Below are positions 1 through 61,305 of a stretch of 61,305 bases of DNA, one piece after another. The stretch comes from an uncultured Bacteroidia bacterium. GTDB lineage: Bacteria > Bacteroidota > Bacteroidia > Bacteroidales > UBA932. The translations under genes were made by a program, and so were the position numbers. The notes below the pieces were generated by a model. The model saw only the letters and a program-made list of their open reading frames with translations, was not told where the DNA came from and searched no databases. How positions within the stretch are numbered: the first letter of the stretch is position 1; every line of letters begins with the position of its first letter. The stretch is from NCBI GenBank assembly GCA_902801885.1, contig CADCJX010000014.1, forward strand, positions 1-61,305. The letters are read 5' to 3'.

Positions 1-4
1 TGTT

Positions 5-50
5 TCTTTAAAGTTGAACTTACCAGGTTCTTTTTTAGCTCTTTAAAGTT
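5..50. repeat. 11-bp direct repeat in the gene-free left edge
   Basis: The motif TCTTTAAAGTT occurs at 5-15 and again at 40-50, separated by an AT-rich stretch. No gene is visible between position 1 and the end of uvrB at 167. The repeat may be chance in AT-rich sequence or part of a regulatory region lying mostly outside the window. Confidence 0.35.
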
Positions 51-166
51 ACAGACTTTTTCCTTTTACCTATCCGGACACACTTTTCGGGATACTATCG
101 GTGGCGATTCCTGCTTCACGGGTTTCGTTAGATGTAAGAGATGTCTTGGGGGAGAGAAGTGATAAC

Positions 167-2401
167 TCAGTCCTTCCAGACTTTGAGATATTCCTGAAGG
201 GCCCACATCTCGTCGCGGTATTTTGCCGCCTGGCTGAAGTCCAGTTCAGCCGCCGAATGCTCCATTCTGCGTTTGTCTTCCGCAATCGTCTTCTCGATCT
301 GCACCCTGCTCATAGCCCTGATCACCGGATCCTGCAGCACAGCTGCAAGATCGGCCTTGACATAGCCGTCCACGTAGGCCGTGTTGCCTTCGCGCTTAGA
401 GTCATGCCCGAGTCCAACGGGAACAGTGCCTCGGCCAAGCTCGCTCGGATTGGGAATATATGTCGGGTCTGACACCGAATCCTTGGCACTCACCCTTCCG
501 CTCGGCCCGTTCGCTATCCTCGGATTGACCGCCTTCTCTCCTCCTTTCTCCATCTGCCCTCCTGTCATCCTGAGCGAAGCGAAGGATCTATCCTCCGCTC
601 CTCCGTACAGCTCCGACACAAGGATATTCCTCTTGACCTCCACCTGCTGCGGTGTGATCCCATGGACCTTGTTGTACTCCATCTGCTTGGAACGCCGCCT
701 GTTCGTCTCCCGGATTGTTTCTTCCATAGATTCCGTGACGGTGTCTGCATACATGATCACGAGCCCGTTGACATTTCTCGCCGCGCGTCCCGCTGTCTGG
801 GTCAGCGCCCTACCTGAACGCAGGAATCCTTCCTTGTCAGCATCCAGTATGGCTACCAGGGAGACCGTAGGAATGTCCAATCCCTCCCTCAGGAGGTTCA
901 CTCCCACCAGCACGTCGAACAGGCCGTTCTTGAAGTCCTCTATGATCTCGACCCTCTCTGAGGTGTCCACGTCTGAGTGAATGTACCTCACGCGCACCCC
1001 GATACGGTCCAGATAGTTGGTAAGTTCCTCGGCCATCCTCTTCGTCAGGGTAGTCACGAGAATCCTTTCGTCACGTTCCGCCCTCTGGCGTATCTCTTCA
1101 ACCAGGTCGTCCACCTGGTTGTTCGTAGGCCTCACCTCGATCGGCGGGTCGAGCAATCCGGTAGGCCTTACAACCTGTTCAACCACAAGCCCTTCCGAGC
1201 GTTCAAGTTCGTAGTCGGCCGGGGTAGCGCTGACATAGACCTTCTGGCCCGTTATCTCGTTGAATTCGTCGAACTTGAGAGGCCTGTTGTCAGCTGCCGC
1301 CGGGAGGCGGAACCCATATTCAACGAGCACGGACTTGCGGGAATGGTCGCCACCGTACATTGCCCTGATCTGGGGGATGGTGACATGGCTCTCATCGATA
1401 AAGGTTATGAAATCGTTGGGGAAGTAGTCTATCAGGCAGAAAGGCCTCTGTCCGGGCTTTCGGCCGTCGAGGTAACGGGAATAGTTCTCTATTCCAGGGC
1501 AGTAGCCCATCTCCTTGATCATCTCCAGGTCATTCTCGACCCTCTGCTGCAGTCGCTTCGCCTCCAGACCCTTGCCGATCTCGTTGAAGTAGTCGATCTG
1601 GGCCTTCAGGTCGTCCTGGATCATGCTGACGGCCTTGATGCTCCGTTCCCTTGTCGTTACGAAGTTGGTGGCCGGGAAGATGGGAACCTCTTCAAGGTCC
1701 TCGATCCTGGCTCCTGTGACCGGGTCGATCAGGGACAGGCTCTCGATCTCGTCTCCGAAGAACTCGATGCGGACGGCTTCGTCCGATCCTCCCAAGAACA
1801 CGTCCACCGTGTCTCCTCGCACCCTGAAGGTTCCGCGTTTGAAATCTACCTCGGTGCGGCTGTAGTTGGCGTCCACAAGGTGGTAGAGGAGGCGGGTCAG
1901 AGACCTTGTCTCGCCCCTTTTGACGGTTACCGACTGGGCATGGAAGTCCTCCGGATTGCCGATGCCGTAGAGGCATGACACGCTGGAGACCACGATCACA
2001 TCCCTTCTCCCGGACATCAGTGCTGAGGCTGCGCTGAGCCTTAGTTTGTCGATCTGGTCGTTGATGCTGAGGTCCTTCTCGATGTAGGTGTCCGTAGTGG
2101 GCAGATAGGCTTCCGGCTGATAGTAGTCGTAATAGGATACGAAATACTCAACCGCGTTTGACGGGAAGAAACTCTTGAATTCGCCGTAAAGCTGTGCGGC
2201 TAGGGTCTTGTTGTGGCTGAGCACCAGGGCCGGTCTCTGGAGCTTCTCGATGACGTTGGCCATCGTAAAGGTCTTTCCGGATCCGGTCACACCGAGCAGT
2301 GTGACGTCACCGACGCCCTGCTCCAAGGCCTTGCAGAGCCCTTTGATAGCCTCCGGCTGGTCTCCGGAAGGCTTGTATGTCGATTCGAGCCTGAATTGCA
2401 T
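167..2401 (-). CDS. uvrB: UvrABC system protein B, with enlarged C-terminal linker
   Basis: DNA-damage recognition helicase of nucleotide excision repair; works with UvrA and UvrC in the cytoplasm. Visible: Walker A GVTGSGKT (about residues 37-44), the damage-probing beta-hairpin region with [10 protein letters not shown] (about 90-99), the DESH box, helicase motifs such as QTAGRAARN, and a C-terminal UVR domain (about 700-740). At 744 aa it is longer than the usual 660-690 aa. The excess lies in the linker between the helicase core and the UVR domain and includes, at residues 605-613, a translated copy of a dispersed repeat (SFASLRMT). The linker is flexible in the family, so function is probably kept. 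It starts 3 bases after the sialidase-like gene and probably shares its transcript. Confidence 0.97.
564..589 (+). repeat. Dispersed 26-bp repeat, copy 1 (inside uvrB)
   Basis: Contains the core CTGAGCGAAGCGAAGGATC. The same unit recurs at 36945-36970 and, in reverse orientation with one extra base, at 59433-59459. On the minus strand it is read in frame within uvrB as part of the peptide [11 protein letters not shown]. The GAAGCGAAGG part is nearly self-overlapping (CGAAG twice). Confidence 0.85.
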
Positions 2402-2404
2402 CCT

Positions 2405-3466
2405 TTATCTTGTCAGTGCTGCAAGCGGAATCTTCGCAAGGAAGATAGCCGCCTTTCCTGGAACGCCGTCAGTGGAATAGTAACTCATCCATAACTCATC
2501 ACCCACGACCAGCATTCCGGGATAGCTTGTGTCCCCGTCTGAAGGCAGGGTGAATACTTCCTGGAAATCCCCGTCGAGGTTTCCGCGCAGGATGATGGTC
2601 TTGCAGTGGTTGCCAATGGCGTAAGACCTTGTTCCGGCCAGGACAGTACCATCGCCAAGGACCAGAAAATCCTGTCCTCCGATCTTGATCCCCATACGTT
2701 TGAGGTTCCAGTCGGTGTAAGGTGCATCGGCCACGCCCCATTCTCCGCGGCTGTCTTTATCGCCATAGTCATCGTAACGGACCATCATCAGCATTTCCCC
2801 GTCTGGCAGGAACCTGAGAGTGGTTTCATTAGGGAAGCCCTCGACATCGAAAGCCTTTACATGCTTATAGTTTATTCCATCAGAAGTCTCGTACAGGATC
2901 AATGTCCTTCCTTCATCGCCGGAGCCGTAGCTGACTCCATAGCCCGTGTTCCCGTTCCAGGTAACCCTCCAGAGCCAGTTGGAAGTGTTCTCCGGCTTCG
3001 GGTCATAGACGATCTTCTCGGGCTCTGAATATGTCTTGCCATCCTTGGAGAACATCACATAGCCCTGCTGCGACATGAGCTTCCTGTCGCGGTAGAGTGA
3101 ACCTCCGAACAGTACCATGATCCTTCCGTCGGGAGTGACGCACAGTTTGGGGTCACGGCAGTCTATTCCTTCTATGCCTTTGTCGAGGACCGGCTCCCAG
3201 GTCTCGCCATCAGTGGATTCAAGGACCCTGATGTGCCCCTCGGCGTTCCCGTTTTCATCGAATATGTGGCTGTACCCTTCGCGGAACGAGCAGTAGTACT
3301 TGCCGTTGAACTCTATCAGCGAAGTGAACGCAGCATGGGTGCCCTCATCCCAGATCTTTTGGACTGAATAGGTGTACGTCCCTTCCTGCGTGGCAGCCTT
3401 CTTTGGGGCGCATCCGAAAAGAACCGGCAGCAGCAAGGCCGAAACAATGATGAGAATCTTTTTCAT
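2405..3466 (-). CDS. Sialidase-superfamily lipoprotein (BNR-repeat-like)
   Basis: Probable exo-glycosidase or glycan-binding six-bladed propeller exported as a lipoprotein. Chosen start gives MKKILIIVSALLLPVLFGC with a lipobox Cys19; a longer reading frame adds eight residues before this signal. The mature part shows the sialidase-type beginning, an Arg in SFREGY, and several Asp-box-like turns such as STDGETWEP and SKDGKTYSEP. The sequence is consistent with sialidase-like family members of Bacteroidota, but the full catalytic Arg triad, Tyr and Glu cannot be assigned with certainty, so substrate is open. It lies between the HAD gene (33 bases upstream) and uvrB (3 bases downstream). Confidence 0.75.
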   Translation of the reverse strand: MKKILIIVSALLLPVLFGCAPKKAATQEGTYTYSVQKIWDEGTHAAFTSLIEFNGKYYCSFREGYSHIFDENGNAEGHIRVLESTDGETWEPVLDKGIEGIDCRDPKLCVTPDGRIMVLFGGSLYRDRKLMSQQGYVMFSKDGKTYSEPEKIVYDPKPENTSNWLWRVTWNGNTGYGVSYGSGDEGRTLILYETSDGINYKHVKAFDVEGFPNETTLRFLPDGEMLMMVRYDDYGDKDSRGEWGVADAPYTDWNLKRMGIKIGGQDFLVLGDGTVLAGTRSYAIGNHCKTIILRGNLDGDFQEVFTLPSDGDTSYPGMLVVGDELWMSYYSTDGVPGKAAIFLAKIPLAALTR

Positions 3467-3499
3467 GATGTTATTCTTGAACTTGTTCAAAGAAACGAA

Positions 3500-4330
3500 T
3501 TATTCCAGTTGCTTGAGTTCATAGTCGGCTTTGATCTTGTCGATGATGGCGCAGACGACCTTGAAGGTTCGGCCGTTTGTCCTGTAGTCGGCTGGCGCTG
3601 TGAAGCTCACTCGTTTCTGCTTCTTGAGCTTCTCGGCGAAAGCCTTTTTCTTCTCGTTTGAAGGGTCGTAGACCGCTATGGAGTGGCCTCCGAACATGGT
3701 CACGATCTTCATGCTGGGGATGTCGGTCTCGCCGTCCCCGAAGTAGATCATCTGGGGGTAGGGGATGCGCTTCTTGTCCTCGGCCACGCTTTCGTTGACC
3801 TTCTTGTTGTCGTGGGCGCTGAATATTCCCTTGCTGATCTTGAATATGAACTGAGTCTTGGCGGTGTAGTCCACGGAAATACCCGGCCAGACCGCTTCGC
3901 CGGCCTCGTTGTAGATGTAGGTGCAGGCAAATATGTGCTTGAATTCTGAAGCGATGGGGGAGCCTTCGATGATTTCCTTCAGACCGGAGGAGTTGATGTA
4001 GTGCTCTATCTGGACGCCATGTGCGGCCCCATATTCATTGACAGCCTTGAACCAGCCCTTCACTCCGTCGTACAGCTGGATATGCTGGCCGAAGCGCCGG
4101 AAGTCGGAGCGGCGCAGGGTGATGCCGTTCTTCCGGGCCTCGTCGAACATCATCTTCATGTAGGAGAGAACGTTGCTGGCATCCTGCCCGGCAGCGAGTC
4201 CGTCGCTCATGGTCCAGAACTCCTTAGGAGTCTTGCCGACCGCCTGGATGAATCCGAATTCCTGCATGTTGCCGGGAGAAAGGGTCCCGTCAAAGTCGTA
4301 GATCAGGGCTACTATAGGCTTTTTCTTCAT
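3500..4330 (-). CDS. HAD-superfamily phosphatase
   Basis: Haloacid dehalogenase-type hydrolase, cytoplasmic. Motif I DFDGT is at about residues 12-16 with the nucleophile Asp12, and motif IV appears as FGDGETDIPS. Between them is a long alpha-helical cap (about residues 30-150). The ATG at 4330 was preferred over a TTG two codons upstream. Substrate unknown; the Ser/Thr-rich phosphoserine-phosphatase-like group is possible. A -7 box at 4390-4397 reads into it, leaving a leader of roughly 50 bases, and the sialidase-like gene and uvrB follow on the same strand. Confidence 0.85.
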   Translation of the reverse strand: MKKKPIVALIYDFDGTLSPGNMQEFGFIQAVGKTPKEFWTMSDGLAAGQDASNVLSYMKMMFDEARKNGITLRRSDFRRFGQHIQLYDGVKGWFKAVNEYGAAHGVQIEHYINSSGLKEIIEGSPIASEFKHIFACTYIYNEAGEAVWPGISVDYTAKTQFIFKISKGIFSAHDNKKVNESVAEDKKRIPYPQMIYFGDGETDIPSMKIVTMFGGHSIAVYDPSNEKKKAFAEKLKKQKRVSFTAPADYRTNGRTFKVVCAIIDKIKADYELKQLE

Positions 4331-4389
4331 AGTCAACTAAGATTTTCGCCACAAATAATCGGTTTTTACAAATTATCTGGCTTCAGGGA

Positions 4390-4397
4390 CAAAGATA
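4390..4397 (-). promoter_or_regulatory. Bacteroidota -7 box for the HAD/sialidase/uvrB unit
   Basis: TATCTTTG on the minus strand matches TAnnTTTG and lies about 60 bases before the HAD start, back to back with the promoter of the acyl-CoA ligase. Confidence 0.6.
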
Positions 4398-4433
4398 ACA
4401 TATTCTCTCATTTGAATTTTCACTTCCGATAAG

Positions 4434-4441
4434 TATTTTTG
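4434..4441 (+). promoter_or_regulatory. Bacteroidota -7 box directly before the acyl-CoA ligase
   Basis: TATTTTTG matches TAnnTTTG and ends only four bases before the ATG at 4446. Transcription should begin at or within a base or two of the start codon, giving a leaderless message. Confidence 0.6.
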
Positions 4442-4445
4442 CTTT

Positions 4446-6089
4446 ATGGACCATTATCTTTCTTTACTTCAGAACGCTACTGCGAAGTTTTGGGACAAGT
4501 CTGCCCTGAACACTATTGACGGCGAATCATTCACCTATGCCCAGATGGCGACCCTCATCGAGAAGTTCCATATATTCTTCGAGACTGTCGGCGTCAAGAA
4601 GGGCCAGCACATTGCCCTGTGGGCACGCAACAGCGCCCGTTGGGGCATGTCCTACCTGGCTGTCAACACCTACGAGACAGTCGTGGTGCCGATCCTGGCG
4701 GATTTCACGCCAGAGAACGTGGAGTTCCTCCTGGGACATTCGGACAGCATCGCCTTGATGACCAATGCCGACAAGTTCGCCAAGCTGGACATCTCGAAGA
4801 CTCCCGAGATCAAGTTCGTCATGGATGTCGATAACTTGAAGGTGCTTTACAGCGCGGAGCCTGAGGTAAAGGCCGTGTGGGACAACATCGACAATCTCTT
4901 TGCCGGAAGGTATCCTGATGGCTTCGGCCCCAAGGACGTGAAGTACCCGATAGACAACTGGGACGACCTGGCGGTGATTAACTACACCTCCGGCTCTACC
5001 GGCAATCCGAAGGGCGTCATGCTGACTTACAGGAACTTCTGTGCCACCATAGAGTTCAGCCAGGTCAACAGGCCCACGAATGAGCACCAGAGGATGATCT
5101 CCATGCTGCCTATGGCTCACATGTACGGCCTGGTGACTGAGTTCATCTATCCGCTCTGCTACGGTACAGCGATCTACTGGCTCGGAAAGACTCCGACTCC
5201 ATCGACTCTGATGAAGGCCTTCCAGCAGGTGAAGCCTTACCAGCTTATCACCGTGCCTCTTGTGATGGAGAAGATATTCAAGTCCAAGGTGAAACCCATA
5301 GTGGACAAGCCCGTGATGAAGTTCCTCTGCGCCATTCCCGGTGTCAGGAACATCATCTACAAGAAGATCCATGACAAGATGATCGATGCCTTCGGCGGTG
5401 AGGTCCAGGAGTTCATCCTTGGTGGAGCGCCCGTCAGCCCTGAGGTGGAGAAGTGGTTCAAGAGGATCAAGCTGCCTTACATGGTGGGCTATGGCATGAC
5501 TGAGGCGACCCCTCTGCTGGCCTATATCGGGTACAAGGACTATGTGGCCGGCTCCTGCGGCAAGCCAGTAACCTGCGCCCATGTGAGGATCGATTCCGAG
5601 GATCCCGAGCACATCGCCGGAGAGATCCAGGCGAAGGGTGCGAACATCTGCATCGGCTACTACAAGAATCCGGAGGCTTCAGCCAATGCCTTCACGGATG
5701 ATGGTTACCTCAAGACCGGCGACCTTGGCATCATGGACAAGGACGGGAATATATTCATAAAGGGCCGCAGCAAGTCTATGATCCTTTCGGCCAACGGCCA
5801 GAACATATATCCCGAAGAGGTTGAGGCGGTGATCAATGACCAGCCCTATGTGGGTGAGTCGTTGGTGGTTGACAGGGCTTCCAAGCTTGTCGCCCTCGTG
5901 TACCTCGACCAGGATGCCATCAAGAGGGACAACCTCGATGAAGAGACAATCTCCGACATTCCCGAGAAGGTCCGCCAGAATTCCAACAAGAAGCTGCCCA
6001 ACTACAGCCAGTTGACCAAGGTCGAGATCCAGGAGCAGCGCTTCGAGAAGACTCCCAAGATGTCAATCAAGCGCTTCCTCTACAAATAG
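4446..6089 (+). CDS. Long-chain fatty acid-CoA ligase / AMP-binding enzyme
   Basis: Adenylate-forming enzyme that activates a carboxylic acid, probably a fatty acid, to its CoA (or carrier) thioester through an acyl-AMP. 547 aa, complete. Motifs in order: P-loop YTSGSTGNPKG (about residues 180-190), GYGMTEATP (A5), a TGD motif (YLKTGDLG), hinge region KGRSKSMILSANGQNIYPEE, and the C-terminal catalytic Lys in TPKMSIKRFLYK. No carrier domain is attached. Its promoter box is so close that the message is probably leaderless. The fatty-acid substrate is inferred from overall FadD-like organisation and not shown. Confidence 0.9.
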   Translation: MDHYLSLLQNATAKFWDKSALNTIDGESFTYAQMATLIEKFHIFFETVGVKKGQHIALWARNSARWGMSYLAVNTYETVVVPILADFTPENVEFLLGHSDSIALMTNADKFAKLDISKTPEIKFVMDVDNLKVLYSAEPEVKAVWDNIDNLFAGRYPDGFGPKDVKYPIDNWDDLAVINYTSGSTGNPKGVMLTYRNFCATIEFSQVNRPTNEHQRMISMLPMAHMYGLVTEFIYPLCYGTAIYWLGKTPTPSTLMKAFQQVKPYQLITVPLVMEKIFKSKVKPIVDKPVMKFLCAIPGVRNIIYKKIHDKMIDAFGGEVQEFILGGAPVSPEVEKWFKRIKLPYMVGYGMTEATPLLAYIGYKDYVAGSCGKPVTCAHVRIDSEDPEHIAGEIQAKGANICIGYYKNPEASANAFTDDGYLKTGDLGIMDKDGNIFIKGRSKSMILSANGQNIYPEEVEAVINDQPYVGESLVVDRASKLVALVYLDQDAIKRDNLDEETISDIPEKVRQNSNKKLPNYSQLTKVEIQEQRFEKTPKMSIKRFLYK

Positions 6090-6251
6090 GCAGCGCTGCT
6101 GCGTCTTCACCAGAACGCGTGTGGCAAGCCGTCAGCTGTCCGCAGCAGGCTCAGCAATCTCAGCTATCCCGTCTTCTCGGGGTTGACAAAGAGGTCCTCG
6201 ATGTTTTGTTATGACATATCTTCTACCAAAGGACTCTGAGGACCGGCCTGG

Positions 6252-6264
6252 TGACATTTTGTCA
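6252..6264. promoter_or_regulatory. 5-3-5 palindrome upstream of htpG
   Basis: TGACATTTTGTCA: TGACA and TGTCA are exact reverse complements around a TTT spacer. It lies 268 bases before htpG. About 20 bases on is TGGAACGCAATTTGAC, loosely like a sigma-54 -24/-12 pair. No TAnnTTTG box is found close to htpG, so an alternative control is plausible but unproven. Confidence 0.3.
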
Positions 6265-6300
6265 GCACTTCGACTCTGGAACGCAATTTGACTCCATAGG

Positions 6301-6332
6301 AACCGGCTGCAGCCCTGCGGCCGGTTTTGTTG
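6301..6332 (+). terminator. Hairpin with T-rich tail after the acyl-CoA ligase
   Basis: AACCGGCTGCAG (6301-6312) pairs with CTGCGGCCGGTT (6315-6326) with one mismatch; TTGTTG follows. It is 210 bases beyond the ligase stop codon, so it either ends that transcript late or ends an unseen small RNA. Confidence 0.55.
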
Positions 6333-6358
6333 TTCATTGAATACTCAAATGAATAATT

Positions 6359-6483
6359 GCAATCGGAAGTGGTCCCTTCGGAACCGTCTCGCTCCGCTCG
6401 ACCCCACCGTTCGCTTCGCTCCGGTCCCCCCTCTTAACGTGCCGAGGGTGGCAGTGGTTCCTGGAGGGACCACTTCTGATTGC
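6359..6483. repeat. Large imperfect palindrome, element A
   Basis: Outer arms of 19 bases (6359-6377 and 6465-6483) pair with a single G/A difference around GGAAGTGGTCCC; GGAACC (6380-6385) pairs further in with GGTTCC (6456-6461), and CCCTC (6429-6433) can pair with GAGGG (6444-6448). The inside carries TTCGCTTCGCTCCGG followed by a C-rich run, resembling boxes inside the two palindromes at 46989-47152 and 47166-47328, although the outer arms are unrelated in sequence. Confidence 0.75.
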
Positions 6484-6531
6484 CGAATTTAGAATTGAAT
6501 AGAGAATATAAACAAGAAAATAACAACAGAT

Positions 6532-8427
6532 ATGAAAAGCAAAGGACAGATCGGTGTGACGACTGAGAACATATTCCCGGTTATCAAGCAGTTTTTGTAT
6601 TCAGACCATGAGATATTCCTCCGCGAGCTGGTGGCGAACGCAGTGGATGCAACCCAGAAGATGAAGGCCCTGGCTTCGAGCGGCGAGTTCAAGGGCGAGC
6701 TCGGCGACCTGAAGGTCAGCGTCGAACTGGACGAGAAGAAAAAGACCCTCAAGGTCATCGACAACGGTATCGGAATGACGGCTGAGGAGGTGGACAAATA
6801 CATCAACCAGATCGCATTCTCTTCAGCAGGGGAGTTCCTTGAGAAATACAAGGACCAGAACATCATAGGCCATTTCGGCCTTGGTTTCTATTCGGCCTTC
6901 ATGGTGGCGAAGAAGGTCACTATCGAGTCCCTTTCCTGGAAGGAAGGTTCTGAGGCAGTGCTTTGGAGCTGTGAGGGCGACCCTGAGTTCGAGATGGGAC
7001 CTGCCAAGAAAACTGACCGTGGAACAGTCATCACCTTGTTCCTCGACGACGATTCCGCCAAGGATTACGGCACGAAGGGCAAGATCAGCCAGCTGCTCGG
7101 CAAGTACTGCAAGTTCATGCCCGTCCCGATCGTCTTCGGCAAGGAGCAGGAGTGGAAGGACAAGAAATATGTCGACACTGACAAGGACCATGTCATCAAC
7201 GGTATCGAGCCGCTCTGGACAAGGAAACCTTCCGAGCTTAAGGAGGAGGACTACGTCAAGTTCTACAAGGACCTCTATCCGATGAAGGAGGAACCCCTGT
7301 TCTACATCCACCTGAATGTCGACTATCCGTTCAATCTCACAGGTATCCTCTATTTCCCGAAGATAAAGGAGAGGATGGCCATCGAGAAGAACAACATACA
7401 GCTCTACTGCAACCAGATGTTCGTCACGGACCATGTGGAGAACATCGTCCCTGACTTCCTGACCCTGCTGCACGGCGTGATCGACTCCCCGGATATTCCC
7501 CTGAACGTTTCCAGGAGCTATCTGCAGGCCGATGAGAATGTCAAGAAGATTTCCACGTACATCACCAAGAAGGTCGCCGACAGGCTTGAGGAGATATTCA
7601 AGAACGAGCGCAGCGCCTGGGAGAGCAAGTGGGACAACCTGAAGCTCTTCATCGAGTACGGAATGCTCTCTGACGAGAAGTTCTGCGAGAGGGCACTCAA
7701 GTTCGCCCTCCTGAAGAACACGGACGGCAAGTTCTTCTCCCTCGAGGACTACCGCAAGGCTATCGAGGACACCCAGAAAGACAAGGACAAGAAGGTGGTC
7801 TACCTTTACGCAACGGATGTAGATGCTCAGTATCCTTTCATCGAGGCTGCCAAGAACAAGGGCTACGACGTCCTGCTGATGGACTGCGAACTGGATGCCC
7901 ACTTCGTGAACCTGCTGGAGCAGAAGATCGATAACACAAGGTTCGCCCGCGTAGATTCCGATTCGGCTGATAACCTTATCCCGAAGGAGGAGAAGGTGAA
8001 GCCAGAACTCGCCGAGGAAGACAAGAAGGCTCTCGAATCAATGTTCAAGGCTGTCCTGCCAAAGGAAAATGAGTATTATGTCGAGGCAGACAACCTCGGT
8101 GAAGATGCTGCTCCAATTCTCATCACCCGCAATGAATTCATGAGGCGTTACCGCGAAATGAGCGCCCTGGGCGGCGGAATGAACTTCTACGGAGAGATGC
8201 CTGAGTCGTTCAACATCACGGCCAATCTGCAGAATCCGTTGATGGCCAAGATAGTGGAAGGCATGAAGGAGAACAAGGAAAAGGTCGAGGAATATGCTGC
8301 CGGCAGCGAAATGCTAAAGCAGGTGACTGACTTGGCACTTCTGGCAAACGGCATGTTGAAAGGTAAGGCTCTTGCCGATTTCATTGCCCGGAGCGGCCGC
8401 GTGATGACCGATGCATATCTGAAATAA
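6532..8427 (+). CDS. htpG: Molecular chaperone HtpG (Hsp90 family)
   Basis: ATP-dependent cytosolic chaperone dimer. 631 aa. The N-terminal GHKL ATPase shows the N box RELVANAVDATQKMK, the G1 box DNGIGM and the lid/G2 region GHFGLGFYSAFMV; the middle domain contains the conserved SRSYLQ catalytic-loop Arg, and the C-terminal dimerisation domain runs from about residue 505. Complete. No Bacteroidota housekeeping -7 box is seen nearby; the upstream region instead has a palindrome at 6252-6264, a hairpin and the large palindrome A, so its heat or stress control may depend on those elements (inference). Confidence 0.97.
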   Translation: MKSKGQIGVTTENIFPVIKQFLYSDHEIFLRELVANAVDATQKMKALASSGEFKGELGDLKVSVELDEKKKTLKVIDNGIGMTAEEVDKYINQIAFSSAGEFLEKYKDQNIIGHFGLGFYSAFMVAKKVTIESLSWKEGSEAVLWSCEGDPEFEMGPAKKTDRGTVITLFLDDDSAKDYGTKGKISQLLGKYCKFMPVPIVFGKEQEWKDKKYVDTDKDHVINGIEPLWTRKPSELKEEDYVKFYKDLYPMKEEPLFYIHLNVDYPFNLTGILYFPKIKERMAIEKNNIQLYCNQMFVTDHVENIVPDFLTLLHGVIDSPDIPLNVSRSYLQADENVKKISTYITKKVADRLEEIFKNERSAWESKWDNLKLFIEYGMLSDEKFCERALKFALLKNTDGKFFSLEDYRKAIEDTQKDKDKKVVYLYATDVDAQYPFIEAAKNKGYDVLLMDCELDAHFVNLLEQKIDNTRFARVDSDSADNLIPKEEKVKPELAEEDKKALESMFKAVLPKENEYYVEADNLGEDAAPILITRNEFMRRYREMSALGGGMNFYGEMPESFNITANLQNPLMAKIVEGMKENKEKVEEYAAGSEMLKQVTDLALLANGMLKGKALADFIARSGRVMTDAYLK

Positions 8428-8473
8428 AAGGTTTTTCCTGCATTGCACACTTGTGCAAGAGGTTTTTTTTCGC

Positions 8474-8481
8474 TATATTTG
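8474..8481 (+). promoter_or_regulatory. Bacteroidota -7 box at a start codon
   Basis: TATATTTG ends six bases before the ATG at 8488, so transcription probably starts at or just before the start codon (leaderless). Confidence 0.65.
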
Positions 8482-8487
8482 CCAAAT

Positions 8488-8961
8488 ATGGCGGATTCGG
8501 AACCTATCTATCCTCTCGATCCTGAGAAAATCTACTATTCGATGGATGAGCTTACCCTCGACACTCCAGAGGGCCCAAAGACACTCAAACTGGGTGCCTG
8601 GCTCAACTACGACCCTGTCAGGATCCATAAGATGATAATCCGCGAAAAGACACTTCAAGTCGACCAGATCGAAGTCCTTAATCCTCTTGTCAGCAAGCTC
8701 CGCAGGGCTGATCCTGTGTATTTCAAGCAGTACATGGGTTTGAACGTGACGATTGACTTCCCTGGTTATTCATCGGACATAGTGGCCAAGATCCCCTTCG
8801 AGAACGATCCGATCGGCTTCTACAAGTGGTGGCGCAAGGGAAAGCACGAGGACAAGGTCTACCTTTCCAAGGTCAACCAGTTCCGCCTTTTCCAGAAAGT
8901 CTACCTCATGGAGCCTAAGGTTATGCTCAAGAAGGACATCCAATATGTGCAGACCTTCTGA
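8488..8961 (+). CDS. Conserved-looking hypothetical protein, 157 aa
   Basis: Function not recognised. The ATG at 8488 was chosen because the promoter box TATATTTG lies at 8474-8481, so an upstream in-frame start at 8443 would be before the transcription start. No signal peptide or membrane segment; the protein is mixed charged and hydrophobic, with aromatic-rich segments such as FYKWWRKGKHEDKVY. Codon use resembles the neighbours and the frame is full length with no overlap, so it is very likely real. It is a single-gene unit between htpG and the helix-hairpin-helix gene. Confidence 0.8.
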   Translation: MADSEPIYPLDPEKIYYSMDELTLDTPEGPKTLKLGAWLNYDPVRIHKMIIREKTLQVDQIEVLNPLVSKLRRADPVYFKQYMGLNVTIDFPGYSSDIVAKIPFENDPIGFYKWWRKGKHEDKVYLSKVNQFRLFQKVYLMEPKVMLKKDIQYVQTF

Positions 8962-8991
8962 CGAAAAATTTGTCAAGTTAAAGATTTTGAT

Positions 8992-8999
8992 TATATTTG
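8992..8999 (+). promoter_or_regulatory. Bacteroidota -7 box for the helix-hairpin-helix gene
   Basis: TATATTTG, 41 bases before the ATG at 9041. Confidence 0.65.
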
Positions 9000-9040
9000 G
9001 ATAGCAGAACTTTGTTATTCATTTCAAATATCTTATCACA

Positions 9041-9448
9041 ATGACTTACAAGATTATCGACATTCAGGGCGTAGGACCGGTCTATGCCGAGAAACTCGTC
9101 GCCGCAGGCGTTGAAACAGTTGACCAGCTCCTTGAAAGGGGAAAGACCCCCAAGGGCCGCAAGGAACTCGAGGAGACAACCGGCATTACCGGCAAGCTCA
9201 TCCTCACATGGGTAAACCATGCAGATCTCTTCCGCATCAAGGGCGTCGGTCCTCAGTTCTCCGAACTTCTCGAGGCATCCGGAGTCGACACCGTGAAGGA
9301 ATTCCAGCACAGGGTTGCCGCCAACCTCGTTGCAAAGATGACCGAGGTCAATGAGGAGAAACATCTTACCAAGGTAGTCCCTACTGAGAAGATGGTTCAG
9401 AAGATGATCGACCAGGCGAAGGTCCTTCCTCCGGTGGTAGAGTACTAG
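9041..9448 (+). CDS. Helix-hairpin-helix protein (DUF4332-like), 135 aa
   Basis: Small cytoplasmic protein made of two helix-hairpin-helix units: IDIQGVGPVYAEKLVAAGV (about residues 6-24) and FRIKGVGPQFSELLEASGV (about 64-82). The GVGP hairpins are typical non-specific DNA-backbone contacts. Resembles the DUF4332 group whose role is not established. Free-standing gene with its own -7 box and a strong terminator at 9468-9505. DNA binding is inference from the fold. Confidence 0.8.
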   Translation: MTYKIIDIQGVGPVYAEKLVAAGVETVDQLLERGKTPKGRKELEETTGITGKLILTWVNHADLFRIKGVGPQFSELLEASGVDTVKEFQHRVAANLVAKMTEVNEEKHLTKVVPTEKMVQKMIDQAKVLPPVVEY

Positions 9449-9467
9449 TCCGAAGGATAAGCGATTT

Positions 9468-9505
9468 GAAGAGGGTGACCAGTCTTGGTCATCCTCTTCT
9501 TTTTT
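9468..9505 (+). terminator. Intrinsic terminator after the helix-hairpin-helix gene
   Basis: A 14-base stem (9468-9481 with 9486-9499, one wobble pair) closes a GTCT loop and is followed by six T. Confidence 0.9.
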
Positions 9506-9507
9506 CA

Positions 9508-9515
9508 TATATTTG
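9508..9515 (+). promoter_or_regulatory. Bacteroidota -7 box for the FGE-sulfatase lipoprotein
   Basis: TATATTTG immediately after the preceding terminator and 23 bases before the ATG at 9539. Confidence 0.65.
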
Positions 9516-9538
9516 TGGGATATACGGAATCTGTCTGT

Positions 9539-10960
9539 ATGAACAGGATTTTTACTTTTGCCGCAATCGTTGTGCTGGCCCTTTCCGTGCTGTCCTGCAA
9601 GCCTTCTGCAGGGCCGCTGGTGGCTTCCGGACTTGAGATGATCGAGGTTCCGGCCGGCAGTTTCACGATGGGCATCTCGGTTGACAACCGCAGGAAGGTT
9701 ACACATGGGATCGCCCAACCTGTAGCGCTTGACGGTTTCGCGATCAGTGCCAAGCCCGTCTCGCAAGCCCTCTGGACAGAAGTCATGGGAAAGAATCCCA
9801 GTTACGTGAAGGACCCTGACGCTCCTGTCGACATGGTCTCTTGGGCGGATGCCGCCAAGTTTATCAAGAAATTATCGATACTCTCAGGTAAGGAATATTC
9901 ACTTCCGACCGAGGCCCAGTGGGAATATGCCCATAAGGTCTGCGGAGACAAGGAATTCACAGCCGTTGCGGAATGGTGCCTCGACAGTTATGATGAGGTT
10001 CCGGAAGACGCCACGAAAGACGATTATTTCGTCCCGATGAGCCTTATGGTCAATCCCCGTGGCCCAAAGGAGACTTCTCAGAAGGTTGCCCGTACAACCC
10101 TTGAGAGGATGAGCATCGATTCCCACACCAGAAGGGCTAAGGTCGGTTTCCGCCTCGTCCAGGTGACCGACGATCCTCTGACCGAAGACATCCTTGGCCC
10201 ATTGGACGGTACCACGATCGACCGTGAAAAGATCGATGCCGCAGATGGGCTTCCTGAAAAGTTCTCTGTCGGAGACGTCGCTTTCAAGATGGTGAAGGTC
10301 CAAGGGGGAAAATATTCAATGGGCTTCAACGAGTCCGACAGCCCTTACCTGGATTTCAAGGTGCCTGACAATGAGAAGAATGCCCATGAGGTGACTTTGG
10401 ACGACTACGAGATAGGGGAGACAGAGGTGACAGTGGGACTGTGGCATGCAGTGATGGGAACTGTTCCTTATCTCAATGATGCGGACGAGCCGATGAAGCC
10501 GGTAGGTAATGTCTCATGGTATGACTGCCAGGTTTTTCTCCGTAAGCTCAACGCCATGACCGGAAGGAAGTTCCGCCTTCCGACCGAGGCCGAATGGGAA
10601 TATGCTGCCCGCGGAGGCAAGTTCTCCCGCCACTATGGCTTCAGCGGTGGAAACGACATGAAATCCGTCATGTGGTTTCTCGACAATGCTGATTCAAAGC
10701 CGCAGAAAGTCGCTACCAGGAAGCCTAATGAGCTCGGCCTCTACGACATGAGCGGCAATGTCTGGGAGTGGTGTTATGACAGGGCTTCCGAATATACTAC
10801 ATCTCCCCAGACCAACCCCATCGGGGCGCTCGAGGGCGGTACAAGGATACTCCGCGGAGGCAGTTGCGCCGCGCGTTGGGATGCCTGCCGCATCACCAAC
10901 CGTTCATACATGCCCGGTAAGAACTTCAAAGGAACTTTCGGCCTGAGACTCGCTTTGTAG
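9539..10960 (+). CDS. Lipoprotein with two FGE-sulfatase (SUMF1-like) domains
   Basis: Exported lipoprotein (lipobox ending VLSC near residue 20) with tandem formylglycine-generating-enzyme-like domains. Domain 1 (about residues 30-210) has VPAGSFTMG, LPTEAQWEYA and a degenerate end (KVGFRLVQ); domain 2 (about 235-473) is complete, with VQGGKYSMG, VGNVSWYDCQVFLRKL, LPTEAEWEYAARGG, GLYDMSGNVWEWC and RGGSCAARWDACR. The family includes GldJ/GldK-like gliding-secretion proteins and C-type-lectin-like binders. The Cys pair of true copper FGEs is not clearly placed, so an enzyme role is doubtful. Start chosen at the ATG that gives a signal peptide; the promoter box lies just upstream. The DRGH nuclease starts 4 bases after its stop. 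Confidence 0.85.
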   Translation: MNRIFTFAAIVVLALSVLSCKPSAGPLVASGLEMIEVPAGSFTMGISVDNRRKVTHGIAQPVALDGFAISAKPVSQALWTEVMGKNPSYVKDPDAPVDMVSWADAAKFIKKLSILSGKEYSLPTEAQWEYAHKVCGDKEFTAVAEWCLDSYDEVPEDATKDDYFVPMSLMVNPRGPKETSQKVARTTLERMSIDSHTRRAKVGFRLVQVTDDPLTEDILGPLDGTTIDREKIDAADGLPEKFSVGDVAFKMVKVQGGKYSMGFNESDSPYLDFKVPDNEKNAHEVTLDDYEIGETEVTVGLWHAVMGTVPYLNDADEPMKPVGNVSWYDCQVFLRKLNAMTGRKFRLPTEAEWEYAARGGKFSRHYGFSGGNDMKSVMWFLDNADSKPQKVATRKPNELGLYDMSGNVWEWCYDRASEYTTSPQTNPIGALEGGTRILRGGSCAARWDACRITNRSYMPGKNFKGTFGLRLAL

Positions 10961-10964
10961 GAAT

Positions 10965-11834
10965 ATGGACAAGCAGAAGAAAACATCCATCATAACCCTT
11001 ATAGTCCTGGCTCTTCTGGGTACAGCCTACCATTTTGTCTGGGGCGGCTCTGAAAGCGCTTCTGACAATCCTGCCGTCCTGTCCGACGGGGAATGGGTTC
11101 CTGACAAGGAACTGATGTCCCGTTTGGAGATACCTTACAGGTTGGAAGATAACGAAGGGACTGTCATCGAGCACATGGGTTACGCCCTTTCTTACAATTC
11201 CGATTACCGTGTTCCCAACTGGGTGGCTTACGAGCTGCTTGCGACCGAACTCGAAACCGGGTTCAGGAGCAGGGAAGACCGGTTCGAACCGGATCCCTTG
11301 ATCAAGGGACGCCAGGCCTATGACAGGGATTACGTCGGTTCCGGCTACGACCGTGGCCACATGGCCCCGGCCGCTGACATGAGGTGGAGTTCCCAGACGA
11401 TGAAGGAGAGTTTCTACCTGAGCAACGTCTGCCCGCAGAACCACAACCTGAATTCAGGTGCGTGGAACGACCTTGAGAAGCAGGTCCGTTACGAAGCCCG
11501 TTATTACAAGAGAATCTGGGTGGTCTGCGGCCCTATATTCGAATACAACAATCCCAAGCATATCGGTCAGAACCATGTGATGGTCCCGGATTCCTTCTTC
11601 AAGGCCTTGCTGGCCCGCCGGAAGGATGGGACGTATGCCGCCATCGGCTTCATATTCCCGAATAAAGCCTGCGTCAGGAACCTTACGCATTACACGATGA
11701 CCGTCGACGAGCTCGAGGCAAAGCTCGGAATGGACCTGTTCTTCAACCTGGAGACTAAGGCTCAGGACAAAGCCGAAGCCGTGATGGATCCCTATGGCGA
11801 CTGGAGGATAAGGGATGAGGTTTTAAGAGACTAG
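10965..11834 (+). CDS. DNA/RNA non-specific endonuclease (DRGH family)
   Basis: Membrane-anchored or secreted sugar-non-specific nuclease of the beta-beta-alpha metal type. An N-terminal hydrophobic segment (about residues 9-26) acts as anchor or signal. The active-site signature DRGHMAPAADM sits at about residues 129-139 (His general base), and the metal-binding Asn appears in CPQNHNLNSGAWNDLE about 30 residues on. 289 aa, near the family norm. It lies 4 bases behind the FGE-sulfatase lipoprotein, suggesting co-transcription; periplasmic nucleic-acid scavenging is the likely role (inference). Confidence 0.92.
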   Translation: MDKQKKTSIITLIVLALLGTAYHFVWGGSESASDNPAVLSDGEWVPDKELMSRLEIPYRLEDNEGTVIEHMGYALSYNSDYRVPNWVAYELLATELETGFRSREDRFEPDPLIKGRQAYDRDYVGSGYDRGHMAPAADMRWSSQTMKESFYLSNVCPQNHNLNSGAWNDLEKQVRYEARYYKRIWVVCGPIFEYNNPKHIGQNHVMVPDSFFKALLARRKDGTYAAIGFIFPNKACVRNLTHYTMTVDELEAKLGMDLFFNLETKAQDKAEAVMDPYGDWRIRDEVLRD

Positions 11835-11861
11835 GATATTGTTACATAATTGATAACCATA

Positions 11862-12968
11862 ATGGAAGAAATGCTTAATCTTACCTGTCTTCATGACAGC
11901 CACCTGGCTCTCGGAGCCAAGATGAGTCCGTTTGCCGGATTTGACATGCCGATACAGTATTCCTCAATCACCGAGGAGCATCTTGCCGTCCGCAACAAGG
12001 TCGGTATGTTCGATGTCTCCCACATGGGCGAGATCTTCGTGTGCGGTCCTGATGCTGAAAAGTTCGTGAACCATGTGTTCACAAATGACATACGTCCCAT
12101 GGTTCCCGGCCAGGTCCTCTATGGCATGATGCTGTACCCGGACGGAGGTACCGTGGATGACCTTCTTGTCTACAAGGAGTTTGAGCCGGATCACTATCTC
12201 CTCGTGGTCAATGCAGCCAACATTGAGAAGGATTTCACCTGGATCAAGGAACACTGCGACGGTTTTGACGTCAAGATCGACAACCAGTCGGACAACTGGG
12301 GACAGATCGCCCTTCAGGGCCCTCTGGCCGAAGAGACCCTCGTAAAGGTCCTGCCTTTCGCTGCCGATGCTGCAGAACTGACTTTCTACACCTTCAAGGA
12401 TTTTGAGGATGAGGGCCAGAGAGTCATCATCAGCCGTACCGGTTACACCGGCGAGGACGGTTTCGAGATCTATGCTTCCCACAGGCTCATTGTCAAGTAT
12501 TGGGAGGCTTTCCTGAAGGCTGGGGTCGCTCCGTGCGGGCTCGGCTGCCGTGACACCCTTCGTTTCGAAGCGGGCCTGCCTCTCTATGGCGACGAGCTTA
12601 CTCCCGAAATCTCTCCTGTGATGGCTGGCTTCAGCATGTTCTGCAAGCTTGACAAGGACGAGTTCATCGGCAAGGAGGCCGTGGCTGACCAGAAGGCCAA
12701 CGGTACTGCAAAGAAGCTCGTGGGAATCGAGCTCCAGGACAAGGCCATCCCTCGTGCCGGCTATCCTGTAGAGCTTGAAGATGGTACCGAGGTCGGAGTT
12801 GTGACCACAGGCTACCACAGTATTTCCCTGGAGAAGAGCATCTGCTTCGCCCTCGTCAACAGGGAAAACGGAGCCCTTGACACCCCGCTGTTCGTGAGGA
12901 TCCGCAAGAAGGTCTTCCCCGGCAAGGTCGTAAAGAAGAGATTCTATCAGACAAATTATAAGAAGTAA
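11862..12968 (+). CDS. gcvT: Glycine cleavage system T protein (aminomethyltransferase)
   Basis: Transfers the methylene group from aminomethyl-lipoyl-H protein to tetrahydrofolate, releasing ammonia. 368 aa from the ATG at 11862; a TTG four codons upstream is less likely. Family landmarks: FAGFDMPIQYSS, VGMFDVSHMGE, SRTGYTGEDGFEIY and GLGCRDTLRFEAGLPLYG. First gene of gcvT-gcvH-gcvPA-gcvPB; the next gene follows in 29 bases. No glycine riboswitch is visible in the 27 bases separating it from the nuclease gene, so it may depend on an upstream promoter. Confidence 0.97.
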   Translation: MEEMLNLTCLHDSHLALGAKMSPFAGFDMPIQYSSITEEHLAVRNKVGMFDVSHMGEIFVCGPDAEKFVNHVFTNDIRPMVPGQVLYGMMLYPDGGTVDDLLVYKEFEPDHYLLVVNAANIEKDFTWIKEHCDGFDVKIDNQSDNWGQIALQGPLAEETLVKVLPFAADAAELTFYTFKDFEDEGQRVIISRTGYTGEDGFEIYASHRLIVKYWEAFLKAGVAPCGLGCRDTLRFEAGLPLYGDELTPEISPVMAGFSMFCKLDKDEFIGKEAVADQKANGTAKKLVGIELQDKAIPRAGYPVELEDGTEVGVVTTGYHSISLEKSICFALVNRENGALDTPLFVRIRKKVFPGKVVKKRFYQTNYKK

Positions 12969-12997
12969 TTGATAATCAACATTAAAAACAATTAATC

Positions 12998-13378
12998 ATG
13001 AGCAAAGTAGTAGAAGGCCTCCGTTACAGCGAGGACCACGAGTGGGTAAAGGTTGAAGGCAATGTGGCTGTCATCGGTATCTCCGATTTCGCACAGCATG
13101 AGCTTGGTGACATCACTTATGCTGACCTTCCCGAGGTTGACGACGAGTTCGAGGCCGGCGAAGAGTTCGGTGCACTCGAGAGTGTCAAGGCTTCCAGCGA
13201 GCTTCTTATCCCTGTCTCCGGAAAGGTCGTCGAGGTCAATCTTGAACTTGAGGACGCTCCTGAGAAGATCAACGAGGATGCCTACGAGGCATGGATCATC
13301 AAGGTCGAGATGAGCGATCCCGCAGAGGTCGAGGCCCTCATGGATGCTGCCGCTTACAAGGCTTTTTCCGAGAAGTAG
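12998..13378 (+). CDS. gcvH: Glycine cleavage system H protein
   Basis: Lipoyl carrier shuttling the aminomethyl group between the P, T and L proteins. 126 aa. The lipoylated Lys is Lys64 in ESVKASSE; the N-terminal [11 protein letters not shown] and [12 protein letters not shown] are typical. It ends with TAG two bases before gcvPA starts, indicating tight translational coupling. Confidence 0.98.
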
Positions 13379-13380
13379 AC

Positions 13381-14706
13381 ATGGCGACATTCCAGTATTT
13401 CCCTCACACTGAAGATGATGTCCGGACCATGCTGGACCGCATCGGAGTCGGGTCGATGGACGACCTCTATTCCGATGTCCCTAAAGACTTCATCTACAAG
13501 GGTGAGTACGACCTTCCCGACGCAATGTCGGAAGAGGAGGTCAGAAGCTTCTTCGAGAAACTCGATGCAAAGGATGCGAAGCTGAAGGTGTTCGTCGGGC
13601 AGGGTTCCTACGACCACTACACTCCTTCTGTCGTCCCCTACATCATCTCCAGGTCCGAGTTCCTCACTGCCTACACTCCTTATCAGGCAGAGATTTCCCA
13701 GGGTACTCTCAGGTACATATTCGAGTACCAGAGCATGATCTGCGCCCTCACCGGGCTGGATGTCAGCAACGCTTCGATGTACGACGGTCCAACCGCTGCT
13801 GCCGAGGCCGTGAAGATGGCTCCTTCGTGCACCAGGAAGAAGACCCGCGTGCTTGTCTCCAAGACCTTGCTGCCTAATGTTATACGTACTATCGAGACCT
13901 ACGCGAAGTACCATGGGATTCCTCTTGGCTACCTTCCCGTGATGGACGGGCACACCTGCCCCCACCACATGAAGGCCGAGCTTTCCAAGGGTGACGTGGC
14001 CGGTGTCATCGTTCCTTCTGTCAACCGTTTCGGAATCGTCGAGGACCTCACGGGCTTCGCAGATGCGATTCATGAGGAAGGTGGATTATTCATTGAATAT
14101 TGCGACCCTTCAGCCCTCGGAGTCCTGAAGACTCCCGCAGAGTGGGGAGCCGACATAGCAGTCGGTGACGGCCAGAGCCTTGGTATCCCGATGACCTTCG
14201 GAGGCCCTTATGTAGGCTTCATGGCTTGCAGGAAGGAATATCTCCGCAAGCTTCCCGGTAGGATCGTGGGAGAGACCCGCGACACCGAAGGCCGCCGTTG
14301 CTTCTGCCTGACACTTCAGGCCCGCGAACAGCACATCCGTCGCGAGAAGGCTACTTCCAACATCTGCTCGAACGAAAGCCTCATGGCCCTCTTCGTGACT
14401 GTCTATATGTCCCTGATGGGACCTGAAGGTCTGAAGGAGGTCAACAGCCGTTCCTGCGCTGCAGCCCATTACCTCCATGACGAACTTCTCAAGACCGGTA
14501 AGTTCGAGGAGGCGTTCGACCAGCCATTCCTCAAGGAGTTCGCTCTCAAGCCTCTCGTCCCCGTGGACAGGCTTCAGAAGAAACTCCTGGAAGGCGGATT
14601 CTTCGCCGCCCTTCCTACCGAGGAGGGGTATGTCACATTCTGTGCAACTGAAAGAAGGACCAAGGAAGAGATTGACGCCCTGGTCGCATTGGTGAAGGAG
14701 GCCTAG
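13381..14706 (+). CDS. gcvPA: Glycine dehydrogenase (decarboxylating) subunit 1
   Basis: N-terminal half of the P protein in its two-subunit form; pairs with GcvPB to decarboxylate glycine. 441 aa from the ATG at 13381, which begins MATFQYFPHT; an in-frame extension into gcvH is only an open frame. Typical segments: GQGSYDHYTPSVVPYI, FEYQSMICALTGLDVSNASMYDG, GETRDTEGRRCFCLTLQAREQHIRREKATSN. The PLP lysine is on the other subunit. Next gene begins 4 bases after its TAG. Confidence 0.97.
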   Translation: MATFQYFPHTEDDVRTMLDRIGVGSMDDLYSDVPKDFIYKGEYDLPDAMSEEEVRSFFEKLDAKDAKLKVFVGQGSYDHYTPSVVPYIISRSEFLTAYTPYQAEISQGTLRYIFEYQSMICALTGLDVSNASMYDGPTAAAEAVKMAPSCTRKKTRVLVSKTLLPNVIRTIETYAKYHGIPLGYLPVMDGHTCPHHMKAELSKGDVAGVIVPSVNRFGIVEDLTGFADAIHEEGGLFIEYCDPSALGVLKTPAEWGADIAVGDGQSLGIPMTFGGPYVGFMACRKEYLRKLPGRIVGETRDTEGRRCFCLTLQAREQHIRREKATSNICSNESLMALFVTVYMSLMGPEGLKEVNSRSCAAAHYLHDELLKTGKFEEAFDQPFLKEFALKPLVPVDRLQKKLLEGGFFAALPTEEGYVTFCATERRTKEEIDALVALVKEA

Positions 14707-14710
14707 GAAT

Positions 14711-16210
14711 ATGAAATATTACGATAAGCTTATATTCGAACTGTCCAAGGAAGGCCGTACCGGCTATTCCTTCGGAAAAATGACGATTCCTGAGCCTGCC
14801 GAGGGATCCATTCCTGCCAACCTTTTCAGGAGCGAGGCTCCTGCATTGCCGCAGGTGAGTGAGATCGACGTGGTCCGTCACTACACGAACCTCTCCCAGA
14901 TGAACTTCGGTGTCGACACCGGATTCTATCCCCTTGGAAGCTGCACCATGAAGTACAACCCCAAGATCAACGAGGAGATTGCCGGCATGAAGGGTTTCCA
15001 GGCCCTGCATCCGCTTCAGCCTGCATGCACCGTTCAGGGTGCCCTTGAGGTCTACTACAACATGGAGAAGTCCCTTTCGGCTCTCACCGGCATGGCTGGG
15101 TTCACTTTCAACCCTTGCGCCGGAGCCCATGGTGAGCTGACGGGCCTTATGATCATGCGCCAGTACCATCTGCTTCGCGGTGACCTGAAGAGGACGAAGG
15201 TGATAGTCCCGGACAGCGCCCATGGCACCAACCCTGCCAGCGCAGCTGTTTGTGGACTCGACGTCGTGGTTGTCAAGTCCAATGCGGACGGTCTTGTGGA
15301 TGTGGCTGACCTCAAGCCGCTTCTCGGCAATGACATCGCTGGTATCATGATGACCAATCCCAACACCCTCGGCCTGTTCGAGAAGGAGATAGGGGAGATC
15401 GCAGGACTCGTCCATGAGTGCGGTGGCCTTCTCTATTACGATGGAGCCAACATGAACCCTTTGATCGGAATGGTCCGTCCCGGCGACATGGGATTCGACA
15501 TCATGCATCTCAACCTCCACAAGTCGTTCTCCACTCCTCACGGTGGTGGCGGTCCCGGTTCGGGTCCTGTCGGAGTGTGCGAGAAACTCGTTCCTTATCT
15601 CCCTGTCCCGAAGGTCGTCAAGAAGGAAGACGGTACCTTCGACGTGGTATGCAGTGACGAGAAGAGCGCCGGTCAGGTTTCCGGTTTCCTCGGAAACTTC
15701 GGTGTTATCCTCAGGGCGTATGCTTATATCCTGACTCTTGGAAAGCAGAATGTTAAGCTGGCCGGCAAGTTTGCGACCCTGGCTGCCAACTATATCAAGG
15801 AAAGCCTTAAGGATTGCTACAAACTGCCCATCCCTTCTATCTGCAAGCATGAGTTCGTCTTCGACGGGCTTGTGGATGACGGATCCAGGAAGGCTGCAGA
15901 CGGTACTCTCGAAAGGGAGGGTGCAACGACTCTCGACGTGGCCAAGAGGCTGCTCGATTTCGGTTTCCATGCCCCTACCATCTATTTCCCTCTGCTCTTC
16001 CATCAGGCCATTATGATAGAGCCCACCGAGACTGAGTCGCTTGAGACTCTCGATGCCTTTATCGAGGTCATGAGGGAGATAGCTGCTGAGGCCGCCGAGG
16101 ATCCTGCTATCCTCAAGAGCGCTCCTCACAACGCTCCGATCACACGTCCGGATGAGACTACGGCTGCCCGCCAGCCGGTCCTCAAGTTCCAGGACGAGAC
16201 CGTTTCCTAG
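14711..16210 (+). CDS. gcvPB: Glycine dehydrogenase (decarboxylating) subunit 2
   Basis: PLP-bearing half of the split P protein. 499 aa. The Schiff-base lysine is Lys271 in NLHKSFSTPHGGGGPGSGPVG; other landmarks are GFYPLGSCTMKYNP, AGAHGELTGLMI and DSAHGTNPASA. It closes the gcv operon and is followed by a strong terminator at 16237-16271. The L protein (dihydrolipoyl dehydrogenase) is not in this window; glyA, which works in the same one-carbon pathway, lies about 31 kb away. Confidence 0.97.
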   Translation: MKYYDKLIFELSKEGRTGYSFGKMTIPEPAEGSIPANLFRSEAPALPQVSEIDVVRHYTNLSQMNFGVDTGFYPLGSCTMKYNPKINEEIAGMKGFQALHPLQPACTVQGALEVYYNMEKSLSALTGMAGFTFNPCAGAHGELTGLMIMRQYHLLRGDLKRTKVIVPDSAHGTNPASAAVCGLDVVVVKSNADGLVDVADLKPLLGNDIAGIMMTNPNTLGLFEKEIGEIAGLVHECGGLLYYDGANMNPLIGMVRPGDMGFDIMHLNLHKSFSTPHGGGGPGSGPVGVCEKLVPYLPVPKVVKKEDGTFDVVCSDEKSAGQVSGFLGNFGVILRAYAYILTLGKQNVKLAGKFATLAANYIKESLKDCYKLPIPSICKHEFVFDGLVDDGSRKAADGTLEREGATTLDVAKRLLDFGFHAPTIYFPLLFHQAIMIEPTETESLETLDAFIEVMREIAAEAAEDPAILKSAPHNAPITRPDETTAARQPVLKFQDETVS

Positions 16211-16236
16211 AAGTAGTTGAAATATAATCTGTTATG

Positions 16237-16271
16237 AAAAACGCATAGGTATTTTTCCTATGCGTTTTTTG
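16237..16271 (+). terminator. Intrinsic terminator of the gcv operon
   Basis: AAAACGCATAGG (16237-16248) pairs perfectly with CCTATGCGTTTT (16257-16268) and is followed by more T. Confidence 0.93.
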
Positions 16272-16358
16272 TATCAGTCCAGATTTCAATAAGTTACATG
16301 AAACGCTGTTTAGGGAAGCTTTTCCCTTCAAAAATTTTGCGGATTCAAGGAATGTTGT

Positions 16359-16366
16359 TATATTTG
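16359..16366 (+). promoter_or_regulatory. Bacteroidota -7 box of tRNA-Ala
   Basis: TATATTTG, 12 bases before the tRNA 5' end. Confidence 0.75.
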
Positions 16367-16378
16367 CAGTCCGAAAAC

Positions 16379-16451
16379 GGGGTATTAGCTCAGTTGGTAG
16401 AGCGTTTGAATGGCATTCAAAAGGTCAGGAGTTCGATTCTCCTATGCTCCA
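16379..16451 (+). tRNA. tRNA-Ala (anticodon GGC)
   Basis: Full cloverleaf by eye: 7-bp acceptor GGGGTAT/ATGCTCC containing the G3:U70 wobble that identifies alanine tRNA, D arm GCTC/GAGC, anticodon stem TTTGA/TCAAA with loop ATGGCAT (anticodon GGC), T arm AGGAG TTCGATT CTCCT and discriminator A. The terminal CCA is not encoded. It has its own -7 box and a hairpin terminator directly after it. Confidence 0.97.
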
Positions 16452-16452
16452 C

Positions 16453-16490
16453 AAAAAAAGAGTAGCATCTTCCGGTGCTACTCTTTTTTC
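16453..16490. terminator. Bidirectional terminator between tRNA-Ala and the AlkD-like gene
   Basis: AAAAGAGTAGCA pairs with TGCTACTCTTTT around an 8-base loop, with A run on one side and T run on the other. The stop codon of the minus-strand AlkD-like gene (16478-16480) lies inside the stem. Confidence 0.9.
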
Positions 16491-17188
16491 TTTAGGTACT
16501 GCTGTCTTTCTTCTTCGGGGAACTTCTCGATGGCGTAGCGAAGCATGGTCCTCGGCATATTCATGTAGCGGGTGGCGAGGAACTCCCTGAGGGCGGATCC
16601 GTCCCGTTTGCCGGCTTCCCGAAGGAGCCATCCTGTCGCCTTATGGATAAGGTCATGGGGATGGTCGAGGAGCATGTCAGCAATTGCAAAGGTGTCATCC
16701 AGCTGGCCTTTCCGGATGAATGCCATCGTGCTTACGATGCCGATACGCTGCTCCCAGATGCTTTTGCCGTTCCTTGCAAGGTCGTAGAGGAGGCTTCTGT
16801 CCTTGTCCATAAGCCATGAGCCGAGCAGCTGGTAGCATGAAAGGTCGACCAGGTCCCAGTTGTTGATCCGCTCCGTGTGCGCGAGGTAGAAACCGATGCA
16901 GCGTTCCTGCACCAAAGGATCTTTTCTGGAATGGGAGAATATTTCTACAAGGGTAAGCAATCCGGCAAGCCTGACTTCATGATAGCCGCTGGCCAGACAT
17001 TCCTTCAGGTCTTCGAATGACGTGCCCTTCCAGCAATCTTTCACCACGGAGCGGGTGACGGGAACTTTTATTCCTAGGAAAAGGTCGCCTTCACCATATT
17101 CACCCGGTCCGGTCTTGAAGAAACGGGAAAGCCCCTCCACCTGGGAGGGGTCTTCATGCTTCAGCATTTCGCTAAGAAGAAGGTTCAT
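16478..17188 (-). CDS. AlkD-like DNA alkylation repair protein
   Basis: All-helical HEAT-like repeat protein of the AlkD/AlkC DNA glycosylase family, which removes bulky or charged alkylated bases without flipping. 236 aa. Characteristic pieces: FFKTGPGEYGEGDLFLGIKVPVTR near the N-terminus, REVRLAGL-type motif (HEVRLAGLLTLV), NNWDLVDLS, and WEQRIGIVSTMAFI with KATGWLLREAGKRD. These give a confident family call; substrate is not determined. It starts 3 bases after the preceding hypothetical gene and its stop codon is embedded in the shared terminator. Confidence 0.9.
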   Translation of the reverse strand: MNLLLSEMLKHEDPSQVEGLSRFFKTGPGEYGEGDLFLGIKVPVTRSVVKDCWKGTSFEDLKECLASGYHEVRLAGLLTLVEIFSHSRKDPLVQERCIGFYLAHTERINNWDLVDLSCYQLLGSWLMDKDRSLLYDLARNGKSIWEQRIGIVSTMAFIRKGQLDDTFAIADMLLDHPHDLIHKATGWLLREAGKRDGSALREFLATRYMNMPRTMLRYAIEKFPEEERQQYLKKKE

Positions 17189-17191
17189 GCT

Positions 17192-17683
17192 TTAGAAATT
17201 GAGAGCCAGGCCGATGCCGTTCCGTGTGGGACCTGCCGAGATCGATGATGAATATGGTCTCGGGGCGTAGCGGCGTGCATAGTCGTCAAGCATCCGGTCG
17301 AGTTCGCGCCGGCCTTTACGCCAGAGAGGGATCCCGGCTCCAAGACTGCCGGCGAGGCCTGCGACGCCTACGATCGTGGCTCCGGGCGTGTCATTTTCAA
17401 TTCCTCCGATTGCGACAAGTGCGCTGATCGGTGCAATGACTTCGCAGAAGAACACTCCCCAGTTCCTGTTGGCTTTTGCCTTGCGATATCGGCTGCCGTA
17501 GATGGAATAGCCTACCATGTCATCGAAAGGCTGCCAGTAGGCCATTTCTATCCCGGGACCTGCCGGGCCTTCGGGCTCGAACAATGGACGGTTCCAGTCG
17601 TCTTGGTCTCTTCTGTAGATGTTTTGGGCAAACAAGCTTCCTGAGATTGCCAGGAGAACTGTCAAGACAAGTATTTTTTTCAT
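17192..17683 (-). CDS. Secreted hypothetical protein, 163 aa
   Basis: Function not recognised. A clear signal peptide (MKKILVLTVLLAISGSLFA, cleavage before Q) is followed by a polar region, a weakly hydrophobic Gly/Ala-rich stretch (about residues 85-120, possibly a membrane hairpin), and a C-terminus ending in GLALNF, the terminal Phe being common in outer-membrane strands. It sits between the TonB-linked barrel gene and the AlkD-like gene on the same strand, so a small envelope protein co-expressed with the barrel is plausible. Confidence 0.75.
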   Translation of the reverse strand: MKKILVLTVLLAISGSLFAQNIYRRDQDDWNRPLFEPEGPAGPGIEMAYWQPFDDMVGYSIYGSRYRKAKANRNWGVFFCEVIAPISALVAIGGIENDTPGATIVGVAGLAGSLGAGIPLWRKGRRELDRMLDDYARRYAPRPYSSSISAGPTRNGIGLALNF

Positions 17684-17734
17684 GGCGAAAACTCTTTTGA
17701 CTCCTTGGAATCAAGATATGTGCCACAGATGATG

Positions 17735-20629
17735 CTAAAAGATCATATTCATGGCTGCACTCTGGGCCCTCCGGCTGTGGGCAGCATTCATCTTGCCGAA
17801 ATTCCACTTGACTCCGAACAGGATGTAACGACCCATCACGAGGCGATAGGTGTCTTCCTCATAATTGGCGGTGACAGTGTGGGTTAGGTTCCTGGTCTGG
17901 TTGAGGATGTCGTTGATCTTGATGCTCAATGTGAAGGCTTTGATGTTCTTGGAGATTTCTCCGTTCCACTTCCATTCAGGAGCTCCGTAGCCCGCTGAAT
18001 AGCCTTTGTACCAGGCGTAACTGAAGTCCGTATCGAACTCGAAGTCATGCTTTGTCCTATAGTTGGCACCGAGCCCGAAATCGGAATCCAAGGTGTTCAT
18101 GTTGGCATTGGCATCAAGGGAATAGCGGGCTATGCGTCCTGAAACTGAGGAAAATGCCCTCCCTGTGAAACTCCCGGATGTGTATTTAAGTGAAAGACTC
18201 ACTGAAGGGGAGTAGACTCTGGTGTCGCTCTCAGCGAAACCGCTCTTCCCTCCATAGAACAGGTCCCCTTCTGCATTCCCCCAGAACGAGTCCATAAAAG
18301 TGCTATAATCGAATGAGTCCTTGTCGAGGCCGGGCAGCGTCCCTTTGGCCTGGTAGCTTGTTGAGCGTATTGCACTACCGTTCAGACCAGCCGTGAGGAA
18401 CCATTTCTTCTTCTGATCGAGAGGAGTGGTGTAACTGACGGAACCTGAGATGTTGACAGAGTTTTTGCGCGAGTTGACTGGAATGGAGTAGAGGATACCG
18501 TCAGAATCGTACCAGCGGGCAAAGGTTATCGGGTTGGTGTTGAAGTTGCCGAACAAGTAGGCCATGACGGTTGAGAACTTTTCCCTGTTGTTGTTGGTCC
18601 AACTTAGATTCACGAAGGTGTTGCCGTAGGGTTTCAGGTAGATGTTTCCGAGCGTCGGCCTGGATGGATCCATTATGTTCATTGTTGGTAGCATCCTGGA
18701 GTTCCCAGGCTTCTGGTTGGTACCTGAAGCGGAGATGTTGAAACGGTTCGTCCCAGCAGTGTGCTGGAATCTGAATTCTGGGGTAAGGAACCAGCTCCAT
18801 TCTCCCAATCCGGTTGTATCGGACACATTGAAACTTCTGGAGAAGGTTTCGTTCAACATACCGTTGACCCTTGCACCTAAGGTGAGCCATGTGCCTTCCT
18901 TGAATTTGTATTGGGCGGTCAAACCATATCCTTGGGTTATGGACCGGTTCTTGGATTCAGATGAATAGTAGTCGTTCCGTCCAGCAGCATCAAAGGCATC
19001 ACGTATGCTGTTCCTATTGGAATATGACCAACGGGCTTGGGTGGAGAGCAACCATTTTTCCCCAATAGGCTCTCCGTAATTGAAACCTCCGCTAAGCTGG
19101 TAGGAGTCTCCGTTGGAGATGTACTTGAGGGACCTGTTGTCTTCTCCCGAGATCATTCTCATGAAACTGTTTTCATTGCTTTCCCCATCCGTATCATCAT
19201 AGGAACCATTGTAGTTGACAGAGAACACGCGGTTCTTTTTTCCTCCGATGTCCCTGAAGGTAAAGTCGCCGTAAGCAAACATGGAGCGGTTTGTGGACAA
19301 GGAGCTGTTGTTGCCTTCGGATTGGTTGACAGAAAGCCCTTCCTTCATAGTCTCTGAAGACGATGTACTGTGAGTGTTGTCCTTTGAATAGTTGAACTGC
19401 GGTCTGAAGTGGAACCTGAAATTCCCCTTTTCCTTCTGGAATTCCATGTTGGCGCTGAGCGAGTTGGAGAACTGCCGGCTGGAATTGTCGGCTGTGGAAA
19501 ACAGGTTGCCGTCTTCCTGGAAGGTGGTGCGTGCCGAGGATGAACCGTTCATTGTGTCACCATATTTATAGTTGGCTCCAACCGTGGATTCTACGTTCTT
19601 GATCCTGGAAGTGTTGTAATTGAATCCGGCCTGAGCTGCAGAAGATAGCCCTCCTCCAAGGAGGACGTTTGCATCACTTTCATCACCATAGGCCACGAAA
19701 ACAACGCCGTTCGAGTCATTGATGTTCATCCCGTTGCCGATGAGTGTCAGCTGGTCTTTCTCTGAATAAGCTGACGCAAGGACGTTGCCGCTGTACAGGA
19801 GACCTCGATTGTCACGCAGGGGATCTTCTTCGCTGCCTGCCAGAGTTGTCCCTCCCTTGATCCCTGCATTTCCGAACCAGCCTTTCTCATATTCCTTCTT
19901 TAACCCAACATCCAGAACCTTTTCGCGGTTGCCGTCCTGAAGGCCGGTGGCCCTTGTGCTTTCGGACTCCCTGTCTATGACCCTGACCTTGTCCACGACT
20001 GAAGCGGGGAGGTTGTTGAGGGCGGTGGACTGGTCTCCGAAGAAGAATGTACGTCCCCCGACAGTCAGCTTGTCAATCTCTTCTCCATTGAACTTCACTT
20101 TCCCGTCATCCGTTACTTCCATTCCAGGCATTCGCTTGAGGAGGTCTTTCAGCATTGCATTTGTTCCCACTTGGAAAGACGATGCGTTGAATTCCACTGT
20201 GTCCTGTTTGACCACTATAGGATTACCTACGTCGGTGACAACTGCAGCCTTCAGGTACTTGTCGTCTGTCTGAAGCTTGATCGTTCCGAGCTCCACTATC
20301 CTTTCCCTGAAATATTGCTCCTTGATAAACGGCTTGTAGCCAAGCATTTCTATGTGGAAATAGTAATTGCCGTAGGGAACTTCTTCAAGCTTGACCTTGC
20401 CTTCTGCGTCAGAGAGGGTGAAGTTGCTGATGGCTGTGTCCTTCGCCGGTATGACGTAAGCTGATACGAAAGATATGGGTTCGCCGCTGAGGGAATCCAC
20501 AACTGTTGCGCGGATCTCCGAAAGCCTTCCTGTGAGGACATTGTCATTCAGTATGAACACCTGGGCACGGGAGGAAACACCGGCCAGGAGGCAAAGAAGG
20601 ATGGAGACAAGGACTTTTCTCATTTTCAA
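17735..20629 (-). CDS. Outer-membrane beta-barrel with carboxypeptidase-regulatory-like and TonB-plug domains
   Basis: Large outer-membrane protein, 964 aa. Signal peptide at the N-terminus, then a carboxypeptidase-D-regulatory-like Ig domain (about residues 35-115, ATVVDSLSGEPISFVSAYV and LGYKPF), then a plug-like segment (about 125-230, with LKDLLKRMPGMEVTDDGKVKFNGEEI and NLPASVVDKVRV), and a long barrel rich in alternating aromatic strands. The plug is of the shortened type seen in the Bacteroidota outer-membrane beta-barrel group, distinct from SusC, and no SusD partner is adjacent. Ligand unknown. Followed on the same strand by a secreted hypothetical protein and an AlkD-like gene. Confidence 0.88.
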   Translation of the reverse strand: MKMRKVLVSILLCLLAGVSSRAQVFILNDNVLTGRLSEIRATVVDSLSGEPISFVSAYVIPAKDTAISNFTLSDAEGKVKLEEVPYGNYYFHIEMLGYKPFIKEQYFRERIVELGTIKLQTDDKYLKAAVVTDVGNPIVVKQDTVEFNASSFQVGTNAMLKDLLKRMPGMEVTDDGKVKFNGEEIDKLTVGGRTFFFGDQSTALNNLPASVVDKVRVIDRESESTRATGLQDGNREKVLDVGLKKEYEKGWFGNAGIKGGTTLAGSEEDPLRDNRGLLYSGNVLASAYSEKDQLTLIGNGMNINDSNGVVFVAYGDESDANVLLGGGLSSAAQAGFNYNTSRIKNVESTVGANYKYGDTMNGSSSARTTFQEDGNLFSTADNSSRQFSNSLSANMEFQKEKGNFRFHFRPQFNYSKDNTHSTSSSETMKEGLSVNQSEGNNSSLSTNRSMFAYGDFTFRDIGGKKNRVFSVNYNGSYDDTDGESNENSFMRMISGEDNRSLKYISNGDSYQLSGGFNYGEPIGEKWLLSTQARWSYSNRNSIRDAFDAAGRNDYYSSESKNRSITQGYGLTAQYKFKEGTWLTLGARVNGMLNETFSRSFNVSDTTGLGEWSWFLTPEFRFQHTAGTNRFNISASGTNQKPGNSRMLPTMNIMDPSRPTLGNIYLKPYGNTFVNLSWTNNNREKFSTVMAYLFGNFNTNPITFARWYDSDGILYSIPVNSRKNSVNISGSVSYTTPLDQKKKWFLTAGLNGSAIRSTSYQAKGTLPGLDKDSFDYSTFMDSFWGNAEGDLFYGGKSGFAESDTRVYSPSVSLSLKYTSGSFTGRAFSSVSGRIARYSLDANANMNTLDSDFGLGANYRTKHDFEFDTDFSYAWYKGYSAGYGAPEWKWNGEISKNIKAFTLSIKINDILNQTRNLTHTVTANYEEDTYRLVMGRYILFGVKWNFGKMNAAHSRRAQSAAMNMIF

Positions 20630-20719
20630 ATCATTTGTTTGCTTCTACTATGACGCAATAAGCCTGGCAGAGTTACAAAAAATATGCTGCAACTATTAAA
20701 AATAGTTGGAAAATTGAAT

Positions 20720-20727
20720 TATATTTG
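20720..20727 (+). promoter_or_regulatory. Bacteroidota -7 box of the sugar porter
   Basis: TATATTTG, 20 bases before the ATG at 20748. Confidence 0.65.
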
Positions 20728-20747
20728 CGGAAATCACTTTGTAGGTT

Positions 20748-22151
20748 ATGTACAGACAAAAGGCTAATCCCCTCTATCTCTTTTCGATAGTCCTTGTTGC
20801 AGTGATCGGCGGACTGCTCTTTGGTTATGATACGGCAGTCATTTCAGGGGCTGAAAAGGGACTTCAGGCTTTCTTCAAGGGAGCTTCTGATTTCAACTAT
20901 ACAGACGGCCTCCATGGCTTCACCAGTTCCAGCGCCCTGATAGGCTGTATTATAGGTGCTTTCATTTCTGGAATCCTGGCATCCTCCCTGGGCCGCAAGA
21001 AGACATTGTTCGTGGCTGGAATCCTTTTCCTGCTTTCAGCTCTGGGATCATATTTCCCTGAATTCATATTCTTCCAGAAAGGAGTTCCGACGAAGGGCCT
21101 CCTCATTGCTTTCAATGGCTACCGTATCCTCGGAGGAATAGGTGTAGGCCTGGCTTCCGCGCTATGCCCGATGTACATAGCAGAAGTTGCTCCGGCATCG
21201 AAGAGAGGAAAGCTTGTGTCATGGAACCAGTTCGCCATCATCTTCGGACAGCTGGTGGTGTATTTCGTGAATTATCTGATCATCCGTTCCCATGCTTCTG
21301 ATCCAGCAGTCGTGGAGTGGACCAATTCAATAGGATGGAGGGTTATGTTCCTTTCCGAGGCCGTGCCTGCAGGATTATTCGCCTTGCTGATCCTCTTCGT
21401 TCCGGAGACTCCGAGGTTCCTGGCTCTAAACGGTCGTGATGACGAGGCCATGACGGTGCTTTCCAACATCAACGGAGAGGCAAAGGCCCGTGAGATCCTG
21501 TCGGAGATCAAGGAGACTGCAGTTGAAAAGAAGGAAAAGCTCATGGCCTACGGCTTCATGGTTGTCTTCATCGGGTGCATGCTGAGCGTGTTCCAGCAGA
21601 TAATCGGTATCAATGCCGTGCTTTATTTCGCTCCCAGGATCTTCGAGTCCATGGGCGTCTCGAACAACATGCTGTTCACAGTGATCATGGGCGTGATCAA
21701 TATCAGTTTTACCCTGGTCGCCGTCTTTACTGTCGAGAAGCTCGGAAGGAAGCCTCTGCTCATCTCCGGTTCCCTGGGAATGGCACTCGGTGCCCTTGGA
21801 GTGGCTTTGAGCAACGTCGTGAGTCTTCCGGCATTGGTTCCTGTGATCAGCATCATGGTCTACAGCGCCTGCTTCATGTTCAGCTGGGGCCCTATCTGCT
21901 GGGTCTACATATCTGAACTGTTCCCCAATACTATCCGTTCCGAGGCGACTGCCATCGCTGTGGCTTTCCAGTGGATATTCAATTTCCTTGTGTCAAGTAC
22001 CTTCGTGCCGATGTACAACTGGAGCCATTTCTTCGCTTACGCCCTCTACGGAGTTATCTGTCTCATTGCGGCTGTGTTTGTCTGGAAGCTTGTTCCTGAG
22101 ACCAAGGGAAAGACCCTTGAGGACATGACTGCGCTTTGGAGGAAGAAGTAA
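20748..22151 (+). CDS. MFS sugar porter (XylE/GLUT-like)
   Basis: Inner-membrane sugar:proton symporter of the major facilitator superfamily. 467 aa with about twelve hydrophobic segments. Sugar-porter signatures: GGLLFGYDTAVISGAEKGL in helix 1, RGKLVSWNQFAIIFGQ in helix 4-5, PETPRFL in the central loop, QQIIGINAVLYFAPRIFE in helix 7 and PETKGKTLEDM at the C-terminus. The QQxxGxN motif of helix 7 contacts sugar in this family; D-xylose or hexose is likely, but specificity is not readable. A SEC-C protein begins one base after its stop. Confidence 0.93.
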   Translation: MYRQKANPLYLFSIVLVAVIGGLLFGYDTAVISGAEKGLQAFFKGASDFNYTDGLHGFTSSSALIGCIIGAFISGILASSLGRKKTLFVAGILFLLSALGSYFPEFIFFQKGVPTKGLLIAFNGYRILGGIGVGLASALCPMYIAEVAPASKRGKLVSWNQFAIIFGQLVVYFVNYLIIRSHASDPAVVEWTNSIGWRVMFLSEAVPAGLFALLILFVPETPRFLALNGRDDEAMTVLSNINGEAKAREILSEIKETAVEKKEKLMAYGFMVVFIGCMLSVFQQIIGINAVLYFAPRIFESMGVSNNMLFTVIMGVINISFTLVAVFTVEKLGRKPLLISGSLGMALGALGVALSNVVSLPALVPVISIMVYSACFMFSWGPICWVYISELFPNTIRSEATAIAVAFQWIFNFLVSSTFVPMYNWSHFFAYALYGVICLIAAVFVWKLVPETKGKTLEDMTALWRKK

Positions 22152-22152
22152 G

Positions 22153-23313
22153 GTGCCAGGTAAAGACATCATATTCAAGGCTCTGGAGAGCTTTCCCAGG
22201 ATTGAACTCGAGGACATCCGCCACTATTTCGGGGCGGAACTTCCTTCGCGCGTACGCAAGAGCGAACTTGTCGAAAGGCTTGGCGCCTACATAGTCGAGA
22301 GACCGGAAGTATGGCTTAGAAAGATGCTTGAGAGGGACCTGAGGCTTCTCAAGAAGCTTGTGGAAGCCGGTCCCGAAGTCCCCGTCTACCTTGAATACCC
22401 TGATTTCCCCTCGGTGCTTGAAACCGTGAAACTCCTCGGATCCGACACTTCCGATGAGAATTTCAGGTGTGTCTGGATTCCGAAAGAGATGTACGACATA
22501 GTGGCCGGACATATCGACGGAGTCCTTCAGGCTGCGGAGGAAGACGGAACTTTTGAAATGGAAAGGGCGGCATTGGGTTACCTCAATCTATATGGGGTGA
22601 TGACCATCGACGAGTTTTATGACAAAATGGTGGACTACTGTGAGTGGAGCGGCCGTTGGAGCGTCGAGGAGTTCGCTACGAAGCTCTCAGGAAGCCCGGT
22701 CATGAAGCTCTGCAGATTCGACATCGGTGGCGAGCCGTACGTGTGCGCTCCATGCATATTCGAGCCGGAGGAGATAGTCTCCGGCAGGAAGGAATATCCT
22801 GGAGTTGAGGAATTCAAGGCTTTCTCTCCGGAAGATGCCATCAAGGCTGGTTCTGGGTCTCCGTATTTCGTTTTCGGCCTGGATTCTCCCGCAGGAATGA
22901 GCCTTGTGGAGATGCTGGATAACCTTGGTTACAATGGGGAAGACCTTGTACATGAGGAACATGACATCTGGATGAACGCCCAGATGACCGGAGGTGACGA
23001 TTCCACGGAGGCAATCTTCTCAGCTGTCTCCAGGATGCAGGACAAGATCGATTCATTCGAGGACTACAATGCCTGCATGGAAGTCGTGTCTGCCTATGCA
23101 AACTCGCTTCCCAAATGGCTCCTTCGAGGGCATTCGGCAGATGAGGTGAACTGCCTCAAAGTCATACTCCAGTCGGAAGATGACCCGGTCACTGCAATGA
23201 TCCGCAGGAATCCGCTTCTTGGTCTCTATGTCCGTCCGGTACCAGCCGACGACCTCTGCCCTTGTGGCAGCGGCCTTTCGTACCGTTTCTGTCACGGACG
23301 CCGTCTGAACTGA
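22153..23313 (+). CDS. SEC-C motif protein, GTG start
   Basis: 386 aa; start is the GTG at 22153, one base after the sugar-porter stop, so it is translationally coupled. The last residues form a SEC-C zinc-binding motif (CPCGSGLSYRFCHG, about residues 370-383) as found at the end of SecA and in many stand-alone proteins. The rest is alpha-helical and acidic without a recognised catalytic motif; the N-terminal 60 residues have a SAP- or Rho-N-like look (ELPSRVRKSELVERL). Cellular role unknown; it may be a regulatory or nucleic-acid-linked adaptor. Confidence 0.8.
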   Translation: MPGKDIIFKALESFPRIELEDIRHYFGAELPSRVRKSELVERLGAYIVERPEVWLRKMLERDLRLLKKLVEAGPEVPVYLEYPDFPSVLETVKLLGSDTSDENFRCVWIPKEMYDIVAGHIDGVLQAAEEDGTFEMERAALGYLNLYGVMTIDEFYDKMVDYCEWSGRWSVEEFATKLSGSPVMKLCRFDIGGEPYVCAPCIFEPEEIVSGRKEYPGVEEFKAFSPEDAIKAGSGSPYFVFGLDSPAGMSLVEMLDNLGYNGEDLVHEEHDIWMNAQMTGGDDSTEAIFSAVSRMQDKIDSFEDYNACMEVVSAYANSLPKWLLRGHSADEVNCLKVILQSEDDPVTAMIRRNPLLGLYVRPVPADDLCPCGSGLSYRFCHGRRLN

Positions 23314-23317
23314 TTAT

Positions 23318-24004
23318 CTATCCGTTATTCCCTTCCAGAAGTTCCGGTCTCAGGGCCTTGGTCCTTTCAAGGGCCTGTTCGTCCTGCCAGGCACGGATCA
23401 GTTTCGGGTTTCCGCTCAGGAGGACATCCGGGACTTTCCATCCCTTGTAGTCTGCCGGCCGGGTGTAGACGGGAGGGGAGAGGAGACCGTCCTGAAAGCT
23501 GTCGCTCAGGGCTGAAGTCTCGTCAGTGAGCGCTCCTGGTATCAGCCGGATTATTGAATCGGCGAGGAGTGCAGCCGGAATTTCGCCTCCACTGACTACA
23601 TAGTCACCCACCGAGATTTCCCTGGTGACAAGATGCTCCCTTATGCGGTGGTCGATTCCCTTGTAGTGTCCGCAGAGGATGATAAGGTTCTCCTTGAGGG
23701 ACAACTCGTTGGATATTCCCTGGTTGAGCCTTTCCCCGTCGGGGGACATGTAGATGACCTCGTCGTAGTCCCGCTCTGCCTTCAGCTCCTCGATCATCCT
23801 GTCCACAGGTTCGACCATCATGACCATGCCTGCATCTCCTCCATAGGAATAGTCATCGACGTTGGCACGTGGACCAAGACCATATTTACGAAGGTTATGG
23901 ACATGAATTTCAACTATTCCTTTTTTTATTGCCCTACCCACTATGGAGTGGCTCAGCGGGCTCTCCAGAAGCTCCGGGACGACTGTGAGGATGTCGATGC
24001 GCAT
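23318..24004 (-). CDS. trmD: tRNA (guanine-37-N1) methyltransferase
   Basis: SPOUT-class enzyme methylating G37 next to the anticodon in tRNAs, preventing frameshifting. 228 aa. The knotted SAM site is visible as [10 protein letters not shown] (about residues 111-120) and GDYVVSGGE (133-141); the N-terminal [13 protein letters not shown] and YGGDAGMVM are typical. Convergent with the SEC-C gene, four bases apart. Its promoter is the -7 box at 24025-24032, back to back with that of the DUF349 gene. Confidence 0.97.
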
Positions 24005-24024
24005 TGGTAGAAATTTAGCTTTTG

Positions 24025-24032
24025 CAAAAATA
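24025..24032 (-). promoter_or_regulatory. Bacteroidota -7 box of trmD
   Basis: TATTTTTG on the minus strand, 20 bases before the trmD start. Confidence 0.55.
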
Positions 24033-24056
24033 ACTTTTTTAATTGTTTTTTTTAGG

Positions 24057-24064
24057 TATATTTG
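24057..24064 (+). promoter_or_regulatory. Bacteroidota -7 box of the DUF349-yidC-YggS unit
   Basis: TATATTTG, 50 bases before the ATG at 24115. It argues against the longer in-frame start at 24043. Confidence 0.65.
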
Positions 24065-24114
24065 TAAAATGCAAAGTAGGTTTGCATGATGTTAAACCCT
24101 CAAAAGGATTTATT

Positions 24115-25977
24115 ATGAGTGAAGAGAATGTACCTGAGGTCAATGTCACCCCAGATGTAGAGGAAACTCCGAAGATTGAGACTCCTATCGTTGCCGAAGA
24201 GGCTGTTGAAGCAGTTGAGGAAACTGTCGAGGCAGTTGCTGAACCCGTCGTAGATCTTGGCAGCCTGTCGCTGGCCGAGTTGTCTGACATGTTCGACCGG
24301 CTCTCCCAGGACGAGAACAGGATGAAGAGATATAAGGAAGCTGAAGCCATCAAGTCGGCTTTCTACAAACGGCTTTCCAAGGAGAAGGCCGAAGCCGGGC
24401 TCGGTACCAAGGTGGACGAGCCGTCATCCAGGGAGGATGTGATCGAGGAAGTTGCCCAGGTGCAGCCTGCCGAGGTCAAGGACAATCCTTTCGAGGCTAT
24501 GGAAGCGGCTTTCAAGGGTGTATATGCCAATTATAAGAGGGAACGTGCCGAATACAACAGGCAGCAGGATGCGCAGAGGGAGGAGAACTTCGTCCAGAAG
24601 CAGGCTGTCATCGAGGACCTCAAGACCCTTGTCGAGAAGCAGGAGGACATCAGTTCCACATTCCCTGCTTTCCGCGAGCTCCAGAACCGCTGGAGGGAGA
24701 TCGGTCCTGTTCCGGCCACCAAGTTCCGCGACCTGAATGACACCTATCAGTTCTATGTCGAGAAGTTCTACGACATGGTCAAGATCAACCGCGACCTTCG
24801 CGACCTGGACTTCAAGAAGAATCTCGAGGCAAAGGAGGAGTTCTGCCAGGCTGCAGAGAAACTTGCTGAGAACGAGAATGTCGTCGAGGCTTTCCGCGAG
24901 CTTCAGAAGCTCCATGAGCAGTGGAAGGAATTCGGCCCCGTGGCCAAGGAATTCCGCGATTCCATCTGGGATCGCTTCAAGGCGGCTACCGCGGTGATCA
25001 ATAAGAAGTACCAGGCTTATTTCGAGGGCCAGAAGGAGAAGCAGCAGGAGAATCTCGAGGAGAAAACCAAGCTCTGTGAGCAGGTCGAGGCTATAGCCGA
25101 GAAGGAAGTCAAGTCTTCCAACGAGTGGAACCAGCTCTCCAGTGAGATCGAGGAGATCCAGAAGAAGTGGAGGACCATCGGATTCGCTACCAAGAAGGAG
25201 AACCAGAAGATTTACGACCGTTTCCGTGCTGCCTGCGACAAGTTCTTTGCACGCAAGAGGGAGTATTATTCCCAGTTCAAGGATTCCATGAACGAGAACA
25301 TGGATAAGAAGATTGCCTTGATCGAGAAGGCTGAGGCTCTAAAGGACAGCAAGGAGTGGAAGAAGACCACCGAGGCCCTTATCGAGCTCCAGAAGCAGTG
25401 GAAGGAGATCGGTGCCGTGCCTCGCAAGAAGTCAGAACAGCTCTGGAAGAGGTTCCGTGCCGCCTGTGACGCTTTCTTTACCGAGCGCGACAAGAACTCC
25501 AAGCCTGAGAATGATTACTATGGTAACCTCAAGGCCAAGAGGGCTCTTATTGATGAGATCAATGCTTACGAGTCCAAGGGCGCAGAGGCCGACCAGGAGG
25601 CTGCAAGGGAGTTCGCTGAGAAATGGCGTGCCATAGGTTTTGTCCCTTACAAGGAGAAAGAGAATGTGCAGAAAGCCTACTCTGAGGCGTTCCAGGCCAA
25701 GTTCCCTGACTTCTCGACCAGGAGGCCGAGGACAGAGGGCAGGGGCGTTGGTTCATCCAGGAAGCCTCTCAGTGAGAAGGATCGCCTTGTGCAGGAATAT
25801 AACAAGCTCCAGCAGGACATCGTTACTTATGAAAACAACATAGGATTCTTCTCCGCGTCAAAGAATTCCGAACCGCTCATCAAGCAGATGCAGGAGCGCA
25901 TCGAAGCGGCAAAGGTGGAACTCAAGGAACTTGAGGCCCAGATTCTGAAGGCCCAGGAAAGCGAAGAAGAAAAGTAA
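24115..25977 (+). CDS. DUF349 repeat protein, 620 aa
   Basis: Cytoplasmic, highly charged, mostly coiled helical protein. After an acidic Glu/Val-rich N-terminus (about residues 1-60) there are about five DUF349 units recognisable by a Trp...IG/FG pattern: WREIGPVPATKFRDL, WKEFGPVAKEFRDS, WRTIGFATKKENQKI, WKEIGAVPRKKSEQL and WRAIGFVPYKEKENV, roughly 75 residues apart. DUF349 is of unsettled function; a ribosome- or RNA-linked role has been suggested for homologues. First gene of a unit with yidC (3 bases downstream) and the PLP homeostasis gene. Confidence 0.88.
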   Translation: MSEENVPEVNVTPDVEETPKIETPIVAEEAVEAVEETVEAVAEPVVDLGSLSLAELSDMFDRLSQDENRMKRYKEAEAIKSAFYKRLSKEKAEAGLGTKVDEPSSREDVIEEVAQVQPAEVKDNPFEAMEAAFKGVYANYKRERAEYNRQQDAQREENFVQKQAVIEDLKTLVEKQEDISSTFPAFRELQNRWREIGPVPATKFRDLNDTYQFYVEKFYDMVKINRDLRDLDFKKNLEAKEEFCQAAEKLAENENVVEAFRELQKLHEQWKEFGPVAKEFRDSIWDRFKAATAVINKKYQAYFEGQKEKQQENLEEKTKLCEQVEAIAEKEVKSSNEWNQLSSEIEEIQKKWRTIGFATKKENQKIYDRFRAACDKFFARKREYYSQFKDSMNENMDKKIALIEKAEALKDSKEWKKTTEALIELQKQWKEIGAVPRKKSEQLWKRFRAACDAFFTERDKNSKPENDYYGNLKAKRALIDEINAYESKGAEADQEAAREFAEKWRAIGFVPYKEKENVQKAYSEAFQAKFPDFSTRRPRTEGRGVGSSRKPLSEKDRLVQEYNKLQQDIVTYENNIGFFSASKNSEPLIKQMQERIEAAKVELKELEAQILKAQESEEEK

Positions 25978-25980
25978 GGA

Positions 25981-27876
25981 ATGGATAAGAATACGTTAAT
26001 CGGTATTGTCCTGATGGGATTGCTCCTGTTTGGCTTTACCTTCTATCAGAACAAGCAATATCAGAAACAGGCCGCCTATCAGGCACAATTGGACTCAATA
26101 GCAGCAGTCGAGCAGTTCAGGGCTGACTCGATTGCGGCTGTGGAGGCTGCTGCCCTCAGGCAGGCCACCAGCCAGGACAGTACGTTGTTAGCTGATGGTT
26201 CTGTCAGTGTACTGTCCCAGCAGGCCGTCTACAAGGATTCCCTTCTTGAGGCTGCCCATAATGGTGAGGCCCAGATCATTACTCTCTCCAATGACAAGTT
26301 CGAGGTTGCTTTCACCACAAAGGGTGCCCAGCCATGGTCTGCAAGGCTGAAGGATTACAAGACTTACGGAGGAGAGGATCTCTATCTCTTCAAGCCGGAG
26401 AGTAGCCTCCTGTCATTGCAGGTCTATGCGGGTGAGATGGTCAATACTTCGGAATTCAATTTCAATGTAGCCGAGAAGACCGATACTTCTGTCGTGATGC
26501 GCCTTCCTTTTGCAGGAGGCGGCTACATCGAGCAGAAATATTCAATCCGCGAAGGTGAGTACATCGTTGACAACGCCCTTTCGTTCGTCGGCATGGAGAA
26601 TATCATCCCCAAGAATGTCTTCAACCTTGACATTGACTATTCGATGACCATTCCCAGGATGGAGAAAGGCTACAAGAATGAGAGTCAGTATTCCAAGCTG
26701 AACTATTATTTCTCCGGTGAGAAAAAGCCTTCCGATCTGGGACGCTCCCGCAGTTCAAGCAAGAGGGTAGACAACAAGATCGCCTGGTTCGCCTTCCAGC
26801 AGCAGTTCTTCTCTGCGATCTTCAGGGCGCCCAATGAATATACTTCAGCTGATTTCGACATCAAGTTCTTCCCTGAGGACGATGAGTCGCACAACCTCAT
26901 GACCTGCCAGGCCAAGGTGAGGACCGATTTCCAGCCGGGCCAGCATGAGACTGTGGTTCCTTTCCAGTTCTATTTCGGACCGAACCACTACAAGACCCTG
27001 AAGTCCTACGACCAGAAGTTCGAAAGGATGATCCCGTTGGGCGGTAGCGTCGTGGGAATATTCACGAAGTATGTCATCATCCCGACTTTCGATCTCCTGA
27101 GGAAATCCATCTCCAATTTTGGAATCATCATCTTGATCATGACGATCCTGATCAAGCTCGTTGTCCTGCCTTTTGCCTACAAGTCCTATTCTTCGTCGGC
27201 AAAGATGCAGGCCATCAAGCCGGAGATCGACAAGTTGAACGCGAAATATCCCAAGCAGGAGGATGCGATGAAGAAGCAGCAGGCCCAGATGGACCTCTAC
27301 AAGAGGGCCGGCATCAGCCCTATGGGCGGCTGTCTGCCGATGCTTCTCCAGTTCCCGATCCTGTGGGCGATGTTCCGTTTCTTCCCGGCTTCCATCGAGC
27401 TTAGGCAGCAGCCTTTCCTCTGGGCCGATGACCTGAGCGCCTACGATTCGTTCATCAATTTCGGTACTAGGATCCCTCTGCTCGGCGACCACATCTCGCT
27501 GTTTGCCTTGCTGATGGCGATCTCGATGTTCTTCTATTCCAAACTCACGACTGCTTCCCAGCCGGGATCCGACGATCCTCAGATGGCTTCGATGCGTTTC
27601 ATGAGTGTCTGGATGATGCCGATCATGATGTACTTCATCTGTAACAGCCTCTCTTCCGGTCTTAGCTACTACTACCTTCTTTCCAACCTTATCACTATGC
27701 TGGAGACTTGGGTCATCAAGAAGTGGTTCGTCCATCCTGAGGAGATCCAGGCAAGGTTGAAGGCTACCGAGGGGAAGAAAGCTCCTAAGAGCAAGTGGCA
27801 GCAGCGCCTGGAGGAAGCCCAGAGAATGCAGGCACAGATGCAGAAGGAACAGGCCAAGAAGAATGGTAAGAGATAA
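25981..27876 (+). CDS. yidC: Membrane protein insertase YidC
   Basis: Inserts and folds inner-membrane proteins alone or with SecYEG. 631 aa: N-terminal transmembrane anchor (about residues 4-20), large periplasmic beta-sandwich domain (about 60-350), then the conserved YidC/Oxa1 core with hydrophobic segments from about 365 and the stretch GISPMGGCLPMLLQFPILWAM carrying the family's groove region, and a basic Lys-rich C-terminal tail. Typical length for Bacteroidota. Its 3' end overlaps the next gene by 14 bases. Confidence 0.97.
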   Translation: MDKNTLIGIVLMGLLLFGFTFYQNKQYQKQAAYQAQLDSIAAVEQFRADSIAAVEAAALRQATSQDSTLLADGSVSVLSQQAVYKDSLLEAAHNGEAQIITLSNDKFEVAFTTKGAQPWSARLKDYKTYGGEDLYLFKPESSLLSLQVYAGEMVNTSEFNFNVAEKTDTSVVMRLPFAGGGYIEQKYSIREGEYIVDNALSFVGMENIIPKNVFNLDIDYSMTIPRMEKGYKNESQYSKLNYYFSGEKKPSDLGRSRSSSKRVDNKIAWFAFQQQFFSAIFRAPNEYTSADFDIKFFPEDDESHNLMTCQAKVRTDFQPGQHETVVPFQFYFGPNHYKTLKSYDQKFERMIPLGGSVVGIFTKYVIIPTFDLLRKSISNFGIIILIMTILIKLVVLPFAYKSYSSSAKMQAIKPEIDKLNAKYPKQEDAMKKQQAQMDLYKRAGISPMGGCLPMLLQFPILWAMFRFFPASIELRQQPFLWADDLSAYDSFINFGTRIPLLGDHISLFALLMAISMFFYSKLTTASQPGSDDPQMASMRFMSVWMMPIMMYFICNSLSSGLSYYYLLSNLITMLETWVIKKWFVHPEEIQARLKATEGKKAPKSKWQQRLEEAQRMQAQMQKEQAKKNGKR

Positions 27877-28531
27877 TCTCATAAAGGTCTACGAGGAACT
27901 GCCGCCAGAAGTCAAACTGGTGGCAGTTTCCAAATTCCATCCATGCGAGGACATCATGGAGGCTTACGATGCCGGCCAGAGGAGGTTCGGAGAGAACCGC
28001 CCGCAGGAGTTTGCTTCCAAAGTGCCCCAGCTCCCGTCTGATATCGAGTGGCATTTCATCGGCCATCTCCAGACTAACAAGCTCAAGATGGTTCTGCCTT
28101 ATGCTGCCATTGTCGAGTCAATCGATTCGAGGCACTTGCTGGATGCTGTCCAGAAGTGGGGAAGTGAAAACGGTAAGGTCATAGATGTCCTTCTGGAACT
28201 TCATCTGGGTGCAGAGGAGACAAAGGGAGGATTCTCCGAGCTGGAAATAGAGGATATCCTTTCTTCTGCAAATGGAGCTGCCGAGGGGGAGTTTTCACAT
28301 GTCCGTTTCCGCGGCTTGATGGGTATGGCGACGAACACTGACGACATGACTGTCGTAGAGGCTGATTTCGCTCGTATTGAGGCTTTCAAGAGGCATCTGG
28401 ACGCCAAGTTCGCCCTGCCGGATTTTACTGAGCTTTCAATTGGCATGTCCGGTGACTGGCCCATCGCCATTCGCCACGGTGCCACCATTGTCCGCATCGG
28501 CACCGCCATCTTCGGCCCCCGTTCCTACTGA
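27863..28531 (+). CDS. YggS-family pyridoxal phosphate homeostasis protein
   Basis: Alanine-racemase-fold PLP-binding protein that buffers cytosolic PLP and affects amino-acid pools. 222 aa. The PLP lysine is Lys24 in LVAVSKFHP; other landmarks are FGENRPQEF, WHFIGHLQTNK and the phosphate-binding LSIGMSGDWPIAIRHGATIVRIGTAIFG. Overlaps the end of yidC by 14 bases, so it is translationally coupled to it. Followed by a bidirectional terminator. Confidence 0.95.
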   Translation: MVRDNLIKVYEELPPEVKLVAVSKFHPCEDIMEAYDAGQRRFGENRPQEFASKVPQLPSDIEWHFIGHLQTNKLKMVLPYAAIVESIDSRHLLDAVQKWGSENGKVIDVLLELHLGAEETKGGFSELEIEDILSSANGAAEGEFSHVRFRGLMGMATNTDDMTVVEADFARIEAFKRHLDAKFALPDFTELSIGMSGDWPIAIRHGATIVRIGTAIFGPRSY

Positions 28532-28583
28532 CCATCAATGGTGATGCGTGGCAATCAGGCCCCCGCTTTTATTCGGTGTAATA

Positions 28584-28618
28584 AAAAAAGCTGACTGGGT
28601 TGCAGTCAGCTTTTGTTT
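28584..28618. terminator. Bidirectional terminator between YggS and OmpA lipoprotein genes
   Basis: AAAAGCTGACTG (28586-28597) pairs perfectly with CAGTCAGCTTTT (28603-28614) around GGTTG; T-rich on one side and A-rich on the other. Confidence 0.92.
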
Positions 28619-28636
28619 TGCTATGCGGCGGGAAGA

Positions 28637-29323
28637 CTATTCGAGGGTGCCGTTCTCGGCGGCTTCGATCATCTTCTGGTTGGCAGTGATGTAGATCTCG
28701 ACGCGGCGGTTCTGTGCACGGCCCTCCTTGGTGCTGTTGTCAGCAACAGGCATTGAGTAGGACTTGCCCTCGGTGGTCATGCGGGAAGTAGCGATACCGC
28801 AGTTCTTCAGGTAGTTGGCAACGCTCTGTGCCCTCTCATTGGAGAGGCGCTCATTGACAGCGTCAGAACCGGTGTTGTCAGTGTGACCGTAGATCGTGAT
28901 GTCAGTGTCCTGAAGGTCGGACATCTTGGCAGCGAACTGTGAGAGCTCGTTCTTTGATGCCTGCTTGAGATCAGCCTTGTTGGTGTCGAAAAGAATACCG
29001 CTGTTGAATGTGACCTTGATGGCCTCGAGTCCGTTGGCGTCCTCTACAGTCTCGATCTGTGCATTCTCCAGTGCTTTGAGTTCCTCAGCCTTCTTGTCCA
29101 TCTTCTTGCCGATGACGGCACCTGCGCCGGCTCCGACTGCAGTTCCGATGGCTGCTCCGATGGCTGCACCCTTGCCGTCCTTACCGATGATGGCACCGAG
29201 TCCGGCCCCGATGGCTGCTCCGGCTCCTGAACCGATGAGGGTTCCCTTGCCTGTCTTGGTCATGTTGCTGCAACCTGAGAAGACAATAGCTGCGCACATG
29301 AAGCTCAAAATAACCTTTTTCAT
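28637..29323 (-). CDS. OmpA-family lipoprotein with glycine zipper
   Basis: Peptidoglycan-binding outer-membrane lipoprotein. 228 aa: lipobox ending FSGC18; glycine-zipper region (about residues 28-75) with repeated GAAIGAGLGAIIG units that may insert in membrane; OmpA C-terminal domain (about 105-215) with FDTNKADLK, YGHTDNTGS, NERLSNERAQSVANYL and GRAQNRRVEIYI, which holds the Asp and Arg that contact diaminopimelate. Likely anchors the outer membrane to the wall. Single gene between two terminators. Confidence 0.93.
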   Translation of the reverse strand: MKKVILSFMCAAIVFSGCSNMTKTGKGTLIGSGAGAAIGAGLGAIIGKDGKGAAIGAAIGTAVGAGAGAVIGKKMDKKAEELKALENAQIETVEDANGLEAIKVTFNSGILFDTNKADLKQASKNELSQFAAKMSDLQDTDITIYGHTDNTGSDAVNERLSNERAQSVANYLKNCGIATSRMTTEGKSYSMPVADNSTKEGRAQNRRVEIYITANQKMIEAAENGTLE

Positions 29324-29365
29324 AATACTGCGATTAATAAGTGTTTAAAGTTCGCTGTTGATTTG

Positions 29366-29395
29366 AAAAAAGGCCAAGCCCGAAGGCCTGGCCTT
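29366..29395 (-). terminator. Intrinsic terminator of the gap gene
   Basis: An 11-base stem (29385-29395 with 29370-29380, one wobble) closes a tetraloop; on the minus strand six T follow. Confidence 0.92.
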
Positions 29396-29415
29396 ACAAT
29401 CACAAATATAAAAAA

Positions 29416-30417
<1,002 letters not shown>

Positions 30418-30459
30418 TTATAAAATATTAATTAAGTTGTTTAAATACATTCCAGTCTG

Positions 30460-30467
30460 CAAAATTA
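30460..30467 (-). promoter_or_regulatory. Bacteroidota -7 box of gapA
   Basis: TAATTTTG on the minus strand, 45 bases before the start codon. Confidence 0.6.
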
Positions 30468-30488
30468 CCAAAAAAAGCGGAATTATAG

Positions 30489-30496
30489 TATATTTG
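30489..30496 (+). promoter_or_regulatory. Bacteroidota -7 box of surE-lpxB
   Basis: TATATTTG, 18 bases before the ATG at 30515; expected leader only about a dozen AT-rich bases. Confidence 0.65.
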
Positions 30497-30514
30497 TCTT
30501 CCAAATTTATAAAT

Positions 30515-31324
30515 ATGCTCTCCAACCTCAACATACTGATAACGAACGATGATGGATTGGGTGCAAAAGGACTCCTCGAGCTGGTGTCTGTAATGCGCCC
30601 CTATGGTCATTTGACAATTGTCGCTCCAAAGCGCCCTCAGTCGGGAATGTCTGTCGCTGTGTCTCTTGGTGCTACACTCATGTCATTCAAGACGGTCCAT
30701 GAGGAAGAGGGGGAGACATGGTCGTATCTCGATGCGACGCCCGCCAGTTGCGTCAAGTATGCACTTGACAAAATATTCCCGGACAGGAAATGCGATGTAG
30801 TGATCAGCGGCATCAACCATGGGACGAATGCAGCAACTGCCACTAATTATTCCGGAACTCTGGGAGCGGCTGAGGAAGCTGCTATCAATGGTATCCCAGC
30901 TTTCGGTGTCTCGCTTTGCGAGTTTGACGACGAGCCGGACTTCTCGAATGTGAAGAAATATTTCCCGGCAATCTTCGAGAAAATAATGTCCAACCTGCCT
31001 CAGAGGAAGGGCATATCGTATAACATCAATTTCCCTCCGCCTTATGTGCCGATCAAAGGTGTCAGGGTCTGCCACCAGGGCATGGGCTACTGGATCGAGG
31101 AACTTGAGCCTTGGAACGGTTCCATCCCGGAGGAAGGGATCGAGGAAGGGGAAAAGATGTTTGTCATGAGGGGGAAGTTCGTCGACGCCACTCCAGAGGA
31201 GGACAGGCTGGCTGACCATCATGCCGTCAAGGACGGTTACGTGTCCATAGCCCCTCAGACATTCATAAGGACCGACTTCGTGGAAGAAGACCGACTGAAT
31301 GGTTTCATGAATGCCGATTTCTGA
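30515..31324 (+). CDS. surE: 5'/3'-nucleotidase SurE
   Basis: Metal-dependent phosphatase acting on nucleoside monophosphates. 269 aa from the ATG at 30515, which follows the promoter box; a much longer open frame upstream runs antisense through gapA and is rejected. Motifs: ILITNDDG (metal-binding Asp12-Asp13), APKRPQSGM, and SGINHGTNAATATNYSGTLGAA. Its TGA overlaps the ATG of lpxB by one base. Confidence 0.95.
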   Translation: MLSNLNILITNDDGLGAKGLLELVSVMRPYGHLTIVAPKRPQSGMSVAVSLGATLMSFKTVHEEEGETWSYLDATPASCVKYALDKIFPDRKCDVVISGINHGTNAATATNYSGTLGAAEEAAINGIPAFGVSLCEFDDEPDFSNVKKYFPAIFEKIMSNLPQRKGISYNINFPPPYVPIKGVRVCHQGMGYWIEELEPWNGSIPEEGIEEGEKMFVMRGKFVDATPEEDRLADHHAVKDGYVSIAPQTFIRTDFVEEDRLNGFMNADF

Positions 31325-32481
31325 TGTCAAGGTACTACATCATAGCCGGTGAGGCATCAGGGGATCTTCATGGATCAAACCTGATGAAGGGAATATATTC
31401 AGAGGACCCGGATGCGGAAATCCGTTTCTGGGGAGGAGGGATGATGGCTTCCGTGCGTCCGGAAAAGGGCGGCCTCGTGGAAGACTACCGCGAAGGGGCT
31501 GTTATCGGCTTCACTCAGGTTCTCCTCCATCCTCGTAAGTTCGCACGCAGGCTCTCAAAATGCGTCTCTGACATAATCGACTGGAAACCTGATGTGGTAA
31601 TCCTCATTGATTATCCCGGGTTCAATTTCCGGGTCGCGGAGGCTGCGCACAAGGCAGGTTTCAAGGTGTTCTACTACATAGCTCCGAAGGTCTGGGCCTC
31701 ACGTGAGGGCAGGATCAAGAAGCTCAAGGCTTATGTAGATAAGCTGTTCATTGTCTTCCCTTTCGAAATACCCTATTTCACTTCCAAGGGCGTGGACTTT
31801 GTCTATAAAGGCAATCCTCTTGTCGATGCAGTAGACAATTCCGTGGCGTTGTCCGAGTCAAGGGAGGAATTCCTCTCAAGGGCAGGACTCCCGGACAAGC
31901 CCATGATTGCCCTTTTGGCCGGCTCCAGGACGGGTGAGATCAGTTCCATGATGCCCACTTTCATGGAATTTGCTGACATGATGCATGGGCTCGAAGACTA
32001 TTCTGATTATCTCTTTGTCGTTGCTGCTGCACCTGCGAGGTCTGAGGATGATTACAGGAAATACATAGGAGACAGGGAATATGTACGAGTGGTCTCCGGG
32101 ATGAGCTACTCAGTGATGAGGCAGAGCAGGGCAGCGGTGGTGAATTCCGGTACGGCTTCACTGGAATGCGCCCTCATCGGTACGCCCCAGGTCGTTGCCT
32201 ACAGGACTGCAACCATCAACTACATGATTGCAAGGACCATAATTAAAGTCCGTTTCATAAGTCTCGGGAACCTTATCCTAGGAAGACGCTGCTTCTGCGA
32301 ACTGCTTCAGGACTATTTTACCCCTGACAATGTCCTTTATGAGGTCCGTAGACTACTCGAGGATGGGTACTACAGGAAGGAGATGATGGACGGTTACGGG
32401 GAGATCCGCTCTTCCCTGGGAGGTTCGGGAGCTTCTGCTGCCGTTGCCCGTGCAATGATTGAAGAATTGAACAAACATTGA
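31324..32481 (+). CDS. lpxB: Lipid-A-disaccharide synthase
   Basis: Glycosyltransferase of the inner membrane's cytoplasmic face that joins lipid X and UDP-diacyl-glucosamine in lipid A synthesis. 385 aa. Landmarks: YYIIAGEASGDLHGSNLM, FWGGGMMAS, DYPGFNFRVA, YYIAPKVWASREGR, LLAGSRTGEI and VNSGTASLECALIGTPQVVAYR. TGATG overlaps link it to surE before and to a secreted-protein gene after. Confidence 0.97.
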   Translation: MSRYYIIAGEASGDLHGSNLMKGIYSEDPDAEIRFWGGGMMASVRPEKGGLVEDYREGAVIGFTQVLLHPRKFARRLSKCVSDIIDWKPDVVILIDYPGFNFRVAEAAHKAGFKVFYYIAPKVWASREGRIKKLKAYVDKLFIVFPFEIPYFTSKGVDFVYKGNPLVDAVDNSVALSESREEFLSRAGLPDKPMIALLAGSRTGEISSMMPTFMEFADMMHGLEDYSDYLFVVAAAPARSEDDYRKYIGDREYVRVVSGMSYSVMRQSRAAVVNSGTASLECALIGTPQVVAYRTATINYMIARTIIKVRFISLGNLILGRRCFCELLQDYFTPDNVLYEVRRLLEDGYYRKEMMDGYGEIRSSLGGSGASAAVARAMIEELNKH

Positions 32482-33590
32482 TGAATATGAAAAAGTTTCT
32501 TTTGCTGGTTCTCGGAATCGTGGCCGGATTCGCCGCATTCGCCCAATCTCCCGTCCTTCCGCATGAGGTTTTCGTGGAAGGCGGCTCCCACCATGTCCAG
32601 GGAATCGTCTGCGACAAGGATGCAGGACGCATGTATTTTTCATTCACTGACACCTTCATCGTCACAGACATGGAGGGCAAGGTGCTTGGCTCTGTCAACC
32701 GTATCCAGGGCCATCTCGGCGCGATGACCTTCGACAGCGAATCGAGGAAGGTCTATGCCTCGCTTGAATGCAAGGATGACGTGATCGGTCAGGGACTTTC
32801 TGATTTTGCGAAGGGAAGGTCGATGTTCTATATCGCGATAATCGATGTCGACAAGGTAAAACATGTCGGCATGGATTCAGAGAACAATGAGGCTTTCAAA
32901 ATCGTCTGCGTCAAGGATGCGACCAAGGACTATCATGCCAAGGTCAAGGGCCAGGATGGGACTGAACTTGAGCACAGGTACGGTTGCTCCGGAATCGACG
33001 GGGTCGCTATAGCTCCCAAGATCGGTAAGAAGAAGGGTAGGAACTATCTCTATGTGGCTTACGGAATCTACAAGGATGAGAACCGCCAGGATAATGACTG
33101 CCAGGTACTGCTTCGTTATAAGATGAAGAAACTGGACAAGTACGCAGGTACGGTCAAGTTCGGGGAGTTTTATTCAAAAGGCCCTTCCAGGCCTCTCGAC
33201 AAGTATTTCGTGTTCACAGGCAACACCAACTGGGGAGTCCAGAACATGGCCTATGATCCTTCTTTGAAGAAGATGTTCATGTTTGTGTACAAGGGCTCGA
33301 AGCAGGTCTTCCCCAATTATGATACTTTCATTTTCGACATCGCTTCCAAACCTGTGAAGAGGCATGTTGACGGGGTCTCCTATGACAAGAAGAAGCATCC
33401 GATGATCGGTTCTCCTGAGAATCCGGTGGGCGGAGTACGTTTCAAGTACGGTTCCACAGGAGTTTCCCCGCTTGGCGACGGGCTGTTCTATATTTCTGAA
33501 AACGGGCGCAACCCTGAAACTGGACTTCAGAACTGCAATGCCAGGCTTTACAAGTGGGACGGGATGACTTTCTCGCCGGTTTCTGATTAA
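32481..33590 (+). CDS. Secreted protein, possible beta-propeller, 369 aa
   Basis: Not recognised with certainty. Begins at the ATG overlapping the lpxB stop (or two codons later at 32487, MKKFLLLVLGIVAG). Signal peptide ends at about AFAQS. The mature protein has repeated hydrophobic strands with DxxxGRMYFSFTDTF-, DSESRKVYAS- and DPSLKKMFMF-like turns, suggesting a propeller of the strictosidine-synthase/NHL sort. Basic overall. Translationally coupled to lpxB, which may only reflect gene packing. Its last four bases overlap the convergent GH25 gene. Confidence 0.7.
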   Translation: MNMKKFLLLVLGIVAGFAAFAQSPVLPHEVFVEGGSHHVQGIVCDKDAGRMYFSFTDTFIVTDMEGKVLGSVNRIQGHLGAMTFDSESRKVYASLECKDDVIGQGLSDFAKGRSMFYIAIIDVDKVKHVGMDSENNEAFKIVCVKDATKDYHAKVKGQDGTELEHRYGCSGIDGVAIAPKIGKKKGRNYLYVAYGIYKDENRQDNDCQVLLRYKMKKLDKYAGTVKFGEFYSKGPSRPLDKYFVFTGNTNWGVQNMAYDPSLKKMFMFVYKGSKQVFPNYDTFIFDIASKPVKRHVDGVSYDKKKHPMIGSPENPVGGVRFKYGSTGVSPLGDGLFYISENGRNPETGLQNCNARLYKWDGMTFSPVSD

Positions 33591-34372
33591 TCTGCGAGCA
33601 TTACGCTCAGGTAGACTTCTCCCGGCACGCCTTTCACTACGGCCCTGTCGGTGAACTGCCACCAGGTCCAGCCTTCAAAGGCTGGACTGTCTTTTTCGTA
33701 GTGGGCTACCCAGACAGGATAGTTTGCAACGATGTCTTTATCCAGATAATCCTTTATGAACGAAGAGCTTGCGTAGATGATCGGTTTCTTTCCGTAGCGC
33801 TTTTCCACTGCTTTAAGCCACTGTTTGGCGCGGGAATTCAGCAATTCCTTTGAACAACCAAGGTGGATTGTCTCTATGTCCAGTACCGGAGGAAGATCTT
33901 TGAAACGCAGTTCTCCGACAGTGTTGATGAAGTTGCGGGCCTGGATCTCTCCGTCTTTCGAACTGCGGAAGAAATGGTAGGCTCCACGGCGGAGGTCCGT
34001 CCTGCCTGCTGCCTTCCAGTTTTCCTTGAAATCCTTGTCTTTGAAGGAGGCTCCCTCCGTAGCTTTGATGAATACGAAACTGACAGGCTTGATCTCATTG
34101 GCAATGTAGGGATCCCTTACCGTCCTTCTCTTGGAGTCCGTCATGACAAAGAGGGAGTCCCACACTATCTTGCCTTCATTGTTGTGGGAGATGTCTATCC
34201 CATACCTCCAGGTACCTGGCGGCACCTTTGCCCCTCTTTCGGCATCATTCTTCCAGTCCCATCTGTGGAAGGCCAGGAACAAGGCCAGGAGGATGAATGC
34301 TGCAGCTCCCACGGCAGCCCATGGGGACACCTTGATTTTCTTCTTCCTTTTCTTTCTTCCGGCGGCCGTCAT
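33587..34372 (-). CDS. GH25 lysozyme-like muramidase, membrane-anchored
   Basis: Probable N-acetylmuramidase acting on peptidoglycan. 261 aa from the ATG at 34372. A very basic N-terminus (GRKKRKKKIK) precedes one membrane helix (about residues 18-37), giving a periplasm-facing domain. GH25 motifs: YGIDISHNNEG (catalytic Asp), FIKATEGASF, GAYHFFRSS, PVLDIET (catalytic Asp-Glu pair), and WVAHYEKDSP with WQFTDRAVV at the end. Convergent and 4-base overlapping with the secreted-protein gene; back-to-back promoter with rubrerythrin. Confidence 0.93.
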   Translation of the reverse strand: MTAAGRKKRKKKIKVSPWAAVGAAAFILLALFLAFHRWDWKNDAERGAKVPPGTWRYGIDISHNNEGKIVWDSLFVMTDSKRRTVRDPYIANEIKPVSFVFIKATEGASFKDKDFKENWKAAGRTDLRRGAYHFFRSSKDGEIQARNFINTVGELRFKDLPPVLDIETIHLGCSKELLNSRAKQWLKAVEKRYGKKPIIYASSSFIKDYLDKDIVANYPVWVAHYEKDSPAFEGWTWWQFTDRAVVKGVPGEVYLSVMLAD

Positions 34373-34391
34373 ATTCTTTTTCAAAAGCCTG

Positions 34392-34399
34392 CAAAAGTA
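34392..34399 (-). promoter_or_regulatory. Bacteroidota -7 box of the GH25 gene
   Basis: TACTTTTG on the minus strand, 19 bases before the ATG. Confidence 0.5.
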
Positions 34400-34411
34400 G
34401 TTATTTTTTAC

Positions 34412-34419
34412 TACATTTG
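34412..34419 (+). promoter_or_regulatory. Bacteroidota -7 box of rubrerythrin
   Basis: TACATTTG, 32 bases before the ATG at 34452. Confidence 0.55.
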
Positions 34420-34451
34420 CGTTTGTCCACTATAGTGAAATATTGATCGAT

Positions 34452-34991
34452 ATGGAATTGAAAGGAACCAAGACTGAGCAGAATCTTCAGACTGCTTTCG
34501 CCGGTGAGAGCCAGGCTCACACCAAGTATCTTTATTATGCCTCCAGGGCCAAGAAGGACGGTTACGTCCAGATCAGCAAGCTCTTCGAGGAGACGGCCAA
34601 GAATGAAAAGGAACACGCCAAGATCTGGTTCAAGCTTCTTCATGGCGGTTCTGTACCTGCAACCGAGATCAATCTTGCAGATGCTGCTGATGGCGAGAAC
34701 TACGAGTGGACTGACATGTATGCCGGTTTCGCCGTAACCGCCAGGGAAGAAGGGTTCCCCCAGATCGCAGATCTCTTCGAAGGCGTCGCCGCCATCGAGA
34801 AGGCCCATGAGGAACGCTACAGGAAACTTCTTGGCAAGGTCAAGGAAGCTGTTGTCTTCACCCGTGACGAGGATGCTATCTGGGAATGCTCCAATTGCGG
34901 TCACATTGTCATCGGAAAGAAGGCTCCGGAGGTCTGCCCCGTCTGCAACCATCCCCAGAGCTATTTCCAGGTAAAGGCTGAGAATTATTAA
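34452..34991 (+). CDS. Rubrerythrin
   Basis: Non-haem di-iron peroxidase protecting anaerobes from hydrogen peroxide. 179 aa: ferritin-like four-helix domain with the iron ligands in [22 protein letters not shown] and [14 protein letters not shown], followed by a rubredoxin domain with two CxxC pairs, CSNCGH and CPVCNH. Normal length and arrangement. Own promoter; the C1 peptidase gene follows after 18 AT-rich bases. Confidence 0.96.
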
Positions 34992-35009
34992 TTTTAATAT
35001 TCAATTATT

Positions 35010-36209
35010 ATGAAAAAGAACTTATTGATTGCCGCAATCGCGGTAATGCTGATCCCCACAGCATCTTTTGCACAGCAGCCCAGGCCCCAGGCTCCCCAGC
35101 CGGAGTATAAGTTCACTGTGGTAAAAGAGAACCCTATCACCTCCGTAAAGAACCAGAACAGTTCCGGTACTTGCTGGTGTTTCTCAACCATCTCATTCCT
35201 CGAATCCGAGGTAATCAGGATCAAGGGCATAAAGGATGCCGCACAGTATCCTGATCTCTCCGAGATGTTCGTCGTCGGCCAGTCCTACAAGGACAGGGCA
35301 GAGAAGTATGTCCGTCTGAACGGTAACCTTACTTTCGGCGCCGGTTCCGAGGCTGATGATGTTCTCGATGTCATCAGGGACTATGGTATCGTTCCCCAGG
35401 CTGCAATGCCCGGAAAGCAGGCTCTCCCCGTACACGGTGAGATCGACGCCGTCACCAAGGCCTATGTCGAGGCTATCGCCAAGAAGCCCAACAGGGGCGC
35501 TCTCTCAGAGAACTGGAAGGCCGGTTTCGACGCTATCGTCGACAACTTCCTCGGTGTTCCTCCGACTTCTTTCGAAGTCAACGGCAAGACCTTCACTCCT
35601 GCTTCTTACAGGGATGAACTCGGCATCGTTCCCGATGACTATGTGACCATCACTTCCTTCACACATCATCCGTTCTACACCAAGTTCGCCATCGAGGTTT
35701 GCGACAACTGGAGGTGGGATACCGCCTACAACGTTCCTATCGACGAGTTCATGCAGATCCTCAAGACCGCTGTCGAGAATGGTTACACCGCAGCATGGGG
35801 CTCTGATGTAAGTGAGGCCGGCTTCGGCAGGACCGGTGTCGCCCGTCTTATCGATGCAGCTGCAGCTATCCCTCAGACCGATCAGCAGCGTCTTACCGGC
35901 AACGGACCCGCTACTGCCCAGAGGGCTCCCGTCGCCATTCCCAAGGAGATCGTTCCCACTCAGGAATATCGCCAGAAGGGCTTCGACGAGCAGACTACCA
36001 CCGATGACCATGGCATGCACATCTTCGGTATCGCCAAGGATCAGGAGGGAACCCTTTACTACATGGTGAAGAACTCCTGGGGTGAGAGCGGCAACTACAA
36101 GGGTATTTACTATTGCTCAGAGAACTTTGTCGCCGGCAAGTCCATCGACATCGTCGTCCACAAGGACGCCCTCTCCAAGGACATGAAGAAGAAGCTTGGC
36201 ATCAAGTAA
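35010..36209 (+). CDS. Secreted C1-family cysteine peptidase (bleomycin hydrolase-like)
   Basis: Papain-fold peptidase exported by a signal peptide (MKKNLLIAAIAVMLIPTASFA). 399 aa. Catalytic triad readable as Gln49 with Cys55 in SGTCWCFSTISF, His337 in DDHGMHIFG and Asn355 in MVKNSWGESG. The order and large insertion fit the aminopeptidase C / bleomycin hydrolase subgroup, and the export signal is the norm in Bacteroidota members. Lys-rich C-terminus. The next gene starts directly after its stop codon. Confidence 0.93.
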   Translation: MKKNLLIAAIAVMLIPTASFAQQPRPQAPQPEYKFTVVKENPITSVKNQNSSGTCWCFSTISFLESEVIRIKGIKDAAQYPDLSEMFVVGQSYKDRAEKYVRLNGNLTFGAGSEADDVLDVIRDYGIVPQAAMPGKQALPVHGEIDAVTKAYVEAIAKKPNRGALSENWKAGFDAIVDNFLGVPPTSFEVNGKTFTPASYRDELGIVPDDYVTITSFTHHPFYTKFAIEVCDNWRWDTAYNVPIDEFMQILKTAVENGYTAAWGSDVSEAGFGRTGVARLIDAAAAIPQTDQQRLTGNGPATAQRAPVAIPKEIVPTQEYRQKGFDEQTTTDDHGMHIFGIAKDQEGTLYYMVKNSWGESGNYKGIYYCSENFVAGKSIDIVVHKDALSKDMKKKLGIK

Positions 36210-36932
36210 ATGAACATCAGGAAGCACATTCCAGACTCTATCACCTCCATGAATCTCCTTTGCGGGGTCATGGGGGTGATTCTTACTATGGAAGGACGGC
36301 CTGACTTGGGTTTCGTCCTGATGATCTGCGGGGCTGTCTTCGATTTTTTCGACGGATTGGCAGCAAGGCTGCTGAAAGCATCTTCCGGAATCGGTAAGGA
36401 ACTGGATTCCCTTGCCGATATGGTCAGCTTCGGAGTCCTCCCGTCTCTTATGCTTTTCAAACTTGGCGATCCATCTTGGGGAGTATTGAGGTACGTCCCT
36501 CTTCTGATCGCTGTCTTTTCAGCTTTGAGACTGGCCAAGTTCAACCTGGATGAAAGGCAGCATCAGGGCTTCCTCGGACTCCCGACTCCTGCTTCCGCAA
36601 TGGTCTGTGGTTCGCTGGCTTATTATGTCCATTCAGCACCGGAAAGCCTTCTCTCCTCCTGGTGCCAGGGGCCTGTAATTATTCCAGTTCTGGCCGTGGT
36701 GCTCAGCGCACTTCTTGTCTGCGAGATTCCTATGTTCTCCATGAAATTCGGGGGTGGGAATAAAGCATCCAAGAGGGATGTGACCAAGCGGATTTCATTT
36801 GTCGCAATCTGCGCTATTTCCTTGGTGGCCGTGCTCGTCACCAAGTCCTCCTGGGCACTCGCAGTGCTTGCTGCATTCGTGGGCTATATTATCATCAATC
36901 TGGTCTTCGCCCTGATTCCAAGCAGGACCTGA
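36210..36932 (+). CDS. pssA: CDP-diacylglycerol-serine O-phosphatidyltransferase
   Basis: Integral inner-membrane enzyme forming phosphatidylserine, precursor of phosphatidylethanolamine. 240 aa with about seven hydrophobic segments. The CDP-alcohol phosphotransferase signature is intact: FDGLAARLLKASSGIGKELDSLADM has the spaced DG, AR, G and two Asp. ATG abuts the stop codon of the C1 peptidase gene. Confidence 0.95.
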   Translation: MNIRKHIPDSITSMNLLCGVMGVILTMEGRPDLGFVLMICGAVFDFFDGLAARLLKASSGIGKELDSLADMVSFGVLPSLMLFKLGDPSWGVLRYVPLLIAVFSALRLAKFNLDERQHQGFLGLPTPASAMVCGSLAYYVHSAPESLLSSWCQGPVIIPVLAVVLSALLVCEIPMFSMKFGGGNKASKRDVTKRISFVAICAISLVAVLVTKSSWALAVLAAFVGYIIINLVFALIPSRT

Positions 36933-36944
36933 TCGTTTTCCATT

Positions 36945-36989
36945 GTCATCCTGAACGAAGTGAAGGATCTGCAAGAAGTTAAGGATCTG
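36945..36989 (+). repeat. Dispersed repeat, copy 2, with tandem duplication of its end
   Basis: 36945-36970 matches copy 1 (564-589) with two substitutions. A second partial unit, GAAGTTAAGGATCTG, follows at 36975-36989, giving the peptide echo VKDL-QE-VKDL. The start codon of the next gene lies inside the unit. Confidence 0.8.
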
Positions 36990-37625
36990 TCTACCCGCCA
37001 CAAAGTTATCCTCTATGTCCATGGCATGGGCGGTGGAGGTGACAGTCGTATCCCTTCCATCCTGAAAGACATCCTTGGACCGGATTTCGAGGTAGTGATA
37101 AGGACCTACAACTTCAATCCGGAGACGGCAAGGGAACAGATAGGATCATGGGTCCGTGAAAAGTCTCCAGACCTTGTGATAGGGGAGAGTCTCGGAGCCA
37201 CCCATGCCATTGCAGTGAAAGGCATTCCGCACCTTTTCGTGTCACCGTCCCTTAATGCCCCCATATTCTTCCGTGTCTTGGCTGCATTGGCTTTGATCCC
37301 CGGTGTGACGAGGTTCTTCGACTGGTATTACAAACCCAAGGAAGGTGACCGCCAGAGTCTCCATTTCAGCAGGGAAAACCTTCTCGAATGGAAGACGGTC
37401 CGTCAAGAAGCGCTTAAGAATACTCCCAGAGGCGGGAGCGGGGATTATTTCCATGCCTTTTTCGGAACCAGGGACAAGTTCCGCAGGAGCGGAGTCGTGC
37501 TCATACGTACATGGAAGAAGTATTTCGGAGAGGGAAGCTGGACCATGTACGAGGGTTCTCACTTTATGGAAGAGGAATACATACGCAGCCTGCTGGTCCC
37601 CGCCATTCTTTCTTTGTTGAAATGA
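36960..37625 (+). CDS. Small alpha/beta hydrolase, start inside a repeat
   Basis: 221 aa predicted esterase of the YqiA/alpha-beta hydrolase type. The oxyanion loop VILYVHGMGGGG (about residues 16-27), nucleophile elbow IGESLGA (Ser about 80) and a C-terminal His in YEGSHFMEEEY give a likely triad. The only in-frame start before the core strand is GTG at 36960, within the dispersed repeat copy 2; the first ATG in frame (in HGMGG) would remove the oxyanion loop. The repeat therefore seems to have supplied or replaced the start. Substrate unknown. Confidence 0.8.
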   Translation: MKDLQEVKDLSTRHKVILYVHGMGGGGDSRIPSILKDILGPDFEVVIRTYNFNPETAREQIGSWVREKSPDLVIGESLGATHAIAVKGIPHLFVSPSLNAPIFFRVLAALALIPGVTRFFDWYYKPKEGDRQSLHFSRENLLEWKTVRQEALKNTPRGGSGDYFHAFFGTRDKFRRSGVVLIRTWKKYFGEGSWTMYEGSHFMEEEYIRSLLVPAILSLLK

Positions 37626-37631
37626 TTTTAC

Positions 37632-37639
37632 TACCTTTG
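37632..37639 (+). promoter_or_regulatory. Bacteroidota -7 box of the lipoprotein-exonuclease-methyltransferase unit
   Basis: TACCTTTG, 22 bases before the GTG at 37662. Confidence 0.5.
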
Positions 37640-37661
37640 CGTTGTCAATAAATCAATTGTA

Positions 37662-38429
37662 GTGAAAAGGTATCTGCCCATATTCATTGTCATCGTCTTT
37701 CTGGCTTTGTCCTGCAACCGGAAGGTCGTGAATTCTTATGACAGCATACGTTTTGTGGACGACCTGCTCAATGATTCCCTCCCTGCCATGCAGAAACTTG
37801 CTTCTGCGGCGGGGAAGTCTGACGGCTCAATATTCCTTGTAGGCGAGCCTCTCGAGTGCCTTTCGCTGAGTGAGGAAATGATGGTCTTCGACGGATTCGA
37901 CAATGTCGATGCCAGGCAGGTAAAGGACGGGCTTCCGGATTTTGCCGGAGAGACAATAGTATCCCTGCTGGATTTTGCAAATGCCCCTTATGATTCTCTC
38001 TATCCTGGAGAGGCAGGTAAACTGGCTTTGCGAGAGGTGGCGGTCCGGGACGCTCTTGCTGCAATCGATTCCTCTATACGCTGCAAAGTCATCATCCTGT
38101 GCTCGTCTGAACTGGCTGAGAATGGTGGGGACGACATCAGCAATTTCTTTGAGCAGATCGGTTGCGATGTCCCGGTGATTTATTCTACCGATTCCGCTTT
38201 CTCATATTCAGAGACCTGCTTCAGGATCATGAGGGAGAAGAATCTTTTCACTCACAAGATAGCCTATCCAGTCGCAGATCTGCTGATGACGGTCAAGAGT
38301 GCATCTACTAAGCCTTTTGAGACCGTCAGTTTCGAAGACCGCCTTGTTCCGAGTTCTTTTGCTGACACGGTAGGGGTCTTCGCTCCGAACACTTTCGTCT
38401 CCTATGTACAAAATAAGCATAAGCCCTGA
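37662..38429 (+). CDS. Hypothetical lipoprotein, 255 aa, GTG start
   Basis: Function not recognised. Starts at GTG (MKRYLPIFIVIVFLALSC; lipobox Cys18). The mature part looks like an alternating alpha/beta domain with strands such as GSIFLVGEPLECLSL, CKVIILCSSELAENG and VPVIYSTDSAF; it could be a Rossmann-like fold without visible catalytic motif. It overlaps the downstream 3'-5' exonuclease gene by 26 bases in another frame, so the two are co-transcribed. Confidence 0.75.
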   Translation: MKRYLPIFIVIVFLALSCNRKVVNSYDSIRFVDDLLNDSLPAMQKLASAAGKSDGSIFLVGEPLECLSLSEEMMVFDGFDNVDARQVKDGLPDFAGETIVSLLDFANAPYDSLYPGEAGKLALREVAVRDALAAIDSSIRCKVIILCSSELAENGGDDISNFFEQIGCDVPVIYSTDSAFSYSETCFRIMREKNLFTHKIAYPVADLLMTVKSASTKPFETVSFEDRLVPSSFADTVGVFAPNTFVSYVQNKHKP

Positions 38430-39072
38430 AGAAATAGAGAAACTCGAACCTGCCTCCTTCCCGGGTAAGATAAAGGTCATAGACAGCCTGGGGCTGGAGT
38501 ACCTTAAGGCAGTCAGGTATCTGAAAAAACAGAAGATAGTTGGTTTCGACACCGAGTCGAGGCCGAGTTTCTCGCCTGGGCAGCCACATTACGGAGTCTC
38601 TCTACTCCAACTTTCCGGGGCTGAAAGGGCTTTCCTTTTCAGGATCAAGTTGATAGGCGACATTCCAAGGGCCCTCAGGTCTGTACTTTCCGACGAAAGG
38701 ATCCTCAAGGTCGGGGCTGCTGTCAATGACGATGTACGAGGACTTGAGAAGCATCACAACTTCGTTCCTAAGGGTTTCGTAGATCTCCAGAAGATTGTCT
38801 GGGAATATGGGATCAAGGACAAGGCTGTAAAGAAAATGGCCGCCATCATCATGGGGATCCGTATCTCCAAGACCCAGCAGTTGTCCAATTGGGAGGCCGA
38901 GACTTTGTCAGAGGCGCAGCAGGCCTATGCTGCGACCGACGCCTGGGTTTGCAGGCAGATGTACATCAAGCTTCTTTCTTCGGAGAAGAATCCGCTTACT
39001 CCGGAACAGATGCTCCCCAATCCACCTAAAAACGCCGAGAAGAATGACAAAGATCATATTAAAGAAGGGTAG
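38404..39072 (+). CDS. 3'-5' exonuclease (RNase D-like, DEDD)
   Basis: Cytoplasmic exonuclease domain protein, 222 aa. Exo I DTE in VGFDTESRPSF, Exo II Asp in VGAAVNDDVRGLEKH and Exo III in QAYAATDAWVCRQMY (the Asp plus Tyr of the DEDDy class). No HRDC domain follows, unlike true RNase D. A role in RNA or DNA 3' trimming is likely; natural substrate unknown. It overlaps both neighbours (26 and 29 bases). Confidence 0.9.
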   Translation: MYKISISPEEIEKLEPASFPGKIKVIDSLGLEYLKAVRYLKKQKIVGFDTESRPSFSPGQPHYGVSLLQLSGAERAFLFRIKLIGDIPRALRSVLSDERILKVGAAVNDDVRGLEKHHNFVPKGFVDLQKIVWEYGIKDKAVKKMAAIIMGIRISKTQQLSNWEAETLSEAQQAYAATDAWVCRQMYIKLLSSEKNPLTPEQMLPNPPKNAEKNDKDHIKEG

Positions 39073-40240
39073 GGAAGAGTCCCTGCGTCGTTTCCATCCG
39101 TGGGTTTTTTCCGGAGCTATCGCCCAGATAGTCGGGGAACCTGCAGAAGGTGACATTGTGGGAGTTTTCGCCCATGACGGTTCTTTCCTGGCATACGGCC
39201 ATTACCAGATAGGATCTATAGCTGTCAGGGTACTGAGTTTCTCAGGTGAGGATGTACTCGGACCGGATTTCTGGACGGTCATGCTCTCGAAGGCGCTGAA
39301 GATGAGGCAGGCCGCCGGCCTGACTTCAGATTCTTCCACTAACTGTTTCCGCCTCGTCCATGGTGAGGGGGATGGCCTTCCTGGACTGATAATCGATTGG
39401 TATGATGGCGTCTGTGTCATGCAGGCTCATTCCGTCGGTATGTTCCGTGCGAAGACTGCAATCTGCGAGGCTTTGAAATCTGTTTTCGGTGACAGTCTCA
39501 AAGCTGTCTATGACAAGAGTTCCGGGACTGCTCCTTTCAAGGCTGGCCTGGATCTCGTGGATGGCTACATCTATAAGGCCGATGGCTTCTCCGATGACGA
39601 GCAGGTGGTCCTGGAGAACGGCAACAAGTTCCTGGTCAACTGGACTGAAGGCCAGAAGACCGGCTTCTTCCTGGACCAAAGGGATAACCGGAATCTCGTA
39701 GGAAGGTACTCTAAGGGGAGAAATGTCCTGAACCTTTTCTGCTACACGGGTGGCTTTTCCATCTATGCCCTTAATAACGGGGCAGTGCATGTGGACTCTG
39801 TAGACAGTTCGAAGAAGGCAGTGGAGATGGTCACCAGGAATATGGCTTTGAATGGCTTTGATGCCGGACTCCATGAGGACATCTGTGCTGATGCCATGGA
39901 TTTCCTCAGGGACGTACCAGAGGATAAATACGACCTTATGATTGTCGATCCTCCGGCATTCGCTAAGCACCGTGGAGCGCTTGGCAATGCTTTGAGGGCT
40001 TACCAGAGGCTCAACGCGGCCGCGATCTCAAAGGTCGCCCCAGGCGGATTGGTGTTCACTTTCAGCTGTTCGCAGGTAGTTGACAAGGAAGTCTTTGCGC
40101 TGGCTGTATTCTCGGCTGCAGCCCAGACCGGTCGCTCCGTCAGAATCCTCGATCGGCTCAACCAGCCCGCAGACCATGCCGTCAACATCTACCACCCCGA
40201 AGGTGAGTACCTCAAGGGCTTGTTGCTCTACGTGGAATAA
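39044..40240 (+). CDS. RlmI-like class I SAM-dependent rRNA methyltransferase
   Basis: Probable 23S rRNA cytosine-5 methyltransferase, 398 aa. N-terminal PUA domain (about residues 1-75, LRRFHPWVFSGAI), then a Rossmann methyltransferase with SAM motif VLNLFCYTGGFSIYA, acidic loop VDSVDSS, motif IV IVDPPAFAK and FSCSQVV near the end, which carries the family Cys. The ATG at 39044 was chosen because it starts the PUA strand; the longer open frame overlaps the exonuclease. Last protein gene before tRNA-Cys. Confidence 0.92.
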   Translation: MTKIILKKGREESLRRFHPWVFSGAIAQIVGEPAEGDIVGVFAHDGSFLAYGHYQIGSIAVRVLSFSGEDVLGPDFWTVMLSKALKMRQAAGLTSDSSTNCFRLVHGEGDGLPGLIIDWYDGVCVMQAHSVGMFRAKTAICEALKSVFGDSLKAVYDKSSGTAPFKAGLDLVDGYIYKADGFSDDEQVVLENGNKFLVNWTEGQKTGFFLDQRDNRNLVGRYSKGRNVLNLFCYTGGFSIYALNNGAVHVDSVDSSKKAVEMVTRNMALNGFDAGLHEDICADAMDFLRDVPEDKYDLMIVDPPAFAKHRGALGNALRAYQRLNAAAISKVAPGGLVFTFSCSQVVDKEVFALAVFSAAAQTGRSVRILDRLNQPADHAVNIYHPEGEYLKGLLLYVE

Positions 40241-40269
40241 ATGATTTTTTGAATATCAAATAATATTCG

Positions 40270-40277
40270 TATATTTG
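40270..40277 (+). promoter_or_regulatory. Bacteroidota -7 box of tRNA-Cys
   Basis: TATATTTG, 12 bases before the tRNA, exactly the spacing seen at tRNA-Ala. Confidence 0.75.
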
Positions 40278-40289
40278 CAATCCACATCT

Positions 40290-40360
40290 GGTGCTTTGGC
40301 CGAGCGGTTAGGCACAGGTCTGCAAAACCTGGGACAGCGGTTCGATTCCGCTAGGCACCT
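40290..40360 (+). tRNA. tRNA-Cys (anticodon GCA)
   Basis: Cloverleaf by eye: acceptor GGTGCTT/AGGCACC, anticodon stem CAGGT/ACCTG with loop CTGCAAA (anticodon GCA), T arm AGCGG TTCGATT CCGCT and discriminator U73, a cysteine identity element. CCA is not encoded. Own -7 box and terminator. Confidence 0.97.
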
Positions 40361-40361
40361 C

Positions 40362-40402
40362 AAAGAGAGAGACATGACTGAATATCGTGTCTCTCTCTTT
40401 TT
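40362..40402. terminator. Terminator after tRNA-Cys
   Basis: AAAGAGAGAGACA (40362-40374) pairs with TGTCTCTCTCTTT (40388-40400), followed by T. It may also serve the convergent GH127 gene, although that gene ends 36 bases away. Confidence 0.88.
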
Positions 40403-40437
40403 GTGCACCTCAGATTCCTTGGGCTCGCACATTAAGG

Positions 40438-42396
40438 TTATTTGCCAACCATGGCCCAGGTCGTGTAACCGGCGCCGGGGATGCGGTTGCCGACGGCGTA
40501 GTAGGGGATTGCCGTGAATACGTCTTTCCCATCCTTCACTCCGACTACCGTGTTGATGCCGCCGAGCAGGTCTTCCCTCCAGCGTGACTCCAACGTAACT
40601 TCCTGACTGATACTGCCGTCGAAACCGTCGTTGTCTACGGACTCTATGCAGTACACGATCGGGCCGCAGGCGATTGCGGTCTTCCCTACAAGTTGTTTTA
40701 CGTCCTCGTGGGCTCTCACGAAGCGGGGTTCCATGGGGATGTTCAGCAGGATTTCGTCACCGTCGTGCCATTTGCGGCTGATGACGGCATAACCGTCTTC
40801 AATTTCCATAGGGACTTTCTCGCCACAGACCTCAATTTCAGGCTTCCCGTTGACGATGCTTGTGTAGAGACCAAAGGGATTCTCCTTCCCGGCAGCCCAG
40901 CCAGGTATGCGGACCTTCACGTCGAAGTGTCCTGCCTTTTCAGGATGAAGGACGATCCTCACTTTACCATCCCACGGATAACCTGTCTCCTGGGAGACGG
41001 ACACGGCCTTGCCACCGACATGAAGGGAAGCATGACTTGAAGTGAACAGGTTGACGAACAAGGAATTGTCGTTGGCGGCGAATATGTAGCCCGGCATCGC
41101 TCCCATGTATTTCAGGAACATCGGAGGGCAGCAGGGGCAGCCGTGCCAGGCCCATCTCGCATGGTGCTCTGCATTCAGGGGATTCTGGTAGGTGTAGTTG
41201 TCCCCGGAAAATGATATTCCTGTAAGGACATTATTGTAGAGTGCCCTTTCATATTCATCCATGTAGAATGCCTTGGCGGTGAGTTCGTTCATCCTCTGGC
41301 TGAAGAATCCGGCTCCTACGGCCGCACAGGTCTCAAGATAGGCGTCGGTAGGAAGATATTTGTCCGGGCCGAACTTTTCATCGAAGTGGACTGCTCCGAC
41401 GCCTCCGGTTATGAACCATTTCTGGCCAGCCATGTTGTTCCAAAGGCGTTCTGCCGATTCGATGTAACGTGGATCATGGTTCTCGATCGCTGCTGCGGCG
41501 AGTCCAGTCATGAGAAGCGTTGCCCTGACAGCATGGCCTTCAATTGTCTGTTGTTCGAAGATAGGGATCGAATCCTGCGCATAGGTCATCTCCGATGGCC
41601 TTCCCTGAGGTTCTTCTCCGCCATAGTGCCCTCTTTGTTCGATCCAGAACTCTGCCAGTTCCTTGTAGTGGGCGGCTTCCACAGGTATGTCCAGCCTGGA
41701 TGCCAGGCCTGGCTCATCGGTGTACAACCTGTAAAGCTTGATGAGGGCCTCTTCCGGCTGGGCATGCCCCGGCACCACGTTCCATTTGGGTGCGGGCCCC
41801 ATGACTTCGTACATGTAATTGGCAAGCTTTGTGGCTGCCTCGAGAAGGTTCGTCTTGCCGGTGGCACGGTAGAAATGGATGCCGGCTTCGACAAGACATC
41901 CGGAATTATACACGTCATGCTGCCAGCGGAGCTGGCCTCCGTTCTTTCCCCACCGCTTGTCATTGCAGTTCAGCTGGGTGTAGGTGTTGATATAGCCTGT
42001 AGGTTCGTTATCCTGGGCCGCAATGATGTGGGTGATTACCGTGTCGAGCCTCTTCTCGAGCCTGTCGTCGGGATAGAGGATCAGGAGGTCCGAGATTCCC
42101 CTGATGGACTCATAAGTGAGCCCGTCGTACCAAGGCGGACCAGCATGGAATCCGATATCGCGCTTTCCTGCGGCGACCGAATCGAAATTGGCGAAGATGC
42201 CGTCCCTCTCAAACTTGTCCAGGACGTCATTTGCAGTTATTGTTGCCCATTGGCTCATTTTAGGGCCCCAGAAACCTCCGTCAAGGCTGACGTCTTGTAG
42301 GGGAGGCACGCCGAGGGCTCCCTGCGGGGAATCTCCTCCTGAGCAGGAAGACAGGAATATGGCGACCAATACTGTAGCCAGAAAGGATTTGTTCAT
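40438..42396 (-). CDS. GH127-type beta-L-arabinofuranosidase lipoprotein
   Basis: Exported lipoprotein (lipobox Cys18 in FLSSC) of the GH127/DUF1680 family, which removes beta-L-arabinofuranose from plant glycoproteins or related glycans. 652 aa. The zinc/nucleophile site is readable: ETC in AYLETCAAVGAGFF and the vicinal cysteines of HGCPCCPPMF, matching the Glu, Cys, Cys, Cys set known from the family's HypBA1 type. An (alpha/alpha)6 barrel is followed by beta-sandwich domains. Divergent from a GH2 gene; together they suggest a small glycan-trimming locus without SusCD. Exact substrate is inference. Confidence 0.92.
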   Translation of the reverse strand: MNKSFLATVLVAIFLSSCSGGDSPQGALGVPPLQDVSLDGGFWGPKMSQWATITANDVLDKFERDGIFANFDSVAAGKRDIGFHAGPPWYDGLTYESIRGISDLLILYPDDRLEKRLDTVITHIIAAQDNEPTGYINTYTQLNCNDKRWGKNGGQLRWQHDVYNSGCLVEAGIHFYRATGKTNLLEAATKLANYMYEVMGPAPKWNVVPGHAQPEEALIKLYRLYTDEPGLASRLDIPVEAAHYKELAEFWIEQRGHYGGEEPQGRPSEMTYAQDSIPIFEQQTIEGHAVRATLLMTGLAAAAIENHDPRYIESAERLWNNMAGQKWFITGGVGAVHFDEKFGPDKYLPTDAYLETCAAVGAGFFSQRMNELTAKAFYMDEYERALYNNVLTGISFSGDNYTYQNPLNAEHHARWAWHGCPCCPPMFLKYMGAMPGYIFAANDNSLFVNLFTSSHASLHVGGKAVSVSQETGYPWDGKVRIVLHPEKAGHFDVKVRIPGWAAGKENPFGLYTSIVNGKPEIEVCGEKVPMEIEDGYAVISRKWHDGDEILLNIPMEPRFVRAHEDVKQLVGKTAIACGPIVYCIESVDNDGFDGSISQEVTLESRWREDLLGGINTVVGVKDGKDVFTAIPYYAVGNRIPGAGYTTWAMVGK

Positions 42397-42427
42397 GATT
42401 CTCGGTTTGTGGTTATGGTGGTTAATA

Positions 42428-42435
42428 CAAATATA
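42428..42435 (-). promoter_or_regulatory. Bacteroidota -7 box of the GH127 gene
   Basis: TATATTTG on the minus strand, 31 bases before the start. Confidence 0.65.
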
Positions 42436-42457
42436 CGAAATTGAGTTGTTTTTTGAT

Positions 42458-42465
42458 TATATTTG
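42458..42465 (+). promoter_or_regulatory. Bacteroidota -7 box of the GH2 gene
   Basis: TATATTTG, 23 bases before the ATG at 42489; back to back with the GH127 promoter. Confidence 0.65.
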
Positions 42466-42488
42466 ACAATAATTGCAAATCAACTAAA

Positions 42489-45400
42489 ATGAAGAGGTTA
42501 TTCTTAGTTTTGGCGGCAGCCGCTGTCTCGCTGACCGCATTCTCACAGAAGAAAACAGCAATGGAGCCTTGGCAGGATCCCAATGTGTTCGAAGAGAACA
42601 GGATGCCGATGAGGGCTACTTTTGTCACTGACCAGCAGAAGACCCTGTCCTTGAACGGAATATGGAAGTTCAACTGGAACAGCACGATCGAAGGCCGTAC
42701 AAAAGGCTTTGAAGTTCCCGGCTATGACGATTCGTCATGGGGGACGATGCCTGTCCCTGGGATGTGGGAACTCAATGGCTATGGTGATCCGCTCTATGTC
42801 AATATCGGTTATGCCTGGCGTGGTCATTACGAGAATAACCCTCCTTATCCGGCCACGGAGCACAACTATGTCGGACAGTACCGCAGGACTTTCAATGTTG
42901 ACAGCGACTGGATCGGCAAGCAGATCTGCCTATTCATAGGTTCAGCTACGTCCAACGTACGCGTCTGGGTCAATGGCAAGATGGTCGGCTACAGCGAGGA
43001 CAGCAAGCTGGAGGCCAGGTTTGACATCACCAGATTTGTCAAACCAGGGGAGAACCTGATTGCACTTGAAATCTTCCGCTGGTGCGACGGCAGCTACCTG
43101 GAGGACCAGGATTTCTGGCGCTTTACGGGAATAGGACGTGATGTCTTCGTCTACACCAGGGAAAAAGAAAGGCTTGAGGATGTCAACATCACGGCCGGCA
43201 TGGACGGACGCTTCACCATCAAAGCTGATGTTACTTCAGGAATAAGCAAGGTGGCATATGAGATCCTTGACAAAGCGGGCAGGAAGGTCGCTTCCGGAGA
43301 GGCTGCACCATCCAAGAAGGTTGTTTCATGCTCAGGTACCGTTGCCAATCCCTTGCTTTGGAGTGCCGAGATTCCTAATCTATACACTCTCAAAGTCACT
43401 GCTTCCGGTAAGAGGGGTGTTGTCGAGAGCACTTCACTCGATTTCGGTTTCAGGACGGTGGAGGTCAAGAATTCCCAGCTCCTTGTGAACGGATGCCCTA
43501 TCCTCATCAAGGGTGCCGACAGGCATGAGCTCAATGCCGACAAGGGTTATGTCTTGTCGGTTGAGGACATGATCAAGGATATCCGAATCATGAAGGAGCT
43601 CAATATCAATGCGGTGCGTACCAGCCACTACCCCAATGACCCCATGTGGTACTCCCTCTGCGACAAGTACGGAATCTACGTCGTGGACGAGGGTAACATC
43701 GAATCCCATGGTATGGGCTATGGAGACAAGACCCTTGCCAAAAGGGAGGACTTCAAGGCAGCACATCTTATAAGGGATAAAAGGATGGTTCTCCGTGACT
43801 TCAACCATCCTAGCGTAATCATCTGGAGCCTTGGTAACGAGGCAGGCAATGGTGACAACTTCATCGCTTCTTACGATTGGATAAAGGCCTACGATCCTTC
43901 AAGGCCGGTCCAGTACGAGAGGGCTATGGACGACAGGAACACAGACATCATGTGCCCCATGTACGCAACTCCCGATTGGTGCGTCAATTATCTGACGAAC
44001 AATCCATCGAGGCCTCTGATCCAGTGCGAATATGCCCATGCGATGGGTAATTCGATGGGTAATTTCAAGGAATATTGGGACCTCATCAGGAAGTATCCCA
44101 ATTACCAGGGCGGTTTCATCTGGGACTTTGTCGACCAGGCTGTGCGCTGGCCTTCCAAGGGAGGCACTGACCATATCTTCGCTTTCGGAGGCGATTTCAA
44201 TGAATATGATGCTTCGGATGGCTCTTTCAACTGCAATGGAGTCATAGCTGCCGACAGGAGCTTGCATCCGCATGCTTACGAGGTACGTTACCAGCAGCGT
44301 AACATCCTCACTACGGCAGTTGATGCCAAGAGGGGCAGGGTCAGCATATTCAATGAGAACTTCTTCAAGGATCTTTCGCAGTACAGGCTCCTTTGGACAG
44401 CCGTAGTGGAAGGACAAGCTGTTGCTACCGGAACGGTCGAGACTCTCAATGCAGCACCCCAGAAGTCTGTTGTGGTCGACCTCCCGATACCTGCTATCGA
44501 CGCTCCCGGAAAGGATATATTCATCAATGTCTCTTACGTTCTGAAGACTCCGGACGGCCTGCTCCCTGCCGGTCATGAGGTAGCCTACGACCAGATAGTT
44601 GTCCAGGAAGGCTCACTTGAGCCGTATGCCCCTAGTCCTGTTTCATGCAGCGAAGCCAAGGTCTCCCATGTCGAGACAGCATCCGCTCATGTGTTTGCGG
44701 GCTCTTATGCATTTGCCGGAATAAACGCACAGCGTATCTCTGACTGGAAGGTGACTTTCGACAAGTCGACGGGCTTCCTCACATCTTTCATCGCCGGAGG
44801 TGATGAGATGATGTCCGAGCCTCTCATGCCTGAATTCGCCAGGGCACTGGTGGAGAACGACATGGGTGCAAAGATGCATCGGACCATGGCGGTCTGGAGG
44901 TATCCTGAGTTCAATCTCAAGTCAATGGAAGCGAAGGAGGAGAGCAACGGATGGCTTGTCGTTGCTGAATATGCTCCTATCGCCGATGGTGCGGCCATTG
45001 TAACTTTGAATTATCTGATCCATCCTGACGGTACCCTTGAATGCCGGGAAATCATGAAGGATGCAGGTGGATTGGATAAGGCTCCGGATCTCTTCCGTTT
45101 CGGAATGAAGTTCGCCATGCCTGGGAAATATTCAGTAGTGGATTTCTACGGCAAGGGCCCTTGGGAGAATTATTCAGACCGTAATTCTTCGGCGATGGTT
45201 GGACATTATGTCCAGACCGTGAACGAGCAGTACCACTACGGCTATGTACGCACACAGGAGTCCGGCACTCACACAGGACTGAAGTACCTGCGTTTGCTCG
45301 ATGCGGCAGGCAACGGTCTGGAGATTACCTCTGACGGACGTTTCTCTGCCTCTGCTCTTCCTTTCCCGATGAATGTCCTGGATTGCATGGAGAACGGAAC

Positions 45401-45635
45401 CCCCTCAAGGGAGAACAAGTCAAATACACAGGTCGGTGAGCCTCGCCATTCGCTTTCCTTGAAAGCTGCCGCCCATGAGAACGACAGGGCTGCTGGGCAG
45501 ACTTATGTCAACTTCGACCTGGTGCAGGCAGGTGTCGGTGGAATCAATTCCTGGGGCAGGCTTCCTCTCGAACAGTATAGGGTGAAGGCCGGCGAAAGAT
45601 ATTTTTACTATATTATTCGACCTATTAGCAATTAA
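42489..45635 (+). CDS. GH2 beta-galactosidase (LacZ-like), exported
   Basis: 1048 aa from the ATG at 42489, with a signal peptide (MKRLFLVLAAAAVSLTAFS). LacZ-type architecture: N-terminal jelly-roll sugar-binding domain (about residues 50-220), Ig-like domain, TIM barrel with acid/base Glu in SLGNEAGNG and nucleophile Glu in QCEYAHAMGNSMG, a second Ig domain and a C-terminal beta-galactosidase small chain domain (about 750-1045). Periplasmic location is usual in Bacteroidota. Hydrolyses beta-galactosides; partner of the divergently transcribed GH127 lipoprotein by context. Confidence 0.95.
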   Translation: MKRLFLVLAAAAVSLTAFSQKKTAMEPWQDPNVFEENRMPMRATFVTDQQKTLSLNGIWKFNWNSTIEGRTKGFEVPGYDDSSWGTMPVPGMWELNGYGDPLYVNIGYAWRGHYENNPPYPATEHNYVGQYRRTFNVDSDWIGKQICLFIGSATSNVRVWVNGKMVGYSEDSKLEARFDITRFVKPGENLIALEIFRWCDGSYLEDQDFWRFTGIGRDVFVYTREKERLEDVNITAGMDGRFTIKADVTSGISKVAYEILDKAGRKVASGEAAPSKKVVSCSGTVANPLLWSAEIPNLYTLKVTASGKRGVVESTSLDFGFRTVEVKNSQLLVNGCPILIKGADRHELNADKGYVLSVEDMIKDIRIMKELNINAVRTSHYPNDPMWYSLCDKYGIYVVDEGNIESHGMGYGDKTLAKREDFKAAHLIRDKRMVLRDFNHPSVIIWSLGNEAGNGDNFIASYDWIKAYDPSRPVQYERAMDDRNTDIMCPMYATPDWCVNYLTNNPSRPLIQCEYAHAMGNSMGNFKEYWDLIRKYPNYQGGFIWDFVDQAVRWPSKGGTDHIFAFGGDFNEYDASDGSFNCNGVIAADRSLHPHAYEVRYQQRNILTTAVDAKRGRVSIFNENFFKDLSQYRLLWTAVVEGQAVATGTVETLNAAPQKSVVVDLPIPAIDAPGKDIFINVSYVLKTPDGLLPAGHEVAYDQIVVQEGSLEPYAPSPVSCSEAKVSHVETASAHVFAGSYAFAGINAQRISDWKVTFDKSTGFLTSFIAGGDEMMSEPLMPEFARALVENDMGAKMHRTMAVWRYPEFNLKSMEAKEESNGWLVVAEYAPIADGAAIVTLNYLIHPDGTLECREIMKDAGGLDKAPDLFRFGMKFAMPGKYSVVDFYGKGPWENYSDRNSSAMVGHYVQTVNEQYHYGYVRTQESGTHTGLKYLRLLDAAGNGLEITSDGRFSASALPFPMNVLDCMENGTPSRENKSNTQVGEPRHSLSLKAAAHENDRAAGQTYVNFDLVQAGVGGINSWGRLPLEQYRVKAGERYFYYIIRPISN

Positions 45636-45650
45636 TTAATTTATTTTGAT

Positions 45651-45658
45651 TATATTTG
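45651..45658 (+). promoter_or_regulatory. Bacteroidota -7 box of the major OmpA-family gene
   Basis: TATATTTG, 85 bases before the ATG; the leader that results is the longest clear one in the window and includes a TTCCGC/GCGGAA hairpin (45675-45698). Confidence 0.6.
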
Positions 45659-45743
45659 CGAATGATAGAGTACGTTCCGCCGGGCAAATATAGCGGAATG
45701 TATTGATATTGAAGTTATTAATTATATTATAATTTCTGTAGTA

Positions 45744-46925
45744 ATGAAAAAAGTATTCAGTATCGTAGCAATCGCCCTGATGGCTATGTCAGTTGCGTTT
45801 GCTCAGGAAAACAACAACCGTGACGAGAACGGAAACATCGTCAGAGGACCTTACCTCACCAACGAATTTGGTGACAACTGGTTCATCAGCCTTGGTGCTG
45901 GTGCCAACACCCTCTTCTCAACTCCTGATGTCAAGTGGGGATTCGGCGGTCTTGCAGTCGAGGCAAATCTCGGCAAGTGGTTCACTCCTAGCGTTGGTGC
46001 CAGGATCGGCTATAGGGGTATCGACAACTCCTTCAAGGTAAAGTCAGGTTATACCACCATGATCGACAATGGTACAGGTGACTGGGATGCAATGCACTAT
46101 GCACATGCAGATCTCCTTTGGAACATCTCCAACGCTCTCAGCGGCTACAAGGAGACCCGTTTCTGGGATGTCATTCCTTATGCTACCGCTGGCTGGCTTG
46201 GTTTCAAGAGCCCGTACTACAAGGTTCTCAATGGTGACGACCGTGAGGTCGAGGACGAGTGGACCGTCGGTGCTGGTATCCTGAACAAGTTCCGTCTCAG
46301 TGACAGGGTTGGTCTCTATGTTGACCTCAGCATTCTCAGTACCCGTCATGAGGTTCTCGCAATCAGCCCTAGGGCTACTGTGAACCACATCTTCGCTTTC
46401 GTTCCTGCTGCTACCGCCGGTATCTATTTCAACCTTGGCCGTACCAACTGGGATCGTTACAGCTCAGTTGCTCCGAAGCCGGTTGTCCTTCCTTTCACCG
46501 AGGCTGACTACAAGGCTCTCCAGTCCAAGGTCAACTCCCTCGAGGCTGACAAGAAGGGTCTCATGGATGAGCTTGAGGCTGCCAAGAACTTCAAACCCGA
46601 ACCGGTCGTCATCAAGACTGAGGGCAAGAAGCAGGTCGTTCTCTTCTTCGACCTTGCAAAGGACACTCTCAATGCAAATGAGATGGCTCACCTCAAGGCT
46701 TTCGCTTCCAAGCTGAAGCCCGACACCAAGCTCACCGTCACTGGTTCTGCTGACTCCGGTACCGGTAACGAGACTATCAACACCAGGCTTGCTACCAACC
46801 GTGCCAACCTCGTTGTTGACGTCCTCACCAAGCAGTTCGGAATTCCTAGGGAGAACATCACTGTTGAGCACATGTTCGACCTCTTCGGTAACAATCCTCA
46901 GAGCCGCGCCGCTCTCGTCGAGTAA
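45744..46925 (+). CDS. Major OmpA-family outer-membrane protein
   Basis: 393 aa: signal peptide (MKKVFSIVAIALMAMSVAFA), an N-terminal eight-strand-type barrel (about residues 30-240), a short coiled segment (LQSKVNSLEADKKGLMDELEAAK, about 257-277) and a C-terminal OmpA peptidoglycan-binding domain (about 285-393, TVTGSADSGTGNETINTRLATNRANLVVDVL). Links outer membrane and wall. Strong codon bias and a long structured 5' leader suggest very high expression. Perfect terminator just after. Confidence 0.93.
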   Translation: MKKVFSIVAIALMAMSVAFAQENNNRDENGNIVRGPYLTNEFGDNWFISLGAGANTLFSTPDVKWGFGGLAVEANLGKWFTPSVGARIGYRGIDNSFKVKSGYTTMIDNGTGDWDAMHYAHADLLWNISNALSGYKETRFWDVIPYATAGWLGFKSPYYKVLNGDDREVEDEWTVGAGILNKFRLSDRVGLYVDLSILSTRHEVLAISPRATVNHIFAFVPAATAGIYFNLGRTNWDRYSSVAPKPVVLPFTEADYKALQSKVNSLEADKKGLMDELEAAKNFKPEPVVIKTEGKKQVVLFFDLAKDTLNANEMAHLKAFASKLKPDTKLTVTGSADSGTGNETINTRLATNRANLVVDVLTKQFGIPRENITVEHMFDLFGNNPQSRAALVE

Positions 46926-46946
46926 TCCGAAACGACATACATCATC

Positions 46947-46977
46947 AAAAGGTGACCCTCCCGGTCACCTTTTTTTA
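46947..46977 (+). terminator. Intrinsic terminator of the OmpA-family gene
   Basis: AAAAGGTGACC (46947-46957) pairs perfectly with GGTCACCTTTT (46963-46973), followed by more T. Confidence 0.95.
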
Positions 46978-46988
46978 TGACATCCTAC

Positions 46989-47152
46989 GGATGAATGAAT
47001 ATATCCCCGGAGGACTCCGTTCCGCTTCGCTCCACTCCGGACCCTCCCACTGTATCCTTCGTCCTGCTAACGCAGGACTCGTCTCCAGCGGGCCCCTCCC
47101 GCTTCCCGTGAGCGCGGGAGCTCACGCCTCCGGGGGATATATTCATTCATCC
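46989..47152 (+). repeat. Large structured palindrome, element B
   Basis: Outer arms of about 25 bases (46989-47013 and 47127-47152) pair with a single bulge around GAATGAATATATCCCC. Inside: TTCCGCTTCGCTCC, then CCGGACCCTCCCACTG, a perfect hairpin GTCCTGC-TAAC-GCAGGAC, then CAGCGGGCCCCTCCC and a hairpin CGTGAGC...GCTCACG. CCCACTG can pair with CAGCGGG. Box order matches element C read on the other strand. Confidence 0.85.
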
Positions 47153-47165
47153 GAACGAAGCAGTG

Positions 47166-47328
47166 CGGTATGGGGACTCGCTCCTGAAAGGCCTGTCCAC
47201 CCCCGGACAGGGGCAGGGGGAGGGGCCCATTGGAAGCAAGTTATCGCGGAGCGATGACGCAGATGACAATGGGAGGGGCCGGAGCGAACGCAGTGAGCGA
47301 AGTCCTTCAGGAGTGAGTCCCCATACCG
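47166..47328 (-). repeat. Large structured palindrome, element C
   Basis: Outer arms (47166-47191 and 47304-47328) pair around GTATGGGGACTC. On the minus strand the inside reads ACTTCGCT..GTTCGCTCC, GGCCCCTCCCATTG, a hairpin ATCGC-TCC-GCGAT, then CAATGGGCCCCTCCC. CCCATTG pairs perfectly with CAATGGG. It is homologous in box order to element B but inverted, and 13 bases separate the two. A further small hairpin CCTGTCC/GGACAGG lies at 47192-47211. Confidence 0.85.
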
Positions 47329-47369
47329 TATGAATGTAGTCCTGAAACTGATATACTACATAATAGATA

Positions 47370-47399
47370 ATAGAATAAGGCAGCCGGGTGGGCTGCCTT
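47370..47399 (-). terminator. Probable terminator of glyA
   Basis: AAGGCAGCC (47377-47385) pairs with GGCTGCCTT (47391-47399); on the minus strand only a modestly T-rich tail follows. Confidence 0.55.
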
Positions 47400-47430
47400 G
47401 GATGGTTATAGGTGAAATGTGTATAGCTGA

Positions 47431-48759
47431 TTAGTAGCGGTTGAGAGGACGGCCGGCGGTCATGTTGTGGACCTTGTGCCTTACGTTCTCGAGCACAGCC
47501 TCGTACTCATCCTTACCCTCTTCTGTCACCCCATTGACCACATCAGCATACTTTGCGACGGCAGTAAGGACGGTGTCAATCAGATCTACAATGTCAACCA
47601 TGTCCTTCTCGACAAAACCACGTGAAGTGATGGCGGGGGTACCGATCCTCACGCCGGAAGTCTTGAAAGGAGTGCGGCTGTCGAACGGAACCATGTTCTT
47701 GTTGAGGGTGATCTCAGCCTTTTCAAGCTCTTTTTCAGCCATCCTACCAGTGACATCCGGGAATTTGGTGCGGAGGTCGATCAGCATGAGGTGGTTGTCA
47801 GTGCCTCCGGAAACAACTTTGTAGCCCCTGCTGATGAATTCCTCAGCCATCTTCTTGGCATTTGACATGACCTGCTTCTGGTACTCTACATATTCAGGCT
47901 GCATGGCCTCGTAGAAAGCGACAGCCTTGGCAGCTATGACATGCTCGAGAGGACCGCCCTGGACACCGGGGAATACGCTTGAATTGAGGATGGCGCTCAT
48001 CTTCTTGACCTCGCCCTTTGGAGTCTTGATCCCCCAGGGATTGTCGAAGTCCTTGCCCATGAGGATAATTCCACCACGAGGACCGCGGAGGGTCTTGTGG
48101 GTCGTCGAAGTGACTATGTGAGCATATTTTACAGGGTTCTTGAGGAGTCCTGCTGCGATCAGGCCGGCAGTGTGGGCCATGTCGATCCAGAGAATCGCAC
48201 CGACCTTATCGGCTATTGCCCTCATCCTTTCATAATCCCATTCACGTGAATAGGCTGAAGCGCCTCCGATGATAAGCTTCGGCTTGCACTCAAGGGCAAT
48301 CTCCTCCATCTTGTCATAGTCTACCATTCCGGTCTCTTCGTTGAGTCCGTAAGGTACGGCGTGATAGAGGATACCGGATGCATTGACAGGTGAACCATGG
48401 GTGAGGTGGCCTCCCTGGGAGAGGTCCAGGCCCATGAAGGTATCACCGGGCTTCAGGCAGGCCATTGTGACGGCCATGTTTGCCTGGGCGCCTGAATGAG
48501 GCTGGACATTGGCATATTCAGCATCATATATCTTGCAGAGACGGTCGATGGCGATTTGCTCGATCTGGTCAACTACCTGGCATCCGCCATAGTAACGCTT
48601 GCCGGGATAACCTTCCGCATACTTGTTGGTGCAGATGGATCCCATCGCTTCGAGGACGTAGTCGCTTACGTAGTTTTCAGATGCAATCAGTTCAAGTCCG
48701 GAAGATTGCCTTTCCTTCTCGTTTCTTATCAGATCGAAAATCTGAAGATCTTGTTTCAT
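47431..48759 (-). CDS. glyA: Serine hydroxymethyltransferase
   Basis: PLP enzyme interconverting serine and glycine with tetrahydrofolate, the main one-carbon source, cytoplasmic. 442 aa. Landmarks: [48 protein letters not shown] and the PLP lysine in [14 protein letters not shown]. It feeds and draws on the same pool as the gcv operon at 11.9-16.2 kb. Own -7 box at 48800-48807. Confidence 0.98.
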
Positions 48760-48799
48760 ATTAAAATGCAGTTAGATAAAACTCGTTGGTCTTGTCCAG

Positions 48800-48807
48800 C
48801 AAAGATA
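48800..48807 (-). promoter_or_regulatory. Bacteroidota -7 box of glyA
   Basis: TATCTTTG on the minus strand, 40 bases before the glyA start. Confidence 0.6.
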
Positions 48808-48828
48808 CGATTAAAAAACCATTTTTAC

Positions 48829-48836
48829 TATATTTG
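48829..48836 (+). promoter_or_regulatory. Bacteroidota -7 box of the thioredoxin-like/DUF6057/propeller operon
   Basis: TATATTTG, 42 bases before the ATG at 48879. Confidence 0.65.
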
Positions 48837-48878
48837 TATTATAGTATTGCCAAGTCTTGTTAAGTACCAGATAATACA

Positions 48879-49892
48879 ATGTTTTTTAAGAAGTTACTAT
48901 ATCTTACAGCGCTCTCAATCGTCTTTGTCGCCTGTGGGGAAAAAGGTTACATCATAAAGGGTGACATTATCGATCTCGATGAAGGAACTATCAGCCTCCT
49001 GGATGTCTACGGACACACCATTTCTTCAACCGAAGTGGTGGACGGGAAGTTTACCTTCGAGGGCAAGGTCGACGTGCCCTGTCTTGCTTATATCAATAAT
49101 GCTCTCGGTGTGGTTTACCCCGTTGACATCCCCGTCCTTCTTGAGAACACAGTCATTAACGTGAATGGAGACGCCAGGATAGGGCATATAGACATCACAG
49201 GAACGAAGGCCAACGAAGACATGGTCGAATTCAAGGTCCGGAAGGATGCACTATCCCCCAATGACAATGAAGGCTACCTGTCCCTGGTCAAGGAAATGTT
49301 CGAAAGGAACAGTGACAATGTCTTGGGAGCCCTGCTGATATCCAACCTTTATAACCTGGTCAGCGACAAGGAACTCCTTCAGTACTGCGACAGATTGTCA
49401 CCCGAATTCCATGACGATCCCATGGTCCTCCATTACAAGAATGTCTGCCAGGCCAGGGTGGACACTGAACCTGGGAAACAGTTCGTGGATATGGAGATGC
49501 ATGGGGCTGACAGCGTGGCCGTCAAGCTTTCGGACGTAGTGGCTTCCCATAAAGCTACGGTCCTTCTTTTCTGGGCTACCTGGGCGCGCGAAGCTGATGA
49601 GGTTGTCCCCGAACTGGTAGAAGGCTGCCGTCCGTTCAAGGATAAGGGCCTAGCCTTGTACACGGTGTCCCTGGACAGCGACATGGACCGGCTAGAACAC
49701 AAGAGTGATGAGTACGGTCTTTTCGGAAACTGTTTTGGTGAGGGGACTGAAAAAGGAGACAAGGCGGCCGGCCTTTACGGTTTCGAGGGTCTTCCCAGGA
49801 TGGTCCTGATAGGCCGGGACGGAACTATCCTGGCGAGAGGACGCTCGTACCAGGATATATCGGAAGAGCTCTTGAAGTTGTTTAGACAGTAA
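48879..49892 (+). CDS. DUF4369/thioredoxin-fold lipoprotein lacking the CxxC pair
   Basis: 337 aa lipoprotein (lipobox Cys19 in FVACG). N-terminal DUF4369-like beta domain (about residues 24-110), helical linker, then a TlpA/AhpC-like thioredoxin fold (about 205-337) with the usual strand FWATW, cis-Pro region GLPRMVLI (Pro306) and GRDGTIL. Where WCxxC should stand the sequence is WAREA (235-239), so both redox cysteines are Ala. It cannot be a thiol oxidoreductase and may be a binding or scaffold protein. First of three co-directional genes; the next begins 8 bases after its stop. Confidence 0.88.
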   Translation: MFFKKLLYLTALSIVFVACGEKGYIIKGDIIDLDEGTISLLDVYGHTISSTEVVDGKFTFEGKVDVPCLAYINNALGVVYPVDIPVLLENTVINVNGDARIGHIDITGTKANEDMVEFKVRKDALSPNDNEGYLSLVKEMFERNSDNVLGALLISNLYNLVSDKELLQYCDRLSPEFHDDPMVLHYKNVCQARVDTEPGKQFVDMEMHGADSVAVKLSDVVASHKATVLLFWATWAREADEVVPELVEGCRPFKDKGLALYTVSLDSDMDRLEHKSDEYGLFGNCFGEGTEKGDKAAGLYGFEGLPRMVLIGRDGTILARGRSYQDISEELLKLFRQ

Positions 49893-49900
49893 TCTTTCAG

Positions 49901-51640
49901 ATGAAAAAGAAATACCTTGCAATACTTGTCTATGCCGCGATGGCAGCCGTGCTGTTCCTCAAACTGGGAGTTGTGAGGAAGTTGTTCGAGCTATCGTTGT
50001 GGCCGGACATGACATTCTACACCAATTTGGGTTTGCAGCCAGGTGTCCTGCTCCCGATCTTAGGCAGTATACTTACCCAGGTCTCCGGACTGCCTGTCCT
50101 GGGAGTTTTGCTTGTACTCCTGAGCCTGGCCTGCCTGACGTCTTTGGTCAGGAAGCTTTGCGGCGACAGAATGGTTTCATTTATCCCTGCTGTCGCAGCA
50201 TTCCTGTTCATTGCCGGGTTCGACTATTCGCTCTACGTTTTCAGGGCACAGGGCCTTATTTTCTCCCAGACTTTGGGACTTATCTTCGCCACCCTGCCTG
50301 TCCTATGGTGGGTTCGCACTGAGAGTACGTCTTTGAAGTCTGTCATCCCAATCCTGATTGCCGTTGTGGGATACCCTCTGATTGGAGCATATTCATTGGT
50401 GTCATTGCTTGCCATCGCCATAAAGGCCTTATGCGGCAAAAAGTGGCTCCCTGCCATCGTAGCTGTCTTCTCAGGTGTTCTTATTCCTCTTTTCTACACG
50501 CACCTGGTGTTCACCCATATAGACACTCACTACACCTTCTACGCCGGCTTCCCCTACATGGATTTTGTAGACAATCACCGCCGTTTCATCCCGTTGGCAA
50601 TAGCGGTCGTGTCTTTGGTTCTGCTTCCGTCCCTGGAGTTCCGAAAGGCAGAATCTGCAAAGGTGTCCATGGCCATTGTGGCGGTGCTACTTGTATGTTT
50701 GGGTGTGTTCCCTTACTGGAACAGGAATTTCCATTTGGAGATCGCGATGCAGCATAGCATTGAAAAGAACGATTGGGACAGGACCGCCAAGCTTGCATGG
50801 AAGTCTGCTCATCCTTCGCGGATCATCGTGATGTACAGGAATATAGCCCTTATGAACAGTGGTGAGCTCTGCGACAGGATGTTCGCCTATCCGAACGAGT
50901 CAGTGAATATCGACACTCCGGCCCAGATCTCGCAGACTGAAGTCTGTGCTCCGGTGGTCTTCTTCTACAACGGTCTTATCAATTACAGCACCCGTTGGGC
51001 ATGGGAAATGTCAATGATGTTCCAGCGCACTCTGGAGAGGTACAAGTACCAGGCGAAGGTGGCTTTGTTCACCCGGCAGGAGAATCCCGAATTGGTTGAG
51101 AAGTACCTGAAGATAATTGGCAGGAATATGTATCAGCGCCGGTGGGTCAGGAAATACCGGTCCATGCTTCATGATCCTTCCCTTCTTGAAAGGGACCCTG
51201 AGTACCGTATGTTCAGCCAGCTTGACGCCTTCGAGGAACTCAAGTACATGAGCAGTGCCGTAGTGGAGAACACCATCCTGAACCATTACATGCTTCAGGA
51301 AGACCCTAAGGGCGTGATGCTCGACGCAAGCCTTGCAGCTGCGATGACCTCCAAGGATATCGACACATTCTGGTATTATTACGACAAGCTTCTTGAAACC
51401 GGGCGTAAGATTCCAGTCCATGTTGGGGAAGCTGCCATCCTTTTCGCATATATAGGCCGTAACCAGGCCGAGATTGATGCTGTTGCCAGGGATCTTGGCG
51501 GCCCAAATTCACCGACTGTCAGGCGCTTCATCAACTTCAGTTCCCAGGCATCAGCGGGGGACGTAGAGTCTTGCAGGAACAACTACGGCGACACTTACTG
51601 GTACTACAGTTATTTTGTCAAATCAATTACAACCGATTGA
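49901..51640 (+). CDS. DUF6057-like polytopic membrane protein
   Basis: 579 aa. About eight to ten hydrophobic segments fill residues 5-275 (the last around IVAVLLVCLGVFPYW), followed by a long soluble, helical C-terminal half (about 280-579) with a TPR-like look and many Tyr/Arg. Resembles the Bacteroidota DUF6057 group, whose function is not known. Flanked closely by the thioredoxin-like lipoprotein (8 bases) and the CxxCH propeller lipoprotein (2 bases), so the three are surely one transcript and probably one envelope complex (inference). Confidence 0.8.
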   Translation: MKKKYLAILVYAAMAAVLFLKLGVVRKLFELSLWPDMTFYTNLGLQPGVLLPILGSILTQVSGLPVLGVLLVLLSLACLTSLVRKLCGDRMVSFIPAVAAFLFIAGFDYSLYVFRAQGLIFSQTLGLIFATLPVLWWVRTESTSLKSVIPILIAVVGYPLIGAYSLVSLLAIAIKALCGKKWLPAIVAVFSGVLIPLFYTHLVFTHIDTHYTFYAGFPYMDFVDNHRRFIPLAIAVVSLVLLPSLEFRKAESAKVSMAIVAVLLVCLGVFPYWNRNFHLEIAMQHSIEKNDWDRTAKLAWKSAHPSRIIVMYRNIALMNSGELCDRMFAYPNESVNIDTPAQISQTEVCAPVVFFYNGLINYSTRWAWEMSMMFQRTLERYKYQAKVALFTRQENPELVEKYLKIIGRNMYQRRWVRKYRSMLHDPSLLERDPEYRMFSQLDAFEELKYMSSAVVENTILNHYMLQEDPKGVMLDASLAAAMTSKDIDTFWYYYDKLLETGRKIPVHVGEAAILFAYIGRNQAEIDAVARDLGGPNSPTVRRFINFSSQASAGDVESCRNNYGDTYWYYSYFVKSITTD

Positions 51641-51642
51641 CA

Positions 51643-53118
51643 ATGAGAAACAAGATTTTATTCCTATCCCTCTCACTCCTGTTCTTTGCCTGTTCAGTCC
51701 CAGAGGGCGTTCGTGAGTCTGGAGAGGAAGCGATAATTTTTCCGGACTATAAGGGAGTAGTGATACCTCCGAACATTTCTCCACTTGATTTCAAGATACT
51801 CAATGATGGAGAGCGTTATGTGACGACCATCTCCGGGGAAAATGCCGGTACCATTACTGTTCGAGGACGTGATGTGAAACTGCCATCCAAGGAGTGGAAG
51901 GCCCTTGTCGAGGCCAATAAGGGTTCAGACATTGTCTACACTGTCAATGTCAAGCGGAAGGGGGAGTGGCTGAAACTCGCTCAGTTCAAAGGAACCGTGG
52001 CTGAGGATCCTATAGATGATTACATGGTTTACCGCCTTCTTGCTCCGTCCTACGAGTTTTACACGGCTTTCTCTATCAGGCAGAGAAACCTGTCGACCGG
52101 AGAGGACAGGGAAGTGTACAATAACAGGATGCACTACAATCCGAAGGAGCAGCAGTGCATGAATTGCCATCAATTCCAGAACTATAGGACGGAGAACTGG
52201 CAGATGCATGTACGTCAAGTCCTGGGTGGAACCCTGATCGTTACCGGGGATGAGTCCAGGAAGGTTAACCTGAAAACTGATTCGACCATGTCTGCTGGTG
52301 TCTATCCAGCATGGCATCCTACGGAGAAACTCATCGCTTATTCCGTGAACAGGACCAGGCAGTTCTTCCATGAGAAGAACATCCAGAAGCTGGAGGTCCA
52401 GGATCCTTTGTCTGATTTGATCCTTTACGATATCGATAAGAATGAAGTCTCGAAGGTTGCTGCAAATCCTCTCGCATTTGAAACCTTCCCGGCATGGTCT
52501 CCGGATGGGAAAACCCTTTACTATTCATCAGCGCGTCAGCCTGAGATAGCTACACTGCCTAGTGACAGCATAGCTATCTGTTTCGACCAGATCCGTTATG
52601 ATCTGATGCGCAAGAGTTTCGACCCTTCGACAAAGTCATTCGGACCTGAAGAGCTTGTCTATGATGCCAAGTCACAGGATTTGAGTGCCATGGAGGCGAG
52701 GATTTCCCCTGACGGGCGTTTCCTGCTCTTTTCACTTGGCGGCTATGGTACCTTCCATATATGGCACAGGGACAGCGACCTTTGGGTCATGGACCTTGAA
52801 TCCGGTGAGTCCAGGTCGCTAACCGAAGCCAACAGCAATGATGCGGACAGCTTTCATAACTGGTCTTCTAACGGTCGCTGGATAGTGTTCACTTCCAGAC
52901 GCGACGATGGCCTTTTCAGCCGTGTCTATTTCAGTTACTTTGACCGGGAAGGCAATGCCCATAAACCTTTCATGCTTCCTATGAACGATCTTTCAGGGCA
53001 TAAGGATGAAGTCTATTCCTATAATGTCCCAGAATTCTGTGTTGAGCCGATAAGGCAGTCGGTTAAGGATTTATCCCGCATGATTGAGCAGGACGCAAAG
53101 CAGGCCGAGTTCAAATAG
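51643..53118 (+). CDS. PD40/TolB-like beta-propeller lipoprotein with one CxxCH
   Basis: 491 aa from the ATG at 51643, two bases after the DUF6057-like gene. Lipobox Cys17 (FFACS). An N-terminal beta domain (about residues 30-150) is followed by CMNCH (172-176), the c-type haem attachment motif, and then WD40/PD40 blades: YPAWHPTEKLIAYSV, FPAWSPDGKTLYYSS, ARISPDGRFLLFS, HNWSSNGRWIVFTS. Similar Bacteroidota proteins have been labelled cytochrome c biosynthesis or TolB-like. A single haem in an outer lipoprotein is unusual; whether haem is really bound is unknown. Confidence 0.85.
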   Translation: MRNKILFLSLSLLFFACSVPEGVRESGEEAIIFPDYKGVVIPPNISPLDFKILNDGERYVTTISGENAGTITVRGRDVKLPSKEWKALVEANKGSDIVYTVNVKRKGEWLKLAQFKGTVAEDPIDDYMVYRLLAPSYEFYTAFSIRQRNLSTGEDREVYNNRMHYNPKEQQCMNCHQFQNYRTENWQMHVRQVLGGTLIVTGDESRKVNLKTDSTMSAGVYPAWHPTEKLIAYSVNRTRQFFHEKNIQKLEVQDPLSDLILYDIDKNEVSKVAANPLAFETFPAWSPDGKTLYYSSARQPEIATLPSDSIAICFDQIRYDLMRKSFDPSTKSFGPEELVYDAKSQDLSAMEARISPDGRFLLFSLGGYGTFHIWHRDSDLWVMDLESGESRSLTEANSNDADSFHNWSSNGRWIVFTSRRDDGLFSRVYFSYFDREGNAHKPFMLPMNDLSGHKDEVYSYNVPEFCVEPIRQSVKDLSRMIEQDAKQAEFK

Positions 53119-53133
53119 TTTCATGAATATAAT

Positions 53134-53165
53134 AAAAGAGGGGCGCCGACCGGCGTCCCTCTTTT
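53134..53165. terminator. Bidirectional terminator between the propeller and SusD genes
   Basis: AAAAGAGGG...CGCCG pairs with CGGCG...CCCTCTTTT with one wobble pair, A/T-rich on both sides. Confidence 0.92.
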
Positions 53166-53186
53166 CTATCTGAATGAACTTGGATA

Positions 53187-54947
53187 TTAATATCCAGGGT
53201 TCTGGGTGAGGTTGCTGTTAAGGCTGAGGACGGTGACGGGGATCGGGAACACGGTGGTGTAACCTGTTGCGTCATAGACCCAGTCGGAAGCGACGATCGC
53301 GTGCTTGACACCGACGTACTTGTCTTCGTCAGCCTCGGTGTAGAGACCGCAACGTACCATGTCACCACGGGTACCCATGGTCTCCCAGATCTCCTCGCGG
53401 ATCTTCTCGTCGAGGATGGACTGGAGGTCGACACCGTTGACGTCAGGCATACCGACCCTGCTGCGGACCTGGTTGACCAGCTCGGTAGCAGCGGCCATGT
53501 TGCCGAGACGGTACTGAGCCTCAGCGGCAAGGAGGAGCATGTCGGCATAACGGAAGATGACGCGGTCAGCGTTGAAGTAGTTCTGTCCTGAAGTGGTGGG
53601 GTCGTACTCGTACTTCTTGATACGGACGCCTGCCCACTTGACGAGGTAGAGACCCCAAGGATCGCTGTAGTCATCGGTGGAGAAGTCGTTGCGAGCCTCG
53701 TAGCCGATGTAGACACCCTCAGGATACTTGTCCTCGGACACACCAGCGTTGACGATGACACCGTTGACGGAGCAAGGTCCGTTGAAGAAGGAGATGTCAA
53801 ACCTGGGGTCTTCGCACTCGAAGGTGGAGTTGGAGAGGTTGTTCTTGTCAAGGTTCTCCTTGTAGTCGAACACCTTCAGTGCATGCACTGTAGCAGCGGT
53901 TCCGTTCCATGAGGAGAAACCGATGGTCTTAGCGTGGTTGTAGTGGAGTGAACGTGTGACCTGCGTGTCGGAAGTACGGTGGACGTTGTCATCCATAGGC
54001 TCGACGAAGATGTTCTCCTTGGAGGACTCGTTGCCGGTCTTGAAGTTGTCCTTGAAGCTTGCTGCGAGCTCGTAACCCTCTGCCTTGATCTGCTCCTGAC
54101 AGTAGACGACGGTCTCCCAAGCGTTCATGGTCTTTCCGTTGACTGTGATCTTCTGGGCGTTACCTGCAGCAGTTACACCGGCCTCGACCTTGGCGATACC
54201 ACCGGTGAACTGTCCCTGGTTCCAGTTGTCCTGGCTGAAGACAGCGGCGTTAATTGCAAGACGTGCGAGCATGGCATAGGCGACGGCCTTGGTCATACGG
54301 GCGTAGTACTCGCTGTTGACATCCTGGCTCTTTGCTGAAGGAAGCATGGGGATGATGTCGCAGATCTCGTCGCGAACGAAGCCGTAAGCCTCGCTGCGGC
54401 TGGACTGCTTCACGTCGCCGATACCGGCATCCGGGGAGGTGACAATCGGAATCCTTCCGAAGAAGTCGACAAGCCACATGTAGTAGAATGCGCGGATACC
54501 GCGTACCTCAGCCATGTAGGAATTGACGACGGCCTCGTCGAGGGAGCCGAGTCCCTTGATCTCCTCGAGCTTCTTGAGTGAAGCGTTGCAGAGCGCGATG
54601 TCAGAATAGGAATTGTTCCACAGGTTGCGGATGTAGTCGGTAGAGGGATCCCACCTGTGAAGGAACGCGTTCTGGTGCTTACCACCGTCGACCCAGTCAC
54701 CCTGGCGTCCGGGGAGGAAGAGCACGTTGGCGGTGAACTCGGACATGTAGTTGTAGTTGTCGTCACCACCCTTGAAACGGCTATTGAGCTTGTTGTAGAG
54801 GCTGGCGACGGTGTTGACGTACACAAGCGTCGAGCTCTTGTAGGCCTCGCCTTCGTCGAATTTGCTCAACGGTGTCTCTTCGAGGGAGCAACCGAACAGC
54901 ATTGAAGTCATGGCCAGAACAACTGCACTATAGATAAATTTCTTCAT
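53187..54947 (-). CDS. SusD/RagB-family nutrient-binding lipoprotein
   Basis: Surface glycan-binding lid of a SusCD outer-membrane transporter. 586 aa, lipobox Cys20 (MLFGC). Family landmarks: TLVYVNTVASLYNKLN at the start, EVRGIRAFYYMWLVDFFGRIPIV (TPR region), MLARLAINAAV, VIFRYADMLLLAAEAQYRLGNMAAATELVNQVRSR and the C-terminal NLTQNPGY. Appears intact. It lies 24 bases after the interrupted susC and before a terminator, so SusD is still expressed only if the susC transcript is made. Ligand unknown; a nearby GH13 gene hints at alpha-glucan, but is on the other strand. Confidence 0.95.
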   Translation of the reverse strand: MKKFIYSAVVLAMTSMLFGCSLEETPLSKFDEGEAYKSSTLVYVNTVASLYNKLNSRFKGGDDNYNYMSEFTANVLFLPGRQGDWVDGGKHQNAFLHRWDPSTDYIRNLWNNSYSDIALCNASLKKLEEIKGLGSLDEAVVNSYMAEVRGIRAFYYMWLVDFFGRIPIVTSPDAGIGDVKQSSRSEAYGFVRDEICDIIPMLPSAKSQDVNSEYYARMTKAVAYAMLARLAINAAVFSQDNWNQGQFTGGIAKVEAGVTAAGNAQKITVNGKTMNAWETVVYCQEQIKAEGYELAASFKDNFKTGNESSKENIFVEPMDDNVHRTSDTQVTRSLHYNHAKTIGFSSWNGTAATVHALKVFDYKENLDKNNLSNSTFECEDPRFDISFFNGPCSVNGVIVNAGVSEDKYPEGVYIGYEARNDFSTDDYSDPWGLYLVKWAGVRIKKYEYDPTTSGQNYFNADRVIFRYADMLLLAAEAQYRLGNMAAATELVNQVRSRVGMPDVNGVDLQSILDEKIREEIWETMGTRGDMVRCGLYTEADEDKYVGVKHAIVASDWVYDATGYTTVFPIPVTVLSLNSNLTQNPGY

Positions 54948-54971
54948 GATTGTCTATGATTATGATGTTCC

Positions 54972-57935
54972 TTAGAATTTAACCGAAAGCATTGCAGTGT
55001 AGGTGCGCATGATCGGGAAGACGTTGTTGTCGATACCACCTCCGATAGTTGCATTGTTCAGGATCGGAGTCAGACCGGAGTATCCCGTCAATGTAGCGAC
55101 ATTGTTGCATGAGAGAGCGAACCTCAGGCCCTTGATGTAGTTCAGGCCGAGCTTGCTGGCGGGGAGGTTGTAACCGAGAGTGATGTACTCGATATTGACA
55201 TAGTCACCCTTCTCGAGCCAGTAGGAAGTGTGCTGTGCGTTGTAGACGCCGAGCTCTTCCGCGCTCTTGAGAACATTGTAGGTCGGGAATGCACCGAGGT
55301 TGGAGAGCCTCAGGCTGGTGAAGTTGTAGATGTGGTGTCCGAAACCACCGTTGAGCTGGGTGGAAAGATCCCAGTTCTTGTAGCGGAAGGTACCGCCGAA
55401 GCTGGCGAACACCTTCGGAGTTGCCTGTCCGAGGAACTCGCGGTCACCTTCGTCGTCGAGGGTGATACCACCGTCACCGTTGACATCCTTTACCTGATAA
55501 GTCTTCTTTCCTGTGTCGTCGGTCTTGAAACCGTCGTGGACAGGGAGGCGGAAGATGTTGACAGGATAGCCTTCGGTCATGTAGACAACGTTGGTGTTGG
55601 AGGTCAGACCGTTACAGCTTGCGCTGTTGAGGGCGATGTACTTGGAGGTGGTCAGGTCCTGTCCGTTGTAGGTACCGGAAAGGCTGACGAGTTTGTTCTT
55701 CTGGAAAGCGACGTTGCCCTGGAGGGTAAGTCCCATGTCCTTGGTCTCGATGGGGGCTGCATGGAGTCCGATCTCGATACCGTTGTTGGACATTTCACCC
55801 ATGTTGGCGAGGAGGCTCGTGTAGGTGAACGGAGGGACAGGTACCTGATAGGTGTAGAGGAGGTCGCGGGTGGTCGACATGTAGGCGTCGATTGTACCGC
55901 TGAACCTTCTGCGGAACATCGAGAAGTCGATACCGGCGTCGAAGGTGTACTTGGTCTCCCACTTGAGGTCCGGGTTAGGGTTGGAGTCAAGTGCGTAAGT
56001 GGTGACGGTTGCACCGTTGTAGGTGGTGGTACCGTTAGGAGACATGAGGGAGAGTGAACGGTAAGGATCGATCGCATCCTGGTTACCGGTGACACCGTAA
56101 CCGACACGGAACTAGAGGTTGTTGAAGAGCCTCTGGTTCTTCATGAATCCTTCATTGCTGACGATCCAAGCCAGGGAAGCTGAAGGGAAGAAGCCCCACT
56201 TGTGGTTAGCACCGAGCTTGGAGGAACCGTCAGCACGTGCGTTGAGTGTAATGACATAGCGGTTGTCGAACATGTAGTTCAGACGGCCGAGGTAGGACAT
56301 CAAGGTGTACTCGGTAGCATTGGACTGGACATCGCCCCACTTGACGGTGGAACCAGCCTGCATGTTGTTGTACTTGAAGTAGTCGGTCTCGAAACCTGTT
56401 GACTTGGCGTAGTTGTACCAGTAGTTGTACTTCTGGGCCTCAGTGAGGGCGAGAGCGCTGATGGCGTGCTTTCCGATGGTCTTGTTATAGGACAGCTGGA
56501 AGCTTGCCATTCCATTGGTATTCAGGTTGGTTGAGTTGTTGGCTTCACCACGGGCTACCCTGTAGCTCTTCACATCGTGAGGGAAGTAGTTACGGTTGAG
56601 ACGGTTGGTGTAGCTGTAGGATCCGAAGACACTGGCGGTGAGGCCGTCGATGATCTTGTAGGTGGCACGGCCGCTTGCAACGACGCGGGCGACACTCTCC
56701 TTATGGATGTAGTCGAGATAATCTCCGGGGTGGGTGATGGTCTCGGCATTGGGGTCATAGTCCCAGAGACCGGTGCTTATGTTGCGGTGTCCAGGGAACG
56801 TAGGGTTGTAGGCGGCGGCACCTGTGAAGATACCTGTGTCGATCCAATCCTTGTCCATGAGGGTAGCCATGATGTTCATCTCGAGGGTGAGCCTGTCATT
56901 CAGTCCCTTCTGGCTGGCGGACATACGGGCCATATAGTTGGTGTTGCCTGCGTTCTTGACGACATTGTCACGCTGCCTTACGCCGATAGAGGCGTTCATG
57001 TTGGATTTTGCGTTTCCTGCGGTGAAGGAGAGGTTGTGGTTGTTCTGGGTCACCATGTCGTTCATGATCCAGTCCATCCAGTAGGTGTCATCGCCCATGT
57101 CGATACCAGCACCACCGAACTTGCCGGAGTTGAGTGCCCTGTACTCGCTGGCGTTGAGAACCTGGAGCTTCTTGTAAGGGTTGGAGATACCAAACTGACC
57201 GCGGTACTCGATCTGCTGACGGCCCTCACGGCCCTTCTTGGTGGTGACGACGATGACGCCGGCAGCACCACGGGAACCGTACTGAGCGGTCTCGGAAGCG
57301 TCCTTGAGGACAGTGATTTCCTGGATGTCATCCGGTGAAAGTGCGAAGAGCATTCCCACGTCGCCGAAGACACCGTCCATGATCACGAGAGGGGTGTTAC
57401 CTCCGGAGAGGGAGGTTGTACCACGGACTCGGATTGTAGGATTGTCCTGGACGTTGCCACCATTGGAGGAAATGACGAGTCCGGGGACCTTACCACGGAT
57501 GGCGTCGACAGCAGTCGACACGTAACCGGTGTTCATGTTTTCTTCAGTGATACGGTCAACGGCACCGGTGATGGTGCGCTTGTTACCGACGGCATAACCG
57601 ACGACGACGGTCTCGTCAAGGGTCGTGTTTTCCTCGACAAGCACGAAGTCGATGACGCTTCTGCCTCCAATCTCTACCTCCTGGCCTTCGTAACCGATGC
57701 AGGAGACTGCAAGGACAGGATTGTTCTGTGTGTAAGTGAATGAATACTTACCATCGACGCCCGTGGAGGTTCCGACGGTAGTACCCTTGATCATGACGGT
57801 CACGCCAGGAACCGGCGCTCCGTCTTCACCTTTTACGGTTCCGCTGATGCTCTTGGACTGTGCGTTGGCGAGAACGCCTGCCATAATGGCCACGACAGTA
57901 ATCAGCATCGCTTTTAGCGAAAAAGATTTGGTCAT
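54972..57935 (-). pseudogene. SusC/RagA-family TonB-dependent transporter, interrupted by one amber codon
   Basis: Outer-membrane TonB-dependent importer paired with SusD. Signal peptide to about residue 26, carboxypeptidase-regulatory-like domain (about 30-105), plug (about 115-230, LDETVVVGYAVGN, PTIRVRGTTSL, LVIMDGVFGD, SRGAAGVIVVTTKKG), then barrel. Codon 608 is TAG at 56112-56114; the same frame continues without any shift through FRVGYGVTGNQDAIDP, a conserved barrel segment, to a normal C-terminus at 54972, 987 codons in all. The expected residue here is usually basic, so a one-base change (for example from AAG) explains it. The strand-to-barrel truncation should abolish function unless suppressed. 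TAG is used as an ordinary stop elsewhere in the window (gcvH, gcvPA, gcvPB, AlkD). Confidence 0.9.
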
Positions 57936-58018
57936 AATGAATGATTTGTGTTAGTTGGTGTGTATAGAATAGTAGTATTAGTTATCTCTGAATGCCGTTA
58001 TTAAGTCATATAAGTATG

Positions 58019-58026
58019 CAAATATA
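58019..58026 (-). promoter_or_regulatory. Bacteroidota -7 box of susC
   Basis: TATATTTG on the minus strand; it leaves a leader of about 80 AT-rich bases before susC, a common arrangement for post-transcriptional control of SusC genes. Confidence 0.6.
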
Positions 58027-58144
58027 AGTATTAAAACTGTTAAAACACAACATATTTAATTGTGAACGTTTTAATTTTAGCGAATTAGTGATTATCGAGT
58101 TTTAATTATAAACAATTGAAATGTAGCAATTCGTGTAATCTTGT

Positions 58145-58152
58145 TATATTTG
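58145..58152 (+). promoter_or_regulatory. Bacteroidota -7 box at the SpoU start codon
   Basis: TATATTTG ends four bases before the ATG at 58157; a leaderless message is expected. Confidence 0.65.
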
Positions 58153-58156
58153 TGTC

Positions 58157-58738
58157 ATGGATGAACCCAACAGAAAACTCCTTAACATTGAACTCGGCCG
58201 TGTGAGTCCGGAGGAGTATCGTTCAATACCTGAGTCCGGAATAGTTGTTGTCCTTGACAATGTCCGCAGCGCCCACAATGTGGGTTCTGCCTTCAGAAGC
58301 TGCGATTCTTTCAAGATTGACAAGCTCTGGCTTTGTGGAATCTGTGCAGTACCACCTTCTGCCGAAATCCGCAAAGCTGCTCTTGGAGCCGAGGAAAGTG
58401 TTCCATGGGAGTATTCGCAAAATACCATCGAAGCGGTCGAATCACTGAAGGAAAGCGGCTATGTAGTAGTGGCGGTTGAACAGACTGTCCATTCGGTCAG
58501 CCTGGAGGATTTTGAACCTGAGTGTTGGGATGCATCGTCGCAGACGGGAAAGAAGTACGCCTTTGTTTTCGGCAATGAGGTCGACGGAGTGAGCCAGGAA
58601 GTGGTTGATGCCTCAGATTTTTCCCTCGAAATCCCACAGTTCGGTACCAAACATTCACTCAACGTCTCGGTGTCAGTGGGAGTGGTCCTCTGGCATTTTA
58701 CCTTCCGAAAATTATTATATAAAGTAAATCCTCGATAA
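58157..58738 (+). CDS. TrmH/SpoU-family RNA 2'-O-methyltransferase
   Basis: SPOUT-class tRNA or rRNA ribose methyltransferase, 193 aa. SpoU motifs: VVLDNVRSAHNVGSAFRSCDSF (motif 1, RNA-binding Asn and Arg), FVFGNEVDGVSQEV (motif 2) and IPQFGTKHSLNVSVSVGVVLWHF (motif 3). No N-terminal substrate-binding domain, as in small TrmH-like proteins. Target unknown. The message is probably leaderless; the MFS transporter starts 2 bases after its stop. Confidence 0.92.
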   Translation: MDEPNRKLLNIELGRVSPEEYRSIPESGIVVVLDNVRSAHNVGSAFRSCDSFKIDKLWLCGICAVPPSAEIRKAALGAEESVPWEYSQNTIEAVESLKESGYVVVAVEQTVHSVSLEDFEPECWDASSQTGKKYAFVFGNEVDGVSQEVVDASDFSLEIPQFGTKHSLNVSVSVGVVLWHFTFRKLLYKVNPR

Positions 58739-58740
58739 TC

Positions 58741-60096
58741 ATGCAGAACAAGAAAAACCTTACGTTCTGGGATATGTGGAACCTGAGTTTCGGGTTCTTC
58801 GGCGTGCAGATTGCCTACGCCCTCCAGAGTGCGAACATCAGCAGGATATTCGCGACCCTCGGTGCCGACCCGCATCAGCTTAGCTTCTTCTGGATCCTTC
58901 CTCCTCTGATGGGAATGATAGTCCAGCCACTCATTGGAAAGTATTCAGACCGCACATGGTGCAAGATGGGCCGCAGGAAACCATATCTCCTTGTCGGAGC
59001 CATCGTGGCCGTGCTGGTGATGATATTCCTTCCCAATGCCGGCAACCTCAGTTTCTCTTCAAGGCTCATCCTTGGCCTGAACGGTGCCATGTGGTTCGGC
59101 CTTTTCTCCCTCATATTCCTTGACACATCCATCAACGTGGCCATGCAGCCTTTCAAGATGATGGTCGGTGACATGGTGAACGAGGAGCAGAAGGCCCAGG
59201 CCTATTCAATCCAGTCTCTACTGTGCAACGCGGGAAGTCTCGTAGGGTACCTCTTCCCGATCTTCTTCACCTGGATAGGAATAGCCAATACCGCTCCTAA
59301 GGGTCAGATCCCCCAGTCGGTGATCTGGAGCTTCTACTGCGGGGCCGCCATCCTGATTGCCTGCGTCATGTACACCTTCTTGAAAGTCAAGGAGATGAAT
59401 CCTCAGGAATATGCTGAATTCCATGGGATTGAGGATCCTTCGGCTTCGCTCAGGATGACAGAGAAGGGGGGCAGGAAGACAAAAGAGGGGCTTTTCAGCC
59501 TCCTGTTCCATGCACCGAAGACTTTCTGGACTGTCGGACTCGTCCAGTTCTTCTGCTGGGCAGCCTTCATGTACATGTGGACTTATTCGAACGGTACCAT
59601 CGCAGCCAACTGCTGGAATGCCACCGACACTGCTTCCGAAGGTTATCAGGCTGCAGGTAACTGGGTCGGAGTGGTCTTTGCCATCCAGGCCGTGGGCTCG
59701 ATCCTGTGGGCCATCGTCATTCCCAAGTTCAAGTCCCTCAAGCTCGCTTATGTTGTGAGTCTGCTGCTTGGAGCCATAGGATTCATCTCAGTGGCCTTCG
59801 TACACAACCAGTACGTACTCTTTCTCTCCTATTTCCTTATAGGAGCAGCCTGGGCAGCAATGCTTGCACTTCCTTTCACCTTGCTGACCAATTCGCTCAG
59901 CGGCGAGCACATGGGCAGCTACCTCGGCCTCTTCAACTGCACCATCTGCCTTCCCCAGATCATAGCTGCTGCCCTCGGCGGCGTGATCCTGAAGCTCTGC
60001 GGTGGAGTCCAGGCCAACATGATGATCATCGCCGGAGTTCTCCTCATTCTCGGTGCGGTCAGTGTACGTTTCGTAACAGAGAAACATTCTAAATAG
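58741..60096 (+). CDS. MFS sugar transporter (SLC45/GPH-like) with repeat-derived loop insert
   Basis: Inner-membrane carrier, 451 aa, about twelve transmembrane helices. SLC45-type signatures: FWDMWNLSFGFFGVQIAYALQSANISRIF, PPLMGMIVQPLIGKYSDRTWCKMGRRKPYL (loop 2-3 with the RRxP motif) and LPFTLLTNSLSGEHMGSYLGLFN. Such transporters in Bacteroidota carry maltose, sucrose or related disaccharides; the neighbouring GH13 gene supports maltodextrin (inference). In the central cytoplasmic loop, residues about 231-240 (EDPSASLRMT) are encoded by dispersed repeat copy 3. The frame is kept. Confidence 0.92.
   Translation: MQNKKNLTFWDMWNLSFGFFGVQIAYALQSANISRIFATLGADPHQLSFFWILPPLMGMIVQPLIGKYSDRTWCKMGRRKPYLLVGAIVAVLVMIFLPNAGNLSFSSRLILGLNGAMWFGLFSLIFLDTSINVAMQPFKMMVGDMVNEEQKAQAYSIQSLLCNAGSLVGYLFPIFFTWIGIANTAPKGQIPQSVIWSFYCGAAILIACVMYTFLKVKEMNPQEYAEFHGIEDPSASLRMTEKGGRKTKEGLFSLLFHAPKTFWTVGLVQFFCWAAFMYMWTYSNGTIAANCWNATDTASEGYQAAGNWVGVVFAIQAVGSILWAIVIPKFKSLKLAYVVSLLLGAIGFISVAFVHNQYVLFLSYFLIGAAWAAMLALPFTLLTNSLSGEHMGSYLGLFNCTICLPQIIAAALGGVILKLCGGVQANMMIIAGVLLILGAVSVRFVTEKHSK
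59433..59459 (-). repeat. Dispersed repeat, copy 3 (inside the MFS transporter gene)
   Basis: Reverse orientation relative to copies 1 and 2; contains CTTCGCTCAGGATGAC and one extra G. Read in frame as PSASLRMT in a cytoplasmic loop. Confidence 0.85.
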
Positions 60097-60104
60097 TTAG
60101 AACC

Positions 60105-61184
60105 ATGACCATCCATGCAAATGCCCGCAAGGCCGTATTCGCCGTGCTGGCGATAATAACCGTTGCAGCTTCCTGCAGCCGGAACCCCAAGGCTCCTGTC
60201 GCTGCGAATGACTGGACTGAGGACGCCGTCATCTACGAACTGAACGTGCGTCAAGCGACTTCCGAAGGTACTTTCAAGGCGGCTGAGGCCAAGCTTCCTG
60301 AACTGAAGGAACTAGGAGTCGACGTGGTCTGGATAATGCCACTGTATCCTATTGGAGTCGAGGGGCGGAAGGGAACCCTGGGATCATACTATGCAATAAA
60401 GGATTATTGTGATGTCAATCCTGAATTCGGCACCCTGGCAGATTTCGACAGTTACCTTTCGAAGGCCCATGAACTAGGCCTCAAGGTGATTATCGACTGG
60501 GTTGCGAACCACACCTCGCCGGATCATCCGTGGGTGACGGAAAAGGCTGCCGACTGGTATGTCCGTGATGCTGACGGCAAGACAGTCGTTGAATATGACT
60601 GGACGGACATAGCAAAGCTCAATTACGGCAGCAAGGACATGCGTGCCGAAATGGAGAAATGCATGCGTTTCTGGCTGGACCGAGGGATCGACGGCTTCCG
60701 TTGCGACGTGGCGCCCCAGGTCCCGCAGGACTTCTGGTCCGCTGTGTTTACGAAATTCAGGAATGAATATTCCAGAAGGCTGTTCTTCCTTGCAGAGGGG
60801 GAGGAGACCTGGCTCAATGATGCAGGATTCGACTGTACCTATGCCTGGAGGCTCCATCATCTGCTCAATGACATTGCCCAGGGCAAGGCGGATGCCGACA
60901 GCTTGCTCAAGTACCTGAAATGGAACGAAGAAGGGTATGGCAATTCCCACCGGCTGATGTTCACCTCCAACCATGATGAGAATTCCTGGAACGGCACTGA
61001 GTTCGAGAGGATGGGAGATGCCTGGAAAGCGATGGCCGTTCTTTGCTGGACACTGCCAGGCAGCCAGCCCCTGATCTACACCGGCCAGGAGGTTGGCTAT
61101 GACAATGAGAAGCACTTCATGAAGACCTTCAAAGCCATGTGCGGAGTATCTCCCGGAGAGTATAGGAAGAATATGACAACCTGA
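60105..61184 (+). CDS. GH13 alpha-amylase-family lipoprotein, C-terminus replaced by AraC-like tail
   Basis: 359 aa reading frame with lipobox Cys24 (VAASC). The GH13 (beta/alpha)8 core is normal up to about residue 333: VVWIMPLYPIG, VIIDWVANHTS (region I), GFRCDVA with Asp201 (nucleophile region II), FLAEGEE with Glu231, FTSNHDEN with Asp291, and LIYTGQEVGYD. After GYD the family would continue for another 100 or more residues; instead the protein reads NEKHFMKTFKAMCGVSPGEYRKN and stops, which matches the end of the second helix-turn-helix of AraC regulators. The enzyme thus lacks part of its barrel end and its C-terminal beta domain. Either a real microhomology fusion or a misjoin at the sequence end. 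Confidence 0.8.
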   Translation: MTIHANARKAVFAVLAIITVAASCSRNPKAPVAANDWTEDAVIYELNVRQATSEGTFKAAEAKLPELKELGVDVVWIMPLYPIGVEGRKGTLGSYYAIKDYCDVNPEFGTLADFDSYLSKAHELGLKVIIDWVANHTSPDHPWVTEKAADWYVRDADGKTVVEYDWTDIAKLNYGSKDMRAEMEKCMRFWLDRGIDGFRCDVAPQVPQDFWSAVFTKFRNEYSRRLFFLAEGEETWLNDAGFDCTYAWRLHHLLNDIAQGKADADSLLKYLKWNEEGYGNSHRLMFTSNHDENSWNGTEFERMGDAWKAMAVLCWTLPGSQPLIYTGQEVGYDNEKHFMKTFKAMCGVSPGEYRKNMTT

Positions 61185-61305
61185 TGGCGAAATGGTGGCA
61201 GATGATCTCATGACTTAGAGCCAAGGGATCACTTGCCACTGGAAAGAAAACATACATTTTTGAATCATGGATTCAAAAATGCAGCAAATAGGCCAATTGA
61301 GAATG
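61185..61305. other. Non-coding end of window with a perfect 27-base palindrome
   Basis: CATTTTTGAATC (61255-61266), ATG, then GATTCAAAAATG (61270-61281): 12-base arms. No gene is recognised in the last 120 bases. Base composition differs from the upstream coding sequence, consistent with a junction near 61089-61106. Confidence 0.6.

Follow-up and report, generated by a model that had tools for sequence, protein, structure and literature searches.

Two large palindromes (elements B and C), which lie in the interval from a gene of the ompA family (Pfam OmpA) to glyA (Pfam SHMT), and a third element of the same family (A) are probably copies of a non-autonomous, MITE-like selfish element, which is apparently mobile and would be recognized as a folded strand. 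The window, i.e. the whole stretch of DNA that was analyzed, is a contig (C14) of 61,305 nucleotides from the 2.46-Mb genome of an uncultured Bacteroidia bacterium (G000). The analysis revealed a dispersed family with a common fold that includes a pseudoknot, with stems that are free in sequence and paired, with sites lacking the element and with in-frame insertions in both orientations.

Element B (46988–47153, plus strand; R1 match at 47090–47127) is a palindrome of the long type. Its outer stem consists of a 25-nt left arm (46988–47012), fully paired, except for one bulge, with a 26-nt right arm (47128–47153). Between the arms lie box 1, CCCTCCC (47042–47048), hairpin H2 with the tip GTCCTGC/GCAGGAC in its variable stem (47061–47078), box 2, GGGCCCCTCCC (47090–47100), and hairpin H3, GTGAGC/GCTCAC (47108–47125); CCCGC at 47098–47102 forms a pseudoknot with GCGGG of the H3 loop (47114–47118). 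Both H3 and the pseudoknot show covariation within the family. Element C (47166–47328, minus strand), also of the long type, faces B at a distance of 12 bases, not 13 as given in a first-pass annotation of this DNA. Its left arm (5′ on the minus strand; 47306–47328) is paired at 22 of 23 positions with the right arm (47166–47188), box 2, GGGCCCCTCCC, is located at 47218–47228, and the pseudoknot, likewise with family covariation, joins CCCCC (47216–47220) to GGGGG of the H3 loop (47200–47204). Element A (6359–6483, plus strand; arms at 6359–6377 and 6465–6483) belongs to the T1 group and carries the CCCC variant of the box; its site is also filled in the congeneric genome G033.

The sequence, the arms and the folding z-scores confirmed that two large palindromes are present where the first-pass annotation had placed them, and the boxes described as common to B and C proved to be real. 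DNA folding gave z-scores of −7.0 for B (plus strand) and −6.5 for C (minus strand), with none of 200 shuffles folding as well, and RNA folds of B (z of −7.0 for the minus and −7.7 for the plus strand) revealed no clear strand preference. When the window was screened strictly for palindromes (arms ≥ 18 nt with one mismatch, spacing of 60–160 nt), A and B only were returned, C falling below the filter; the same filter found no palindrome in 20 mononucleotide shuffles of the window. The ompA gene possesses its own hairpin followed by a T run (46947–46978), upstream of B and C. Tested as Rho-independent terminators, B and C appeared as multi-hairpin units of about 165 bp with no T run, which supports the earlier view that they are not ordinary terminators. 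At the Rfam gathering score the whole window contained two tRNAs only, and a further search added one match far under the cut-off.

The plus-strand order of the element, 5′ to 3′, is as follows: an arm of about 24 nt, ACC, hairpin H1, box 1 (CCCTCCC or CCCC), hairpin H2, box 2 (GGGCCCCTCCC or GGTCCCCCC), hairpin H3, GGT and the complementary arm. At the base of H2, the CCC of box 1 can pair with the GGG of box 2, as in B; this hairpin can be as short as a few bases or as long as about 55, with a stem sequence that varies by copy. The H3 loop is six bases long. The boxes, the outer arms, the middle helix and the inner hairpin of this anatomy had been recognized before, whereas the pseudoknot and the insertions within genes were absent from the earlier description.

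Pairing in H3 was observed in 92.9% of cells, compared with 71.7% in shuffled alignments, with a covariation of 0.455 versus 0.120 and 43 two-sided changes versus 14.5 in shuffles (107 matches, 51 distinct rows), the alignment having been fitted to the H3 helix, a bias in its favor. The pseudoknot, in which the end of box 2 pairs with the H3 loop, was absent from the covariance model; it is paired in 97.6% of cells and shows two-sided changes at two positions (CCCTC/GAGGG, CCCGC/GCGGG as in B, CCCCC/GGGGG as in C, and CCCGT/ACGGG). Taken together, H3 and the pseudoknot are paired in 95.3% of cells versus 79.9% in shuffles, with a covariation of 0.369 versus 0.107, and slid versions of both helices together did not exceed 51% pairing. 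Counted with the pseudoknot included, pair types were no more numerous than in shuffles (249/500). These compensating changes, together with those in the arms at sites shared by two species (see below), bear out the claim of free but paired stems. There is likewise support for the idea that conservation concerns the fold and not the sequence of the stems; relative to their G033 counterparts, B and C retain the boxes and differ in the arms and in the H2 and H3 stems. The compensation reported for the middle helix was upheld in part: one position shows a genuine two-sided change (C-G versus T-A), but another has an A.C mismatch in B against A-T in C. On the minus strand, the mismatch in B is a G.T wobble.

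The alignments of 167 distinct arm pairs comprise 3505 matching and 298 mismatched positions. Folding of the minus strand would make G.T wobbles of 109 mismatches and folding of the plus strand of 62, the remaining 127 being neither (p = 4e-4). The first pair of H2, read on the plus strand, is A-T in 24, A-C in 34 and G-C in 2 of 61 segments, corresponding to T-A, T.G and C-G on the minus strand. The strand bias of H2 (35 versus 2) derives almost entirely from one position and may reflect common descent. Since G.T wobbles are more frequent on the minus strand, the sequences lean towards this being the strand that folds, and it probably is.

A search of the own genome with GGGCCCCTCCC identified eight places, two of which are B and C, with one layout in all. 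The MAFFT alignment of full cores was poor, and therefore the covariance model, built from 10 copies, covers only the right half of the element and may miss diverged copies. The first-pass annotation had named a covariance search for more members as a check, and this search gave 30 matches in the own genome at E ≤ 1 (29 at E ≤ 0.016). The 61 genomes searched comprised the own genome, 36 of the same genus and 24 from other families of the order; the family was present in 31 of the 37 genus genomes and in none of the 24 others. An exact 27-base pattern of one subtype was detected in at least 110 stretches in genome_contigs; the 80 titles among the matches listed were all those of Bacteroidales/Bacteroidia MAGs, whose hosts, where named, were ruminants. 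This pattern had no match in viral contigs, nor did the B–C region in plasmid and phage records searched by blastn. The family consists of small (about 110–180 bp), dispersed elements and, among the 61 genomes searched with the model, is present in one Bacteroidales genus and absent from the other families of the order. The sets of copies compared here exclude one G016 match lacking its locus and one G017 match (C76), and the arm counts exclude L040 (no arms) and L022 (score 9.5).

Open reading frames contain 16 of the 28 elements of the own genome with clear arms, 10 of them antisense and 6 sense; the other 12 are intergenic, six of these between convergent genes. Two more in-frame matches (L022 and L040) have weak or absent arms. 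The host genes include those that we take, from their sequences, to be miaA, argC, argD, ispH, gltD, recQ, ftsK and manA. Unrelated proteins of this genome, as well as frames of G033 and G017, contain variants of one peptide, GGTGAERSEASGGAERSEA. At L014/L035 (contig C15 of G000, 29.4–29.6k), two elements in opposite orientation lie adjacent to each other in one gene, presumably for a substrate-binding-protein-like product, with an open frame of 489 residues. Two in-frame copies are also present in a G017 frame (L254), which we assume to be methionine synthase-like, and each of three GH3-like frames (L242, L364 and L396) is also found at two elements.

The predicted ArgD protein contains 45 extra residues, compared with one in a solved homologue, and this extra length equals the whole palindrome; at coding sites in general, the extra length is approximately that of the whole palindrome. 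The gltD orthologue of G033 lacks the insert, as does ispH in 10 of 12 genomes (15 were given, and in three the gene was not found by motif); the two filled ispH genes, of G000 and G017, carry the element in opposite orientations. Inserts of this family enter unrelated protein genes in frame, and orthologues without the insert exist. The subtypes differ in location: of the 98 copies judged, 25 of 26 T2 copies lie within an open frame, compared with 11 of 72 T1 copies. The length of in-frame cores is 2 modulo 3 in 32 of 36 cases, and the 62 intergenic cores fall into all three modulo-3 classes (29, 17 and 16).

A scan for filled and short versions of one site gave 93 candidate comparisons, many of them redundant, and 21 pairs were inspected. 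In the three closest intergenic pairs (L372 versus L401, and L398 and L405, both versus L385; flanks 86–95% alike), the site without the element holds neither arm nor core, from which we infer gains rather than losses. A 39-nt palindrome of other sequence, CTCCGGAGG...CCTCCGGAG, was found at L079 (compared with the element-bearing L045), and in the P-loop region of the G033 miaA gene (L102) a short palindrome, AGAGGGAGGTGTCCCCTCT, is present where G000 carries an element. The miaA palindrome is possibly the scar of a lost copy; both palindromes fit either scars or a preference of the element for hairpins. At shared sites the core was in opposite orientation in 13 of 29 pairwise comparisons, which are not independent of one another and a few of which may concern neighbors rather than one site; inversion through the arms or renewed insertion, either would suffice for such a reversal.

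The distribution of elements around glyA does not support the notion of a fixed RNA gene belonging to the ompA–glyA interval: R1 matches are present near glyA at only 4 of 30 congeneric loci (own, G033, G020 and G017), some of the 30 being cut by contig ends. The order and orientation of B and C are the same in G000 and G033, and the copy in G020 is reversed. No target site duplication was found (best z of 2.7 among 63 tests on 76 elements). Since the family is dispersed, occurs in both orientations and in genes as well as in gaps, and relatives have sites without the element, it behaves as a mobile repeat.

The arms were compared within and between copies. Complementarity of at least 13 was recorded for 105 of 117 elements, compared with 0.5% of 585 mismatched pairs (largest 16), and the two arms of one element are on average 0.875 alike (113 elements). 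Pairs of T1 copies whose loci differ and whose cores are 95% or more alike have arms 0.58 alike (random 24-mers, 0.54), and none of the 282 such pairs reaches 0.8; T2 arms at different loci are 0.71–0.73 alike, with 4 of 40 pairs at 0.8 or above. For both subtypes together (flanks below 0.62, cores at least 95% alike) the value is 0.595, with 4 of 363 pairs at 0.8 or above, only 63 of these pairs having flanks below 0.5. The 17 pairs with flanks of at least 0.70 mostly keep their arms (left arm 0.62–1.0, median 0.92). Since T1 arms are unlike across loci yet kept at shared flanks, in this group they follow the site and not the core.

Capture of the arms from elsewhere in the genome was rejected, as none of the arms of the 28 own elements was copied at 90% or more in the 830 kb sampled (34% of the genome; matches beside element cores set aside); the matches beside cores, compared separately, reached 0.74 at best. 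The single perfect match obtained was that of an element to itself. The arm of L405 has no second copy in its 2.4-Mb genome at up to 3 mismatches (one insertion). The possibility that the arms are hairpins themselves was also discarded, given a small excess against letter shuffles and none that was clear against column shuffles (largest z 2.5 of 48).

In G016, 14 of 21 fetched copies share one arm sequence by eye, several of them with a common outer flank; when similarity was measured without gaps, a partner at 0.7 or above was found for 13 of the 19 copies that bear arms, and 11 of these 13 belong to the shared-arm group. Across the family a weak consensus is recognizable in the arms, with purines prevailing outside and pyrimidines inside, and a few same-genome pairs reach 0.70–0.79. 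Two contig-end copies of G017 with arms 0.96 similar are probably one copy split by assembly. Where the same site was compared between species (19 pairs), 23 columns had changed on both sides and were still paired, 11 of them in one pair with an indel-shifted register, so that a cautious count is 12 in 18 pairs; 40 columns had changed on one side, and 4 on both sides without pairing. T2 arms owe their likeness at least in part to inheritance, or else to coding constraint.

Under the explanation that we favor for B, C and A, a putative trans-acting enzyme would recognize the folded single strand, probably the minus strand, and insert it. The T1 arms would come neither from the parent copy nor from the target, and would be made or rewritten around insertion. 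The first arm would be of new sequence and the second copied from it by fold-back or template-switch synthesis, at or before insertion, after which palindrome (template-switch) correction or selection would keep the two paired. We put forward only tentatively that a new complementary arm pair arises at insertion and that the family has split into mainly intergenic and frame-compatible groups. No autonomous partner was recognized between paired elements, since the frames located there look ordinary; from their sequences we take them to be metH, a GH3 glycosidase gene, a transketolase gene and carB. The own genome contains two Y1 transposase genes (L009 and L010), one of them just under the Pfam cut-off. 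Y1_Tnp matches were obtained in 26 of 31 element-bearing genomes, compared with 1 of 6 that lack the element (Fisher p 0.003, Spearman 0.46), a weak association based on the 37 genomes present in both searches (four of 41, outside the element search, were left out) and uncorrected for kinship or completeness.

The family could instead be an ordinary MITE, with constrained core boxes and pseudoknot and with inherited, fast-drifting terminal repeats that are paired by template-switch correction. This is possible, although we regard it as doubtful. The likeness of T2 arms between loci, the G016 subfamily with common arms and the compensated double changes in same-site arms all agree with it, and inherited arms that drift fast would also account for the weak arm consensus and for the handful of similar arms within one genome. 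The T2 arm sharing that emerged when all pairs were counted by subtype lowers the odds of arm renewal and of the favored explanation and raises those of inherited drift. However, T1 cores at least 95% alike carry nearly unrelated arms and same-site arms change little, and no parent with the L405 arm is present in its genome. A different origin of the arms, in which the core was inserted into an existing hairpin or terminator, or was flanked by an inverted target duplication, so that the arms are host sequence, has been largely refuted and is highly improbable. Some arms resemble split terminators (L012, L013), the outermost bases at ispH and miaA looked native at first, and the short palindrome at the L079 site without the element raised the odds of this origin; the three closest sites without the element, however, hold neither arm, and the extra length in argD is the whole palindrome. 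Inverted target duplication, which the ispH, miaA and argD junctions had suggested, was rejected for the same absence of both arms from the closest sites.

As regards the enzyme, a RAYT-type Y1 (HUH) transposase, reading the hairpins of one strand, may move the elements as REP/BIME-like repeats, which we consider unlikely. The co-occurrence with Y1_Tnp points in this direction, and recognition of single-strand hairpins would fit the wobble bias; the association, however, carries the lack of correction mentioned above, G014 has 14 copies and no Y1 match (70% completeness), and the two Y1 genes of the own genome carry repeats of another kind at their sides, none of them from the present family. 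There is very little probability that B and C are duplicates of a conserved cis-regulator or folded RNA, e.g. a 3′-UTR element acting on its neighbors. The covarying stems and pseudoknot, the conserved arrangement of B and C at glyA in G000 and G033, and the location of half of the intergenic G000 copies between convergent genes are what such an element would show. Against this, copies occupy open frames in both orientations, sites differ by species (26 of 30 glyA loci have no match), the G020 copy near glyA is reversed, and only tRNA families reached the Rfam gathering score.

Terminal inverted repeats normally constitute a fixed address that is read by a transposase. Ends that differ between copies yet are mutually complementary, around a conserved pseudoknot, imply recognition of shape, perhaps with the writing of new ends. 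The ends of MITEs are common to their copies and match a transposase, and target duplications are common. The present elements resemble MITEs in being small, in having many dispersed copies with no transposase gene inside, and in the existence of sites without the element in relatives; they differ in that the ends of T1 copies are specific to each copy, those of T2 and of the G016 subfamily being shared in part, and in that the tests on 76 elements yielded no target duplication. The MITEs Correia/NEMIS, ERIC and RUP are described, in the text consulted, as small and non-autonomous, with terminal inverted repeats and stable folds, and as both intergenic and intragenic (PMC2229807).

In behavior, the family is closest to the Rickettsia palindromic elements (RPEs), a likeness drawn from published descriptions. 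According to the portions of the reports consulted, RPEs are palindromes of about 105–150 bp, located in frame in unrelated protein genes and also in intergenic regions (PMC2229807, PMC10969869), with a listed terminal repeat of 12 bp (PMC2229807). The present family belongs to another phylum and has arms of about 24 bp in place of the 12-bp terminal repeat of RPEs. RPEs are not known to possess a pseudoknot or arms specific to each copy. The family is distinguished by these two features from RPEs and MITEs as characterized in the texts consulted, and no description of such a family in Bacteroidales was found in the open-access literature searched, as far as its text was available. It provides a second bacterial phylum with palindromes entering housekeeping proteins in frame. 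With a subtype, T2, that is nearly confined to open frames, the family opens the origin of protein-coding selfish DNA to testing across many genomes.

Other folded repeats are more distant. REP/BIME hairpins are read as single strands by Y1 enzymes. REPs are given as 20–40 bp in the text consulted (PMC3733652). REP/BIME repeats with RAYT and the present family are alike in Y1 co-occurrence and differ in the repeats that flank the own Y1 genes. In integron attC sites, which are variable in sequence, the fold of the bottom strand is recognized; the copies examined here are single, interspersed and in many cases inside genes, unlike attC. Double-hairpin elements have variable stems. The palindromes of Volvox mitochondrial DNA are, in the text consulted, apparently selfish, found in both orientations, and intergenic or intronic with one exception (PMC2670323). 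Organelle palindromic and double-hairpin elements are palindromic, apparently selfish and present in both orientations, as here, but organellar, unlike the present family.

Repeats of other types were also observed. A hairpin repeat with AACGCATAGG/CCTATGCGTTTT is located at 16201–16305 of the window; a similar hairpin lies on both sides of the L010 Y1 gene and also in L231, and it may be the repeat family of this transposase. In G017 (L101 and L131), miaA contains a different, G-rich repeat, CCGAAGGCTTTGGGAACATTCCCCC...CCAGGGGGG, and gltD a similar one; they are perhaps members of a second family that enters coding genes. Near both ends of the window (555–585 and 59440–59470) there are CTTCGGCTTCGCTCAGGATGACAG-type sequences, which perhaps represent a further dispersed repeat.
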